A stretch of DNA of 64,000 nucleotides from Prorocentrum cordatum (taxonomy: Eukaryota > Sar > Dinophyceae > Prorocentrales > Prorocentraceae). A model generated the notes under the pieces. It did not search any database. It was not told the DNA's origin and saw only the letters and a list, made by a program, of their open reading frames with translations. Each line of letters begins with the position of its first letter. Position 1 is the first letter of the stretch. The stretch covers positions 275,001 to 339,000 of the forward strand of contig CAUYUJ010015293.1 in NCBI GenBank assembly GCA_963575745.1, in the 5' to 3' direction. Positions 1 to 64,000 of this stretch are shown here, piece after piece. The position numbers and the translations under genes are program-made.

Positions 1-1154
1 TGTCAGGGTAGGAGGTCCATCCGCCTCCGAGTTTTTCATCTCATGGTCGTTTTCGGTCGGTCCCCGGGGCCCAGCGGGCCCCTGGATGCGGGACGGGAAA
101 ATGACCACAACCACTGCTTCTTGTTTGCGCCGCCTTCCAGCCGGCCGAAAAAGAAGCAGTGCTTGTGGTCATTTCCCTGGTGCCAAGCTCAACGAAAATG
201 GGAAGGCGGCAACAAAAGAGAAGCAGTGGCTGTGGTCGTCTTCACGCCCCGTACTGGAGGCGTAACATTTTCTCAGACACCTTCCGTCGCAATCTTTCAG
301 ACCGCGACTCGGGCCTCGGGCGGCCGCTCGGCACGATCGGGAAGCACCCCCGCGAACGCTCTCGACGAGGCGCAGCTGCTGGAGAAAAGCACTCCCGAGC
401 AGGAGAGCCCGCCTGGACTGCCCGAGCACGCCGCGAGCGCCCGACGCGAGGATAGTCACGGGATCTTGGCTGCCCGCAACACGCAGCACGCAACGCGTAT
501 CGTATTGCTACGGAGCTCAAGACGTAGGCTGAAAACGTAGGTCCGACGCGATGCATGCGACCAAGGGTGGTCCAATACGTGAAGCCAACAAGCAACGTAT
601 TGACACGGACGTCTTGAACACGGGACGCGTTGCGTTTCAGAACGCGCGCATCGAGGCAACTAGGCATGGGAGGGTAGATGGATGGAGGGGTGGAGCGGTG
701 GAGGAAGCGAGGGATGAGTGCCATCTTTGAAGGCATGCGACAGAAGGGGGACTGGCTCAGGGGGAAACCATTGACCGCGAAATCGGCGATGCATCGACGA
801 TAGATCGGCGCTAGGTTCCGGATAGCCCCCATCGGTGCTGCATGGGCGATTGGGGGTCGGTGCATCCCTCCCTGAGCCTACCCCCTCCCAGTGATCCTCG
901 TCGCCTGGTTACGGGTCGCAACTTGGGTCTCCAGGGGCCGTCGCGACCATCCAGGCACTCCTAGAACGCTCTCGACTAGGCGCAACTGCTGGAAAAAGCA
1001 TCCCCGAGCAGGAGAACCTCCCAAGAACGTCCAAAAACGCACGACGCACGACGCGACGCCCGAGAACGCCCGAGGAACGCACGACGGGATGACGGAGAGA
1101 TGGAGCGGTGGAGGAAGCGAGGGATTCGGCTACACGCAAGAGCGACCCTGGGCA
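1..1154. other. Non-coding stretch with dispersed repeats
   Basis: No convincing gene. A segment of about 60 bp occurs twice in diverged form (about 355-410 and 962-1025, both with an AGGCGCA-CTGCTGGA core followed by GAGCAGGAGA), so it is a dispersed repeat rather than an exon. Open frames here lack third-position GC bias. Confidence 0.5.
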
Positions 1155-1285
1155 AGAGTGACCTCTGGTGCGCGGCGTCTTAGGGGGCCGCGGGGGACCA
1201 AACGCCAGCGCGCCAGACGCCACTGCCACCCCGCCTTCGGCGATCGGGGGACCCCGGTGGGCCTGCACCAGAGGCCCCTCCGGCG
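1155..1285. repeat. F5 fold-back element
   Basis: Begins near GTGACCTCTGGTGCGCGGC and ends CCTGCACCAGAGG, giving inverted ends. Related copies lie at 1660-1790, 35481-35810 and 41488-41625. Confidence 0.5.
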
Positions 1286-1303
1286 GAGGGCCCCTCTGAG
1301 GTT

Positions 1304-1582
1304 TTAGTCTCGGAGGAGGAGCGCCTCGGCCCCGCGCCGCTTGGCGCCCGGGCGCAGGGCCGCGGCGGCGGCCGCCGCCGCCGCCGCCGCCGCGCCGGCC
1401 AGGCTCAGCAGCGGGCGCGGGGGTGCCTCGGGGGCTGCGCGCGGGCCTCCGGCGGCGAGGCGCGGCCTCGCGGGCGCGGGCGCGGCGAAGCCCAGGCCCC
1501 GGCCGGCGGCCAGCGCCGCCGCGCCCAGGGCGCACGCCGCGGCCGCCGCCGCGCGCGTGGCGGCCCCCGCCCGCGGAGCCAT
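1304..1582 (-). CDS. Candidate first exon with organelle-targeting N-terminus
   Basis: On the minus strand an ATG at 1582 opens a frame in which nearly every third base is G or C. It encodes a short basic start, a long alanine-rich hydrophobic stretch (about residues 8-28) and then a phenylalanine in the setting GFAAPAPARP. This resembles the signal peptide plus plastid transit peptide (FVAP-like) of nucleus-encoded dinoflagellate plastid proteins. The frame stops at 1304. A splice donor (GC or GA type) somewhere in 1310-1330 is likely, with later exons outside the window or below 1300, where I found none. The opposite strand is also open and GC-rich, so the strand choice rests on the start codon and residue order. 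Product unknown. Confidence 0.38.
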   Translation of the reverse strand: MAPRAGAATRAAAAAACALGAAALAAGRGLGFAAPAPARPRLAAGGPRAAPEAPPRPLLSLAGAAAAAAAAAAAALRPGAKRRGAEALLLRD

Positions 1583-1659
1583 CTGCGGTGCCTCGCGCGG
1601 CCCGGCGGCGCCCTCTGCGGCGCGGCCCGTCCGCCCTTCGGCCGCACGCAGGAGCGACC

Positions 1660-1790
1660 CCTGGGCAAGGAGTGGAGCCTTCGCTGCGCGGCTTCAGGGG
1701 GCCGCGGGGGAGCCAAGTCCCAGCGTAGAGGCCAACGTGGGGGGTAGCCCTGTGGGCCCGCACCAGGCCCAGGCATGCGACGTCCTGATT
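1660..1790. repeat. F5-like element, diverged
   Basis: Shares the order TGCGCGGCTTCAGGGGGCCGCGGGGG, a gap, then GGGCCCGCACCAGG with the 1155 and 35481 copies. It is too degenerate to set its ends. Confidence 0.35.
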
Positions 1791-1822
1791 CGTTCCAATG
1801 CGCGCTCCACGGAAGTCCGGAC

Positions 1823-2006
1823 CCCAGGCCCCCGACGTCATGATTTTCATGACGTCGACCCCCAGAGGTCTGGACCCATTCCACGGGACCGGTTTTTCGT
1901 CCTGAGTCGTTTCTTGACGGCCCCGAGGCCCGGCAGGGACCCCCAGAGGCCAAAGATATGGAACCACCTCCCGTCGTGATTTCTCCACGACTCGAGGGGG
2001 CCTGGG
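1823..2006 (+). repeat. F2 MITE-like element
   Basis: Begins CCCAGGCCCCCGACGTCATG and ends GAGGGGGCCTGGG, so it has inverted ends. The interior carries the family landmarks GACCCCCAGAGGTCTGGACC, a GACGGCCCCGAGGCCCGGC block and CTCCCGTCGTGAT. One of about a dozen copies in the window. Confidence 0.6.
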
Positions 2007-2637
2007 TCCACGGCAGTCCCCACACCCTCTCCCCGGGGCCGCTTGTTCGCCCCAACTCGTCCCCTGCCGGTCCCAGGGTCCACCGAGGGCCCCCCTGGAG
2101 ACCGACAGAACGGCGAGACACCTCCCGCCGCGACTGCTTCACGGCGCGGACACGTCTTGGGCAGGGCTGGACCCAAGGGTTGTGTCTCGTTTTGCTGCTC
2201 GGTTCGTCGGTTTCGTCCTGCTCTCCCTGCTTTCCTGCACTTACTTCCCTGCCAAAGCGAACAGCAAGACACCGCCGAAGTCCAGCCACACAGCGTTTGG
2301 GGCCAGCCCTGGTCTGGGGAGGCCTCTCGCGGCGACGGGGGGTCACTCGCACGCGCGGCCGTCCTCTCAGTGGGCCTGCTCGGCCGGGCGCCGGGCGGCG
2401 GGGCCCGTGCGGCGTGCGGCCGCGGGAGGGGAAGGGCGGCTCGAGAGCGCTGCGGGGCTCGCCGCCGCGGGCTCCCGCCGCCGAAGGGGGCCGCGGCAGG
2501 GCGGCCCGTGGGCCACGGGAGGGCGAGGAGGAGGCGGAGGCGGAGGAGCGAGGGGGGCGAGAGCGGCGAGGAGGGCGAGGAGGAGGGCGGGCGGCCCCAC
2601 CTTTGGGGCGCCCTGCGCCTCCTCCCTCCCCCCCCCA

Positions 2638-2760
2638 TCCTCCTCCTCCTCCCTCCTCCTCCTCCTCCTCCTCCTCCTCCTCCTCCTCCTCCTCTTCCTC
2701 CTCCTCCTCCTCCTGGTCCTCCTCCTCCTCCTCCTCCTCCTCCTCCTCGCCTCCCCCGCC
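2638..2760. repeat. (CCT)n microsatellite
   Basis: About 120 bp of almost pure CCT repeats with a few point interruptions. Confidence 0.9.
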
Positions 2761-3027
2761 TCGCCCTCCCTGGAGCCACCCTTGAGGGCGAGGAGGCAGG
2801 AACCTCGGGAGGTCTTTAGATTTGCTACCTCCCCCTCCCCCCTCTGTTTCTATCGGCGGTGAAAAGAAACATATCCCTCCTACTCCGCTTAGTCCTCCTC
2901 TTACTCCTCCTCCTCCTCCTCCTCCTCCTCCTCCCCTCTTCCCCCTCCTGCTCCAGCATCGTTGATGAGTTTTGGTTTACACTGGTCCTTGTCCTCCTCC
3001 TGCTCCTCATCGTCTCATTCCTAAGGG

Positions 3028-3178
3028 GGAGAAGGAGGAGGAGGAGGAGGAGGAGGAGGAGGAGGGAGGATGAGGAGGAGGAGGGAGGAGGAGGGATGGA
3101 GAGGAGGAGGAGGGATGGAGAGGAGGAGGAGGAGGAGGAGCGAAGGAGGCGAAAGAGGAGGAGGAGGGAACAAAAAGA
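3028..3178. repeat. (GGA)n tract
   Basis: Imperfect GGA repeats about 150 bp long. With the CCT run at 2896-2940 they could form an inverted pair across about 100 bp. Confidence 0.85.
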
Positions 3179-3569
3179 AGAGGAGGGATCGTAATCGTGA
3201 TATTAGTTGTAATCTTAGTCGTGGTTGGAGTCGTAATCGTAGTCGCGGCGGAGATCCGTTTCCCATGTTGTAGGGCGGGATGGATACTGTTCGGGGCTCT
3301 CCCAGAGAATAAGGCTCCCTGGGTCACCCTGCGCGACAGAGGAATGTTTACCACGTTTTGTAAGAGGATCCCGATATAGATCGACACGCTACTCGCCGAA
3401 GGCGTTGCCCACAATATCATCTTTCATCCCGTCGTCGTCCTCGTTGTTGTGCGTGCGCCGCCGCGGGGAAATAGTTATTCCAGGTGGGACCCCAGTCCGT
3501 CAACAAGGTCGCCGAACATATACTTGGTTTCAAATATTGGGGGGTGGTTCTAAAGACCTAGTTCGGTTA

Positions 3570-3760
3570 TTGTGCGCACCCCTCGCAGGTGCACGTCCGA
3601 ACCGAACATATGGCACAACCATATGATAGGATGTTGTTGGTCAGGCGGTCTTGCTAGAAAGCGCCCGCCACGAAGCATAGATTATAAGATTTCTGAGCGC
3701 GCGCGCGTCGCCCCTGGGAGACCGACGCACACAGCGCGCGCGCGCGCTAATTTGCGCCTG
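3570..3760 (+). repeat. Dispersed repeat shared with 61075-61240
   Basis: The order GAACATAT, AGAAAGCGCCCGCCACG, ATAAGAT and CGCCCCTGGG with CGACGCACACA is the same in both copies, with many substitutions. Contains a (GC/CA)n run at 3730-3860. Confidence 0.5.
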
Positions 3761-3904
3761 CTGTGATGTGCTGGTGTGTGGTGTGGTGTGCTGTGACGTG
3801 CTGTGGTGTGCTGTGTCGGCCACGCGCGCACGCACACGCGCAGCTTGCTGCGGCGTGCTGCGCTGTGTCGTGTTGTGCTGTGTGTCCGCGGCCGTTCGCG
3901 GAGC

Positions 3905-4095
3905 CAGGGTCGCCGTTTTCCTCCCGGGTCCTGCTTGGGAGCGGTGGCGCGGCAGCGGCTCGCGGCTCGGCTCTGCATCGGCAGCGCATCCTTCCAGCGC
4001 TGGCTGCGTGCCTTCAGGTCCTTTTTCGTTCCCGCCATCGCTCGGACGTCCATTCCCTGCGTTTTCTTCGGTTTCGTGCGTGGTTTTTTCGCCAA
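3905..4095 (-). CDS. Weak candidate exon, basic protein
   Basis: On the minus strand an ATG at 4095 opens a frame starting MAKKPRTKPKKTQGMDVRAM and running about 60 codons before entering a GTGCT-type microsatellite near 3890. Lys/Arg-rich composition and mixed use of all residues look protein-like, but third-position bias is weaker than in the firm exons and no partner exon was found. Could be chance. Confidence 0.2.
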
Positions 4096-4984
4096 ATTTT
4101 CAAGGATGCTCCTCGATGGTCCTCAACGAAGGAAAAATGCACACGTCCGAGCGACGCCCTCCCTCTTCTCGTCCTCGCCCTGGCCTCGAGTTGGAGTGCT
4201 GCGCCACTCCGTGCAGGCCTTCGTCGACGGCGGTTCCGCGCGCTCTGCGTGCGCGGTCCGATCGGGGGGGCGCTCCGCTCCGCGGCAGGCGCGGCCCAGC
4301 TGCCGACCCCGCCTCGCGAGAGGGCAGGCCGGGCCTCTCGGGCTTCCTCGGGAGCCGAGCGGGTCCGCGGTCGACGCGGCCGTCCTGAGCGTCCACGCAT
4401 CGCTCCCTCCCTCGCGCTCCCCATTTCCCTCCGTTTTGCACGCGCACACACATGCGATGTGTGGAACATCTCCCTTTCTCTCACCCACCCGCGCTTCCAC
4501 ATGCTACGGCACGGGAAGGGAATGAGGAGGAGGAGGAGGAACGACTGATTCAGCGTGTGAGTGAGTCACTCTGGTTGGCGTAGAGAAGGAAGAGAAGGAG
4601 TTGAGGAGAAGGAGGTTGCCGGAGCCGTCTAAATAATTACTCGACGCGGAAAACCCCCACATGTGCATCGCATGCTCCTGACACGTTTCGCTGAGGACCT
4701 GTGTCTTTGAGCATCTGGGTGTAAAAGCGAGTCCGCGTAGACGACAGGCGCGGCAACGACGGCGACAGCAATACTTCAGTTGACGACAGCAATACTTCAG
4801 TGACGTCCTCCTCCTCCTCCTCCTCTGGAGATTATCCAATGGAGCCGAGGAAACACAAGTGGAAGAGCGAGGGGAATTTGTCTCGCAATTCTCCCCGCGG
4901 CCACCATGGTGTCTCTACGCCCGCTCTATGGCGGGCTGCTCGCGACGCCGTCTGGCACTCGGAGTGCCCAAGTGCCACGCCGCG
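4096..4984. other. No supported gene
   Basis: A GC-rich block at 4190-4400 is open on both strands, but no reading beats the others. The remainder has short GGA and CCT runs only. Confidence 0.4.
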
Positions 4985-5560
4985 GCTGTATCGCGGTAAC
5001 CATTTGAGTGTGAGCCTCAGTGCGAAAGAATGTGGGCGTGGATGGTCTGAGCGTCAGCGAGTCGGAGTGCGAGCGGATCCGGGCACAATTGAGCCTGAGT
5101 GTGATGGTCGGTTTGAGTACGGGTGGGTCTGAGTACGAGTGGGTCTACATGCGGGCGAGTCTGAGTGCTAGTGGGCCTGGGAGTGAGAGAGTCTGAGTGT
5201 GGGTGAATCTGGTTTCCAGCGTGATGAGCACAAACCTGAGTATGAGTAGACCTGGGTGCGAGGTAGTCTGAGTATGAGTGAGTCTGAGGCCTGATGAGTA
5301 TGAGCGCGAGTGAACGCGATAGAAGTTGGTGTGGGTGTGAGTGAGTCTGAGTATGAGGGAGTCCGAGTATGAGCGAGTACGTATGTGCGGGTCTGCCTAT
5401 GATCGAACATGATGATGAGTGAATCTGAATGTGGTGCGTGAGTCCGAGTGAGGAAGAGGTGCTGGTCAGCAAATCCGAGGGCGACTGAATGCGTCCGAGT
5501 GGGGAAAGGGGAAGGAGGTGAGTGAGTGAGTGAGTGAGGGAGGAGCACACAAATCCAAAG
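4985..5560. repeat. Degenerate tandem array GAGTCTGAGTRTGAGTGG
   Basis: Loose repeats of a purine-rich unit of roughly 18-24 bp built from GAGTCTGAGT and GTGGGTCTG. A second patch of the same array lies at 6575-6735, so the 5570-6560 array separates two halves. Confidence 0.75.
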
Positions 5561-5569
5561 AAATGCCTG

Positions 5570-6560
5570 GGAGGCGCGAAGCAAAACGGCCTGAGACATC
5601 CCCCCTCGAATTTGAACGCGAATCCTGCAATGTCCCCACCGCCTAGCGGCTACGCCTTCGGGTGCCCAACTGTCGCGCCTGCTGCATCGCGGTGAACACT
5701 GGACCACCACAACAAAAGAGTCTGGGGCGGTTAAAAACAAGCAAACCGCCAGAGACACCGCCACAAAGTGGACGCGAACTGTAAAATGTCCTCCCCCTTG
5801 GGGGTGCCCAAGTACCACGCCTGCCATATCGCGGTGAACATTTGCGACCAAAATCCAGGGGACGGAAACAAGCAAAACGCCTGAAACACCCCCACAATCT
5901 CGATGCGATCCGTGGAGTGTCCCCATCCCTGGCGCCCCCTTCCTTGGGATGCCGGGGGCCAAACCTGCGACATCGCGGTGAACTTTGGGCCCCCCAGAAA
6001 CAGGCAAACCGCCCGAGACATCCTCACACGTTGCTTCGAACGCAGGGGGTGCTGGACACGCAGACAGGCAAACCGCCTGGGACATCCCCACCATCTGGGC
6101 CCCACAATCTGGGCGCGAACCCTGGGGTGTCCCTGCCCCTGGCGCCCCCTCGATGGGGAGTCCAAGCGCCACGCCTGCTATATCGCGGTGAACTTCCTGG
6201 GACTCCCAAGCAGAAAAGGTCTGGGGAGCAGAAGCATGCAAACAGCCTCAGACATTCTCACACATAGCTTTGAAAGCCGAGGGTGGTGGGCACGCGAACA
6301 AGGAAACCGCCTGAGACATGCCCACACTCTGGACGCGAATCCTGGAGCGTCCCCACCCCTGGCACCCCCCGTAGGACTAAAAAACAAGCGCCTCGCCTGA
6401 GACATCCCCAGAATCTGCTCCGAGAGCAGAGGGTGGTGGGCACGCAAGCAATCAAACCGCTTGAGACATGCCCACAATCTCTGCGCGAATCCTGGAGTCA
6501 TCACTCCTGGCGCCCCGTCATTGGTATGTCCAAATGCTACGCTTGCTATATCGCGGTGAG
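5570..6560. repeat. Interspersed tandem units around ATATCGCGGTGAAC
   Basis: Six or more partial units carry AAACCGCCTGAGACATCCCCAC, TGGCGCCCCCT and TATCGCGGTGAACnTT in that order. Spacing varies from about 80 to 230 bp. The minus-strand frames across it are repeats of one peptide and are unlikely to be genes. Confidence 0.7.
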
Positions 6561-6574
6561 CATTGGACCACTGA

Positions 6575-6735
6575 GGAGTATGACTGAGTCTGATTAAGAA
6601 TATGAGAGGAGCTTGGGTGTGAATGCGTCTGGATGTGAGTGAGTCAGAATACGAAGGAGACTGAGTGTGATGGGAGTGAATGCGGGTGAGCCTGGCTATG
6701 CCTGAATATGGGTGGGTCTCAGTGTGAGTGAGCCA
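6575..6735. repeat. Second patch of GAGTCTGAGT array
   Basis: Same degenerate unit as 4985-5560, again ending beside a GAGGAAG run. Confidence 0.65.
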
Positions 6736-6879
6736 CTCAGGAAGAGGAGGAAGGTAAGGAGGTGAGAAGGAGGAGGTTGCCGGAACTGTCTAAAAAATGG
6801 CAAGAAATAATCTTAGGATATGGGGAAACAAGTGCCGCCGAAAGATTCGATTCGAATATCCTTCACAATACGAAAACGA

Positions 6880-7060
6880 CTCCCCAGGACCAAGAGACTC
6901 CAAGAGGCCCCCAACAGGCCCCCCAGGAATAGGCTCCCAAGAGGCTCCAAGAGGCCCCGAGGGGAACCCACAACGCTCCAAGAGGCCCCCCAAGAGCCAG
7001 CAAGAGGCCCTCCAAGACCCAAGAAGCCCCAAGATGCGTCTGAGAGCCTGTCAAGAAACA
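6880..7060. repeat. Tandem CCAAGAGGCCCC repeat
   Basis: Short units of 10-15 bp. The reverse complement of a similar repeat (CCTCCTGGGGCCTCCTGG) occurs at 61945-62170. Confidence 0.6.
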
Positions 7061-7860
7061 CGCCAAAAGGCTCAACGGGAGGCCTCTGGCCAACACAGCC
7101 ATCCAGAACCTCAAATGATGCCGCACTCCTCCGCTGGGCATCGTGTCTGGATGGGCTGGTGGGAACCCTGATCATTGGTACCAGAACTTTCTGGTCCCGA
7201 CAGGCGAGGTCGGACGTGACCGCCGTTGCTTCACATGCTGACATCGGGGGCGACCGATTGGCTTCAAAATCGGTTGCGGCCGATCGGTCGCGACCGATCG
7301 CGACCGAAAAAATGAGGTATCCAATGATGTGGAAAGTACTCCAAACCCCTTATTATTCGCCCCCCTGGTCCGGTTTTTTGAGGCGCCTCTTTTGGAGCTG
7401 GGAGGGTCCGGTTTGTCAGGGCGCTTTCTCTGGATTGGAGCTTCGGGGGTCCGGTTTATATTAAGGCGCCCCGTCGAAGAGGGGGGTCCGGAATATTAGG
7501 TCGCATTTGGAGGGGGGGTCTGGCTTTTTAGGGGGGGATCGATTAATACAGTTGGGGCGTTGACCCAAGGAACCCTAAATACGGAACGAGGTCCCTTTTT
7601 CCCATAAGTTGAACTCAGATTTCCCATGGAAAATTTCAGGAAAACCCAAGGGGCACTGTAAAACAACTAAAGAACACGGAGCCCCTCCCAAACGAAAAGG
7701 GTTCCTTCTTCAGCGCCCGGACTGTAAGGGATTTGGAATATGAAGGGAAGCCAGTCCATTGCCGCGCCACGAGGCCATCCGCAAAGGGCGAAAGCCAGCT
7801 TCGGTGGGCCTCCTCGTCCCTCTTGAGGGAGCGCCCCCCGGGAGCGCCAGAAGCTGGCGG
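7061..7860. other. No supported gene
   Basis: Contains a GATCGGTCGCGACCGATCG-type palindromic run (7260-7310) and repeats of GGGGGTCCGG (7360-7500). No reading frame shows codon bias. Confidence 0.4.
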
Positions 7861-8178
7861 CGCGCACAGGGGGGGTATGGGGGAGGGGGTAGCCTTCTTA
7901 GAAGGAGCCTGCCTCTTAGAAGGTGCGGGCCCTACATCAGGGCTGAACCTAAACGGAGTTGTTCGTTTACGTTTTGTTGTCGTTTTCCCTCGTTTTGCCT
8001 TCAATCCGCCTTTAGCACAAACCGAAATCGAAACGAAGACGGCCCACGAAATCGCAAAAACACCGTTTACGTCCACCCCTGCCCTACATCTTTAAACAAG
8101 GCCCGCACCTGCTAAGAAGCAGGGGATGCTTCGAAGAGGCCTTCCCCCCTCCCCTCTACCCCCCCTCGGCGCGTGGCC
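7861..8178. repeat. F1 fold-back element, long copy
   Basis: Left arm: CGCGCACAGG, G-rich run, CCTTCTTAGAAGGAGCCTGC, GGGCCCTACATC. Right arm: GGCCCGCACCTGCTAAGAAGCAGG, C-rich run, GGCGCGTGGCC. The arms are inverted copies. About 160 bp of unrelated sequence lies between them. Confidence 0.65.
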
Positions 8179-8313
8179 AAAGAAGCGCGGCTGGGGCACG
8201 AGCAACGCACGGACCGGCCCGTGGCAATTGCTCCTCGAGGGGGGCGGGGAACGAGTCGGGCGAGGGCGCTGGTGGGTCGGAACCGTCAGTGCCCAAGGTC
8301 ATCAGCTTTTTGC

Positions 8314-8475
8314 GGCGCGCAGGCGGGGGTATGGGGAGAGGGGAAGGCTTCTTAGAAGCAGGCCGCTTCTTAGAGGGCGGCGGCCCTACATCTACAGAGA
8401 AGGCCCTGTCTTCTAAGAAGCAGGGGTATGTCCAAGAAGCCTTCCCCCCTCCCCCATACCCCCCTCTGCGCGTGG
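8314..8475. repeat. F1 fold-back element, compact copy
   Basis: The best-formed copy: arms of about 60 bp (GGTATGGGG...GGCTTCTTAGAAGC and its inverse) around CCCTACATCTACAGAGAAGGCC. The family recurs at 7861, 18803, 39917, 40714 and 50818. Confidence 0.75.
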
Positions 8476-9344
8476 CCGACATCAGTTACCGAAAACTTAA
8501 ATCATATTGTGGACGGGCCTGTCGCGACCGAAATTCGGCCTCGAATCGCGACTTCCGGTAACCAGCGAGCCGTCGACGTCTTCGAAGCCCTCGGTTGGAC
8601 CCCCACGCGCCGTCTCTTCGTCACCGAAATTCGACCCCCTATGGTCGACCGAAATTTGGCGCGACCGAAGTCCGTTCACGACAATTTCTGGTCGCTGATG
8701 ATCTAGATCCGCCCCGACGGGAGCATTCCGAGGACGTCTTCCTCGGGCGCCCACGTTACAGCACGAAGGGCGGTACGGTGCCCGAGTTGTTCGTCCGTGC
8801 CTCTGTCCTCACAGGGTGGGAGCATGAGCGGTCGCGGAGACGGAGATCGAGGAAGGGCGGATCGATGTTATTTTTTTGTGAGCTGCGTCACTTCTGCTGA
8901 AGGTCTTTGGGGTACTGTCTTTGTCTTTACTATTCGCCTCCGCGAAAAAATCTCCCGCTGGGACACCGAGGTCTGTCTTTGTCTTTACTATTCGCCTCTG
9001 CGAAAATCTCCCGCTGGGACACCGACCCGACTCTCTGGGCACCTCTGGCCGCATGAGAAGCACGTCGGGGTTGCCAGGGGATCATCTCAGTCTTGGGCAG
9101 CCCGTAACAGTGGGAGACCGGGCTGCCCAGCCACAGAGGCCGCTGTAGAAAATTTGATACAGGCAGGACGCTGGGTCTGCGGGTGTGCGGCCATGCAACA
9201 AAAAAAACTCTGAGGCCTCTCACCGGGGGCCACATTCGAACCCCACCCTCACCCCCCGCGATATCTGGGGGGGGCGGCAGGGGTAGGCTTCGCATGTGGC
9301 CCCCGATCTCATCAGAGAAAGAACACGGCACAAGCATCAACGTG
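8476..9344. other. No supported gene; small duplication
   Basis: A 58-bp direct duplication (CTGTCTTTGTCTTTAC...GGGACACCGA) starts at 8915 and again at 8973. Region 8510-8700 carries repeated CGACCGAAATT motifs. Confidence 0.5.
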
Positions 9345-9490
9345 CGGTCGGCGCGGACTTCCCGGGCCGGCGCTCAATCCCCCTTGTGCGGTGCCCCGGG
9401 TGCCGCCCCCGGCGCGCTCCGTGCGCCAAAGGGGGAGGTTCGGCGCCGATCCAAGAAGCTCGCGCAGAGCTCCGCGACAGATTCTGCTCA
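9345..9490. repeat. F4 fold-back element
   Basis: Left arm GCGCGGACTTCCCGGGCCGGCGCT. Right arm holds GGCGCCGATCCAAGAAGCTCG and GAGCTCCGCGACAG. Other copies at 12888, 13661, 45806 and 61235. Confidence 0.55.
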
Positions 9491-11289
9491 TACCGCTGTC
9501 CTTCTTCGATCTGAGCCCCTGCGCTCGTCAATCTGGCCCCTGAGCTGCGGAGCAGGGGGCCGATGACCTTCGAGCTGCGAGGGTCTGCCAGCTGCAGTGC
9601 CGCGGGCCGAGCGAATTACCCCGTACTCGGGAACGTCGAACAGAGGAGCGCCTCCACCGCATCATCGTGAAGACGGAGGGGGAGACGCGTACTATCAGAG
9701 TGAGGGGGCCGAACGGCCATTCGCTGTCCCTGGGTGCGTGGCTGAAGTAGGATTCAGCGGTGCGGAGTGTTGTTGTTGTTGTTGTTGTTGTTGTTGGTGC
9801 TGGTGTTGGTGTTGTTGTTGAACATTATTTATTCTAAAGAATAATTATTGTTGGGCCCCCTGGTGCGCGCCCCCCCTGCGCCGCCTAGGCCGCAGCTACA
9901 TTTTCATCATTTTCGTGAGGAAGCCTCAGAAAAGAGGGTGTGTACAGGATCCGGTTGTTTTGTTGTAATCCGCTTTCCCTTGCAAAAAACAATAGAAAAT
10001 GACATTTCTTGTTCTAATATAATCAAATTTCAAGAATCCCTTGCAAAAAATAAGGTAAAGTGGACATTCGCGCGCGCAAGACGAAATCCTTCCAAAACCT
10101 TAGTGTTCGCAGCGATTTTAACATAAAAACATCAAAAAACCAATGGTTTTTCAACAAAAAATGTCAAAATCTCATCCCGCGCGCTCTTGCGGATTCGTAG
10201 GAAACCCAACACTTTTTAAACATTTCTGTCAAACGGGCTTTTGCGAGCAACTTTTTCGAACTTCTGCGACAACGGTTGCGCACCTGCCAGGGCCATCATC
10301 CCTGTCAAATAATACCATGCGGGACACATTCGTTTTTTCTTCGCGCGCGCACGCCGTCGTCGTCGGCCGCGGGGCCCTGAATAGTAGCCACGGTCGTCCG
10401 CATGCCACGAAGTGAAGTGTCCGAACGTCATAGGGCGGGAAGCTGGGTGTGGGTGGTGGCGAAGAGTCGTTTGGAAATTTGGTAGAGCTTGAACCGGCCC
10501 CCCCACAAAGTGGGGGTATTGCCCGCCTCCTATGAAAACCCTGGCACTGGTGAGAACGGAGTGTCCCCACGTGCTAGTAATTGTTGTTGTTGTTGCTGTT
10601 GTTGTTGTTGTTGTTGGTGTTGGTGTTGGTGTTGTTGTTGTTGTTGCCGTGGTTGCTGCGGCTGTTGCCGTTGTGGTCGTTGCTGTTGTTGGTGGTGTCA
10701 TTCAATGCTGTTGTTGTGGCTGTTGCTGCTGCTGTTGTTCTGATTGCTGAATACTCATTTCTAAAAAAAATGTGGTTGATCCCCCGTGCTCGGTAACCTC
10801 TGTATTTGTCGATCAAAATGCTTCTGTTGAGGCTCGCACCCAGCTCTTTACAAAGGGAAATGAGGTGTCATCAAACTGTGCCCCTGGCCCGAGGTTTACA
10901 ACAACAGCGAGAACGGCTCCCGCCTGATACGCCCTCATTCCCAAACCGCACTCTCCCACGGGAATTCCTTACGCTTTCTACTTTCCCGACCCGCCCGTGA
11001 GGGTCTACCCGCCCGATCTGCCCGTCTGGTTCTGCCACGTGTTTTCTGCTCCTACCCCCCCTCCTGCTAAGCCCTCTTGTACTCCATCCGCCTCCCTCCT
11101 CCTTGTCGGTTTCTTCAATCCGTCAACTCTTCCCCTGCCTTAGGGGCTGCACGAAATACGCGTTGCAGGTAAGGACGACATACCCCTAGGGGGTACGATG
11201 AAAGACGAAGAGGGCGGGTATCGCGGGTATTGGATATACGTATCGAATGGCACGCGAGCAGATAAGAGCGAACAGTCTTGAAAGTATTG
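9491..11289. other. Microsatellites and AT-rich stretch, no gene
   Basis: (GTT)n at 9768-9822 and 10579-10745. Region 9950-10290 is unusually AT-rich for the window and has CAAAAAA and TTTTTCAAC runs but no coding signal. Frames across the GTT tracts are poly-Cys or poly-Leu artefacts. Confidence 0.5.
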
Positions 11290-11600
11290 TTAGTATGTTG
11301 TTGATTGTTGATGTTGCTGTTGTTGTGGCTGTTGTTGATGTTGATGTTGTTCCGGTTTTTAGTGTTGCTGATGTGGTTGATGTTGCTGCTGTTGCTGGTG
11401 TTGGTGCTGGTGTTGTTGTTGTTGGTGTTGGTTTTGTTGTCGTTGGTGATGGTGCTGTTGCTGTTGGCGGTGATAGTGGTGTTGGTGTTGGTGTTGGTGC
11501 TGCTGTTGTGGTGTTGGCTGATGTTGCTACTGATGTTGTTATCGTTTTTGGTATTGCTGTTGTTATTGTTGTTGTGGTATTTGTTGTTGTTGTCGTCGTT
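11290..11600. repeat. (GTT/GTG/GAT)n degenerate microsatellite
   Basis: About 310 bp of TTG-rich triplets with interspersed GTG and GAT. Confidence 0.8.
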
Positions 11601-11609
11601 CCGCCCGCG

Positions 11610-11735
11610 GCCCGGCCTGCGACCCACATGCGACTCATCCGCGACCCAACCGCGACCCACCTGCGACCCACCCGCGACCCACCTGCGAATCACCCGCGAC
11701 CCACCCGCGACCCACCCCGCGCCAGCCCCCCCACT
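11610..11735. repeat. 11-bp tandem repeat CCGCGACCCAC
   Basis: Roughly ten units with single-base variants. Confidence 0.75.
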
Positions 11736-11796
11736 CTTATCCGCAACTGCGGGGTGGTACATAAGGCAACTCCTGGGTGGTCTTCGTGGGAACAAC

Positions 11797-11804
11797 TATA
11801 TAAG
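11797..11804 (+). promoter_or_regulatory. Possible TATA box (TATATAAG)
   Basis: TATATAAG lies about 56 bp before the ATG at 11860. Dinoflagellate genes usually lack TATA boxes, so this may mark a transposable-element promoter or be chance. Confidence 0.2.
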
Positions 11805-11859
11805 GGCCAAAAGTCTTGATTCGGAGCCTACTAAGCCAGACTAGGACAGATCACGCCGA

Positions 11860-12051
11860 ATGAGAGGCACGATTAGGGCAGAACAAACGCGACTGGACGG
11901 AAGTAACGGAATTGATCTGGATTCGGCAGGATCAGGCGATTATTCGACCACTGAGCCATCGGATATATCCAGTGCCGATGCTGAGTCGAACCTCCCAGGA
12001 GCTGCAACCCGACTGGGAGCCAGAGGGGAGGATGCCGAGGAGGGGCTTTGA
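11860..12051 (+). CDS. Weak candidate ORF, acidic 63 residues
   Basis: ATG at 11860 opens a 63-codon frame with an acidic Ser/Asp/Glu-rich middle (GSGDYSTTEPSDISSADAES) ending in TGA. It follows a TATATAAG motif. Codon third positions show little bias, unlike the firm exons, which would suit a foreign or retroelement origin, but no family was recognised. Could be chance. Confidence 0.22.
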   Translation: MRGTIRAEQTRLDGSNGIDLDSAGSGDYSTTEPSDISSADAESNLPGAATRLGARGEDAEEGL

Positions 12052-12478
12052 GGATGTGAGTCGGGTGTTCGGCCACGGGGAGCAATGAACGTGGGGATAG
12101 GAAACGTGCACCTTTCGTCCAACGTCTGGGCCCGCGGTGGCAATCTGGGGACCAAGTAAGTTTAGGGTCACTGCGGGCCCACTCCTCTGCTATCCTTGGT
12201 CCCCCAAGGTCTCTTGCCCCCCGCTGCCGTCCGCCCGAGTTTGGGGATGCGGGGGTGGGGCAGACCACCTTCTTCACTCCTACCCTGGGGCGCCCGCCAC
12301 TCGCCGGGCAAGTCCGACAGAAGCACTCGTCCTTAGTGTCTTGACGCACGCGCGGCCAATCGCAGCTCTCGCCGCTCCGTCCGGCCACAGCCCTGATCGC
12401 AACGGCTGCCATCGGAGAGCGGTACTCGAACAATGAAAAAGAGCATGGTCTAGTGGGTGTGGTGGGACATGGCTTACC

Positions 12479-12874
12479 GTGATGTGTGCGGGGGACGCCG
12501 CCCACGCGCCCCACTACACCTCACAGGAACCGCTGCCACCCGAAGGAACACCAGCTACGGCAGGCCTGATGCAATCAATGATTCTGGCACGTTCTCGAAG
12601 CTTCGGGTCCCGATCACTAGCCGTTCGTTCTTGGTCGACGTGCCTCCTGGACCTTGCCGAGCGATGGAGGCAATGCCTGGCCGTCCGAGGGCCAGGAAGA
12701 GACTACAAGGCCGCGCGGAGGGCCCTGGCAAGCCGAGGTGCGTCGGACTCTGGCCCGGCGGTTCCGCGGGGGGCGATCACGGAGCCGACTGCGTCGGGAG
12801 AGCTGGAAGCTCAGCCGGGGAGGGAGGGCGGGGCGAAAAGGGTACCGATGCTAGAGAAACCGAAAACAGCATAA
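12479..12874 (+). CDS. Weak candidate ORF, 131 residues
   Basis: The open frame contains a protein-like stretch near residues 50-80 (LDLAERWRQCLAVRGPGRDY) followed by an Ala/Arg-rich tail, ending in TAA at 12874. No domain recognised. It shares a region with the 11860 ORF and could be part of the same decayed element. The right end abuts an F4 element at 12888. Confidence 0.22.
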   Translation: MMCAGDAAHAPHYTSQEPLPPEGTPATAGLMQSMILARSRSFGSRSLAVRSWSTCLLDLAERWRQCLAVRGPGRDYKAARRALASRGASDSGPAVPRGAITEPTASGELEAQPGREGGAKRVPMLEKPKTA

Positions 12875-12887
12875 GCGTACTGTCTCG

Positions 12888-13003
12888 GAGTTCTGCTCGG
12901 CGTTCTTGGATCGGCGCTGGACCCTCCTCCCTGGCGCGCCGCCAGTGGGGCCCAACACCGATCCAAGAAATCCGCGTGAAACGCAGACATGATGTACATG
13001 TCT
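12888..13003. repeat. F4 fold-back element
   Basis: Inverted arms TTCTTGGATCGGCGCTGGACC and ACACCGATCCAAGAAATCCGC around a CTGGCGCGCCGCCAG centre. Confidence 0.65.
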
Positions 13004-13069
13004 TCTGTATGCGCGGTACTGTGGCTGAGATCACCGCTGGGGTTGTTCAGGGAATAGGGAGGTCAGAGT

Positions 13070-13295
13070 TGAATGCCACGGTTAGATGTTTCTAGCCTAA
13101 CCTAGCTTGGAAGTGTGTTTGCAAAAGCCATGAGCGGCTTACCGGGGGGTCAGACAACTTCGAGAAGCGGGCGGAGCCCACTTAGCCCGGGTCGCTACCC
13201 CCTCCACCCCATAAGAAGTTTATGGCACCTGTAGCCTCCTTGTGAGCTGATTTAGGCCAGATATGAACATCATAGTCATAGCATCCACTTCAACC
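13070..13295. repeat. F3 fold-back element
   Basis: Left arm has TAGCCTAACCTAGCTTGG. Right arm has GGCACCTGTAG, GAGCTGATTTAGGCCAGAT and GCATCCACTTC. Inverted arms of about 60-70 bp. Better copies at 18998 and 36547. Confidence 0.55.
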
Positions 13296-13519
13296 TTCCT
13301 ATCCCTTTAGCGCTCCAAGCGGTGATCTCAGCTGCGTCAGGGAAGCTGGACAACTCAACTGGGGGGAGAGGCAAAAAAGATACCCATACATCTGATCGCC
13401 GAACCTCTCCCGGGGCGCATCCTGACCACAATCTCGAGGAGAACCCAGCCATGACCACGAAGACTCTCCAGGACGAGCAGCAGTATCGGTTCTTTTCCTG
13501 GAAGAAGGAAAACATAATC

Positions 13520-13565
<46 letters not shown>

Positions 13566-13603
13566 CCACCACCACCACCACCACCAACACCAACACCAAC
13601 ACC

Positions 13604-13640
<37 letters not shown>
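13520..13640. repeat. (AAC)n microsatellite
   Basis: About 120 bp of AAC with an ACC block. The inverse of the GTT tracts at 9.8-11.6 kb. Confidence 0.9.
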
Positions 13641-13641
<1 letters not shown>

Positions 13642-13660
13642 AAACGCCATAAACACGATT

Positions 13661-13776
13661 ATGTCGCGCTCCGCGCGGATTTCTTGGAACTGCGCTGGAC
13701 CCCCCTTCCCTGGTGCGCGGAGCGCGCCAGGGGCGGCGCCAGAGGGGTCGCCAGGGGGTCCGCGCGGAGCGCCAAA
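13661..13776. repeat. F4 fold-back element
   Basis: GCGCTCCGCGCGGATTTCTTGG...GCGCTGGACC on the left, and the inverse end GGTCCGCGCGGAGCGCC on the right. Confidence 0.6.
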
Positions 13777-14309
13777 AGTTCATGTTGATACATGCTTTTC
13801 TTGTTCGATTTCCCGGATCTGACGAGCTGCTCCACCCCAATGGCGGCTCGACGCGCGAGCAGGCGTGGACGATCACGGGCCGACTGCGCGATCGGTGAGC
13901 GCGCAGGCGAGGGCCACCACGGCCGAAGGACAACGCCTCCCGACGCGGTGGGGATGTGCTCGGCTGTCGGCCCCAAGATGGGCGGGGTCGGTCGGCAGGC
14001 GAGCACCCGCTTGTCTTAGGTCGGGCATGTCCTCCTACAGGGGGATTCTGGACGAACTATAAGAAATATTCAAACAATACCCCAAACTTGACCAAACTAT
14101 TAGTAAATCGTTCTCATCTTATTTTTTGGCCCATGTAGAGGGACAGGCCCGACTCAACGCTTGTCTTTTCCAAGAGTCGGACATCCGGGGTGACGAAAGC
14201 TGGGCAACAAGCCCGTGCGCTCCCCTCCCGGGCCCCCCCTCCGGGGGGCGAGGGCGAACCAGCTCGTTGCCCCTAATTCGCAACCTCGAGCGTCCGAATC
14301 TCAGGAAAC
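13777..14309. other. No supported gene
   Basis: Mixed composition with an AT-rich patch at 14055-14120. No repeat or coding signal clear enough to name. Confidence 0.4.
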
Positions 14310-14369
14310 GGGCGCGCGCTCCACAACTGCCGACCCTCGTCGAGGAAGCCGAGGCTGCCCACCGGGATG
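14310..14369 (-). CDS. Candidate internal exon, 60 nt
   Basis: On the minus strand a CAG acceptor (14372-14370) is followed by C and then 19 codons with G or C in nearly every third position, reading IPVGSLGFLDEGRQLWSAR. A GT donor lies at 14309-14308 after CGC CC. The intron side of the acceptor is an F7 sequence, as at the HPR exon at 40361, which supports a real splice site. No partner exon or function identified. Confidence 0.35.
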
Positions 14370-14377
14370 CTGCTCCA

Positions 14378-14532
14378 GGATGAAGGGGCCCTGGGACACA
14401 CAAATAAATAGACAACATGATTCCCCATATGTCAAAACATTTTCTGGGTTTTTGTCTTCCCCCCCACTCCCCAGATTTCCTTGGGAATCGACAATGAATT
14501 GTGCCTGTGTGTTTTCTGCTCCCTCCCGACAG
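14378..14532 (-). repeat. F7 intron-end sequence
   Basis: About 155 bp with GGGCCCTGGGACACAC, CCCCATATGT, GTCTTCCCCCCCAC and TGTGTCTGTGTG-like blocks in fixed order, also at 19690-19855 and 40372-40535. Two of the three copies abut an acceptor-like AG and an exon-like frame. Confidence 0.6.
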
Positions 14533-15424
14533 GAGTTTGGGACACCTCGGGGAGTGCCGGGCTGGCCCCCCCCCCCCCCCCGCCTGTCGGGACGCCCTGC
14601 CTGCCTGCCTGCCCCCCCCCCGATCGATTCCCAGCTGTCGGGTAACAAGCGGGTGCCCATTCTGTCAGCAAGATCTTGCTGGCGCTTCTTGACGCTTGGG
14701 CGCTTGTCGGACGATCCGCAGAAATCTGCGAGAACCTGATGGCGTCCGGGAGAATGCGGAAGAATCTGGAAGAATCCTGGACAATTCGGAAGAATCTGGG
14801 GTGAAATGGCATTTCACCCCCCTGAAACGGGCCCCCGCTTGTAACCCGAATGGGCCCCGAACTTCGGGCAACAAACGGGTGCTCATTTCACCACCTAACA
14901 TGGGCACCCGCTCGTGCCCCGAAGCTCGGGGAATTTCGGGCTGCCCCGGCTGCCCCCTCTCGAAGTCTCCCGGACTTCGGGCAACAAGCGGGTGCCCATG
15001 TCAGGAGGTGGCACGGGCACCCGCCGGTTACCCGAATTGCGGGGAGCCCAGGCTGCCCCAAACAAATTGTTGCAGAATTTCTGGTAGCCAGCTGGTGCCC
15101 ATGTCAGTGGGTGGAATGGGCCCCGCTTGTTGCCGAAAGTTCGGAACGTCGGGAAACGAGCGGGTGCCCATTGCAACCCCCGGAAAGGGCACCTTTTTGA
15201 CCAGAAGTCTGATGAATTCCGGGAAGCCCCAGCGCAAGCTGCCCCCCAAATGTCTTCGAACTTCGGGTAACAAGCGGGTGCCCACTTCGGGGCGTGAAAC
15301 GGGCACACGCGTGTTACCCTAATTTCGGGATGCCCAGGCTGCGGGGTGCCCATCTCGCCCCGAGAACTAGGCACCAGCTCGTTACCACATTTTGGCGACA
15401 CTCGGGAGACCCAGGCTGCCCACC

Positions 15425-15640
15425 ATGATGCAGGGAATCGAACTCTATACACCGACGCTGTTTCTGGCCCTGCATTGACATTGGCACTGGAGAGCGGATC
15501 CTGGTGTATACAAGACCCTGCTGTATACATGTTTCGTGGCTTCCCTGGAACATCGGTGGGAAAAAGTATACACCACGCCACCCCAGCGTCACCCCCGACC
15601 CTTAAAAAGTCCTGGGATTGAAAGACAGCCCGCCACTGGT
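15425..15640 (+). repeat. Dispersed 215-bp repeat, copy 1
   Basis: CGAACTCTATACACCGAC, GCGGATCCTGGTGTATAC, TTTCCCTGGAAC, TACACCACnCCACCCC and GGGATTGAAAnACAGCCC occur in the same order at 41865-42085. Confidence 0.65.
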
Positions 15641-15838
15641 AATGTACGGCAGGTTCGTGTCGTGCCGACCCTGGCGTTGGTTTTTGACACCGCAGGGATC
15701 GTTCAACCTTCAACGATCGGCCGCTGCCGCAACGTCCGATCGTTCAACATCGATCGATTCTGGGTCGCCGGCGGCGTTCAACCTTGAACGCCCGCGCTGG
15801 GGTCGCCGCTGGTCGACACGACGCAAACCTACCGTACA
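15641..15838. repeat. F6 fold-back element
   Basis: Starts TACGGCAGGTTCGTGTCGTG and ends GACACGACGCAAACCTACCG, an inverted pair of about 24 bp. The interior has GTTCAACCTT, GTTCAACATCGATCG and CGGGGTCGCCG-type motifs. The second copy is at 50056-50228. Confidence 0.7.
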
Positions 15839-18079
15839 TGTTAATGTTTCCCCGAACTTCGGGTAATACGCGGGTGCCAATCTCAGGGGGTGAGCTGCGC
15901 ACCCGCTCGTTACCCGAATTCCGGGGAGCCCGAGCGGCCCCGCAGCATTTCACAACGTGTCGGGCCACACGCGGGCGCTCGTTTTCACCGCCTGCCACGG
16001 GCACACGCCTGTGAGTGTAGGGTTGCTGCTGATTCCGGGGGGGGCCAGGCTGTCCTCACCGAATCGTGTCCCGAATCGAGGGTGGCAGGCGGGTGCCCAA
16101 ACTCACCCCCTGAGCTGAGCACCCGCTCTGGTACCCGAACTTCGGTGGGGCCCGGCTTCCCCCTTCCCAAGATCTCCCGAATCCCGGGCAACAAGCGGGT
16201 GCCCAGCTCATCCCCTGAAATATGCACCCGCATGTTTTTTTGATCGCGACCGCGGCGAGGAAAAGCCGGGCGGCATCTAGGATATTGCACACGAGCAACG
16301 GCTTAAAGTAGCGCAACGGAAGAAGAAGGCAAAAAGCAAAGAACAAGATCAAGCGGGAGACAAACAGGAGGCGAGCCTCACTGGCGCTCAGAGGAGCGCA
16401 GGCACGAACCCGCATGTTACACGAAGTTAGGGGAATTTCGGCGAGCCCAGGCTGCCCTCCTCCGAATATCTCCGACGTTCGGGTGACAAGCGGGTGCTCA
16501 TTCAAGAAGGGGAAAGGGGCATCCGCTTGTTACCCGAATTTCGGGAAGCCCAGGCTGCCCCCCGAAGTCTCCTGAATTTCTGGTAACAGGCGACTGTTTT
16601 TCACCCCCCTTGACATGGGCACCCGTCTGTTACCCGACAGCCCGAATTTCGGGTAACAAGCGGGTGCCCATCTCATCACCTGATAGTGGCACCCGCTTGC
16701 TGCCATATTTTTGGGGGATTTGGAATTTCGGCGGGCCCAGGCTGGTCCCAGGGTTGCCGCTTCCCTAAAACAAAAGAAATAAGGTAACGAGCGGGTGCCC
16801 ATATCGTGGGGTCTCGGGAAGCCCAGGCTGCCCCCCGAATTTCGCAGAAAACTTCGGTGAACCAGCGGGCCCCGTGTATCTCCCCCCCTGAGATGGGCAC
16901 CCGACTTTTGTACCCGAAACCTTGAACTTCATGAGATTTCAATGGGCCCAGGCTGCCCCCCCGCATTCCGGGTGATTCCAGGCAGGGCCCGGCTCACCCC
17001 GCCCGACTCTGTGCAGGATGTTGGGCACCAGCGGGTGCCCACGGGCTGATATGAGCAGCCGCTTCTTGCCCGAATTTCGGGGGGCCCAGGCTGCCCCCCC
17101 CCCCTGAGATTCCACGACTTTCGGGCACCAGGCGGGTGCCCATGTCCGGGAGGGCTCTGGGCACCCACCCGGTGGCCGCAAATCTGGGAGCCCGGGCTGC
17201 CCCTCCGAACATACCAGAATTTCGGGGGGTAACGAGCGGGTGAAGGTTTCAGAGGGGTGGAATGCGCGTGCGCCTGTTGCACGACTTCCGGCGAGCCCCC
17301 CGAAGGTCCCCGAGCTTCGGGTAGCCAGCGGGTGCCCCTGTCACCCCCCTGAGATGGGCGCCCGCTGGCTACACGAATCTCGGGAGACAAAACACATCGG
17401 GGAACCCAGGCTGCCCCCCACCAAATTTTGCAACGTTTCGGGTGACAAGCGGTTGCCCACTTCAGGGGGTGAAATCAACACCCGCTCGTTACCAAACTGT
17501 TGGGGAGCCCAGGCTGTCCCCCCCGAATGTGTGCAGAACGTCGGGCAACGAGCGGTTGCCCATGTCGCTCCCCTGACATCATGGGGCCCGCTTGGTACCC
17601 GAAGTTCTTGGATTTTCGGGGAGCCCAGACCGCCCCCCTGAATTTCTTGCAATTGCTGGCACAAGCGGGTGCTCATTTCAGGTGGCGACAGGAGCACCCG
17701 CTTGTCACCCGAATTTCGGGGAGCCTTGGCTGGTTCCCCTAATTTTTCCGAATTTCGGGCAACAAGCGGGTGCCCGCTTCACCCCCTGAAATGAGCACCC
17801 GCTTGCTGCAGGAATTGCGGGAAAGGTCACCGAGACCAGGCTGCCCCTCAGAATGTCCAAGAATTTCGGGTAACAGTCGGGTGCTCATGTCAGAAAGGCG
17901 AGATGGGGGCAACAAGCGGTGCCGGAAAAACAGCGGGGGCGCCCAAAGAGGGGGGGGCACCAGCTCGTCTCCCGACTTTTTTTCCGCAGCCGACATTTTG
18001 GAAGTGTTGGGTAACAAGCGGGCGCCTTGGATAACGGCAAAGCTTGGGCGGGGTGGGGCACGTCGGGGCGGGGGTGCGC

Positions 18080-18155
18080 TGCGATCGCCACAGGATGCGC
18101 GCGATCGCCATGGTATGCGCGCGATCGCCACGGGATGCGCGCGATCGCCACAATG
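18080..18155. repeat. 20-bp tandem repeat CGCGATCGCCACRGGATGCG
   Basis: Four units, rich in GCGATCGC palindromes. Confidence 0.7.
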
Positions 18156-18164
18156 TGTAACCCC

Positions 18165-18400
18165 CCCCCCTGCGCAGGACCGTTGCCGTCACCCCCCGGG
18201 GAGGAGGGGGGGCGCCAGTGACGACGGTTTTTGGCGCCAAAGGCCAGCCAAAACAACCTCGAGGCTCTGCGCCGCGAAGCCTCCCCTGCGCAGGACCGTT
18301 GCCGTCACCCCCGGGGAAGGGGGGGGGGGCGCCAGTGACGACGGCTTTTGGCGCCAAAGGCCAGCCAAAACAACCTCGAGGCCCTGCGCCGCGAAGCCCC
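18165..18400. repeat. Tandem duplication of about 118 bp
   Basis: CTGCGCAGGACCGTTGCCGTC ... GGCGCCAGTGACGACGG ... CCAAAACAACCTCGAGG ... CGCCGCGAAGCC occurs twice head to tail with few changes. Confidence 0.8.
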
Positions 18401-18499
18401 GCCTCCGACCCCAGGCGTGCGCCGTCGTGATTCGTCCACGTCGTGGCCCCCCCGGAACTCTGGACGTCTTCCCCCGCACGGGCCTGTTCCACCCCGGCG

Positions 18500-18785
18500 A
18501 TCCCGGAGCCCAGCGGGCGGCTCCCGGAAGGCGGCCGCGGCCCAAAACGATCCGCCGGGCCTGCGCTCTGCGGCGCGCCGCGCGGTGCCCGCGGCAGACG
18601 GCCCCCGCGCGGCCACGACCGTCGCGAGCGCGCGGCGGGCGGACGCTGAGCGCGGGTCACTGCCGCTCGCTCGGCGGGTCCAGGAGCCCCTCGCGGGGAG
18701 GGCGCTCGCGGCGCGCGCGCGCACCGACCCCTGGCAGGGCCCGGCCCGCGGCCCCCCCTGGCGAGAGCACCGCTGGGAGTGCTGA
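18500..18785. CDS. Ambiguous GC-rich candidate exon
   Basis: The plus-strand frame ending in TGA at 18785 (containing VQEPLAGRALAARARTDPWQ) and one minus-strand frame both have strong third-position GC bias. The plus reading has a more protein-like residue mix and ends cleanly before an F1 element. No splice partner found, so the strand is left open. Confidence 0.22.
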
Positions 18786-18802
18786 GGGGGGGCGGCGGGG
18801 GG

Positions 18803-18988
18803 CCGCGCGCACTTCCAGTAGGGGGGGGGGCACGGGGGGAGGGGGGAAGGCTTCTCGGAGGGAGGCTGCTTCTCAGAAGGGGTCGGCCATTGCATCCAGA
18901 GAGAGGGCCCGCACCCTCTGAGAAGCAGGGGTGCTTCCAAGAGGCCTGCCCCCCTCCCGCTCCCCCCCCCCCTCCCTCTGCGCGTGGC
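18803..18988. repeat. F1 fold-back element
   Basis: CGCGCAC, G-run, GGCTTCTCGGAGG..CTGCTTCTCAGAAGG on the left, and CTCTGAGAAGCAGGGGTGCTTCC, C-run, CTGCGCGTGG on the right. Confidence 0.7.
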
Positions 18989-18997
18989 CGAGATAGG

Positions 18998-19206
18998 GCG
19001 GTTCGAAGTGGATGCGCTGGCCTGGTTTAGGGGTGGGTTACAGGTGCCACAAGCAGCTTCGGGGGGTCAGTGAACCCCGCTAAGTGGGCGGAGCCCGCTC
19101 AGCCCAGATCGTTGGCCCCTAAGCCGCTTATGGCTTATGGCACCTGTAACCCACTCGTGAGCTAGGTTAGGCCAGATGCAACCCACCTTAGCATCCACTT
19201 CTAACC
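18998..19206. repeat. F3 fold-back element
   Basis: Left arm GAAGTGGATGCG..GGGTGGGTTACAGGTGCC. Right arm GGCACCTGTAACCCACTCGTGAGCTAGGTTAGGCCAGATGCAACCC..GCATCCACTTC. Arms nearly 60 bp. Confidence 0.75.
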
Positions 19207-19689
19207 TCTGTCCCCTTAGCACCCCTAGCGGTGATCTCAGCAAGGGCCGCCCAAGACGGCCCAAGGGCGCCCGAAACGCATTCCCAAAAACTCCCCGACA
19301 TGCGAGCATGCAGCTCACAATTACGTGTTCCCTCGATCTTCCGAGTGTCCCAGGCAGTTCCAGACGAACCGCAGCACCAGTCCCGGACGGCTCAAAAGGC
19401 CCCACGGGAGCCGCAGGACGGGCCCGAGACGGCCGAAGCTGGCCTCAAGCGGCCCCTAGCGATGACCCCACCCCTTGGCCTTCAAGGCGGCCAAGCTGCC
19501 CCCGACGCCACGAAGCAATACTACATCGTTAAAAACCCAACAGGAACCCTTGACCCCGTCTGTCTGCAGAAAATTTGGAGCCGGATCGATCCGCGGATCT
19601 CAGCATTAACGCGCCCTCCTGGCTGGGTCAGGACGGCATCCGCACCGACCCCCTGAGCCTGTGGACCTGTCCAGCATCGGTGTTATTCA
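19207..19689. other. No supported gene
   Basis: Contains GGCCCAAGACGGCC-like repeats. A short terminal-exon-like minus frame at 19633-19663 was too small to keep. Confidence 0.35.
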
Positions 19690-19855
19690 CGGGACCCAGG
19701 GACACACAAATAGATACACACAAATCCCAGGATGCCCCATATGTTCCGATATCTTTTGGATCCTCGTCTCCCCCCCCCACTTCCCATATTTTCCCATATC
19801 TACCTGGGGATCGACGACTCACGGTGTCTGTGCGCTCACGTTCCCCTCCTGAGCT
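19690..19855 (-). repeat. F7 intron-end sequence
   Basis: Same block order as 14378 and 40372 (CCCAGGGACACACAAATA, CCCCATATGTTCC, CCCCCCCCACTTCCCATATTTTCC, CTGTGCG). Confidence 0.55.
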
Positions 19856-20089
19856 GTGTATCCAACTGGGCGACGACAAGCAACGGCTCGCACGCGAGAC
19901 GACACGGCAGCCCGACGCGGTGCCTTGCGCGGGCCGCCACCGCGGCACGCTGTGCCCTGGAAGCGAGGGCGCTCCCCAGCCCGACGCCTTGCTTTTTGCT
20001 CGTGGCGCCGACCCCCAAAAGGTCTCGACCCGTCCCACGGGGGCCCGTTGCTCCTCCGCCGAGCCCTTCTCCGACTGGCTACATACCAG

Positions 20090-20230
20090 TAGGAAGGCAC
20101 CAAGTATACACCAACACCGATCCTGGCCATGATCACTCTGAGCCCAGGATCGGTGTATACGCCGTCCTGCCTTGGGCAGAATGTAAATACACCGATCCTG
20201 GGCCCAGGATCGGTGTTGGCGTATAGCTGG
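20090..20230. repeat. GGATCGGTGTATAC inverted repeats
   Basis: Three copies in alternating orientation (TATACACC..CCGATCCTGG and inverse) produce nested palindromes. Related TATACACCGA motifs occur at 15440 and 41890. Confidence 0.6.
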
Positions 20231-20447
20231 TGCCCTCCGAACGAGGCCACCCCGACCCAACCTGAAGACCCGAATGTCGGGTTGGAGCGGGGGGGGGGAT
20301 ACAGGCTCCATACGTGTTTTTTACCTAACAGCGAAGCCTGATAGGTTTTGTAATGGGGTCAAAAGAGAGCACCCGATGACTCCCCAGGGGGGTCTGGGCG
20401 GGAGCCGGACAAGTGAGGGCCGGGCTCCTTTTAAGCAAACAATCGCA

Positions 20448-20840
20448 CACTTCGTGCTCTTCGACGTCCCAGAACTCCATTCCCGGGCCACATTTTGGAT
20501 GCCCGGAACCAACTGTAAGCCACTTCGTGCTCTTCGACTTCCCAGAACTCCATTCCCGGGCCACATTTTGGATGCCCGGAGCCAACTGTAGGCCACTTCG
20601 TGCTCTTCGACTTCCCAGAACTCCATTCCCGGGCTACATTTTGGATGCCCGGAGCCAACTGTAAGCCACTTCGTGCTCTTGGATTCCCCAGAACAATATT
20701 CCCGGGCCACATTTTGAATGCCCGGAGCCAACTGTAGGCCACTTCGTGCTCTTCTATTTCCCAAAACTCCACTCCCGGGCCACATTTTGAATGCCCGGAG
20801 CCAATTGTACGCCACTTCGTGCTCTTCCACTTCCCAAACT
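20448..20840. repeat. 73-bp tandem repeat, about 5.4 copies
   Basis: CACTTCGTGCTCTT recurs at 20448, 20521, 20594, 20667, 20740 and 20813, an exact 73-bp period. Since 73 is not a multiple of 3, it does not encode a repeated peptide. It ends about 110 bp before the Helitron-type ORF. Confidence 0.9.
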
Positions 20841-20953
20841 TCCAAAACTCATCATCTTCATCATCATCATCGTCCCCGTAGCCTTCTTGGCTACAGCCCT
20901 GCTTTCGAAGATTTCCTTTCAAAGGAACTGCGCAGCGCCTACTGCACACCTTA

Positions 20954-23058
20954 ATGCCAGGACATGCTGATAGTTCTCGGTCTGGCGGCGTTGCTCCTGA
21001 CCCTGCTGCATTGAACAGCGGTGCTCCTCAGCCTGCGACAGGGAACAGCGTTGCTCCTCAGCGTGCTGCATTGAGCGGTCCTCTGCAAACGCTCGTCGAG
21101 CACGCGAAGCAATTCGGCCGGATACCGAAGCGAAATAAAGGAACGTCCGAACAAGAAGGGGCCGAAAACAAGTTGGCCAAACGTTTCTCGGACCATCGCG
21201 ACCGCATCCCCAAAGACATTTTGCATGAACTGCGGGCCCTGGGCTGCGCTGATCAGCAGACGGAGACCGAGGAGCTCAAGCGGAAGCAGAAAACCGAGGA
21301 GCTCATGCAGCAAAAGCGAGACAAGACCGAGGAGCTCATGCAGCGAGTGCGAGACCTCGGCCGCCACCCGAAGGAGCACGCCGGGCGCAGCCTCGCAGAG
21401 CGGCAGCTGGCAGAGAAAGTCCGGAAAGCACGGAAGGCCAACCAGTTCTCCCCGGAGCAGGGCGCCGAGCTCCAGGCCTTCAAGCAAGCGGAGAGCGAAG
21501 CCGCAACAAAGACTCGCATCGCGGAGGCGGAGGGCCTTCCAAACCCCATGGAAGGGTTCGCTGAGGAGGCGCAGAACAGGATCGACCAGGACCTGCTGAT
21601 GCTCGAGAGCGGCATCCGGACCAAGGCAATCCTGCGGCGCCTTGCCGCCTACAAGGAGATTGTGTCCAGCCTCTCTGCGCAACGCACGGAATTCGCGCAG
21701 CGATGCGCGGAGCGGGTGCGCAAGGCGTCGGCCGCCCCCGCGGGGAAGAGCTGCTACGTTCCCGGCGGCGAGGTGGAGGGGGGCCAGCTGCGCGTCTTCT
21801 CCGACCGCCCCGTCATGACGGGGCCGCTCGTGTGCCAGCTCTGCGACTGCGACTTTCTTACAGAGGAAGACTTTGCGCGGCGCAAGCAGCAGGGCCACGC
21901 GGGCGACGCGGAATACCGCAAACGGGTGCTGTTCCTGATGGCGGAGGCTGGCTGCAGGCCGATAGCCGCCCAGGAAAAGAGGCTCATGGTGCAGAATTTT
22001 GCTCACTTCCAGCAGTTCTGTCACCCGGGCAGCGAGGGCAACCGCTTCTCGGGCAACGAGGCAGCACACCGATGCGAGGCAGCCTGCGTAGTCTGCGCGC
22101 AGAAAGATTACCTCGAGCACCGCCACAAACTGAGCCTGTTTGGCGCAGTGCTGGAGGACCGTGTATCCGAGCACTGCGCGGGCCTTGCAAGCGACCAGGA
22201 CGACGTGTCCGAGGGCGAGGCGAATGCGCGACCCGCGCGGACCCTGGTGAAGCACCGCGGGGTCTACTACTTGCAGTCCCAGGAGCTCGTGCAGAAGCTC
22301 CTGGACGTGGACAGGTACAGGCAGCGGTGGCCTTTGATCCCGTACGAACAGCTGCATGCGTCCAGCGTTCAGCATCCGGAGCACCCAGAGCGGCGGTGGC
22401 TGCTGCACTCCCGTAGTCCCTGTGGTAGCACCGCTGGAAGCAACGGCGAGCACATGCGGTGCTTCTCAGCCTGCTGCCGACAGGCCCGGCGGAGCTTCTC
22501 AGCCTGCAGACGAGAGGCCTCCGTGCGCAGGGGTGGGAGATGCCAACGCGTTGGTGTGGGTTTGTTAAGTGCCTCACTGACATGTGCGCCAAGAAACCGA
22601 AGACGCCGTTAGACGCCCTGGTCAACGACAACTGGATCGGCCGGGAGCTCATGCACGTCCGCGGCGCTTCGAAGGCTACAAAGATGCTGGCGCCCCTTGG
22701 CCGATGCTGTTGGAGGCAAGTCCGTCTCGGCAAGGGCGCCCCGGATGTCCAGCAGAAAGGCATCTCGGGCAACGCCGTCCTCTTCGCCCAGTCCACGGCG
22801 CAAATCCCGTCCATGGAGCTGCGCCCGGCGCCAAGCGCGCTCGTGGACTCTCTGAACGTCGTCTTCTCGGGCGCCGCGCACAATCTCAGCCAGGCGCGCT
22901 GGGCAACAGTCAAGCGCGCCGAGTACACGCGCATCGTGAGGGAGCGCAAGCAGCAGTGCGCAACCTTTTCCGAGGTGTCCGTCCGGGAGGACGTCGCCCC
23001 GACACGGCTGCCGGAGGACGGCGTGCCAGACCACATCCGGGTCTGTCTGCAACCAGTG
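20954..23058 (+). pseudogene. Helitron-type ORF, N-terminal part (DUF6570-like), broken
   Basis: ATG at 20954 opens a long frame with strong third-position GC bias. Residues about 45-175 hold two copies of a basic repeat (GRIPKRN..LAKRF.. and GRHPKEH..LAEKV..). A Cys pair LVCQLCDCDF follows, then further Cys/His pairs, to about 22400. Two +1 shifts (about 22395-22415 and 22564-22570) lead to a frame with KTPLDALVNDNWIGREL, QQKGISGNAVLFAQST and a following SLNVVFSG, the pattern I know from the DUF6570 region before Helitron helicase-like domains. The frame is cut at 23058 by the 9.76-kb insertion and appears to resume at 32823. No Rep or helicase motifs are seen, so it is a remnant. The family name rests on remembered motif order, not a search. 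Confidence 0.7.
22451..22510 (+). repeat. GGTGCTTCTCAGCCTGC minisatellite, left flank
   Basis: Two copies of a 17-bp unit coding GASQPA. Diverged copies open the ORF (20996-21075), and at least five more lie in the right flank (32983-33275). The shared unit ties both flanks of the 9.76-kb insertion to one ORF. Confidence 0.75.
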
Positions 23059-23107
23059 CCCTGAGCATCCGGCACCCACAGAAAAGAAAGGATAAGTTAT
23101 GTTTAAG
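23059..23107 (+). repeat. Left terminal inverted repeat
   Basis: 49 bp beginning CCCTGAGCATCCGGCACCC and ending GGATAAGTTATGTTTAAG. Three mismatches to the right end. Confidence 0.85.
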
Positions 23108-23260
23108 TGCTGCACCTTAACTTAAAATGAACTTACCTTAGAACGTACTTAAGTTACTTAGTTCGTACCTCAACTTAGACTTAGAACAAACTTAGAATTG
23201 CACTTAAAACGCACTTAGTTTGCACTTAGTTTGCACTTATTTTTTGGCCTGGTGTTGGGA
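23108..23260. repeat. Left subterminal AACTTA-rich region
   Basis: At least eight copies of CTTA(A/G)TT or its inverse AACTTA within 150 bp, in both orientations. Such clustered motifs are typical transposase-binding regions, but that role here is inference. Confidence 0.65.
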
Positions 23261-23521
23261 TGTTGTTTCGCAGTTAACGTATGCGGGCACAGCCGCGAAG
23301 TTTGAGCTACGTCATGCCACGTCTGCTAATCAGCGTTATCTTTCCGATGTTTTTCGGCCCCTCGGTTTCTGGATTTCTGGTTGAAGGGCTTCGTTGGCCC
23401 ATGGGCCCCTAGGATCCTGATGGGTCCCAGGGGCGCGCGCCTGGACTCCTTGGGTCTTGGATGCCTGGGTCCCTGTGCCCTGGTGGGAGAGCGAGGAGGA
23501 GGAGGAGGAGGAGGAGGAGGA

Positions 23522-23543
23522 GCCATTGCCGTTTTGGCTCAAG
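23522..23543 (+). other. DinoSL relic before gene A
   Basis: 22 bp matching the dinoflagellate spliced leader (core GTAGCCATTTTGGCTCAAG) with three differences. The 3' part GCCGTTTTGGCTCAAG is intact except A to G at leader position 10. Relics like this arise when a trans-spliced mRNA is copied back into the genome. Confidence 0.85.
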
Positions 23544-23604
23544 CCATTCAGAGGGCTTCTCCATCTGACGAGAAAGGATCCACTTTTTGTGGACGCGGCT
23601 TCTG

Positions 23605-24939
23605 ATGAAGCGCCCAGCTGCGGCCAAGGCGATGCCCGCGGCGAAGCTCCGCAGGCCAGCGGCTCGGCACGAGCAGGACAAACACGAGGAGGAGGACGAC
23701 GCCGACGAGGAGCCTCTGGTGAGCATCGCCGCCACGCGCGGCAAGGGCAATAACACCCTCAAGGACGACGAGGACGCAGAGGACGGAGCAGCTGATTCCC
23801 GCACGACGACTCGTGCCCAGAGGCACACCTTCGCGAAGAATCGCCACCTCTTCGATCAGGCCTTGGTGGCCCAGTTCGACAAGCTGATGGACACGGCCAA
23901 CAAGACCGTCGGCAAGCAGGCGCAGATCAACCAGATCATCAACAGCTGCGTCACGAGGAAGGCTGCTGGCGGTGTGGGTGTCTTGATCAAGACACGCTCG
24001 GTGAAACGCTTCCAGCGCAGCATGATGCGCGACGAGAACAAAGAGACGGCGCACGGCCTTGGATGGTGGAGTCTCGTCGGGACGAAGTTCGGCGGCTCCG
24101 AGTCCTTGGCGCAGAAAGCGCTCGACGCAGGGGAGGTCTACCAGGCAGAGGACACGGGGCTCTACTACCAGGAGTCCCACACCATCGAGCGGACGCGAGT
24201 CCAGGAGAAGGGCTACAAGGGCGAGGAGGACACGGGCGGCCTGCTCTCGAGCGACGAGTTCGCGCAGGCGTTGCGCGGCCAGGAGGAGCAGCTCACCGCG
24301 GAGCCGCTCGGCGACTGGTTCAAGCAGCGCCAGAAGGGGGTCCCCAAGAAGATCGCGGGGGCGCAGGCGGGCGACGGCGACTTCACGGTCATGCAGGACT
24401 CCTACTCCTACTCGTACTCCTAGTGTTATTCCAACCCTACTGATACTCCTACTCTTATTCATGCTCCTACCCCCCCTCCTCCCACTCATAATCCTGAGAG
24501 GGAGTGGGAGGAGTGGGGGTAGGAGTATGAGTAGGAGTGGGAAGGTGCATGGGGTATGAGTAGGAGTGGGAGTGGGTGCTACCCGCAGGAGAGCTTCGAC
24601 GCGGTCTCGAGGGCGACTCTGGCCCTGCGCCGCTTGGGCACCAAGATGATGGCCGCCGAGGGCAACTCCGAGACCACGAAGCTGATGTCTGGGAGGGCCA
24701 TCAGCTTGTGCAAGGCCGCGGCGGGGCCTAGCGAGGCCATCGAGTCCCTCCTGGTGGCCCAGGGCGAGGCCAAGCGCAACATCTCGAAGGCGGACGTGGC
24801 GGAGGCTCTCAAAGCCATGAGCGCCCCGTACAAGCAGATGGTCGAGCTCTTCAATGAGATCGTGATCCAGGTGAAGTCCGCGGCCAAGGGCAGCAAGACC
24901 GCCGACGCGGCCAAGGGCTTGAAGCCGATCAAGTTTTAG
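23605..24939 (+). CDS. Gene A: dinoflagellate-type protein, 380 residues, one intron
   Basis: Coding exons 23605-24396 and 24589-24939, 380 codons. The first ATG after the DinoSL relic (62 nt away) gives a Lys/Pro/Ala-rich start MKRPAAAKAMPAAKLRRP, as often seen in dinoflagellate nuclear proteins. A long acidic and basic linker follows, then a folded-looking region from about residue 80 (QINQIINSC, HGLGWWSLVGTKFGG, GLYYQES) and, in exon 2, helical Ala/Lys-rich sequence to the stop. Third positions are almost all G or C in both exons, and the frame is intact, so it may still be expressed. No enzymatic motif was recognised. It resembles a multicopy dinoflagellate family I cannot name. Genes B and C lie downstream on the same strand in the same element. 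Confidence 0.75.
24397..24588 (+). other. Intron of gene A (GA-AG, 192 nt) with fold-back
   Basis: Phase-0 intron between ATG CAG and GAG AGC. GCAGGA spans both junctions (24393-24398 and 24585-24590). The two halves are inverted (CCTACTCCTACTC... against ...GAGTAGGAGTGGGAG). Reading through gives a stop at 24421. Because 192 is a multiple of 3, only the stop and the loss of codon bias reveal it. Confidence 0.75.
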
Positions 24940-25586
24940 GTCAGCGCTGAGGGCGCTTCGAAGAGAATGAGAAGGATAGAAGGATGAGGTTTTCGTTTCA
25001 AAAAATGTTTGGGTGCGTTTGGCGCAACCAGTGGGGCCGAGTCGATTTTGGCCCCCAGGGGGCTGATTAAGGATTGAACCGAGCGAAACTACGTTTCGAT
25101 TGAGCCGAGTGCTCGACGCGGCGCACGGCGCCCCGTGCGCAGGACGGCGCACGGCGCCCCGCGCGCAGGAGGCCGAGGCAGAACGGTTCGCCTCGTGCTA
25201 CTCCTTTTTTCTTTCCTCTCAACCCCTGCTACTTATCCCCTCCTGACCCTGATTCTCGCACTCGTTCTGATCGCCCTCTCCCCGTCCTGCCGCTCGCCCC
25301 ATCTCGGGGCCCCGCTGGCTGCCTGCCGTTCCCGCTCGGCGCGATTGCCGCGCCGCCTGGCCTCGCCCTCGCCTCGGGCAACAGAGCCCCGACCGAGCCC
25401 GCGAGAAGCGAGCGAGCCCAGCGATGGGCCCAGCAGAAAACATATGTAAAATCTTGTGCGCTGAAACAACTGGCACCTGAAGGGAGCCCTGGGGCCCTGA
25501 AATCACGTGGCCCATGGGGCCCCGACAAGGGAACCTGGGGGCCACAAAGGAATCCTGGTGACCATGTCGCAGATATGTTGTAGATA
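24940..25586. other. Spacer between genes A and B
   Basis: 3' flank of gene A. Holds a short duplication (ACGGCGCACGGCGCCCCG at about 25107 and 25143) and a GC-rich stretch without a convincing frame. Confidence 0.45.
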
Positions 25587-25686
25587 TGTTGTAGATTCGT
25601 TGTAGATTTTGAAATCTACAACGAATCTACAACGCGATGGTGTAGATGCTTCGTAAATTTCAAAACCTACACCGGATCTACACCGC
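25587..25686. repeat. Two tandem near-palindromes between genes A and B
   Basis: The first (25588-25633) has perfect 22-nt arms GTTGTAGATTCGTTGTAGAT.. and inverse. The second (25638-25686) is a diverged form (GGTGTAGATGCTTCG...CCGGATCTACACC). The period is 51, as in the array at 27809. Confidence 0.9.
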
Positions 25687-25821
25687 TCATCCTTAAACAG
25701 CTGTCTGTAAGGTTAGTCTCACGTGCGTTCAGAGTGTCACAGTTGTTCAGGGTCTGTCTGAAAGTCTGAATCGAAAGAGCGGGGCGGGGTGACAAGGCCA
25801 ACATTCGCACCCCTCCTTATC

Positions 25822-25842
25822 ATCGTAGCCGTTTTGGCTCAG
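25822..25842 (+). other. DinoSL relic before gene B
   Basis: ATCGTAGCCGTTTTGGCTCAG matches the leader with two substitutions (including A to G at position 10) and loss of one A near the 3' end. Located 32 nt before the ATG of gene B. Confidence 0.85.
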
Positions 25843-25874
25843 CTGGCTTCCTTTGACGAGCCCTGAACTTTACA

Positions 25875-27426
25875 ATGGGATCGAAACGCCCTCGCCAGGT
25901 TGCGAACCCAGATGTTGCAGAATCCGACTACGTGTCTTGCTTGAAAGATTTCGCTGGCGGCAGATCCCTCGAGTCCGTGCTGCAGCCTTTGAACACAGAT
26001 ATCAATAGGTTGACACCTGTTCATGTGGTCAGATCGTATAAGCTGTTGGAGTCGTTGATGAAAAAAGGAGTGTGGAATGGAGTTATATGGACGTCTCGGT
26101 TCATGATAGCTACAAAGGCGGTGTGCAGTGACGGAAGTGAGCTCACTGCGACGAACATCACCGATCACGTCAGGAATTGCTTCAGCATGGTTAGGCAGAT
26201 CAAGTTGGACGAAACTTCGAGCGACGGTAAAACCCGTTCCAGGAAGTCGTCGCCATTCCTGCGGCAGTGCGGGGCCGCCGACAGAATCGCGATCGACGCC
26301 CTCGTCGGAATGATGAAGCTCACGCAGCTGAGCGATGTGCCCATCCAGACGCCCGATCCCAAGAAGCCTGTGGATCCGCCGCTATCAGGTTCGGCGCCGC
26401 CAATGTCCCCGACCCCGCGCGGCGCGGCTGTATCAGACAGCGGTTCGATGCGTGACTTGTTCAAGACAGGCTTGCGACAGGTCGAGGATATGGAGCGTGA
26501 CTTGGCCGAGTGTTCAAGCTTGGCGTCGCTGGCGACAGTGCCGTCTACCATAGCTTACCCAGGGCACGCGGCGAAGTTCGATGAAGATGGGTTTCCACAG
26601 ATGTCACCGAGATCTGACATATCTGTGGTATCTCTGCCATCGTGTCGCTCTGTTGCACCGTCTCGTTCGATGAGCATGCGAGACTTCATCGACGGCCACG
26701 AGATTCTCGACGCCCCCGATGTTGGCCCAGATAAAACATCGAAGCCCGACAAATTCGATGAGCCACCAGACCCTTGCACGCAGCGCCGCAGGAAGGAGAT
26801 TCTTCGCGTGCGCAAGGAGGCCAAGGCGACGCAGTCTATTACAGACCGCGCCAAGAAGCTTACGGCAAGAAAAAAACAACCATCAAGACAACGGGCGACC
26901 CCCCCGAGGATCGCAAGCTCATCAATCCGAAGTTGGCGAAGACAAAGGACGGGCCTTGTAAACGTGAGAGAGTTCTGGCAGAGGGAAGAGGGTGAAAGGA
27001 ATCCCCGCCCTCCGATCCCCCCTCCCCCCCCTAAAAAAACAAAACGAAACGCAGCCCCCACCGCCGCGACGGCGATGGGGGGGGGGGGGAAGGGGGTGGT
27101 GATGCGGAAGCCGAGGCCTTCTTCACCCTGCTCCCTCAGCCCGACACTCTCACCCCCCGCCCCAAAACAAACTTCGCTCGAAGAGGTAAAATGAGGAGGA
27201 GGAGGACGAGAGGGACTAGATTGAGCAATTCCATAAGGACGGTCGCTTTGAGATCACCGCGAAGGGTCTCCAGACGGGGAAGAGGATCCACGTGACTACG
27301 GTGCTGAAATCAAAATACGGGGCGTCGGCTGAAGCCGACATGGAAGCAGTTGTGAAACACATACAGGAGACGCAATGTTCGAAGGCCGAGGCTACTGCAT
27401 TTCGAAACAGCCTCCGTTCCGCCTGA
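25875..27426 (+). pseudogene. Gene B: unknown protein, about 434 codons, one frameshift, one intron
   Basis: ATG at 25875 starts MGSKRPRQVANPDVAESDYV. The first 150 residues look globular (ESVLQPLNTDINRLTPVHVV, SLMKKGVWNGVIWTSRFMIA). A Ser/Pro-rich linker and a Lys/Arg-rich region follow. At the A7 run 26870-26876 the coding frame moves by one base: downstream the protein-like frame reads TIKTTGDPPEDRKLINPKLA, which suggests one A is missing (a true lesion or a homopolymer error). A probable intron 26972-27219 leads in phase to an exon ending TGA at 27426 that contains HKDGRFEITAKGLQTGKRIH. Base composition is less GC-rich than gene A. Function not recognised. It is framed by palindrome arrays at 25587 and 27809. 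Confidence 0.6.
26972..27219 (+). other. Probable intron of gene B (248 nt)
   Basis: In-frame GT at 26972 and acceptor CTAG ending at 27219 restore the frame with phase 0. The interval is poly-C/poly-A and GGA-rich with stops. The donor could also be a GA or GT 8-24 nt away, so the 5' edge is uncertain. Confidence 0.5.
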
Positions 27427-27808
27427 GATCGAGTTGCTTACCGCACTAGCTGGCGCCCGCTCGTGCAGGGGTTGCTGGGAGGCGCTTGCGCGTGCTAGGG
27501 GTTATGCGAAGCATTGCTGCGTACTACATCCGATGCTGTAGTGACTAGATACCGCGCCAAAGTGGAGCAAGGGAGAATGGTAAAAATGTATGTTTCATGT
27601 TATGTGTATGTAGCTCTTGATTCCAATTATGTTCATTCCTCATAAGTTTATAAGAAAGGTTATCACGCAAGTTATGTGATTTACGTCGTCGCTAACATAT
27701 TTCACGTCACGGCGTTACGTTGCGTCGTCGATTGTGCAACGTTCGGTTACTTGCTTGCGCGATGGATTGCAGGGAAGTTACAGTGTTGTGAGAATGTGTG
27801 AAATCGTA
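27427..27808. other. 3' flank of gene B
   Basis: No frame. AT-rich from 27560 onward, unlike most of the window. Runs into the palindrome array. Confidence 0.5.
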
Positions 27809-27958
27809 TGTTGTAGATTCGTTGTAGATTTTGAAATCTACAACGAATCTACAACATGATGTTGTAGATTCGTTGTAGATTCCGAAATCTACAACGAATC
27901 TACAACATCATGTTGTAGATTCGTTGTAGATTTCAAAATCTACAACGAATCTACAACA
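27809..27958. repeat. Three tandem 48-bp near-perfect palindromes between genes B and C
   Basis: Palindromes at 27809-27856, 27860-27907 and 27911-27958, period 51, with 3-nt spacers TGA and TCA. Each has perfect arms of 22-23 nt around a 2-4 nt centre, and each arm is itself a direct repeat of TTGTAGATT. Only the centre bases differ between copies. The same palindrome occurs at 25587. Confidence 0.95.
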
Positions 27959-28494
27959 TAGATGTTTCACGTTTTGAACACTTTTTCAACATTTCCATTT
28001 CAGTCCGTTATTTTTGTAATTGATTTTCATCAGTAGATTTTTTTTCGAATCATCGTTCGTAAATTATTAACGCGTGTTTCCCCTCCGTAAACAAATTCGA
28101 TCGCGCCCCGTCAGCGACCTCCACAGGGGCCTCGTGGGAAGCGAACATTTTTGGATCGGATGTGGTATAATTTCATAGGATTTATTCCACGTTTATACCA
28201 CCCACAATGTTTACGCGAACATGAGGGGTTTCAAGATTGTATATTTCTTATGAAATTGAGACCCTCTTGGGGCCCTCCTGGCCCCCTGCGGTCTACATCA
28301 TCGATTTCGAAGTAACCGAACCCCGAAAGCTACGTTGTTGATCTTTTTTTTTTTTGACAGATATCTCAAACCATTTGAAAAACATACCCTTTGATACATC
28401 ATACCATTTGGACAGATACCTCAAACCAGTTGTTGATATTTTGACAGATAACCTTTTTTACGGCGTGTTCCAACACATCTTTCGGAACACATTT

Positions 28495-28533
<39 letters not shown>

Positions 28534-29245
28534 AATATTTATTTAGGGTTCTCGTCGCGAAGCAACCGTCCCTACGAACATCCCAGGACACCGCCCCTAC
28601 AGAATCCATGCAACACTGATGTATTCGGAGCCTTTTCAAAAGACACACTGGGGGAAAAAAAAAAACAAGATTCTAAAACAAAAATACGAGGGCGGGCCCG
28701 AAACGATTTGACATCCACCGACACGCCAGATACTTCCAGCAAACACTGATTGCACCTCGAGGGCGTTCTTGATTGGCAGACTGGCAACCTGCATAGCATG
28801 GAAAGGCATATGCATTACCCACGCAACGGACACGGCCTCGCCACTCGCCCCTTGGGTTCGACGTCTGGGGGAGGGAGCGGCGCCCGACGCGGGCCCGACA
28901 GTGATCGTTGCCGCGCGAGGATCGAGGATCGAGGATCGCCCCTTGATTTTCCAGACTTGCCCCTGATGGTGCTTTCTGATATTTTTGGGTCCTGAAATCC
29001 CTGGGCGGCCCCTGGGTCGCGGGAGGTTTTCGGCGGGTCCTCGGGGCGCCCTTTGGCGGAGCCCCGCGGCGCGCCGCGCCCGCTTGCCGTCGAGAGCGGG
29101 CGGGAGGGGAGGGGCTGTGCAGGCGCTCGATTTGGCTCGGTCGTTCAACAGGCTCGTGCCGGGGCCAAGCAAACGCAACATCCATAAGCATCGCACGCCC
29201 GACCCCCTTCGAATCGGCAACTCCATCCATTGCAGCATCACTGGG
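27959..29245. other. Spacer between genes B and C
   Basis: AT-rich to about 28560, including a T-run (28497-28526) and near-duplicate GACAGATAYCTCAAACCA motifs at 28358 and 28413. GC-rich from 28680 with no supported frame. Confidence 0.5.
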
Positions 29246-29267
29246 TCAGTAGCCGTTTTGGCTCACG
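29246..29267 (+). other. DinoSL relic before gene C
   Basis: TCAGTAGCCGTTTTGGCTCACG against the leader: three substitutions, again including A to G at position 10. 54 nt before the gene C start. Confidence 0.85.
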
Positions 29268-29321
29268 CATTGCGCGCGCAATCTTGTGACACTCCGCCTC
29301 CATATAGATACCGTTCACGCG

Positions 29322-31235
29322 ATGAAAAGATTGGGCGGTGGTAGACAGCAGCGCAAAAGGAAACTCGAAGAAATTGAGATATCCAGTAGTGCACAGCCCA
29401 GCGTCGATCCTGGGGCAGCAGGCAAGGCCGCCCTTTTAGATTCAGACCTCGCTAGGAAGTTGGTCATTAAGTGGGCCTGGGGGTTTATGAGCGCCGTTGA
29501 GATTCAGTCAATAGCGGCACGGGCGCACACCGACATGGTCGCACTTTGCAAAAGACTTGGTGTTCCAGAAAAGGCCGACGAAGCTGTGCCATCGTCTATT
29601 CGGCATCTTGCATCATTGGGCCATTGGGGCAAATACAAAGGTAATGTGTCCAGGGAGCTTCGCAATTGGATTGGCGAGCCCGCGTGCCCCCCTGCTCGCA
29701 TATTCCACTCCTGGGTGAGAGTTCACAAACCCAGGGGGGCCGCAGTGTCTATTCGGCAGAGTGAGGTGAAGATTCTGGATGCGCACATGACATTCTCGTA
29801 CCTTTTCAGATATGACAGAGTGCGGTTCAACGAAAAGTTCCTGGGCCCAGACGGATCAGAAGAGACCTTGCACGCGTTCTGGAGTGAGGTAGTTCGCCGA
29901 CGGGACCCGCGGATACAGAATCACCCTATGTGCCTCAAGCCAGGTTGGACTAGAAGGTGCGTCCCGCTCGCCATTCACGGCGACGCCGTGCCAGTGGTTC
30001 GGGTGGGGGAGCCTGGGTCGGAGAGCTTGGAATGCATATCTATTCAATCTCTTCTAGCTAAGGGACCGACGTTGAAGGTCAAGTGTTTGTTGTGCTCGAT
30101 GTTCGAGAACAACAAGGTTGCCAGCATCCCAGGCGTCCAAGACACGACAGAGACAATGTGGCAACACATCTGCTGGTCTTTGAAGGCGTTGTATGATGGG
30201 CGGTTTCCTGCAACAGATTGGAAGGATGCCCCGCGGGGCCCGCTCTCCAGCGAAGCAACCATTGCAGGGCAACACTTGTGTTTGAGGAGGAGGCGTTTTT
30301 CGGAGTGATCTGGTCCATAAAGGGAGATTTGGAATGGTACTTCAAGGGGTTAGGCCTCGAGAATTACAATCGGACTGACCCGTGCGAGTTCTGCCCGTGC
30401 GACAGAGCGCTGCCGAAAGCGATGTGGCCGACAAATTTCTCCCCCGCGGCAGCTTGGAAGGCGAGATTGCACACGGCGGCAGAATGGAGAGCTGGCAAGC
30501 CATCGCTTCACGCATTGTTCGCAGTGTTTCCATTTGTGCGACGAGTTACACATCCTGCACCTTGGAGTTTTACAGTATTATCTTGGCAGCATTCTGTGGT
30601 TGCTGACATATGATTGCCTCGGCGGAACACCGACCGAGAATTTCGAGCTGGTGTGGAAAGTGATACTAGATGAGTACAGAGGTTCTCCGAGCGGCACAGA
30701 GTTCACAAAAATGAGAATAACATCTTTCATCGACCCTAGCAAATGGAACGAAGCCTACCCAAGGTTAAAAGGGAAGGGCTGTGAGGTGAAGTCTCTTATT
30801 GTGCCTCTCCATATCATTTGGGGAAAGCTGAAAAAAGCAGGCCACTTTTACGATCAGGTTGCCAACTCGCTCGATGCAATGACTAAAATACAGTTCATTA
30901 TAGATGATTACAGCAATGACGCGTTCATTCCAGATAATGAAGCGGCCTCCTGCTTGTCTGAGACTGATAAGTTCTGTCGGGTGTATTGTTGGCTCACGAA
31001 CGCGAGCAAGGCTCGCGACCAGATGTTGTTCACTCCAGCGCCAAAACTACATTGGATGTGGCACATGAGCTACAGAGCAAAGTACTTGAGCGTCCGCAGG
31101 GGCGCAACGTTCATTGATGAGGATTTCGTTAAGCACATGAAAAAAATCGGTGGCAAATCAGTGGCAGGCACAACCATGCACATGGTGCCGAATGTGGTTG
31201 TCGAGAAGTATCGGTGGGGCATCAGCCTCGAGTGA
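29322..31235 (+). pseudogene. Gene C: large dinoflagellate-family protein, 637 codons, two compensating frameshifts
   Basis: ATG at 29322 (MKRLGGGRQQRKRKLEE). The frame runs to about 30275, continues one base out of phase (EEEAFFGVIWSIKGDLEWYF, DPCEFCPCDRAL) and returns to the first frame near 30527 for CDELHILHLGVLQYYLGSIL through KYRWGISLE and TGA at 31235. The net length change is zero, so the original was 637 codons and intronless. Landmarks: CxxCxC in the middle, then C-D-x-x-H-x-x-H-L-G, then LKGKGCEVKSL, near the C-terminus WMWHMSYRAKYL. I associate this order with a high-copy dinoflagellate family of unknown, perhaps transposase-like function; this is recall, not a search. The shifts could be real decay or read errors. 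Lower GC than gene A. Confidence 0.65.
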
Positions 31236-31241
31236 TAGCGC

Positions 31242-31264
31242 GTGCCCAGCACTTGGTTGGGCAC
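31242..31264 (+). terminator. Stem-loop just after gene C stop
   Basis: GTGCCCA, 9-nt loop, TGGGCAC: a perfect 7-bp stem starting 7 nt after the TGA. A possible 3'-end signal; function is inference. Confidence 0.35.
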
Positions 31265-31274
31265 GAGAAAACAA

Positions 31275-31400
31275 CAGACATCATCGTCACCATCATAATC
31301 ATCGTCATCAGCATCATCATCATCATCATTATAATCATCATCATATTAATAAGAATCATCATCATCATCGTCACCACCATCATCATCGCCACCATCATGC
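31275..31400. repeat. (ATC)n microsatellite
   Basis: CATCAT/CACCATCATCAT runs of about 125 bp. Confidence 0.85.
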
Positions 31401-32417
31401 CCCCCCCTCCGTGGCCCTGTCGATCGACGAGGGCGCCGCGGCAGGACAGCCGCCGCCCGCGCGACCCAGACGGGGCGGGGGGATGAGGAGGAGGTGGAAG
31501 AGAGGCAAGGGCGGCGGATAATACGAGCGCAAGGGGACGTGGGACGGGAGGGGGTGGATGACACGGATGAGGAAGGGGGGCGGAGGAAGGGCGACGGAGG
31601 AGGACCAGCGTGAGCGTTTTCGATCAAGACCCTGAACAGCTTGTTGTCGGCCGTGGTCCTGGGGCCGCCTGGGCCTTCGGGGGCCGAGCCTCCGTCCTGG
31701 CTGCGTTTGGGGGTCTTCTGTTTGCTTTATTTTCAATGGTTTTAGGTTTTTTGTTTATTTTTTTTTTGTTGTTGACGCCCTCTGGGGGGCGTCCAGTGTG
31801 GAAAACACACACGACAATAAATAATGATGTGATCAATTTTCTGTTGAACTGATTTTCCGATTCTGGTTTGCTGTCTCTTCGTCCTGAGTCCCCCCTTCTC
31901 TCACTATTCGCACGGCTCGCGCCGACTCCGCCAGCCGATGTCCCCGCGCGGTTCGCGTCCGCGGCACTGGGCGCTCATGGGGGCCCACATTGGGAGGGGG
32001 GGGGGCCTTGAGGCCCAAAGACGACTCCACGCGGGCATCCACAATAAAAAACGAGATGGCTTGTGGTATGCATTCGTGGGTTTTGGTTGGGCTCGGCTGG
32101 GGCAGTCCTGGGGCTTTCCTGAGCCGTCGCGTTCTTTCCTGAGGGCCTCTTGGGCCGTACCCTGCGGGCCCCTTGGTTGTTCCCCAGGGACATGCCCGAA
32201 ATTTCCTGGTCTCGATTCAGGCGTCAGCGATGCCTGCCCTCTGCTAGGCGGCCAGAGACAGCTCATGGGGGGCTCCGCAATGCCCCAAGATTGCCCCGAG
32301 AGAGCAACGAGAGGGGCCCAAGGAGGAGGAGGAGGAGTAGGAGGAGGAGAGGAGGAGGATTACTGAATTTATGGATCGCCAAACACTGCAGCCTTCAATC
32401 GGGAAGCTGCCTTGAAG
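31401..32417. other. 3' part of the 9.76-kb element, no gene
   Basis: G-rich and GGA-rich patches (31480-31600, 32310-32360), a T-rich patch (31735-31770), and no frame with codon bias. Confidence 0.45.
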
Positions 32418-32771
32418 GAGAGCGTTCGGCAACCGCGGAAAACGACGGATAAGTTACGTTTAAGAAGCTATGGTAAGTTCAAATTAAGTTAAGTGATTTT
32501 CTCCCCCCCACAACGAATGTAGATACGTTCAAACTAAGATACGTGCAACAGAACAGATATTTCTGATTACACTCATCCATGTATCGAAAATTGCGCGGTG
32601 TTTCCAACAGCTGGTGGGCCTCGTATTGGATCGTCGCACGTTTCTTGCCTTAGGCCGAAATTTAGCATGTACTTAAAATGCCCTGCCCTGTTGCACTTAA
32701 CTTAGTTTGAACTTACATACCTTAGTTTTGCTGGCGGGTTCACCTTAGTTTCTTAGAACTTAACATAGTTT
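32418..32771. repeat. Right subterminal region with an inner TIR-like end
   Basis: GGATAAGTTACGTTTAAG at 32447-32464 matches the left terminus at 17 of 18 bases in direct orientation, and the 28 bases ending in GGATAAGTT share 23 positions with the terminus. The rest is AACTTA-rich. 32418-32820 therefore also looks like a 400-bp fold-back element on its own. Confidence 0.65.
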
Positions 32772-32820
32772 CTTACACTTAACTTATCCTTTGTTTTCTG
32801 TGGGTGCCGGATGCTCAGGG
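32772..32820 (-). repeat. Right terminal inverted repeat
   Basis: Inverse of 23059-23107 with three mismatches. Ends GGATGCTCAGGG at 32820, followed by the TG duplication. Confidence 0.85.
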
Positions 32821-32822
32821 TG

Positions 32823-33390
32823 GGCGGTGCCGGCAAAGCCCCGGTACGTCTGTTGGGGCCAGCATCCAGGGCGCCGGAGGTGGGCAGAGAACAAATTGCT
32901 CTCTGCGGCCCCTGTGGCAGCTACGCCGTGGCTGTTGTTGCGGGACCAGGTGACCTGGGAGTGATCTCTGGCAAACAAAATGTGGTGCTTCTCAGCCTGC
33001 ATTCATGTGACACGCAATGCCGTGGCCTGCACTCGCGTAGTGCTTCTCAGCCTGCACTCGCGCGGTGCTTCTCAGCCTGCGCCTCCTCGGTGCTTGCCAG
33101 CCGCCGGATTGGCGCGATTTCCTGCAATACAAGCGGGAGGGGTGAAGTATCCGAGCCCGCGTGTCCACGGTGCTTCTCTGCGTGCGTACTTGTAATCCTA
33201 GTTCCACCAGCAGTAGGACTGCGCGGCCGCGGTGCTTCTCAGCCTCCGAGTTTCTGCGGTGCTTCTCAGCCTGCAAGTTTTGCCGACTGTCCGCTTCACA
33301 CGCCGCTCCTCAGTGCGCTCCTGTTCCGTTTGCGAGATGTCTTCCAAGATTTGGCTGGAGGCCGAGAAAGACGGACAGAACAAATCCAAG
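32823..33390 (+). pseudogene. Helitron-type ORF, fragment right of the insertion
   Basis: From 32823 the frame continuing codon 23056-23058 reads GGAGKAPVRLLGPASRAPEV and stays open. From 32983 it enters a run of GGTGCTTCTCAGCCTGC units (at least five, to 33275), the minisatellite also found in the left part of this ORF. No helicase motifs follow. Most of the region is therefore low-complexity decay. Confidence 0.5.
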
Positions 33391-33493
33391 TAGCGCGGTC
33401 ATCATCCCATCATCCTCCTCAATCATCACATCATCATCATCAATGGCTTCGCCGAGCACCCCGGTGGAGACTCAGGTCTTACGGGTCCGTGCC

Positions 33494-33818
<325 letters not shown>

Positions 33819-34569
33819 CATCACACTAAATCCATTCATGGGAGTGCCTGTTTTGGAGCTACACTCATTGATGCAAGTGTGTCGTTTGAGGCTCAACCCG
33901 TTGATAGCAGTGTCTCGTTTGGAATCACATCCGTTGATAGCAGTGTCTTGTTTAGACCTCAATGCATTTATACAAAGATCTCATTTGGAGATACCGTTAT
34001 CGAAAGCAGTGTTTCTACTGCTACTACCACTGCTCCCATCACTCCTACTCGTTCACTCCACACACTACAACTACTACTTCACTGTTACCACTACTACCAT
34101 CACTACTACTTCTACTGCTACTACTACTGTTACTATTACTGCTGCTGCTGCTGCTGTTGCTGCTGCTAGTGTAGCTATTGCTACTGCAACTACTGGCAGT
34201 GCCACTGCGACTGCCGCTGATGTTGCCACTGCGACTGCCACTGCGAATCCGAATGCGACTGCGAGAACACCAGAATTCTACAACAGCACACTTACATGAA
34301 TACCACAGGCAATGTTTCCAGCTATGCTTCTACACATCGCTGTTAGGTTGCTTTGCCTGGATAATTCTACGCTCCCCGACTATCCCCCCCCACCACACAC
34401 TGGAAGTGGAGGTCCAATCGGGGCCCTCGGGTCGGGTTGCGGTGGGCCCGGTGGGCGGTGCCCGACGGCCCCGCGGGGCCCGGGGAGGGCCCCCCACTGA
34501 GGTCGAGCGTGGCGCAGACAAGCCGCCCGTCGCCACTGTTCCGTTGCCTGCCTCGAGAGGGGGGTCTGA
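33819..34569. other. Degenerate triplet repeats, no gene
   Basis: Several TCGTTTGGA-type repeats (33880-34000), then ACT/GCT triplets to about 34260. No coding signal beyond that. Confidence 0.5.
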
Positions 34570-34705
34570 GGAGGAGGAGGAGGAGGAGGAGGAGGAGGCG
34601 GAGGAGCAGGAGGAGCAGGAGGAGGAGGAGGAGGAGGAGGAGGAGCAGGAGGAGGAGAAGGAGGAGGAGGAGGAGGAGGAGGAGGGAGAGGAGGAGGAGG
34701 AGGCG
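34570..34705. repeat. (GGA)n microsatellite
   Basis: About 135 bp of GGA with GCA interruptions. Confidence 0.9.
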
Positions 34706-34712
34706 CGGACAG

Positions 34713-34920
34713 CTTGCGCGCCACTGCCCGCGCAGCCGAGCCCGTTGCTGCGCTGCGCCGCCCGCTTGGCGCCCGCCCGCCTCGGGGAGGAGCCGCTGCT
34801 CGGCCTCGGCGTCGTCGGGGGCGCCCGGCGGCTGCGCCCCTTCCGGGCTGTCGGCTCCCGCGGCGTCGGCGCTGCTCGGGGGCGCCGGCTGCCCCGTCGA
34901 GGCCCACCAGGCGCTCAGAC
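34713..34920 (-). CDS. Candidate exon, Ala/Gly/Gln-rich
   Basis: On the minus strand an ATCGCAG acceptor precedes a frame (CTGAGCGCCTGG...) with mostly G or C third positions and a mixed acidic, polar composition (QPAPPSSADAAGADSPEGAQ, EAEQRLLPEAGG). The plus strand is also open with GC bias but gives an Arg/Leu/Gly-rich, less natural peptide. The left edge merges into the GGA tract. No partner exon known. Confidence 0.33.
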
Positions 34921-35480
34921 CTGCGATTCGGGACTCGAGCAAGAGGAGGAGGAGGAGGAGGAGGAGGAGGAGGAGGAGTGCCTGGCGTCTCGCGGCGGCG
35001 GCCCCCGCGACACGCTGCTGCGAGGCCACGGACCGTGCAAAACCTCTGGGGCCAAGGGGTATAATGAGTGCCTGGGCGACCCAAGATCGCTGGAGCCACG
35101 CCTCTCGACAGCGCGCAAATCACAGCCGGCGGGCGGGCCGGGGAAGGCCCGGGACACTGACGCCGCTCGGGGGCCGGGACGTGGTCGGCGTGTCGCACCG
35201 AGGCGTGGTGGGCAATCACCAGCGGCGCGACCCGCGGATCAAGAGTTCCTGACCGTAGCCAGCGTCGAGCTCATCCATACCCGTAAGCTTGGCAAGCCCA
35301 CTGCGATGAGACACATGTTCAAGGGTGCGCCCTCAGAAGCTGGGCTTGCGATCGGGGCCGAGATGTGGTGCTGCCAATCTGGGGATACAGGCGCATGCTT
35401 CAGGCTGGTGAGGACCTGGCGGCTCGGGGACTGACGCCCAGCTCGTGGTGGTCACCTTGGCTAGACGCAATGAGTGGCCA

Positions 35481-35810
35481 TAGGCAAGAGTGACCTTTGG
35501 TGCGCTTTTTTTCGGGGGGGGGGGGGGAGGGGCGGGAAGCCAAACCACGCGCGCAAGCCGCTGCTGTCGCATCTGGATCAGAGACTGGGGAGCCCCAGTG
35601 GGCCCGAACCAAACCCAGACCCCCGACGTCATGATTGATCCATGACGTTGACCCCCAAAGGTCTCGAACCAGCCCTCATGACCGGCTCTTCATGCTGACT
35701 CGTTTTGCAGACGGCCCCGAGGCCTGGCACAGGGGCCCCCAAATGGAGGAAACACCCGTCGTGATCTGTGGCCATGGCCCCATGGGGTCTGGGAAGGTCA
35801 CTCTGGCGAG
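35481..35810. repeat. F5 element interrupted by an F2 element
   Basis: GTGACCTTTGGTGCGC at the left and GGGCCCGAACCAAA..GGTCAC at the right form the F5 ends. The right end is split by the F2 copy at 35614-35793. Confidence 0.7.
35614..35793 (+). mobile_element. F2 MITE, nested insertion with AA duplication
   Basis: CCCAGACCCCCGACGTCATG...GGGGTCTGGG, 180 bp, flanked by AA on both sides (35612-35613, 35794-35795). Removing it and one AA restores ACCAAAGGTCAC of the host F5 element, as in the intact copy at 41488. Confidence 0.85.
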
Positions 35811-36002
35811 GGATCACTCTTATACGTGCACGGGACCCAAAGATCCGATGTCGTGATTTGTTCTTTACGGGTTTCCCGGAATTCTCGACCCGTTCCCCAG
35901 GACCGGTTTTCCATCCTGCGTCGTGTTCTGCCAGCCCCTGGGGCCTGGCGAGGGCCCCTGGAGGCCGAAAACTGAAAAGCACCTCCGTCTCGTTTTCTTC
36001 AG

Positions 36003-36348
36003 TGCGTTGGATCTCTGGGGAGCACCGCGGGGAACGCCTCCGCGCAGAAGAAGCCCCCGGCGGCCCCGAGCGGCTGCGACGTCGACGTCCAGCCCGGCCC
36101 GGCCAAGCTCGAGGCGACCTCGGCCGGGGGCCACGCGGCCGCCGCGCCGCCCCCCGCCGGGGAGGCCCCGGCCTCGTGGGGCGCGGCCTCGTGGCCCGCG
36201 CCCCTGCCCTGGGAGCTGGTCGGCGTGCCCGCGTCGGGCTCCTGCGCGGCCCACGGCTGCTGCGCCGAGTCCGGCGGCCGCCTCGAGGGCGCCTGCCTCC
36301 GCGCCTGCGGAGAGGACCGCGGCGGTGCCAGAGCCCCTCGAGTCATAG
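36003..36348 (+). CDS. Exon of an unknown cysteine-containing protein
   Basis: A CTTTTCTTCAG-like pyrimidine-rich acceptor ends at 36002. The following frame (CVGSLGSTAGNASAQKKPPA...) has G or C in nearly every third position for over 100 codons, while the other five frames do not. It is Ala/Pro-rich in the middle (HAAAAPPPAGEAPASWGAAS) and ends with a Cys cluster (GSCAAHGCCAESGGRLEGAC). The donor is unresolved: GA after GGA GAG, or GT at 36337 or 36349. No start or stop codon is expected inside. Other exons were not found; the gene would converge on the HPR gene ending near 38.6 kb. Family not recognised. Confidence 0.6.
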
Positions 36349-36354
36349 GTGTTT

Positions 36355-36527
36355 TGTTTGTATAACAAAAACGACGGGCGGTGTCTCGCCGTTTTCGGCC
36401 TCCAGGGGCCCTCACCGGGCCTCGGGGCCGTCAAAAAACGACCCGGGATGAGACACCGGTCATGGGGAAGGGGTCCAGGCCGCTGGGGGTCGACGTCATG
36501 AAAAAGTCAGAACGTCGGGGGTCTGGG
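36355..36527 (-). repeat. F2 MITE-like element
   Basis: Reverse-oriented copy ending GTCGGGGGTCTGGG at 36527. Carries GGGGTCGACGTCATGAAAAA and CCTCGGGGCCGTC. Confidence 0.65.
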
Positions 36528-36546
36528 GCTGCTGAGGGGAGAAAAG

Positions 36547-36772
36547 GGGGGCTTGGAAGTGGATGCCAGGGTGGGCTTTACCTGGCCTGAGCTAACTCAG
36601 GAGTGGGTCACAGGTGCCCTATGATAGTTGAGCGGCTCAGGGGGATCAGATCTCTCCGCAGAGCGGTCGGAGCCCGCTGAGCCCGGATCGCTGACCCGCC
36701 CGAGCCTCTCAGGGCACCTGCAGCCCACTTGTAGGCCAGGTCAGGCCAGACGCAACCCACCTTCCTGGACCC
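36547..36772. repeat. F3 fold-back element
   Basis: GAAGTGGATGCCAGGGTGGGCTTTACCTGGCCTGAGCTAACTC at the left, and the inverse GGCCAGGTCAGGCCAGACGCAACCCACCTTCC at the right. Confidence 0.7.
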
Positions 36773-36960
36773 CCGACGCCACGCTCTGTTCCTAACGCCG
36801 ACCCCCAAAGGTCTGGAGACCCACTCCCCGGGAGCGGCGCCTCATGCCCCCGGGTCGATCTCGGACGGTGCCGTGGCCCGGCGAGGGTCCCCAGATGCAG
36901 CGAATGCATGGCGAAACACGTCCCGTCGTGGTTTTGCTCCTGCCTCGAGGGGGTCTGGGA
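36764..36960 (+). repeat. F2 MITE-like element
   Basis: CCTGGACCCCCGACGCC at the left and CTCGAGGGGGTCTGGGA at the right, with the usual interior. Confidence 0.6.
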
Positions 36961-38465
36961 TAGCACCCACTTCTGAGCCCCTTCATCCCCTTTTCGACGC
37001 CAGACATGGGTACTGAACCAAAGGGCACAATGCCCAACAACACATGCTGTCCCAAACCGACAGCGGCCGCTGTTGGGCAGGCGGCTCTTTGTCTTCAGAA
37101 TTACGTCCGCGGCGGCGCGAACAGCGAGTCCTGCTCAAAATGCGCTGGAACGGCTGCTGGGCATCGCGCCCATACTTTCTGCACCCCTTCTTTCCGTACA
37201 CATCCAGCCGCTCCAGCTCTCTCGATGCGCGGGCCCCGGAGGTCAGGACCACTTCTCTAGGGCCAGTTCGTCGTCCCGAATCGTTGTTCGACGGTCGATC
37301 GATCCCGAGACCCGGCGAGGGCCCCTGGAGGCCAAGAAGAAACCCAACTCTCACCGCTCCAGCTTGCTCGGGGCGTCCGATCCCTGGACCTGCCCCGAGA
37401 TAAAACAAAATGCAACGTCGCACAACATCACGACCGGACGCCCGGTCCCTGTCTCTCTGCGTCGTTTCGGGAGCCGCATCGCTCTGCGAGTGTCCCGGGG
37501 CCCGAGGTCGCGCGGAAGCGCCCGGCTCGAAAAAAAAAATGGCGTCGCCGGACCTCCGGAAGAGCCCCCCTCGGCCCCACGCAGAACTCCGACGCCATGA
37601 TGTTTGCTTGTCCATGACGTCGACCCGCAGAGGTCTCGACCCCTTCCCCAGGACCAGTGCCTCATCCCGCGTCGTTCTCTGACGGCCCCGAGGCCCGGGG
37701 CAGGGGCCCCCCATAGGACGCCGAACAAATATGTCAACAAAAACCTTCCTTGTGTTTTTGTTCCTGGCTCGAGCCCAGCCATGCGACGACCTGCCTTGTT
37801 CAAGACGGCGCCCCCAGAAGCTCAGACCCTTTCCCCGGGGCCGGCTTTCTCCTCCTGAATCGTTTTCTGACGGCCCCGAGGCCTGGCGAGGGCCCCCCGC
37901 GAGGCCGCAATTGGCCAAAAAACCTCCCGCCCGGATTTGTTTTACGACGCGACCATTGAGCAGTGACCGACGGTCCCGGCCTTTCTGTAGTCCTACCACG
38001 CCATGTTCTTAGAACTCACAAATGTTCCAATAACAAAAACAATGCTCTTAGAACATTAACCCGATGTGTTAAAACAAGACCAGCCTCAACCAGAAAGGCT
38101 CTAAGAATACTTCGTGCAAACAACGACAGGTTCTTAGAACATTCTTTAGTAGGCCTGTAGGCGAGCCAGGACGCTTCGCCACTGCTTTAGATCATGTCTC
38201 CCCAGAAGGTCGGCGGACAATTTTTATGGGTCCGCCCAAAAGTCGGACCCATGTAATGAGACCGGGACCCATTTTCTGTTTCATGTTAATACGGGGGGCC
38301 CATAAATGGGCCTGGGCAGACTCCAAGGCGGACCCAGAAATGGTCTGGAACACAAAATACAGTGTTCAAGAATGGGCACGGGCCCATACTTCATTTTTAT
38401 TGTAACTCCTTTGGGAGGGCGCAGGCTGCCACAGAAAATAAGTTCGGCCGAACCCATGTTCTGTG
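36961..38465. other. F2 fragments and mixed sequence
   Basis: Partial F2 copies near 37225-37335, 37590-37720 and 37810-37960. An AT-rich patch at 38005-38160 repeats TTCTTAGAAC/GTTCTAAGAA. A short minus frame at 37100-37165 ending in TAA might be a last exon of the HPR gene but was not secure. Confidence 0.5.
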
Positions 38466-38466
38466 G

Positions 38467-38510
<44 letters not shown>

Positions 38511-38572
38511 CTATAATGCTGTTGCTACTGCTACTGCTGTTGCTACTGCTAGTGCTACTGCTACTGCTACTG

Positions 38573-38621
<49 letters not shown>

Positions 38622-38622
38622 C
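38466..38622. repeat. (CTA)n microsatellite pair
   Basis: Two CTA runs (38466-38510, 38572-38622) around GCTACTGCTACTGCT. Confidence 0.9.
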
Positions 38623-38641
38623 ATAAAATGGGTCCGCTGAC

Positions 38642-38794
38642 CCTCTGGGTCCCGCGGTCGTGTCCCGGTGCGGCCTCCCCGGCGGGCCGGCCGCCGCCCT
38701 GCGGCGCCTCGCCCTGCGCCCGGCGCGCCGCGCGCGGCCGGCCCGCGGAGCCGCTCCGCGCCCGCTCGCGCCGCTGCTCCTCGGCGGCCGCGGC
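38642..38794 (-). CDS. HPR gene exon 10 (possible)
   Basis: Acceptor CCCACAG, 51 codons ([20 protein letters not shown]...), GT donor after CAG AGG, phase 0. Low complexity and basic, like a linker or tail. Could belong to another gene. Confidence 0.42.
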
Positions 38795-38861
38795 CTGTGG
38801 GCGGCGCGCGCCAGGGGGCCCACAAGGTGAAGGTTTTTTTGTTTGTGAACAAAGTGTGTGC

Positions 38862-38903
<42 letters not shown>

Positions 38904-41900
38904 ACATACATGTGTATATATATATATATATCTTGAAAACCATAGTTTATTAGAACAAAGACAAAGAAAGAAGAAAACAGACATAGCAGAAGAAAGGGCG
39001 TTTCGACATTGGGCGGGAGGGGGGAGGGAGGGGGAGGGGGGGGGGTCCGGCTCCAGGCCTCTGCCGAGTGGGACTGGCAGCAGTGCGTCCGCTATGGGGG
39101 AGACTCCCCCCGCTCGAAACAGGCGCCAAGAAATAGCCAAGATCTACTCCATGGGGGGAGGGGGGTGGGTGCGAGGGCCCGCGCCGATCGGCAAAACAAT
39201 GATAAAACGATCACAAGGCTCACATGATTTATGATGTTCCAACCTACATGTGCCTTGACCACCAGAAAGAATCTCGAGGACCAAGAAAGCACCGAAACTG
39301 CAGGGTGTTCGCGTGTCGGGCCCTGGGAGGCGGTGCTCGTTCGACACCGCTTCGATACCTTTCTGGGTGCTCGAGATTATTCCTGGGGATGTGGCCCTGC
39401 AGCGCGATGGGAACAACATGACCCATGATGTGCTACCGAAGGGGTGGGCTACCCAGGCCCCCTCCCATATAGTCATGAAAAATCATGACGGGCGGCGTGT
39501 CCTTATTGTCTTCGGCCTCCGGGGGCCCCTTGACGGGCCTCGGGACCGTCAAGCAACGACTCGGGATGAAACACTGGTCATGGGGAATGGGTCCAGACCT
39601 CTGGGGGCCGACGCCATGAAAAAAATCGTGACGTCGGGGGTCTGGGTTTGCAGGAGCCCATGAGCCCGTGTCCCGCAGGGGTGCCAGCAGGGCGTGCCCA
39701 GCCCACCTCCTCCTCCTCCTCCTCCTCCTCCTCCTCCTCCCTCCTCCTCCTCCTCCTCCTCCTCCTCCTCCTCCTCCTCCTCCTCCTCCTCCTGAGCAGT
39801 GGCGGGAGCAGGTCCTGGACTCCAGGGTTCCCCCTGGGACCAGATCTCCCTCCTGAGCCGCTTCTGGACGGCCCCTTGGCCCATGGCAGGGAGGGCCCCA
39901 GGAGCCCAGGCTGGCGACGCGCACAGGGGGGTGTGGGGGAGGGGGGGGGGCAGGCTGCTGCTCAGTAGGCGCCGGCCCTACATCCCCAGACCCCCGGCGC
40001 CATGATTTTTCATCTCGTCGACACCTCGATGTCTGGACCCATTCCCAGAGGCCGGTCTTTCATCCTGAGTCCTTTTTTATGACGGTCCCGAGGCCCGGTA
40101 GGGGCCCCCAGGGGCTGAAAACAGCGAGAAACCTCCCGTCGTGACTCTTTCCGGACTCGGGGGGGTCTGGGTCTACAGAGAAGGCCCGCGCCTGCCACGA
40201 AGCAGGGGTGCTTCTAAGACGCCGTCCCCCCTCCCCTCCAAGCACCCCCCCCCCTCGACGCGGGGCCGGGCCTGCCGCAGCTCGTCCGCGAGAGGCTCGC
40301 CCTCCGCGACGGAGGCCGGCAGGCGCTCCAGCGAGGCGGAGACGAGCGACACGTCGGCGTCCTTCTTTGAAGGGGCCCTGGGACACACGAATCAATACAC
40401 ACAAATAACAGGATTCCCCATATGTTCCAATATTTCCTGGGTTTTGTCTTCCCCCCCACTTCACATATTTTCCAACAGTTTCCTGGGAGTCGACGATTAA
40501 TTGTGTCTGTGTGTTTTTCCCTCCTGATCTTGGCGGCGCGCACAAACCTGGGATCCGACGTTGCCAAACAATTGCAACGCAACAGAAATCACGACCCGAC
40601 CCCCAGACCCTACATTTCTGCGTCATTTTTCGAGCCAGGTCGATCTGTGAGGGTCCCGGGGCCCGAAGTGAAACGAAGACGCGCTGCTCGAAGAAGTTGA
40701 GTCGCCAGGATCTCAGGGAAGGGGGTAGGGGGAGGGGGGAAGCCTTCTGAGAATGAGCCTGCTTCTTAGAAGGCGCCGGCCTCACATCTGTAGAGAAGGC
40801 CCGCACCTTCTAAGAAGCAGGGGTGCTTCTAAGAAGCCTTCCCCTCTCCCCTTACCCCGTCCCGACCTTCCCAAACCCCGACCTCCGAGGACGTGATGTT
40901 GTGTTCCATCCGGCGGTGCTTTTCCGCGATTTCGCCCTCATGTGGGGCCCGCTGTCGGGCCCGGGGGCCATCCCAACTGGATCCGGGACGAAGGACCACC
41001 CTCGGGGAACTTCCCCGAGGGTGGTTTTCGTGCCCTGCCCCTTCCCCGAGGGTGGTTTTCGTGTCCAGTCCCTTCAAGGGGCCGGGGCCTTTGGGGCCGT
41101 AGAAAATCACATCGGCGGATGTCTGGGACTGAGCGACGGCAAGAAGCGGGTCTTGCGCAGGAAGGCACAGCGACCGTACGCGGCGGCTGACGCGGGCCGC
41201 CAGCGCGGCACGCCACACTGGAGACGAGGGCGCTTACTCGCGACCTTACGCGGCCAGCTCACGCGCGAATGTCGGCGCTGACGACCCCGTTGCGTGGCTC
41301 AAATGGGGTCCGAGCAGATGAGGTCGAAGGATCGCGCCGCATCGCCGATGCATCGGCGACGCCGTCGTGGAGAAAATCTGGTTCCACGTCGAGCCGCATC
41401 GCCGATGCATCGGCGATGCCGAGCGATCTTTCGACCCCATCTGCTCGGACCCCATTTGTCGGCTATACGTACGGGTGACCCTGGGTGAGAGTGACCTTTG
41501 GTGCGCGGCTTTTGGGGGGGGGGGGCGGCGCGGGGGGGCAGACACAGGCGAGCAAGACGCTACTAGCGCATCGCCTTCGGCGATCGAGGGGCCACATTGG
41601 GCCCACACCAAAGGTCACTCCGCGAGCCCACTTCTAATGGTGCTCGTTTCTACTTGTTCCTGGCCCCCTAGTGGCCAGGTAGAGGCCCAGGACAGAACAA
41701 TTAGAAATGAAAGGACCCCCAAAAAATCAAAGAACTCTCGAAGAATTAGGAATGAACAATGTGTACGTCTAGGCGAGCTTGGGAGGCCCTCGAGTCCGGC
41801 AGGTCCGCCAGGTGGCCCGCGATGCGGGCGCACACGGGCCCTAGCGCGCTGGGGTGCTCCGCGTTGCCGTCCTGTAGGGAACCGAGCTCTATACACCGAC

Positions 41901-44900
41901 TCGTGCTCTGGGCCTGCCCTGAACCTTGCAAACAATGAAGCGGATCCTGGTGCATACGGGGTCCTGGTGTATGCATGCTTCGCTGTTTCCCTAAAAGAAC
42001 GGGGAAACGAGTACACACCACACCACCCCGACGTCGTCTTCGACCCTCAAAAAAACCCGGGATTGAAACACAGCCCTTCACTGGTGATGCATAGGTTCCA
42101 ATATCCGATCCTGGGCCAGCAGGGCCACGCCGGGCAGGAGGTGCGCGAGCGCGGAGGACTCGAAGTGGTGCAGCCTGCGAAGGCTCTCGCGCACCATGGC
42201 CACGGAGAAGTCGGAGGTGCCCTGGTCGACGCTCGCGAAAGCCTCGACCATGTAGGCGAGGGCGTGGGGGGGGAAGTCGTGGAGGCGGTGCACGCAGATC
42301 TGCGCCGCGGCCTCGAAGAAGCCCCGGCAGGCCGCGCCGGCCTCGTGGGAGGCGGCCCACACGATGGCCGAGATCTCCTGCGGCTTGTGCTCGGACAGCT
42401 TGCCCAGGGACGCGCCGAGAAGCGCTGGCACCAGCCCAGACTGCCTGCAGGCCCGAAGTCCTCATTTCCCCCTACACGACGAAGCGAAACAAGCCTAATT
42501 GGCGCCCGTGTGGCTGTCGCGTGAGACGTGCCGCCGAGTAAGTGTGAAACCAGAGGGACAAGCAGAGCGGAGGAGGACGAGGGCGTTGCGCGCGGGATCC
42601 CCATGACCCAAACGCCATTAATTGAAGGAGCTTGTCTTGAGAACTCACGTCATCCTGACCCCCAACGCGCGAAGGAATGGGCCCGCCAACCGCCCCCCCC
42701 CCCCTGTTCTGTGTCCGGGGAGACCGGGAAATTTGGGGAATCCGGCGACGGATTCCAAACTGGCGCCCTCGCGTGGGACATCGCCATGAAACCGGCTCCC
42801 CGAGCCTCCCCAAGGAGACCCTCAGAGGCCCCCGTGTTCCGTTTCCGGGACATCTGGCACATCCGGCGGCGAAGTCCGAAGCAGCGCCCTCGCGAGGGAC
42901 ATCCTCAGAACCCCCCCCCCCCCCCGAGCCTCTCCAAGGAGACCGCCAGACGCGCGCCAGGGCGCACCGGGCGTCCCAGTCCGCGGCCCCTGCTGGAGGC
43001 CAAAGCCAGGCCCCCTGGCGCGCGAGACAGTCAGAAGATAGGCAGTGTTGGTGTTCTCTACTTCATTCGGGCTGTAGGCAAGCTACGGAGCTGGGAAGCA
43101 GACTGTTCGAATGGGGATGATCACGGGCACTAGTCTTCAGTATCGAGACGAACTCGAGCTGTGGACCTCCTCCTTCTCCTCCCCCTCCCCCTCTCCTCTC
43201 CTCCTACTCCTCCTCTCCTCCTCCTCCTCCTCCTCCTCCTCTCCTCCTCCTCCTCCTCCTCCTCCTACCTCCTCCTCCTCCTCCTCCTCCTCCTCCTCTC
43301 CTCCTCCTCCTCTCTCCTCCCTCCTCCTCCTCTCCTCCTCCCCTCCCTCCTCCTCTCCTCCTCCTCCTCCTCCTCCTCCTCCCTCCTCCTCGCCCCACGG
43401 CGCCTCCAGCTGGACCCATTCCGGGGAGCTGCCAGCGCGCGCTGGGGCGCGCCGGGTCGCACCGGGCGTCTCCCACGCTGGGGCTCTCGCTCGAGACAGC
43501 CTCCCCGTGTCGACCCCCGGCGCGCAAGGAGGAGGAGGAGGAGGAGGAGGAGGAGGAGGAGGAGGAGGAGGAGGAGGAGGAGGAGGAGGAGGAGCGAGGA
43601 GGAGGAGAAGGAGGAGGCCCCACCGCGCCCTGCAGGGACCATTGTCCAGGGATCTGCTGGTGCGCGGAAGGGCAAACCGGGAATGTCCCAGTCTGGGGCT
43701 CCCGCTCGAGGCACCCTCGCAAGGTCGCCAGATCGCCCCTCAAGAAAGGCCCCCGAGGACGATGACGTAGAAGGACGGATTAGGGAAGGAGGGAGGAGGG
43801 AGGAGGGAGGAGGAAGCGGAGGAGGAGGAGGAGGCGGCGGAGAAGGAGGAGGAGGAACGAGGAGGAGGAGGAGGAGCAGGAAAGGGAGAGGAGAGAGGAG
43901 GAGGACGAGGAGGAGGAGGAGGCGGAGGAGGAGGAGGAGGCGGCGGCGGAGGAGGAAGAGGCGCTCGAGAGGAGAGGAGGAGGAGGAGAAGGAGGAGGAG
44001 GAGGAGGAGGAGGAGGAGGAGAGAGGAGGAGCGAGGAGGAGAGCGAGGAGGAGGAGGAGCAGGAGGAGGGAGGAGGAGGAGGAGGAGGAGGAGGAGGAGG
44101 AGGAGAAGAAGAGGAGGGGGGAGGAGCGGGAGGAGGGTGAGAGTTGGAGGAGGAAGGAGAGAGGAGGAGGAGGAGGAGGAAGAGGAGAAGGAGGGAGAAA
44201 GGAGGGGGAGGAGGAGGATGAGGAGATAAGGAGGAGGATGAGATGGGGAGGAGGAGGAGGAGAGGAGGAGGAAGAAGGAGGAGGAGGAGGAGGAAGAGAG
44301 GGAGGAGGAGGAGGAGGAGGAGGAGGCGGAGGAGGGAGGAGGATGAGAGTTGGAGGAGGAGAAGAGGGAGGAGGAGGAAGAGGAGGGAGAGGAGGATGAT
44401 GATGAGGAGGATAAGGAGGAGGATGAGGATGGGAGAGGAGGGTGAGGAGGAGGAGGAGGAGGAGGAGGAGGAGGAGAGTTGGAGGAGGAAGAAGAGGAGG
44501 GAGAGGAGGAGGAGGAGGAGCAGGAGAGCTGGAGGAGGAGGTGGATGAGGAGGATGAGGAGGATGAGAAGGAGGAGGAGGAGGAGGAGGAGGAGGAGGAG
44601 GAGGAGGAGGAGGAGGGGGAGGAGGGCTCTGCTGGACTCTGCTGAGCGCCGAGGAGGAGGAGGAGGCGGAGGAGGGACGCCCTCCAGAAACCTCACGAGA
44701 TTTTCTGGCCCTCACCGTCCTCCTGGCCCTCTGGCCCTCACCGTCCTCCTCCCCGCCCTCCTGAACCTCACCCTCCTGACCATCACCCTCCTGGTCCGCA
44801 CCCTTCTGATCCTCATCCTCATGCTCCTCACTCTCCTGATTCTGTCTCTTCACCCTCACCCTCCTGCCTCACGATCCTGCTCATTACCCTCCTCATTTCC

Positions 44901-47900
44901 ATTCACCTGATCCTCGCTCTTCTCGTGATCCTCACTCTGCCGATCCTCCCTCTCCTTTGCTGATCCTCCCTCTGCTGCTCCACACCCGGCCGATCCTCTC
45001 TCTTGATCTGCATTCTGGCCATCCTCGCTCTCCTGACCCTCCTGCTCCAGGCTCTCCTGATCCTCACCCTTGCAAGACTCGCCCTCCTGATCCTCTCCCT
45101 CCTCATCCTCCCCCGGTGCACCACCGCCTCCCGCTCACTCTCCTCCTCGTGCCCACAAGCACATGCACCCTCTCCTGTGTACAGAAGCTCCCGATCCACC
45201 GCAGAGCGGCCGGCCAAAATTGTGGATGCCACGTATCATCGAATTCAACATGTGTTTAACATGTCGGAAAATGTCCTGAAACATGTTTTGAAGTGTTTTT
45301 GAACTGCTTCAAAGATTTAACACGTTTTCTAGACATCTGGAAAATATTTGGCAACGCGCTTCCTCTCCATTGATCGTCCTCCTCAAGGCTAGTAGAAACC
45401 CTGCCTGCAGGCCCGAAGCTTCGAGTACGCCCACAGGATGTTTGCGGTGTTCTGCGGCGACATCTCCCTGCGCTTCTCGATCGCCACGGGCACCATGGCC
45501 CGGAAGAGAGGCTCGTGCGGCAGGCCCACGGTCGCGAACGCCCAGGCCGTATTCGACAGCTCCTGCGGCTTGAACGCCCAGAGCAGCTCGTCGCAGATGG
45601 CCATGTTCCCGAGCTCCGTGAACAGGGGCACCTCGGGAGGAACGAAGAGAGAGTCATCCTCAGCACGGCTGGCTTCTGCTCAGAATTCTGGTCAGAACGC
45701 ACCCTGGCAGAGGCCCGGGGAGCAGCGGTATAACCATCTTCAACACGGCCGGACTCTTCCCTGAATTCTGGCCAGAACGCACCCTGGCAGGGGTCCCGGG
45801 AGCAGCGGCATCGGTAGGTCCGCGCGGACTGCTCGGATCGGCGCCGGTCCCCCTCCCGAGGCGGCGAAGGGGCCTGCCAGCGTTGATTCAAGAACTCCGC
45901 GCGGAGCTCCGAAAGTTTCGGTTCGTGCAGTCTCTCTCTCTCTCCCCCTCGGAGCCTCCATGGAGCGGTTCTTCGCGTAGGCCCAGAGGGTGTTGGCGAT
46001 CTCCTGCGGCTTCGCCTCGGCCGCCTTGGAGAAGATCTCCACGGCCAGGTTCCCGAACATGGCGCCGTGCTTCTGCTTCGCGGTCGCGAAGGACCAGGCG
46101 ATGATGGAGAGGCACTGCAGGCTGAACTCGCCGGGCGCGCGCTCGATCATGCGCTTGGCGACGTGGACAAAGAGCTGGGGCACCTTCCCCCGCGCCTCCC
46201 TCCGATCCCTCCTCCCCCTCCTTCCCCCTAACCTGTCCTGCCCCTCCTCGCTGTGCTCCCCTTCTCTCACCCTTCTCGTCTCGAGAAGGAAAGAAGACGG
46301 AGGATGGCGTTTGACTGGGAATCGTCGCATGCTGCGGCTTGATGTAATTATAAAAAGGCCAGGTTTGTACATGCGGGCCTAAACCCCAACCACCAAATCA
46401 GGCTAGTGTCTTCCGCACCTGACGCGGCCAGATGATGGAGGGGGAAACGAGGGAGGAGGGAGGAAGGAGGAAAAGGCAGGGAGGAGGCAGCCAGGAGCCC
46501 TCCCCCGCTCCTCCATGTGCAGCTTGGCGTACGCCCAGACCATGTTCGAGAGCTCGAAAGGCTTCAACTGCGAAAGCCGGGGCGCGGCGATGCCCGAGAT
46601 GAGGGAGAGCAGCTGCTCCTCCGGCAGCCTGAGCGCCCCCTACACCTCCACCTCCTCCTTCTCCTCCTCCTCCTCCTCCTCCTCCTCCGCTTCCTTCTTC
46701 CTCCTCCTCCTCCTCCTCCTCCTCCTCCTCCTCCTCCTCCTCTTCCCACGAAGCGCTGTCCTGGGTGGCGTTGACGCATGCGGCCTGTGACACTGAAGCC
46801 TTCGGTGGAGCTCCCTATGGTGCCACGAAGCGCTGCCCTGAGTGGCGTTGACGCATGCGGCCTGTGCCACTGGAGCCTTCGGTGGAGCTCCCTATGGGGG
46901 GCCACGAAACGCTGTCCTGGGTGGCGTTGACGCATGCGGCCTGTGCCACTGAAGCCTTCGGTGGAGCTCCCTATGGGGCCACGAAACGCTGTCCTGGGTG
47001 GCGTTGGCGCATGCGGCCTGTGCCACTGGAGCCTTCGGTGGAGCTTCCTATGGGGCCACGGATCGCTGTCCTGGGTGGCGTTGACGCATGCGGCCTATGC
47101 CACTGGAGCCTTCGGTGGAGCTCCCTATGGGGCCACGACGCGCTGTCCTGGGTGGCGTTGCCGCATGCGGCCTGGGCCAGTGGAGCCTTCGGTGGAGCTC
47201 CATATGGGGCCACAAAACGATGTCCTGAGTGGCGTTGACGCATGCGGCATGTGCCACTGGAGCCTTCGGTGGAGCTCGCTATGGAGCCACGAAATGCTGT
47301 CCTGGGTGGCGTTGACGCATGCGGCCTATGCCACTGGAGCCTTCGGTGGAGCTCCCTATGGGGCCACGAAGCGCTATCCTTGGTGGCGTTGACGCATGCG
47401 GCCTGTGCCACTGGAGCCTTCGGTGGAGCTCCCTATAGGGGGCCACGACGCGCTGTCCTGGGTGGCGTTGCCGCATGCGGCCTGTGCCACTGGAGCCTTC
47501 GGTGGAGCTCCCTATGGAGCCACGGATCGCTGTCCTGGGTGGGTGAAACGCAGGGAGGTGACGAGGCGGATGGGAGGACGGAGGAGGGGGAGGAGGAGAG
47601 GAGAGTAGAGGAGAGGAAGAGGAGACGCGGGGCGCTGTCTCGCCAAAACGAAAACCCAACACAACAGGATGGTTGGGAAAAGACCAATCGCGGCCAAAGT
47701 CAACTCCAGGCCAGGACCGCCACAATCGCAACGCATCTCCAGCTCGTAGCGTCTGCGCCGCGACCTACGCGTGCTCCTCCTCCCCCGCCCTGGTCATTAA
47801 TTTCCGCCTCGCCATCCTCCCCTCAAACTCCTCCCTTGTTTCTCCTCATCCTTTTCTGTCCTCCTCTCCTTTCCGTTTCCCTGTCCTCGCCGCCCGCGCC

Positions 47901-50900
47901 CGCCCCCGCCTCGCGCGTCCCCCCTATCCTGTCCGCTCCTTGCACCTCCTTCCTTCCCCCTCCTCGTGGCAAGTCTGATCTCCTCCCCTTTTCTCCTCCA
48001 CCGCCCTCTCTGCCTCCGCCTACGCCCTCTCCTCCCCATCCTTCCCCCTCCTCCTACCCCTCCTCTCTCCTCCTCCTCCTCCTCTCCTCCTCCTCCTCCT
48101 CCTCCTCCTCCTCCTCCTCCTCCCCTCCCCCCCCCCTCCCTCTCCCTCTCCCCCTTCCTCCTCCTCCTCCTCCCTCCCCATCCTCCTACCTCCTCCTCCG
48201 CCTCATCCTCCTCCTCCTCCTCATCTCCTCCTCCGCCTCCTCCTCCTTCCTCTTCCTCCTCCTTCCTCCTCCTCCGCCCCCCCGCCTCCTCCTCCGCCTC
48301 CGCTTCCGCCCCCGCCTCCCGCCTTCGCCTCCGCCCGCCCTCCTCCTCCTCCGCCTCCGCCTCCGCCTCTCCCGCCTCCGCCTCCGCCTCCGGCTCTCCT
48401 CCTCCCTCTCTCCTCCTCTCCTCTCCTCCCTCATTCCTCCCCTCTCCTCCTTCCTCCTCCTCCTCCTCCTCCTCTACTCTCCCTCTCCTGCCTCCCCCTC
48501 CTCCTCCTCCTCCTCCTGCCTCCTCCTCCTCCTCTGCTCCTTCCTCCTCCTCCTCCTCCTCCTCCTCCTCCTCCTCTCTTCTTCCTCCTCCTCTCCCTTT
48601 TTTTTTCCTCTCCTCCTCTCCTCCTCCTCCCTCCTCCTCCTCCTCCCCACTCCGCTGCACTATACCCGTCTCTCTCCTCCTCATTCCTCCTCCTACTCCT
48701 CTCCTCCTCTCCTCCTCCTCCTCCTCCTCGCCCCCCCCACTTCTCCCTCCGCGCCCCCGCTTGCCCCCCTTGCTCCCTTGCGGCCTCTGGCTCCGTCAGG
48801 CCGTTCGAGCCCTGGCCCCTCGCGCCCAGGGCTGCAGCGGAAACCTCCGGAGCCTCCCCCCCGGGCCCCAGGGAAGCCCGGGCGTCCGCCAGGCGGCGCA
48901 GCCCCGGGGCCCCATGCAGCGCTTCTTGGGAGGGACGCCCGCGCCTTCCAAGAAAGGGGGTGCTTCTGAGAAGCCTCCCCCCAACCCTGACCTTCCAGAG
49001 TGCAAAGAAATAGCCCTCCAGACCTATGGACCTATCTGGGCTGCCTAAAACCTCAACTGGAATTAAGATATCGAGGTCCTGGTGCTATTTTTGAGCCCTC
49101 CTGGAAGGTCAGGGAAACCGCCACACTGAGTGTGAGGAGTGCTCAAAAATGCGCCGTCACGCGGACTTTGCCACTGTGGGGTCCCTTGTGGAGCTCACAG
49201 AGGGGGCCATGAAGCGTCCAAGAGGTGCGCCGATGTGGGGCGGCGCCGCCAAGCACCCTTTGCCAGTGCAGCTCCCTATAGGGCCACGCCTCATAGGATG
49301 GGCGTGCCGAAATGGGCATGCGGATGACAGCGGCAGGAGGGAGGAGGGGGGGGCGGGAGTGAGTAAGTGACGCGGGACCCAACAACATCGGATGGTTGAG
49401 AACACACTGGAGGAGGGACAGGGGAGGGCTTGCGGGGTAGGGCGAGGACGTCGGTCCTCCGTATCCTCCTCTTGTGGCAGCCTCAGCGTAGCGCAGGACC
49501 AGCAGACCATGCTCATGCACTGGACCTCGAAAGGGACCTGCGTCTGCCGACTCTCCAGCAGCAGGCGCGCGGAGCCCTCGATCTGCTGCTTGATGGTGCT
49601 GAAGAGCTGCTTGAAGTTGGGGTTCTCCAGCAACATCTCCGGAGAGTACCCACCTTCCGGGTGTTGCTAGGGGCGTTCCTGGCCCAATTGGTGCTCCCAA
49701 GATCTCCAAGGAGGCCCCCCCGGCCTCCAGGAGTAGCCCTCACGCGGCCCAGAGAGCCCCAAGGGCTCCGAAATGAAACAAAAGCTGGGGGCACCTTGGG
49801 CCAGGGACACCTACAGCAATCCCCGAACCATTACCAAACAAGGACGAAGCTAGGGCAGGGACAAAGTCGTACCGGGACAGATTGGAGGCCGCTGGGACCT
49901 GGCGGTGCTGGAGGATGCATCGGGGGCCGCAGCCGTTGCATATCGCCCTGGAGCGCCCAGAGATTATTCCGGCCCTTGGCCCAGCCAGAACACACCCATG
50001 CCTGTACCCTGCGTGGTCTGGACACCGAGGCGCGATCCCAAGTGTGCACGCTCCCGGATACGGCAGGTTCGTGTCGTGCCGACACCGCGGGGATCGTTCA
50101 ACCTTGAAGAAGGATCGGCGGTTTCTGCCGTTCAACATCGATCGCCATCGGGGTCGCCGGTGGCGTCCAACGTTAAGCACCAGCGGCGGGGTCGCCACTG
50201 GTCGAGGCGACGCAAACCTGCCGTGCACGGTCTCGTGGTGGGTGCGCTCCGCGCGGGGCATCCGCGCAACGCCTCCCCGTGTCCGCGGGGCCGCCGGCGA
50301 GAGGCCCAGGCCGCGCTGCCGCGGATGCAGGCACGTGTCCCCGCGCGCGAGCCTTGGCCAGACACGGCCAGCTTGGTCACGCGATGCAGCGCCGTGACCA
50401 AGTTGATCGCGTTCATCTCGGTGATGTGGTAGTGGATCGTCTGCAGGAGCCTAGGAGCCAGCGAGGGGGGGGGGCCACCCTGACCCCCTCGAGGCATGGC
50501 AAAGAGTCGCGACCGGAAGTGCTTCCACATTCTCGGCCTCTGGGCCCCCCACCGGGCCTCGGGACCGTCAAAAAGCGACTCGGGATGAAACACCGGTCCC
50601 GGAAAATGGGTCCAGACCTCGGGGTGTCGACGTCATGAAAAAATCCTGACGTCGGGGGTCTGGGTTTGCAGGAGCCCATGAGCAGCGGAAGGAGGAGGGG
50701 CCCTGGCGAGAGCAGGTCCTGGACTCTGGGGGCCCCCCTGGGACCAGATCTCCCTCCTGAGCCGTTTCTGGGCGGTCCCTTGGCGCCAGCGGAGGGCCCC
50801 TAGAGCCCAAGTTGGCGGCGCGCACAAGCGGGTAGGTGGAGGGGGGAAGGCTTCTTAAAAGCAGGCTGCTGCTTAGAAGGCGCCGGCCTTACATCTACAG

Positions 50901-53900
50901 AAACGGCCCGCGCTTTTGTCAGAAGCAGGGGTGGCTCTAAGAAGCCTTTCCCCCTCCCCCACACCCCCCTCTGCGCGTGGCTGGCCGAGAACGGCGACAA
51001 ACCTGCAGGAATCCTTTTCCTCCAGAGGCCCGTCTCGTCACCAAGACACCCAACAATGTGATTTTTGTCAACGCGCTGCCCCAAGAGGCCCCTGTCCCCT
51101 TTCCATCAGGGAGCACTAAACTGGGTAACGCCTAAACGGGAGAACAAATAGACCCACCATGGGATCCAGGTGGAAAAGCTGCAACGACCAGAACACAAAC
51201 ATGCACTACATGTTTCTGCAACGCAAAAAAAACAGTGCGACCCTACCTAGGAGTTGGAGCATTCAGGAAAGCAACATCTACATCTACACCGACAGCTACA
51301 GTTACATCTACACCTGCATATACATCTACATCAACATTAACAGCGAGGCTCACATCTACATCTACATATACACGTACATCTACACCTACAGATACATCTA
51401 CATATACATCTACACCGACAGCCACATCTTCACCTACACCTACATCTGCATCTACAATGTCGCATTGGTTTTGTTTGTGCTTTGCATTGCCTTTGCTTTT
51501 GCTGCGCTATCTGATATGCTATGATTTGCTTTGATATGCTATGATATGCTACGATATGCTACGATATGCTATGCTATGCTTGGTTATGCTATGCTATGCT
51601 ATGCTATGCTGTGCTAATGCTGCGCTGCGCTATGCTGCGCTGCGCTAAACTAAGCGAAGCTAAGGTCAGCTAAGCTATGCTAAACTATGCTAAGCTACGC
51701 TAGGCTAGGCTAAACAAGGCTAAGTTAAGCTAAGCTAAGATAAGCTGAGCTAAGCCAACCCAAGCCTAGCCAAGCTAAGCTAAGCTAAGCTATGCTAAGC
51801 TGCGCTAATATGAAATAAAATAAGCTGAGCTAAGCTCAGCTAAGCTAAGCTAGGCTAGGCAAAGCTAAGCTCAGTTAAGCTAAGCGAAGCTAAGATGAGA
51901 TAAGCTAAGCTAAGCTAAGCTACGCTAAGCTAAGCTAGGCTAAGGCGGATCCTGGGGGAACCGCCCGGGGCGATATCCACTGCCCCGCCCCTTGTAAGCT
52001 AGAGGGTAGGAACCCTTTTCAGGCAGAGCCTAGGTAGGGAAACATGCATTGCAATTTGTTGGCAACTAGTTGCGGCAAAATTGCGAACAAGCCCCACAGA
52101 CCGGGTAACATAGGGCCCAGAACGAAAAGTTGCAGTGCAGCAGCCGGAAATTTGCAACATGTGAAAGGTGCTTCATCGAACGGGACAACCAATTAGCCTG
52201 GCGAAAGACCCAACCATATGCAGTTGTGAATACCGCAATTGTGCTGGGTGGTGGCGGACGCATGCGGGCGGTGCCACTGGGACTTTCGGTAGAGTCCCCT
52301 CGATGGGGCCACGAAACGCTGTACTGGGTGGGTGAAACGCAAGGAGCAAGGGCTGTGCTGGGTGGTGGCGGACGCATGCGGGCGGTGCCACTGGGACCTT
52401 CGGTGGAACCACCTATGGGGCCACGAAACGCTGTACTGGGTGGGTGAAACGCAGGGAACAAGGGCTGTGCTGGGTGGTGGCGGACGCATGCGGGCGGTGT
52501 CACTGGGACCCTCGGTGGAGCCCCCTATGGGGCCACGAGCTGTACTGGGTGGGTGAAACAAACGAAGGGAGAAATGGCTGTACTGGGTGGTGGCGAACGC
52601 ATGCGGGCGGTGCCACTGGGACCTTCGGTGGAGCTCCCTATGGGGCCACGAAACGCTGTATTAGGTGGGTGAAGCGCAGGGAGCAAGCTGTGCTGGGTGG
52701 TGGCGGACGCATGCGGGCGGTGCCACTGGGACCTTCGGTGGGCAAGGGCCGTGTTGGGTGGTGGCGGACGCATGCGGGCGGTGCCACTGGGACCTTCGGT
52801 GGAGCCCCCTTATGGGGCCACGAAACGCTGTACTGGGTGGGTGAAGCGAAGGGAGCAAGGGCCGTGTTGGGTGGTGGCGGACGCATGCGGGCGGTGCCAC
52901 TGGGACCTTCGGTGGAGCCCCCTATGGGGCACGAAACCTTGTAATGTGTGGGCGAAGCGCAGGGAGCAAGGGCTGTGCTGGGTGGTGGCGGACGCATGTG
53001 GAGCTCCCTATGGGGACACGAAACGCTGTATTGGGTGGGTGAAACGCAGGGAACAAGGGCTGTGCTGGGTGGTGGCGGACGCATGCGGGCGGTGCCACTG
53101 GGACCTTCGGTGGAGCCCCCTATGGGGCCACGAGCTGTACTGGGTGGGTGAAACGCAGGGAGCGAGCTCCGTGTTGGGTGGTGGCGGGTGCATGCGGGCA
53201 GTGCCACTGGGACCTTCCCTGAAGCTCCCCATGGGGCCACGAAGCGCTGCACTTGGTGGGTGTAACACAGGGAGCAACGGCTGTGCTGGGTGGTGGCGGA
53301 CGCATGCGGGCGGTCCCACTGGGGGCTTCGGTGGAGCTCCCTATGGGGCCACGAAGCGCTGTGCTAGGTGGGTGAAACGCATGGAAGAAGGAGGAGGGAG
53401 GGGTGGAGAGGGAGGAGGGGGTTGGAGGAGGAGAGCAGGAACGCGGGGACCGTCTCTTCAAAACGAGGACCCAACACCACAGGATGGTTGGGACAAAAAC
53501 ACTGCACTGCAACAAAAGAGCCATATGTGATGCCTCGAACCGGCCGTTTCCTGTTACCCCGTGTGCTGTTACCCCGTCTCTGGCTCCCTGATTCCAGTGC
53601 GATATTTCTCCGTCCGGGATCCATGTTTCATTGTCCCGGCGCCCGATAATTGGCCCCACTTGGATGACAGCGGGGGATGCTCAGGGGGTGGGGGATGATG
53701 GGGAGGTTCGAAGTAAATGTTAAGCTGGGTTGTATCTGGCCTAACCTAACTTCTTTAAGGAACTTGTCTTGAAAACTCACGTCGTCCTGACCCCCAGCGC
53801 AAGAAAGAATGGGCCCGCCAACCGCCCCGCCATGTTCCGTTTCCAAGAAATCCGGGAAATCCGCCGACGTATTCCAAACCAACGCCCTTGCGTGGGACAC

Positions 53901-56900
53901 CCTCTAAAATCCCGCCCCATGAGCCTCCCCGAAGAGGCCTCAGAAGTCCCTTTGTTCCGTTCCTGGGCAACCCAAGAAATCAAACTACGAATTCCAAACA
54001 GGCGCCCTTGCGTGGGAAATCCTCAGACAACCGGGCCCCGGAGCCTCCCCAAGGAGGTCCTCAGGCGCGCGCCAGGGCGCACGGGCCGTGTCCCAGTCTG
54101 GGCCCCTCGCTCGAGACATCCTCCCAGAGTCTACCCCCCGGCGCGCGAGGAGGCCAGGCCCCCCAGGGGACCATCTCCGAGGATCTGCCGGCGCGCGCCA
54201 GGGCGCGCCAGGGCGCACCGGGCGTGTCCCCGTCCAGGGTTCTCGCTCGAGACAGCCTTGCGAAATTCGACCCCCAGCGCGCAAGGAAGTCAGGCCTCAC
54301 AGCGCCCCCGGGGAGCATCTCTGGGGGTCTGCCATCGCGCGCGGGGGCGCGGTCTCCCAGTCCAGGGCTCTCGCTCGAGCCAGCCTTGCAAAAATCGACC
54401 CGAGCGTGTTCCAATCTGCGGCTCCCGCTCGAGACACTCTCGCAGAGTCGCCAAATCAACCCCCGAGGGAAGCCCCCGAGGACGATGACGAGGATGAGCA
54501 GGAAGGAAGACGAAGGAGGACGGAGGAGGGGAGGAGGGAGGAGAGGAGGAGGAAGAGGAGGAGAAGGGGGAGGAGGCGGATGAGGAGGAGGAGGAGCAGG
54601 AGGAAGAGGAGGATGATGATGAGGAGGAGGAGGAGGAGGTGGAGGTGGAGGTGGAGGAGGAAGAGGAGGACCCGCGGCACCACCGCCTCCCGCTCATTCT
54701 CTTCTCGCCCACAAGCACACGCCCCTCGTTCTATCTACAGAAACTCTCGATCCACCGCAGAGTGGCTCGCTAGTAAGCGGGCTGCAAATGCCCAAGCTGG
54801 TTTAGGGGTGATGCAGGTCTGGTCAACGTGAGCTGAGCCCACTTCGCGGAGTGACCTTACCACCCCAAACTACTTGAGGCACGTTTAGCCCGCGTATAGG
54901 CTAGGTGAGGCCAGATATGGCCCACATTCCCTGAGATCCGACGATACAAAAATTACCCTGGCGACGTACCCAACCCCTGCGCAAAAGCGGGGCGCAAATA
55001 GTTTAGGATACTTTATAAGGGGGCGATGACGGAGCGAGGGTTACATATGTCTGCAGACGGAATTCGGGAGACTCGCAGGACACTGGCTACAGGAAAAGGG
55101 CTTGATAAAGCTGATGATTTACAATTCCTGAGCACTCCTAGCCACTTCGAAAACGGGGATCACAGCAGGCCTCGAAAGTGGCGACAGGTTCACAGATCGC
55201 AGCCCCGCAGGGATGGCGAGGTCTCATTTGAATCTGCCCGTGGCCCTCACTGTGCTGGGCCCCCCAGCAGGCCTCGAAAATGGCGGCAGTTTCGCAGATC
55301 GCAGCCCCCCAGGGATGGCGAGGTCTAATTTGAATCCGCGCGTGGCCCTCACTGTGCTGGGCCCCCCAGCAGGCCTCGAAAGTGGCGACAGTTTCACAGA
55401 TCGCAGCCCCCCAGGGAGGGCGAGGTCTAATTTGGATCTGCCGCGATTACCCTCTATGCTGGACCCCCCAGCAGGCCTCGAAAGTGGCGACAGTTTCACA
55501 GATCGCAGCCCCCCCCCCCCAGGGATGGCGAGGTCTAATTTGAATCTGCCGCGATTACCCTCTATGCTGAGCCCCCCAGCAGGCCTCGAAAGTGGCGACA
55601 GTTTCACAGATCGCAGCCCCCCAGGAATGGCGAGGTCTAATTTGGATCTGCCGCGATTACCCTCTATGCTGGACCCCCCAGCAGGCCTCGAAACTGGCGA
55701 TAGTTTCACAGCCCCCCGCAGGCAAGACAGAAAGAGGCAGGAAAGAGGCGGGAGGCGGGAGGAGGAAGGACGCGACCACACTGCTCTATTCAAAACGAAT
55801 ACCCAACCAAGGAGGGTTGGGAAAAATACAACTGCGCAACAAGACACCACTGGACCCACGGACCCCATCTTTCTGCGTCATTTTTCGAGCTGGATATGTG
55901 AGGGTCCCAGGGCCCGAACTTGAGAGCGAAAGCGTCCAGCTCGAAAAAGTTGAGTCGTCAGGATCTTAGGGCCATCGTCCACTCCTGACCTGCCCACCCC
56001 CCGCAACAGCCCCAGCGGTGACCTCAGCAGCGGCCGACAGCCCGAAAAAAGACAGACGGATCTGGGTCAGGGCCACGTAACCCCGGACACGATAGACCCG
56101 GACATCCAACATCCTTCGAAACCATTTTTCCAGACGGCGGCACGAACAAAAAACTGCACGGCAACATTTCCATAATAAACCTGGTCACAGGCCCTGAAAG
56201 CCTGCAAGACCCCCTTAACCCAGACACGGACCCGAATTATGCAGTGCAGCAAGCACAACATGCACGGGTGCTGGAACATGTGACTTTGCAGGAAAAGGGT
56301 GTCGTTTCCTCGGTTGTCCGTGTCCTGGTTGCTCTGTGTCCTGGTCTCCGGGGGCCTGGCTGGGGGTAAAACGCGCATCGCCGGAGACCCGAGCTTCTCC
56401 CTCACAGCGAGGAGCCCCTCCATGCTCCCGGAGTTCGCCGTCACCTGCCGGCGGGATCGGCCAGCACTGGCACTATACGGGAGACCGGACCGATGCCGGA
56501 GCCTGCGTTGCATCGGGCGCCGCAGCGGTACGGAGCCGGCATCGACTTGGAGGTCGGCCGCGCCAGGAGGCAAATCGGCGCCATGCATGCATCTCGGGCC
56601 GCACCGGATCGTCGGAGCATCGGAACCACATCCGATCGAGCCGACCGAGGTCTACATCTGGAAGAAGAACGAACCAACATAAACATACCCTTTCGGCGCT
56701 CCCTGGCGCGGAGGCAAGAAATCCGCGCGGAGGGCCAAACATGTACGTTTTTGTGGCTTTTTCGGCAGTGGACAGAACTCCCTTTAGTAAACCTCCCTTT
56801 AGTGAAAACGGCCTCGGACCGAAATCGACGGACCTGGACCCGCACAAGTGACGGCCGCGACGCCCTCTCGCGAACCGAAAACGGCCAATTCCTTAATCGA

Positions 56901-57087
56901 CGTGTCAGGGCAGGAGGTCCGAACATCGAAGCGGACCGATCGCATCGAAGTGGGGTCCCGCCTGCCGGTTGATCCACTTGTTCCGCCGCAGCTTGGAGGT
57001 GGCCCACCTGTCGCCCCGGCTGCCCTCCGGGGCACGGCCGCCGGCGGCGCCCCCGTGCGGCGCCCTGGGGCGGGAGTTCGGCCGGGC
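38642..57087 (-). CDS. HPR-repeat gene, at least ten exons over 18.4 kb (partial)
   Basis: Exons on the minus strand in order: 57087-56962, 56444-56373, 50440-50366, 49636-49482, 46628-46511, 46183-45956, 45631-45405, 42444-42111, 40361-40272, 38794-38642. Phases are compatible at every junction, giving about 494 codons. The protein has about nine repeats of roughly 38 residues with the signature KPQE-[IL]-[AS]-N-x-x-W-A-[YF]-[AS], as in dinoflagellate and apicomplexan heptatricopeptide (HPR/FASTK-like) proteins, which bind RNA in mitochondria or plastids. An N-terminal basic stretch with [11 protein letters not shown] precedes [13 protein letters not shown], the usual lead-in of these proteins. 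Donors are GC (five), GT (three), GA (two); all acceptors AG. Introns of 324 to 5,932 nt are filled with satellites and MITEs. First exon, stop and any C-terminal RAP domain were not found. Confidence 0.75.
38865..38935. repeat. (TA)n microsatellite
   Basis: Two TA runs split by a TTTTACATACATG spacer. Confidence 0.9.
39474..39649 (-). repeat. F2 MITE-like element in an HPR intron
   Basis: Reverse copy ending GACGTCGGGGGTCTGGG. The flank TTTGCAGGAGCCCATGAGC is shared with the copy at 50510, so both belong to one duplicated block. Confidence 0.7.
39707..39793. repeat. (CCT)n microsatellite
   Basis: About 85 bp, nearly pure. Confidence 0.95.
39917..40264. repeat. F1 fold-back interrupted by an F2 element
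   Basis: Left F1 arm 39917-39984, right arm 40172-40264, split inside CCCTACATCTACAGAG by the F2 copy at 39985-40171. Confidence 0.75.
39985..40171 (+). mobile_element. F2 MITE, nested insertion with TC duplication
   Basis: 187 bp from CCCAGACCCCCGGCG to GGGGGGTCTGGG. TC flanks both ends (39983-39984, 40172-40173). Removing it plus one TC recreates CTACATCTACAG as in uninterrupted F1 copies. Confidence 0.9.
40272..40361 (-). CDS. HPR gene exon 9 (probable)
   Basis: 30 codons ([20 protein letters not shown]...) with strict GC third positions, AG acceptor beside an F7 sequence. GC donor after CAG, or a GT donor four codons later. Assignment to the HPR gene rests on strand, order and phase. 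Confidence 0.6.
40372..40535 (-). repeat. F7 intron-end sequence
   Basis: The clearest copy, immediately upstream (minus strand) of HPR exon 9. GGGCCCTGGGACACAC, CCCCATATGTTCCAATATTT and CTTCCCCCCCACTTCACATA blocks. Confidence 0.65.
40714..40866. repeat. F1 fold-back element
   Basis: GGGAAGCCTTCTGAGAATGAGCCTGCTTCTTAGAAGG and inverse arms around CACATCTGTAGAGAAGG. Confidence 0.75.
41160..41345 (+). repeat. Dispersed repeat shared with 63405-63600
   Basis: TACGCGGCGGCT, GGGCGCTTACnCG, CAGCTCACGCGC, GTCGGCGCnGACGACCCCGTT and GGATCGCGCCnCATCGCCGATG in the same order in both. Confidence 0.7.
41365..41470. repeat. GCATCGCCGATGCATCGGCGATG palindromes
   Basis: Dense CATCGGCGATG and inverse motifs, also at 780-815, 57940-58070 and 63585-63650. 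Confidence 0.6.
41488..41625. repeat. F5 fold-back element, intact
   Basis: GAGTGACCTTTGGTGCGCGGC to GGGCCCACACCAAAGGTCACTC, with inverted ends of about 14 bp. It is the reference for the copy split by F2 at 35614. Confidence 0.75.
41865..42085 (+). repeat. Dispersed 215-bp repeat, copy 2
   Basis: Homologous to 15425-15640. It ends 25 bp from HPR exon 8, inside the following intron. Confidence 0.65.
42111..42444 (-). CDS. HPR gene exon 8
   Basis: The longest exon: [55 protein letters not shown]. Phase 0 at the 3' end with a GA donor (CAG|GATCGG). Confidence 0.88.
42600..43130. other. Intron sequence with CTCGCGTGGGACATC repeats
   Basis: Units of CCTCGCGnGGGACATC and GAGCCTCnCCAAGGAGACC recur here and at 53860-54430, both in introns of the HPR gene. 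Confidence 0.5.
43160..43400. repeat. (CCT)n tract in HPR intron
   Basis: About 240 bp of CCT repeats, the inverse of the GGA tract that follows. Confidence 0.95.
43528..44640. repeat. 1.1-kb (GGA)n tract in HPR intron
   Basis: Strictly purine-rich on the plus strand for most of 1.1 kb, apart from a short unique insert at 43613-43770. Frames through it encode poly-Arg/Glu/Gly and are artefacts. Confidence 0.95.
44700..45130. repeat. Degenerate CTCCTGAnCCTCAC repeat
   Basis: Pyrimidine-rich units of about 12-15 bp (CTCCTGATCCTCACCCTC). Not coding. Confidence 0.6.
45405..45631 (-). CDS. HPR gene exon 7
   Basis: [55 protein letters not shown]. The 3' junction lies inside CTTCGGGCCTGCAGGCAG, which is repeated at the next exon's acceptor. 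Confidence 0.88.
45806..45917. repeat. F4 fold-back element in HPR intron
   Basis: GTCCGCGCGGACTGCTCGGATCGGCGCCGG and inverse CGTTGATTCAAGAACTCCGCGCGGAGCTCC. It takes up a third of the 324-nt intron between exons 6 and 7. Confidence 0.65.
45956..46183 (-). CDS. HPR gene exon 6
   Basis: 76 codons: [32 protein letters not shown], then [16 protein letters not shown] donor after ATG GAG, 13 residues from W to the F of the next exon. Confidence 0.88.
46511..46628 (-). CDS. HPR gene exon 5
   Basis: Starts with the last base of a split Arg codon, then [20 protein letters not shown] and the repeat [17 protein letters not shown] donor after ATG GAG, chosen because it gives the same W-to-F spacing (13 residues) as the other repeats. 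Confidence 0.8.
46650..46748. repeat. (CCT)n microsatellite
   Basis: Lies 20 bp upstream (minus sense) of HPR exon 5 and joins directly to the 77-bp array. Confidence 0.9.
46749..47545 (+). repeat. 77-bp tandem array, ten copies
   Basis: GCATGCGG recurs at 46776, 46853, 46932, 47009, 47086, 47163, 47240, 47317, 47394 and 47473. The unit contains GTGCCACTGGAGCCTTCGGT and CTCCCTATGGGGCCACGAA. Related in sequence to the 112-bp array at 52230. Confidence 0.95.
47641..47680 (+). repeat. Hairpin module after the 77-bp array
   Basis: AAAACGAAAACCCAAC, 11 nt, GTTGGG: a 6-bp stem. The same module follows the arrays at 52230 and 55165 and the remnant at 49140. Confidence 0.8.
48060..48735. repeat. 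(CCT)n / CCG-rich tract
   Basis: About 680 bp of CCT with CGC interruptions, in the intron between HPR exons 4 and 5. Confidence 0.9.
48925..49005. repeat. F1 fragment
   Basis: GCGCTTCTTGGGAGG..CCAAGAAAGGGGGTGCTTCTGAGAAGCC: one arm and part of the other. Confidence 0.45.
49140..49405 (+). repeat. Remnant of a tandem-array element with hairpin module
   Basis: Two decayed units (TTTGCCACTGTGGGGTCCC, TTTGCCAGTGCAGCTCCCTA) followed by GGACCCAACAACATCGGATGGTTGAG at 49375-49399, the module seen at 47641. Confidence 0.6.
49482..49636 (-). CDS. HPR gene exon 4
   Basis: Acceptor CTCCGGAG, phase 0. [20 protein letters not shown] and a repeat [15 protein letters not shown]. Ends in AG before a GC donor. 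AGGCTGCC spans this junction and the next acceptor, splitting an Arg codon. Confidence 0.8.
50056..50228. repeat. F6 fold-back element
   Basis: ACGGCAGGTTCGTGTCGTGCC to GGCGACGCAAACCTGCCGT. Interior as in 15641-15838. Confidence 0.7.
50366..50440 (-). CDS. HPR gene exon 3
   Basis: 25 codons ([20 protein letters not shown]...) from acceptor CTGCAG to GT donor at 50365. The frame stays open with GC bias to about 50290, so the 3' edge may be later. [14 protein letters not shown] is characteristic of HPR proteins. Confidence 0.7.
50510..50663 (-). repeat. F2 MITE-like element
   Basis: Reverse copy ending GACGTCGGGGGTCTGGG, followed by the same 160-bp flank and F1 element as the copy at 39474. 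Confidence 0.7.
50818..50981. repeat. F1 fold-back element
   Basis: GCGCGCACAAGCGGG..GGCTTCTTAAAAGCAGG and inverse arms around TTACATCTACAGAAACGG. Confidence 0.7.
51270..51455. repeat. ACATCTACA hexamer-type repeat
   Basis: Units ACATCT/ACACCT/ACAGCT in register for about 185 bp. Confidence 0.8.
51480..51945. repeat. GCTAA / GCTAT pentamer tract
   Basis: About 460 bp: (ATGCT)n-type at the left grading into (AAGCT)n at the right. Not the canonical TTTAGGG telomere repeat. Contains many AGCT and AAGCTT-like palindromes. Confidence 0.9.
52230..53375 (+). repeat. 112-bp tandem array, about eleven copies
   Basis: GCATGCGGGC-type motif at 52260, 52374, 52486, 52600, 52710, 52770 (short unit), 52883, 52994, 53081, 53190 and 53302. 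Unit contains GGTGCCACTGGGACCTTCGG and GGGTGGGTGAAACGCAGGGA. Confidence 0.95.
53450..53525 (+). repeat. Hairpin module after the 112-bp array
   Basis: CTTCAAAACGAGGACCCAAC, 11 nt, GTTGGGACAAAAACACTGC. Confidence 0.8.
53706..53757. repeat. F3 left arm only
   Basis: GTTCGAAGTAAATGTTAAGCTGGG..ATCTGGCCTAACCTAACTTC, truncated. Confidence 0.5.
53780..54470. other. Degenerate CGCGCGCCAGGGCGC / CTCGCTCGAGACA repeats
   Basis: Imperfect units of roughly 100-125 bp, also at 42950-43060 and 43430-43760. No gene. Confidence 0.55.
54480..54672. repeat. (GGA)n tract
   Basis: GGA with GAT and GGT interruptions. Confidence 0.9.
54790..54931. repeat. F3 fold-back element, decayed
   Basis: Right arm AGGCTAGGTGAGGCCAGATATGGCCCACATTCC is clear; left arm is weak. 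Confidence 0.5.
55165..55735 (+). repeat. 102-bp tandem array, about six copies
   Basis: CAGGCCTCGAAA recurs about every 102-108 bp (55165, 55268, 55370, 55472, 55580, 55682). As 102 is 34 codons, both strands are open across it, giving a 34-residue repeat. Codon use is not exon-like. Confidence 0.9.
55780..55850 (+). repeat. Hairpin module after the 102-bp array
   Basis: TATTCAAAACGAATACCCAAC, 8 nt, GTTGGGAAAAATACAACTGC. Confidence 0.75.
56373..56444 (-). CDS. HPR gene exon 2
   Basis: 24 codons ([20 protein letters not shown]...) between acceptor CCGGCAG and donor GTTTTA, phase 0 at both ends. The GSMEGLL segment suits the region before the INxVTALHR motif in this family. Confidence 0.55.
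56962..57087 (-). CDS. HPR gene exon 1 of those seen
   Basis: 42 codons in phase 0 from a GGGGGGCAG acceptor to CAG before a GC donor (56961-56960). Arg/Gly/Pro-rich, then [17 protein letters not shown]. Third positions are all but uniformly G or C. An earlier exon with the start codon must exist. Confidence 0.6.
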
Positions 57088-57384
57088 CTGCCCCCCTCCA
57101 GGCGGAGTTTGGACGAAAAACTAAAAATAGCCAAGAATACCCCACAATGCCCGAAACTAGAAAGGAAATCGTCCCCACATGTGTTTTTTGACTAGTTTGG
57201 AATGCTCCTCTTGTGGAGGGACAGGCCCGACTCAAGGCTGGAGCAGAACCGGGTCCCCTCTTGGCGGCGCGCAGAGCGGGTCTGCCCCCCGTCCCCTCGC
57301 GTCGTGAAGGCGCTTCTCTATGGCTATTCGGCCTTCAAGGGCATCCCCTCTCGTCGTGAAGGCTTCTATCTGTAGTCCTTCGGC
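57088..57384. other. No supported gene
   Basis: Intron or 5' flank of the HPR gene. Repeated CCTCTCGTCGTGAAGGC at 57293 and 57347. Confidence 0.4.
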
Positions 57385-57515
57385 TTTCGAGGGCCCTCGT
57401 CGGGCCCTGGGACCGTCAGAAGACGACTGGGGATGAGATCAAGTCCCTGGGAATGGGTCGAGACCTCTGGGTGTCCCTGTCGTGAAAAACCATAGCGTCG
57501 GGGGTCCGGGGAGGG
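57385..57515 (-). repeat. F2 MITE-like element, partial
   Basis: GGGCCCTGGGACCGTCAGAAGACGACTGGGGATGAGA to GCGTCGGGGGTCCGGGG. Confidence 0.5.
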
Positions 57516-58254
57516 GGGGCTTCGAAGAAGGCGAGGCACTTCTTAGAGTGCGGGGGCCTTCCGAGAGGAGGCCTGCGTCTCGTGCATGAAGGACCTTCTT
57601 TGAGAAGCTGGGGTGGCCTCTACTCGGTCACCTGCGTTCTCGGTGCCCTCCCAGGCTTCTTCGAAGGCCGCCCTCACGCCACACCACATTGCGCGCCGCC
57701 AAACCACCCTCGCCTCCGACGACGCAGTCTGTTAGTGACACGGTCCCTGGGGGTCTCGACCACTTCCTTCTCCAGGACTGGCTTTCCGTCCCGAGCCGTT
57801 TTTTTTCTCTGACGGCCCTGGGGACGGGAAGCGGCCTTCGGAGGACGCAGACGCGGCAAAAACGGGCATCGCGTGTTTTTCTTGCGTCGCCTCGACCTGT
57901 GAGACTGAAGGGAGGGGGCTAGCTCAGGGGAGAAGACAGCGACCTGGAATCGGCGACACATCGCGACAGATCGACGATAGGCCCCCGATAGCAAATCCTC
58001 CCGTTCCTGGGCGGGGTGGGCTATCGGGCCTTCTTTGGCGATGCATGGGCGATGGGGAGCCGATGCTTTCCCCACTGCGCCCATCCCCACCCCACCCCCC
58101 CAGCGTTGCCCCTAACTAGGGAGCCCACAAAGGACCTACGCGCCCAAGCATGTGCATTAACACGGCCCCTCAATCCGCGAGACTGGCCGCCTGATACGGA
58201 CATTCACGCAACGCGCACTCTCGAAACCAACGTGGATTCTCCTGACCTTCTTTC
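57516..58254. other. F1/F2 fragments, no gene
   Basis: F1-like arms at 57516-57640, an F2 fragment at 57735-57830 and GCATCGGCGATG-type motifs at 57940-58060. Confidence 0.45.
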
Positions 58255-58320
58255 GCGTACGTGTACGTCCGTGTACGTGTACGTGTACGTCCTACGTACG
58301 TGTACGTGTACGTCCTTCTT
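58255..58320. repeat. (TACGTG)n repeat
   Basis: TACGTGTACGTCC units, self-complementary (ACGT). Confidence 0.9.
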
Positions 58321-58739
58321 TCGCTCCTGACCGACTGGATCTGAGGGAACAGGGTCGGAGGATCGTACCGCATCGCCGACGCACTGGCGACGTTCGAGCG
58401 GGAGAGAACGAGCGAGAGAATCGGCGCTCCGCCCAGGTGCGGGCCGCACCTCTGCAGGCCAAGGGCTGGCGCAGCCGGCAACCACCAGAGCGCGCGGCAA
58501 GGCACAGGACCGGTCGAGACCAGCGAGCCCAGAGGCGCATGCTGACCTCCGAGGTTCTGAGATCTCGATCCTGGCGTTCTGCCTCGCCGTCGGTAGCCGG
58601 GTCCCGCCATCGGGCCCCCGGGGCTTCTAGACATGGACCCGGGAGGCAAACTGCCCCCCCGGGGAGGAGAGGGTCGGGAGCTCTGCCGTGGATCGGACAA
58701 GCATGTCGGGACGTGTCTGTCCAGGTGCGTACACTCGGG

Positions 58740-58930
58740 ATGGACGAGGAGGAGGCGGGGGACGAGGAGGAGAAGGAGGAGGAGGAGGAGGAGGAGGAGT
58801 ACGAGGAGGAGGAGGAGGAGGAGGAGGAGGAGGAGGAGGAGGAGGAGGATGGGGACGAGGAGGAGAAGGAAGAGGAGGAGGAGGAGGCGGCGGAGGAGGA
58901 GGAGGAGGAGGAGGAGGACGAGGAGGAACC
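58740..58930. repeat. (GGA)n tract
   Basis: About 190 bp. The frames coding poly-Glu across it are artefacts. Confidence 0.95.
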
Positions 58931-59050
58931 CAGACCTCCGACGTTTTGGTTTTTCACGGCGTGGACCCCCGAGGTCACAGGACCTTTTCCCTGCAGGTGC
59001 TGGCTCGTCAGCCTGAGTCGCTTGTTGATGGTACCGAGGCCTGGTGAGGG
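58931..59050 (+). repeat. F2 MITE-like element, partial
   Basis: CCCAGACCTCCGACG to GGTACCGAGGCCTGG; 3' half missing. Confidence 0.5.
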
Positions 59051-60536
59051 CCCCCGTACAGGGCAGTTTTTGATACATGGGATGTTACAAAAAAGGATTT
59101 CTAATACATGATAAATATATGAATGAATGTATACATGAACTCATCGTTGTTTTTAATACTAAATCCCTGCATTCGTAATACATGATCCGCACGCGGAGCA
59201 TGTATTAAAAAATCCTGTATTCAAAACTGCACTGTAGGCGCAGAACTGTCAGAAGCCATCGCCTCGTCGCGACGAGGCAAACGGGGGGGAGAAGGGAGGC
59301 CGGGCAGGCGGCATCGCCGAGGGTGCGGCGCGGCCCCGCGTCCCTGCGGCCCCAGACGTCTTCCGCGCCGGCCGCCGAGGACAGCTCTGACCCCCCAGAG
59401 AGGTCCTCCGATGTGGCGTTTCCATCCGCGGCTCGAAGAACAGTTTGCGTCCAGGAACACTGTCTCGAGTGTCCTGGGGCCCGATGGCGGGTCCCAGGGG
59501 CCAAAATCGAGGAATATTGCCGCGACTGCAAACAAACATATCGTCGGAGATCTGGGGCCACTGGTTCAACCGCGGGGGTTTCAAAGGGGATCAGGGGGCT
59601 CAGAAGCGGATGCTAAGGGGGTTCTCTGCGGCCCAGCCAAGCATAAAAGTGGGAAACGTGTGCCCAAAGTAGTCGAGGGTGATAACATGACTCCGCTTGG
59701 TGGGTCCCGCCCGCTTAGACCAGATCTGCCCTCCCCTGGACCACTCAGACCACTTGCAATCCCTAGGCTCGGTCAGATCTACGGTCGGGAACGTTTGCCC
59801 AGCGTGTCGCGGCGGCGGCCTCGGCGACACGCTATCTCCTGCGAGCGGATAGAGCGTCGCTCCGCTCAGCGGGACGGGAAGCTCGGAAAAGCTCGGCACG
59901 TGGACGCCTCAGGAACGCGACGTGGGTAGCGTGCTGCACCGAGGCGCGGTGGGCCAGAGCCGCACGCGGTCCAAAAGATCCCGACCGTATCCTTCCAGCA
60001 ACCCCAGCAGCCCTCTCAGCGTGGCCCTGCTTCGGGAGTCAGCCGCGACTGCAGACAAACAGATGGCGGGCTGGACGCCGTGAATCTGGACATCTTGACA
60101 TCTTGCCGCCTTGGGGGGCGCACGTTTTCCGTCCGCCGCCTCCCGCCGGCCTCCCGCCGGCTGTGCCGCCTCCGTGCCACTTCCGCCGCCTTCCGCCGAG
60201 GAAGAGATGACAACCCCTCCGATCCTCGCAGGCGAGGCCCTCTCTGGAACATGCCCCATCTCGTCGGAGAGCCGAAACGCCCCGTCTCGCCCGCTCTGCC
60301 CGTGGCCCCCTGGATCGGGAGCCGGCCTCTGGGGCGAGTGAGCGGTGGCGGGCCTCCTCGGAAGGCGGCGGGGGCTCCTTCGAGGCCCTCCCGCGAGAAG
60401 CTTCCTGAGCCTTCTCTCGAGACGGGGGCGGCTTCTCAGAAGGCCAGGGGGCCTCTGAGGAGCCCCGCCGCCCGCTGAGAAGGCCTGCCCGCTCTCGCGT
60501 CTCCCCGGCTCCTCGCCGCCGAACATCGTCGGAGAC
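59051..60536. other. No supported gene
   Basis: AT-rich ATACATGA repeats at 59075-59185. CCGCGACTGCAnACAAACA occurs at 59520 and 60045, and 59930-59990 matches 35185-35255, so the open minus frames here lie in dispersed repeats. F1-like debris at 60355-60480. Confidence 0.45.
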
Positions 60537-60697
60537 TCGGACCCCCGACGTCATGACTTTTCCCGGCGTCGACCCCCAGAGGTCTGGACCCCTCCCCCGG
60601 GACGGGTTCTTCGTCCTGAGCCGCTCTTGCACGGTACCGAGGCCCGGCAGAGGGGCCCCCAGAGGCCGAACCTGTGGAGAAACCTCCCGTCGTGATC
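60537..60697 (+). repeat. F2 MITE-like element
   Basis: CGGACCCCCGACGTCATGAC, GACCCCCAGAGGTCTGGACC, GTACCGAGGCCCGGC, CTCCCGTCGTGATCC. Its right end runs into a CCT tract. Confidence 0.65.
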
Positions 60698-60752
60698 CTC
60701 CTCCTCCTCCTCCTCCTCCTCCTCCTCCTCCTCCTCCTCCTCCTCCTCCTCC
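60697..60752. repeat. (CCT)n microsatellite
   Basis: About 55 bp, pure. Confidence 0.95.
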
Positions 60753-61074
60753 CTACCTCTGGTAGTGGTGGTGGAAAGCAGGCCAAATCGTGGTTCGCGA
60801 CATCGGCCTGGCTCTGCACATGGCGCCGCCGCCGCCCCAGCCCTCGTCGCCACCGGCCGCTGCGTTCCGCGGGCCGGTCGGCGCCATATTACATCCAAGA
60901 GAGGGAGAGGCTCGGGCGTCGCCGGGGAGGTGCCCCCTGGCCCCAGCGGGACGCGGGAGGAAGTGCTGGCAACCGGGATATAGGTCTTGAGCACTCCCCC
61001 TTCCAATGCTGGGCGAATACTCTTTTCCATAGAATGGGACGCATAGAGACATACTAATACTATATGTCCTCCTT
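60753..61074. other. Weak start-exon-like frame only
   Basis: On the minus strand an ATG at about 60883 opens MAPTGPRNAAAGGDEGWGGG with GC third positions; it could be the missing first HPR exon, but splice sites are unclear. Confidence 0.25.
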
Positions 61075-61240
61075 GGAGGCGCGCGTCCGACTCGAACATA
61101 TAGTATACCCACCTTGTAGTACATCGTTTCTCGAGCGGTGTGACCAGAAAGCGCCCGCCACGGCGCATATGCTATAAGATCCCTCGGTGCGCGCATCGCC
61201 CCTGGGGGGGGGGGGCACGACGCACACATAGTACTCGCGT
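61075..61240 (+). repeat. Dispersed repeat shared with 3570-3760
   Basis: GAACATAT, AGAAAGCGCCCGCCACGGCGC, ATAAGAT and CGCCCCTGGG in order. Confidence 0.5.
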
Positions 61241-61330
61241 GCTGGGGTGGCGCCGACAGGAGCTCCGCGCGCCAGGGAGGGGGCCCGGCGCGGATCCGAG
61301 AAGGCCGCGCGGAGCGCCCCGCGTGGCCCG
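61235..61330. repeat. F4 fold-back, partial
   Basis: GGTGGCGCCGACAGGAGCTCC..GGCGCGGATCCGAGAAGGCCGCGCGGAGCGCC. Confidence 0.45.
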
Positions 61331-61499
61331 AGCGACGTGGCCAGAGAGCGGCCCGCCACGGGAGCTTCTGCCACGGATTGTTCTGCGCGCGCGCCGCTCC
61401 CGCGGGGCCGACGCGCACACACACAGTGCGCTCAGAGTATCGGTGTATGTATATCTATACATCCAGACATAGCTGTATAGATGTGTAAATTTGTATACC

Positions 61500-61521
61500 C
61501 ATACATATATATATATATTAC

Positions 61522-61555
<34 letters not shown>

Positions 61556-61665
61556 CATATATGATTGTACACTGATATAGCTGTGTGGATGTGTGTAGAT
61601 GTAGACCTATACATACATATATATATATATATATATGTGTATATATATATATATATATTATCATA
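61500..61665. repeat. (TA)n microsatellites
   Basis: Two TA-rich runs separated by a 60-bp TGTGTAGATG spacer. Confidence 0.9.
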
Positions 61666-61944
61666 CGCACCTCTCCGAGGGAGTAGAGCTCAGAGGCGAT
61701 TAATGCGCACGCGTCCGCGATTTTTCTGGGCGTTTCGCTCGGGACATCCTCGAAATTCTGAAAATCGGTGGCACCCCTCACGCAGATCGCGACGTCAGGG
61801 TCCAAAAACACATGGGAAATTCAACATTTTAACATAAAACCTTCAAAAACACATTGTAATTTCAATAATTGTGACCCCGATTCTCAGTGAATAGCGGTTT
61901 CGCTTGAAAAATCCTTCCAAAATCGAGCCCCAGACCCCGCCTCG

Positions 61945-62170
61945 GAGCCTCCTGGGGGGCTTCCTGGAACCTCCTGGGGCCTCCTGGGCCTTCTGAACCT
62001 TCTGGCACCCCAGACCCCGCCTCGGAGCCTCCTGGGGGTGTCCTGAAACCTCCTGGGGCCTCCTGGGGCCTCCTGCGGCCTCCTGGAGCCTCTTGGGGCC
62101 TCCTGAAGCCTCCTGGGGTCTCCTGGGGCCTCCTGAGGCCGCCTGGGGCCTCCTGGGGCCTCCTGGGGCT
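61945..62170. repeat. CCTCCTGGGGCCTCCTGG tandem repeat
   Basis: Roughly 12-15 bp units; two longer blocks start CAGACCCCGCCTCGGAGCC at 61930 and 62010. Confidence 0.85.
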
Positions 62171-62229
62171 TCAGAACTACATGCACACAGAGACACAAAT
62201 CACGCCCAACACATCACACGCTAGACAAA

Positions 62230-62345
62230 CATAACACACACACACACAACACCTACAACACACAAAAAGCACGCACCACACGAAGCATACATCACAAACA
62301 CACACACACACACACGCACACACACACACACACACACACGCACAA
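62230..62345. repeat. (CA)n microsatellite
   Basis: ACACAC with GC and TC interruptions. Confidence 0.9.
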
Positions 62346-63404
62346 CACTCACAATCCTGGGGCCTCCTGGAGCCTCTTCTGGTATCCAAGTCGGGCCTCC
62401 TAAGGCTTCCTGGGGGCCCTGGTACACACATCGCAAGGTGTGGCAACCCCACTTGCGCTCGAGTGCGACTTCGATGTTGCAGTTCACTCCTGTTTCAAAC
62501 GCCCCTTCAGTTTTTTTGTATGAGCCTGGGCACACACGTGCCACTTGTATATAAAAACATGTACACTGAGATACGTATACTTGGCTCAAACAAAAGTTTC
62601 CTTGGAAACTCGCAACAGAAAATAGATGTGTGTGTACGCCCATCGGCGAGATGAGTTGTCGCGCGCGTGCGCTGAGCGCTGGCGCGCGCGAGATCCCAAG
62701 AAACCCTCATGGCTGCACAATGGTTCCAGGAGGGCCTGTGGCCAAAGGCGGTAACGTCCAGCCGACCCTTGGGTGACGCCACCCCAACACGATCCCGCCA
62801 TGGATTCTGGACCGTCGCAGGCCGACCCGAAAATGACCAAACAATGGTGCCACGAGTGACGCCGAGATGGCCCGATGGCAACAAAATGGATCCACGCGCG
62901 CCCAGGGTGGCCCCAGAATGGACACGCGACGGCTGCGCGACCCAAGCATGACCGAGATATGATCTCAAGATGACCTCAAGACGCCCCTGACGCACCAAGA
63001 ACGCTACAACTTCGGGGCCCAAGCTTACTTCGAGCCGATCCTAGCATGGCGGGATCCGTGAACGACCCGGGATATTTGTTTAAACCAATTTTGCTGGGGG
63101 GGGGATTTTAGCCTGGCTGAACTAAAATTCTAATACTAAAGGGAAATAAGTTTTGGCGGGATCCCGCCCGGCCCACGGCAGAAGACTACATTGCTAGGCT
63201 TCTACGGGGGGGAGGGGGGCTCGGACGGGCGTCATTCACTCCCGCCGGCTTCCGCGAGCGAGCGATGTGACGAAAATCCAAGGAACTTTCATTGGGCCGA
63301 TGTATATAATGTCTGTTTGGGTAGTGCCGGCCCAACCCTGAGAGCCGACGGCGTCAAAACAACATGTGGGCGACGATTAAAAACGGGTCTCACGCGAGGC
63401 GGCA
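62346..63404. other. No supported gene
   Basis: Mixed sequence without codon bias. CATGACCGAGATATGATCTCAAG-type motifs near 62945. Nothing further seen. Confidence 0.4.
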
Positions 63405-63600
63405 CAGCGACCTTACGCGGCGGCTTACGCGGCCCGCCCTCCCAGCGCGCCGCAATTGAAGCGTCGAGGGCGCTTACGCGTGACCTTAGGCGGGCAGCTC
63501 ACGCGCAAGTGTCGGCGCAGACGACCCCGTTTTTTTCTGCAACGCTCGTGCGCGTCACGAAAAATCGCAACGGTCGGAGGATCGCGCCTCATCGCCGATG
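63405..63600 (+). repeat. Dispersed repeat shared with 41160-41345
   Basis: See copy 1. This copy runs into CATCGGCGATG palindromes at 63585-63650. Confidence 0.65.
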
Positions 63601-63904
63601 TCTGGGCGATGCGTCGGTGATGAATCGGCGATGCATCGGCGATGCTAGAAGAAGAAGAAGAAGAAGACGGGAAAAGACTGCATAAACATCAACTTTCGCT
63701 GGTCCGCTCGGAGATGCGGCGCGATCCTCCGACCTGACTTGCTTGGACCCCGTTTGGGCAGGCCTGGGCAGAAGGCCCGGGTGGCCTACAGGCCAGGCCG
63801 AGGGGGCCCACGCTGAGGGCAGGCCACTCCAGGGGCCGAGGCGGGGATTTTCATTAATGACCACCGCCTGGGGGATCGATCCTCGCGGACCTCCACAGGC
63901 GGTG

Positions 63905-63985
63905 GACATGGATATATGGATATGTGTAGATATGGATATATATATATATATATATGTATATGTATATATACATATATACTTACTA
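63905..63985. repeat. (TA)n microsatellite
   Basis: TATATATA with GT and GG interruptions at the window edge. Confidence 0.9.
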
Positions 63986-64000
63986 GAACCATCGCGCGCG

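Follow-up and report, generated by a model that had tools for sequence, protein, structure and literature searches.

A large three-gene DNA transposon family with a predicted RAG1-like transposase in Prorocentrum cordatum

Do three genes that lie between matching inverted ends in the genome of the dinoflagellate Prorocentrum cordatum move together as one DNA transposon, and to what kind would such an element belong? The locus was studied in a stretch of 64,000 nucleotides (contig CAUYUJ010015293.1, positions 275,001 to 339,000), which we refer to as the window. A preliminary description, made from the sequence alone, had placed an element carrying genes A, B and C inside a Helitron-type open reading frame. 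We conclude, with a probability of roughly 0.93, that the segment in Table 1 is one copy of a family of autonomous cut-and-paste DNA transposons of P. cordatum.

Table 1. Features of the transposon copy and its insertion site, in positions of the window.
Feature	Position	Strand	Basis or remark
Left flank, DUF6570 of interrupted host ORF	22594..22950	+	Pfam E 1.9e-9
Target-site duplication TG, left copy	23057..23058	.	read directly and family pattern
Whole transposon copy, 9,762 bp	23059..32820	+	terminal alignment and genome search
Left terminal inverted repeat, starts CCCTGAGCATCCGGCACCC	23059..23107	+	46/49 matching right arm
Left subterminal zone, ACTTA/TAAGT-rich	23108..23243	.	density counted over 23059-23300
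Spliced-leader-like 21-mer before gene A	23523..23543	+	3 mismatches to CCGTAGCCATTTTGGCTCAAG
Gene A, first coding part	23605..24396	+	matches P0020 (P. cordatum, 95%)
Gene A, putative intron, introner-like	24397..24588	+	split in P0020 match
Gene A, second coding part	24589..24939	+	match to P0020
Palindromic 51-bp unit array between genes A and B	25585..25682	.	
Spliced-leader-like stretch before gene B	25823..25843	+	
Gene B, open frame as read in window copy	25875..27194	+	
Palindromic 51-bp unit array, ~3 units, between genes B and C	27807..27966	.	
Spliced-leader-like 21-mer before gene C	29247..29267	+	
Gene C, predicted DDE transposase, ~640 aa	29322..31235	+	two frame breaks as read in window copy
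First catalytic Asp, HGDAVPV	29982..29984	+	fingerprint match
Second catalytic Asp, KGDLEW	30326..30328	+	fingerprint match
C(2)C zinc motif, gene C	30383..30394	+	fingerprint match
H(3)H zinc motif, gene C	31050..31064	+	fingerprint match
Catalytic Glu, DEDFV	31119..31121	+	fingerprint match
Right subterminal zone, ACTTA/TAAGT-rich	32400..32771	.	density counted over 32400-32822
Inner degenerate terminal-repeat copy, ~400 bp from right end	32420..32496	+	
Right terminal inverted repeat	32772..32820	-	46/49 matching left arm
Target-site duplication TG, right copy	32821..32822	.	read directly and family pattern

The inverted ends of 49 bp reported earlier align as described, and the three genes between them share one orientation. 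The first 19 bases of the tip, allowing up to 3 mismatches, match the window twice against 0.04 expected, at the element ends only. The subterminal zones had been called AACTTA-rich; ACTTA/TAAGT reaches 58 and 26 per kb there, whereas the interior and the 10 kb of each flank have 0.3-0.4. The dinucleotide TG adjoins both ends, and it is read as a 2-bp target duplication because an exact 2-bp repeat is found in 15 of 16 family copies. An Rfam scan gave no family at gathering scores.

The preliminary description had suggested a search of the genome for both ends in inverted orientation. The search detected 16 near-identical left ends (97-100%), the window copy included, although a search of this kind can overlook elements that have only the tips in common. 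Fourteen of these have a right end on the same contig, 9.7-11.5 kb away; the other two run into assembly gaps after at least 3.8 and 5.4 kb of element interior. Two further copies, of 11.5 and 11.7 kb, form a second subfamily with A, B and C in identical order, and most of the non-coding DNA can no longer be aligned between the subfamilies. The tips read CCCTGA..TCAGGG, with two copies starting CCT. The duplication is exactly 2 bp, of varied dinucleotides, in every copy with both ends except one (C14461, flanked by GG and GC). For two insertions, uninterrupted target units next to them represent empty sites. In the empty-site match of C17680 one duplication base differs from the occupied site, and at four further junctions the matches are weak and gapped; in the flanking DNA retrieved for each copy, no empty site was found for nine of the 16 junctions. 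The earlier proposal that A, B and C move jointly in a large DNA transposon is supported by the dispersal of copies with both ends, the 2-bp duplications, the pair of empty sites and a gene order kept in the diverged subfamily.

A third family is represented by C4106 and C16831, which are 99.9% alike over 2.2 kb downstream of gene C and may be allelic. No tip was found within this distance, and the inverted repeats and duplication are therefore established for two subfamilies only. Viral contigs, searched by tip pattern and with the gene C homologue P0001, gave no match, nor did a genome-contig collection searched with alignment A2. Searches of published papers found no account of the element, which the preliminary description had believed to be undescribed.

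Gene C is predicted to be the transposase of the element. Its homology in the window copy falls into three pieces (29337-30281, 30269-30538 and 30540-31232) between which the frame changes; at least one stop or frame change interrupts it in 13 of 15 readable subfamily-1 copies, and it is open in two other copies. The catalytic and zinc-binding motifs of P0001 (D232, D347, C366-C369, H595-H599 and E618) are also present in the pieces of the window gene. The second Asp and the first Cys are 19 residues apart, the spacing found in RAG1. The best solved-structure matches of a confident model of P0001, a homologue distinct from the window copy's own product, are RAG1 and then Transib; they extend over most of the protein, and sequence identity with the RAG and Transib chains is only 7-10%. 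CACTA-type transposases were absent from the matches of this fold search; no solved structure of that type is known to us, and absence from the matches does not argue against a family.

The gene C protein search returned 19 relatives; gene C reached no Pfam family, and the 19 homologues gave two chance-level Pfam matches. A gene C profile searched against PDB sequences gave a single match, to a protein other than a transposase (E 0.04). The genome holds 2,782 first-look transposase candidates, and among the 69 that were scored are many open frames of ~645-668 aa at 35-64% identity. The transposase tree was limited to the present family plus ten of the 19 relatives.

In the mechanism we propose, the transposase would bind the tips and subterminal repeats, cutting would be carried out by the D-D-E centre, held in place by the two zinc sites, C(2)C and H(3)H, and the element ends would be joined to the target with a 2-bp stagger between its strands. 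Gene C of the window copy is frame-broken as read, so this copy would depend on full-length transposase supplied by another.

Paired inverted tips, a constant duplication and empty sites are the features of cut-and-paste transposons in general, and the family shows them. The motifs of gene C and the RAG1/Transib kind of fold modelled for P0001 place the predicted transposase in the RAG1/Transib/CMC (CMCT) clade. Transib, RAG1 and ProtoRAG provide the best structural matches; the target duplication of Transib and RAG is 5 bp, whereas here it is 2 bp and the repeat never extends to 3 bp in 16 copies. The tips do not resemble the recombination signals of RAG, and no RAG2-like gene was recognised in the element. 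EnSpm/CACTA elements are defined by CAC..GTG tips and a 3-bp duplication, in contrast to CCC..GGG tips and no 3-bp repeat in any of the 16 copies here. According to the available text of PMC12730594, the clade includes EnSpm/CACTA, Mirage, Chapaev, Transib, Plavaka, ESTA and Lanisha as well as RAG1, and has the fingerprint D, D, C(2)C, H(3-4)H, E. The element shares this fingerprint (D-D-C(2)C-H(3)H-E), the RAG1-like fold, terminal inverted repeats and a short duplication, and differs in its tip sequence, the varied 2-bp duplication, two extra genes and the lack of a Pfam family. The same text lists Plavaka and ESTA as members with 2-bp duplications, Plavaka having 2 bp (A) or 2-3 bp (B) and tips TGT..ACA or CATCA..TGATG (PMC12730594). 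The duplication length of Plavaka thus fits and its tips do not, and ESTA duplicates TA, a dinucleotide absent from the 15 perfect pairs seen here. The element is probably a new lineage of a known transposon kind, differing from EnSpm/CACTA, Transib/RAG, Plavaka and ESTA in tips or duplication.

Genes A and B contain no recognised domain. The gene A protein is on public record as an 'unnamed protein product', and its predicted model (pLDDT 39) was left out of the fold search. The gene B query carried the window copy's own 3' reading; several other copies have a frame of 382 aa that differs in the 3' part. The putative intron of gene A has a GA donor, an AG acceptor, GCAGGA at each border and strong inverted repeats. 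Damage peculiar to the window copy is excluded as its cause, because P0020 is continuous across it and the match to P0020 is interrupted there in all 19 copies, those of subfamily 2 among them. The putative intron resembles introners, as defined in the available text of PMC12014239, PMC7789003 and PMC10666404 (which also covers dinoflagellate retrogenes), in having inverted repeats at its ends and direct repeats at its borders; its position is fixed in the family.

The two ends might instead be unrelated MITEs flanking ordinary chromosomal genes, and the inner degenerate tip does make the right end resemble a 400-bp foldback. Such an arrangement is next to impossible, since the interior is common to the 14 paired copies at 92-98% in aligned pieces, the inner tip copy keeps a constant position in all 15 subfamily-1 right ends read (it is absent from both subfamily-2 copies), and the outer tips pair at 43-47 of 49 in 14 subfamily-1 copies. 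The preliminary description had named ends occurring mainly as 200-400-bp MITEs as evidence against it, and this was not observed in a search that may overlook tip-only elements: every one of the 16 close left ends continues into the interior, and 14 reach the other end. Paired copies and common duplications rule out MITE ends around unrelated DNA for this family. It is also unlikely that gene C alone is the machinery, with A and B picked up from the host as cargo. The third-position GC of the first part of gene A (0.886, against 0.59-0.66 in B and C) would suit such an origin, as would the protein searches, which found relatives of A in P. cordatum only and none of B, against 19 for gene C. 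Against it, A is present in all 19 copies, B is retained at 43% in the diverged subfamily, and the gene order is unchanged. The dN/dS of A and B between subfamilies is 0.30-0.38, a rough value because dS is high (0.85-1.73). Inside the subfamilies the ratio is not low, which runs counter to the present interpretation: it is 0.38-0.69 within subfamily 1 (nine comparisons) and, within subfamily 2, 1.72 for A, undefined for B (no change) and 0.98 for C; broken frames inflate some of these values. Because of their conservation between subfamilies, A and B look, from sequence, more like machinery than chance cargo, and they may act in the nucleus as accessory proteins of the transposon, with a possible role in DNA binding or regulation.

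A spliced-leader-like sequence precedes each of the three genes in both subfamilies. Most simply, each gene's present form would once have passed through a trans-spliced mRNA, and this seems to be widespread in the P. cordatum genome. The sequences resemble the leader relics of dinoflagellate retrogenes, in which the relic stands at the 5' end of the mRNA behind a newly added leader; the difference from retrogenes and introners is that they lie inside a DNA transposon, whose movement needs no RNA step. They could also be working parts maintained by selection, for instance as a fixed acceptor or as a 5' leader, which we consider rather unlikely. Their persistence before all three genes, though the surrounding non-coding DNA is mostly unalignable, would fit that explanation, as would the match upstream of gene C at 20 of 20 other related transposase loci (up to 6 edits), against 0 of 20 on the opposite strand; the match in C11436 is weak (8 mismatches, ungapped). 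Against a working part, the acceptor AG is absent from several sites, and leader-like sequences occur at 11 of 16 HSP70 control loci, two of them exact, as predicted by the recycling of mRNA into the genome described for dinoflagellates in the available text of PMC12014239 and PMC6616646. The HSP70 loci also rule out a motif private to the transposon. Relics on every gene, even amid unalignable DNA, would be expected if the genes were renewed via RNA. The fuller proposal, that this is a highly abundant new CMCT lineage of superfamily level in P. cordatum and that trans-spliced mRNAs of its genes serve time and again as templates for rewriting them, is improbable at present.

The insertion into a Helitron-type open reading frame is half supported. 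The left flank encodes DUF6570, which we take to be a domain of Helitron-type proteins, and the arithmetic of the restored frame is right, GTG being followed by GGC from 32823. A minisatellite had been noted in both flanks, and its core CTTCTCAGCCTGC indeed has six occurrences in the window, two in the left flank and four in the right, every one of them on the + strand. The Helitron coding expected on the right was not recovered: 15 of the ORFs there gave no Pfam match reaching the cut-off, one of them, rich in Glu (34175-35431), gave seven weak matches that fell short of it (best E 0.0003), and the ORF that continues past the junction is largely minisatellite and simple repeat. A random insertion preserves the reading frame one time in three.

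With a transposase family of predicted RAG1 fold in a dinoflagellate, the CMCT clade may extend further than its known range; as an earlier trace, the available text of PMC3229502 gives 119 bp in Alexandrium that RepeatMasker matched to an EnSpm element. The family appears large in this genome yet nearly invisible to Pfam (best E 0.09 among the 19 homologues), and unnamed transposons of such a type may be tallied as host genes in dinoflagellate annotations. The three-gene element opens the question of what role accessory genes play. The leader relics make exchange between a DNA transposon and its own cDNA testable in dinoflagellates, and if the genes are indeed rewritten in this way, the transposon would move as DNA and renew its genes by RNA.

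The element, which may interrupt a Helitron-type ORF, has the inverted ends proposed for it in the preliminary description, which match at 46 of 49 positions. The first 19 bases of the tip have no further occurrence in the window when up to three mismatches are allowed. The proposed ACTTA/TAAGT subterminal zones are likewise present, with their density concentrated at the element ends. GC content is 60.2% for the window and is given as 59.7% in the published account of the 4.15 Gb P. cordatum genome (PMC10666404).

Features of the element and its left flank (window positions)
Feature	Position	Remark
Leader match, Helitron-type ORF	20876	start of ORF
Left inverted end	23059-23107	49 bp
Leader relic, gene A	23523	A-to-G change
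Start of gene A	23605-23655	KRPAAAKAMPAAKLRRP
Leader relic, gene B	25823	A-to-G change
Palindromic unit array	27807-27966	51-bp units, B-C interval
Leader relic, gene C	29247	A-to-G change
Right inverted end	32772-32820	49 bp

The left 200 bp of the element were searched against the window's own assembly (4.13 Gb), giving counts that are lower bounds. There are at least 33 matches: 16 left ends at 97-100% identity (including the window), two at 81-83% and 15 short ones confined to the tip. An inverted right tip lies 9,656 to 11,451 bp away from 14 of the 16 close left ends. The two left ends without a partner (contigs C1208 and C20706) and one lone right tip (C1237) adjoin runs of N. The ends might instead have belonged mainly to short MITEs, and none of the 16 close left ends does, in a search that tip-only elements could escape. 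We compared 19 sequences, the window and 18 further copies or parts; 17 belong to subfamily 1 and two to subfamily 2 (C15100, 11,458 bp; C14461, 11,726 bp). The palindromic array has one or two units fewer in C9424, C13977, C18459 and C15166, and the C15166 copy has about 1.8 kb of additional sequence close to the 3' part of gene B.

Of the 16 copies with both ends, 15 are flanked by a perfect 2-bp direct repeat and none by a 3-bp repeat; shifting the comparison by 1-10 bases gives repeats in 0-3 of 16. C19654 and C1626 have common flanks and therefore count as one place, so that 14 of 15 places have a perfect duplication. The duplicated dinucleotides are varied (TG, AG, CT, CA, AA, TC, GA, CG and GC). 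The joined flanks of all 16 copies were also compared with the fetched flanks of the family's copies; seven matched across the junction and nine had no such match among these flanks. For C21194 and C9424 the joined flanks align gap-free over 120 columns, with 98.3% and 99.2% identity respectively, to units on the same contig that are uninterrupted. These two copies are inserted in one and the same satellite, in opposite orientation and a few bases apart within the unit; a target preference is possible. C17680 matches at 94.4%; the 5-base gap in this alignment lies outside the junction, and the duplication differs at one base. The best matches of C13922, C13977, C4958 and C15100 are gapped alignments to repeats (76-86%) and carry little weight as empty-site evidence.

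The proposal that a Helitron ORF is interrupted is supported in part. The left flank contains an ORF with DUF6570, which starts behind a leader relic, and all six exact minisatellite cores in the window fall within the two flanks. This shared minisatellite favours what would be one interrupted unit; the right-flank ORFs given to Pfam were all below cut-off.

Gene A is 95% identical to P0020, a P. cordatum protein that is continuous across a putative intron of gene A. The tblastn match to gene A is split at this place in 19 of 19 copies, less tidily in C3769, C15166, C19654 and C1626. In the window copy the intron would be 192 bp, with a GA donor, an AG acceptor, GCAGGA on both borders and strong inverted repeats, features described for introners (PMC7789003, PMC10666404). 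Neither gene A nor gene B exceeded the Pfam cut-off. The start of gene A resembles a bipartite nuclear localisation signal. Gene B is 43% identical between subfamilies across 357 columns. Between subfamilies dN/dS is 0.34-0.38 for A, 0.30-0.31 for B and 0.13-0.18 for C; inside subfamily 1 it is 0.38-0.69. The simplest reading of these sequences is that A, B and C would all serve the element. The analysis establishes dispersal, fixed ends, a 2-bp duplication, target sites cleanly joined in two copies and conservation of A and B, and it supports the view that the three genes travel as one transposon.

The catalytic fingerprint of the gene C transposase is complete. Its product would cut and paste by acting on the tips and subterminal repeats, A and B may assist it, and the window copy would rely on enzyme from another copy. 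When the genome was searched with the protein of gene C from C9424, 69 scored candidates (2,782 passed a first look) yielded 73 matches, with identities down to 34% and many open frames. Several open-frame families are near-identical pairs or triplets on separate contigs, C4106 and C16831 being 99.9% alike over 2.2 kb downstream; these reflect either recent movement or alleles assembled separately. The closest outside relative, P0001 (57% to C9424), is from a transcriptome that bears the name of the green alga Pyramimonas, either by contamination or by inter-algal transfer.

The element works like members of the CMCT clade and has its fingerprint, and differs in tips or duplication from EnSpm/CACTA, Transib/RAG, ESTA and Plavaka. 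On the comparison with these four, we therefore class it, pending a tree, as a new CMCT variant. No description of it was found in the open literature searched, on target duplications, introners, leader relics and, in dinoflagellates, DNA transposons and RAG1/Transib.

Genomic relics of the dinoflagellate spliced leader, DCCGTAGCCATTTTGGCTCAAG, are reported to mark genes returned from mRNA (PMC12014239, PMC6616646). The top three leader matches in the window sit directly upstream of A, B and C, and the sole further match within 5 edits is where the Helitron-type ORF begins. Among the subfamily 1 copies an exact CCnTTTTGGCTCA core precedes A in 17/17, B in 15/17 and C in 11/17, two of the gene C misses being copies with long runs of N. 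The best three matches in subfamily 2 (3, 4 and 5 mismatches) precede A, B and C; the next best has 8. The relics of subfamily 1 have one common A-to-G change from the canonical leader (CCGTTTTGG for CCATTTTGG), for which a shared source, an edited mRNA and later homogenisation are all possible.

We also tested 20 further loci with related transposases, which fall into 10 sequence groups and were picked for a match beginning near the protein start. All 20 have a leader match within 6 edits upstream of gene C (opposite strand, 0/20), and 15 have 3-6 mismatches when compared without gaps. As a control, HSP70 has a leader match at 11 of 16 loci (15 sequence groups; two exact; opposite strand, 1/16), a fraction that is not a genome-wide relic rate since HSP70 is one kind of gene. 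Because HSP70 loci also have relics, these are no private mark of the transposon. Its genes thus show what appears to be participation in the mRNA recycling known for dinoflagellates. The presence of relics upstream of A, B and C alike, in a DNA transposon and in either subfamily, still calls for explanation.
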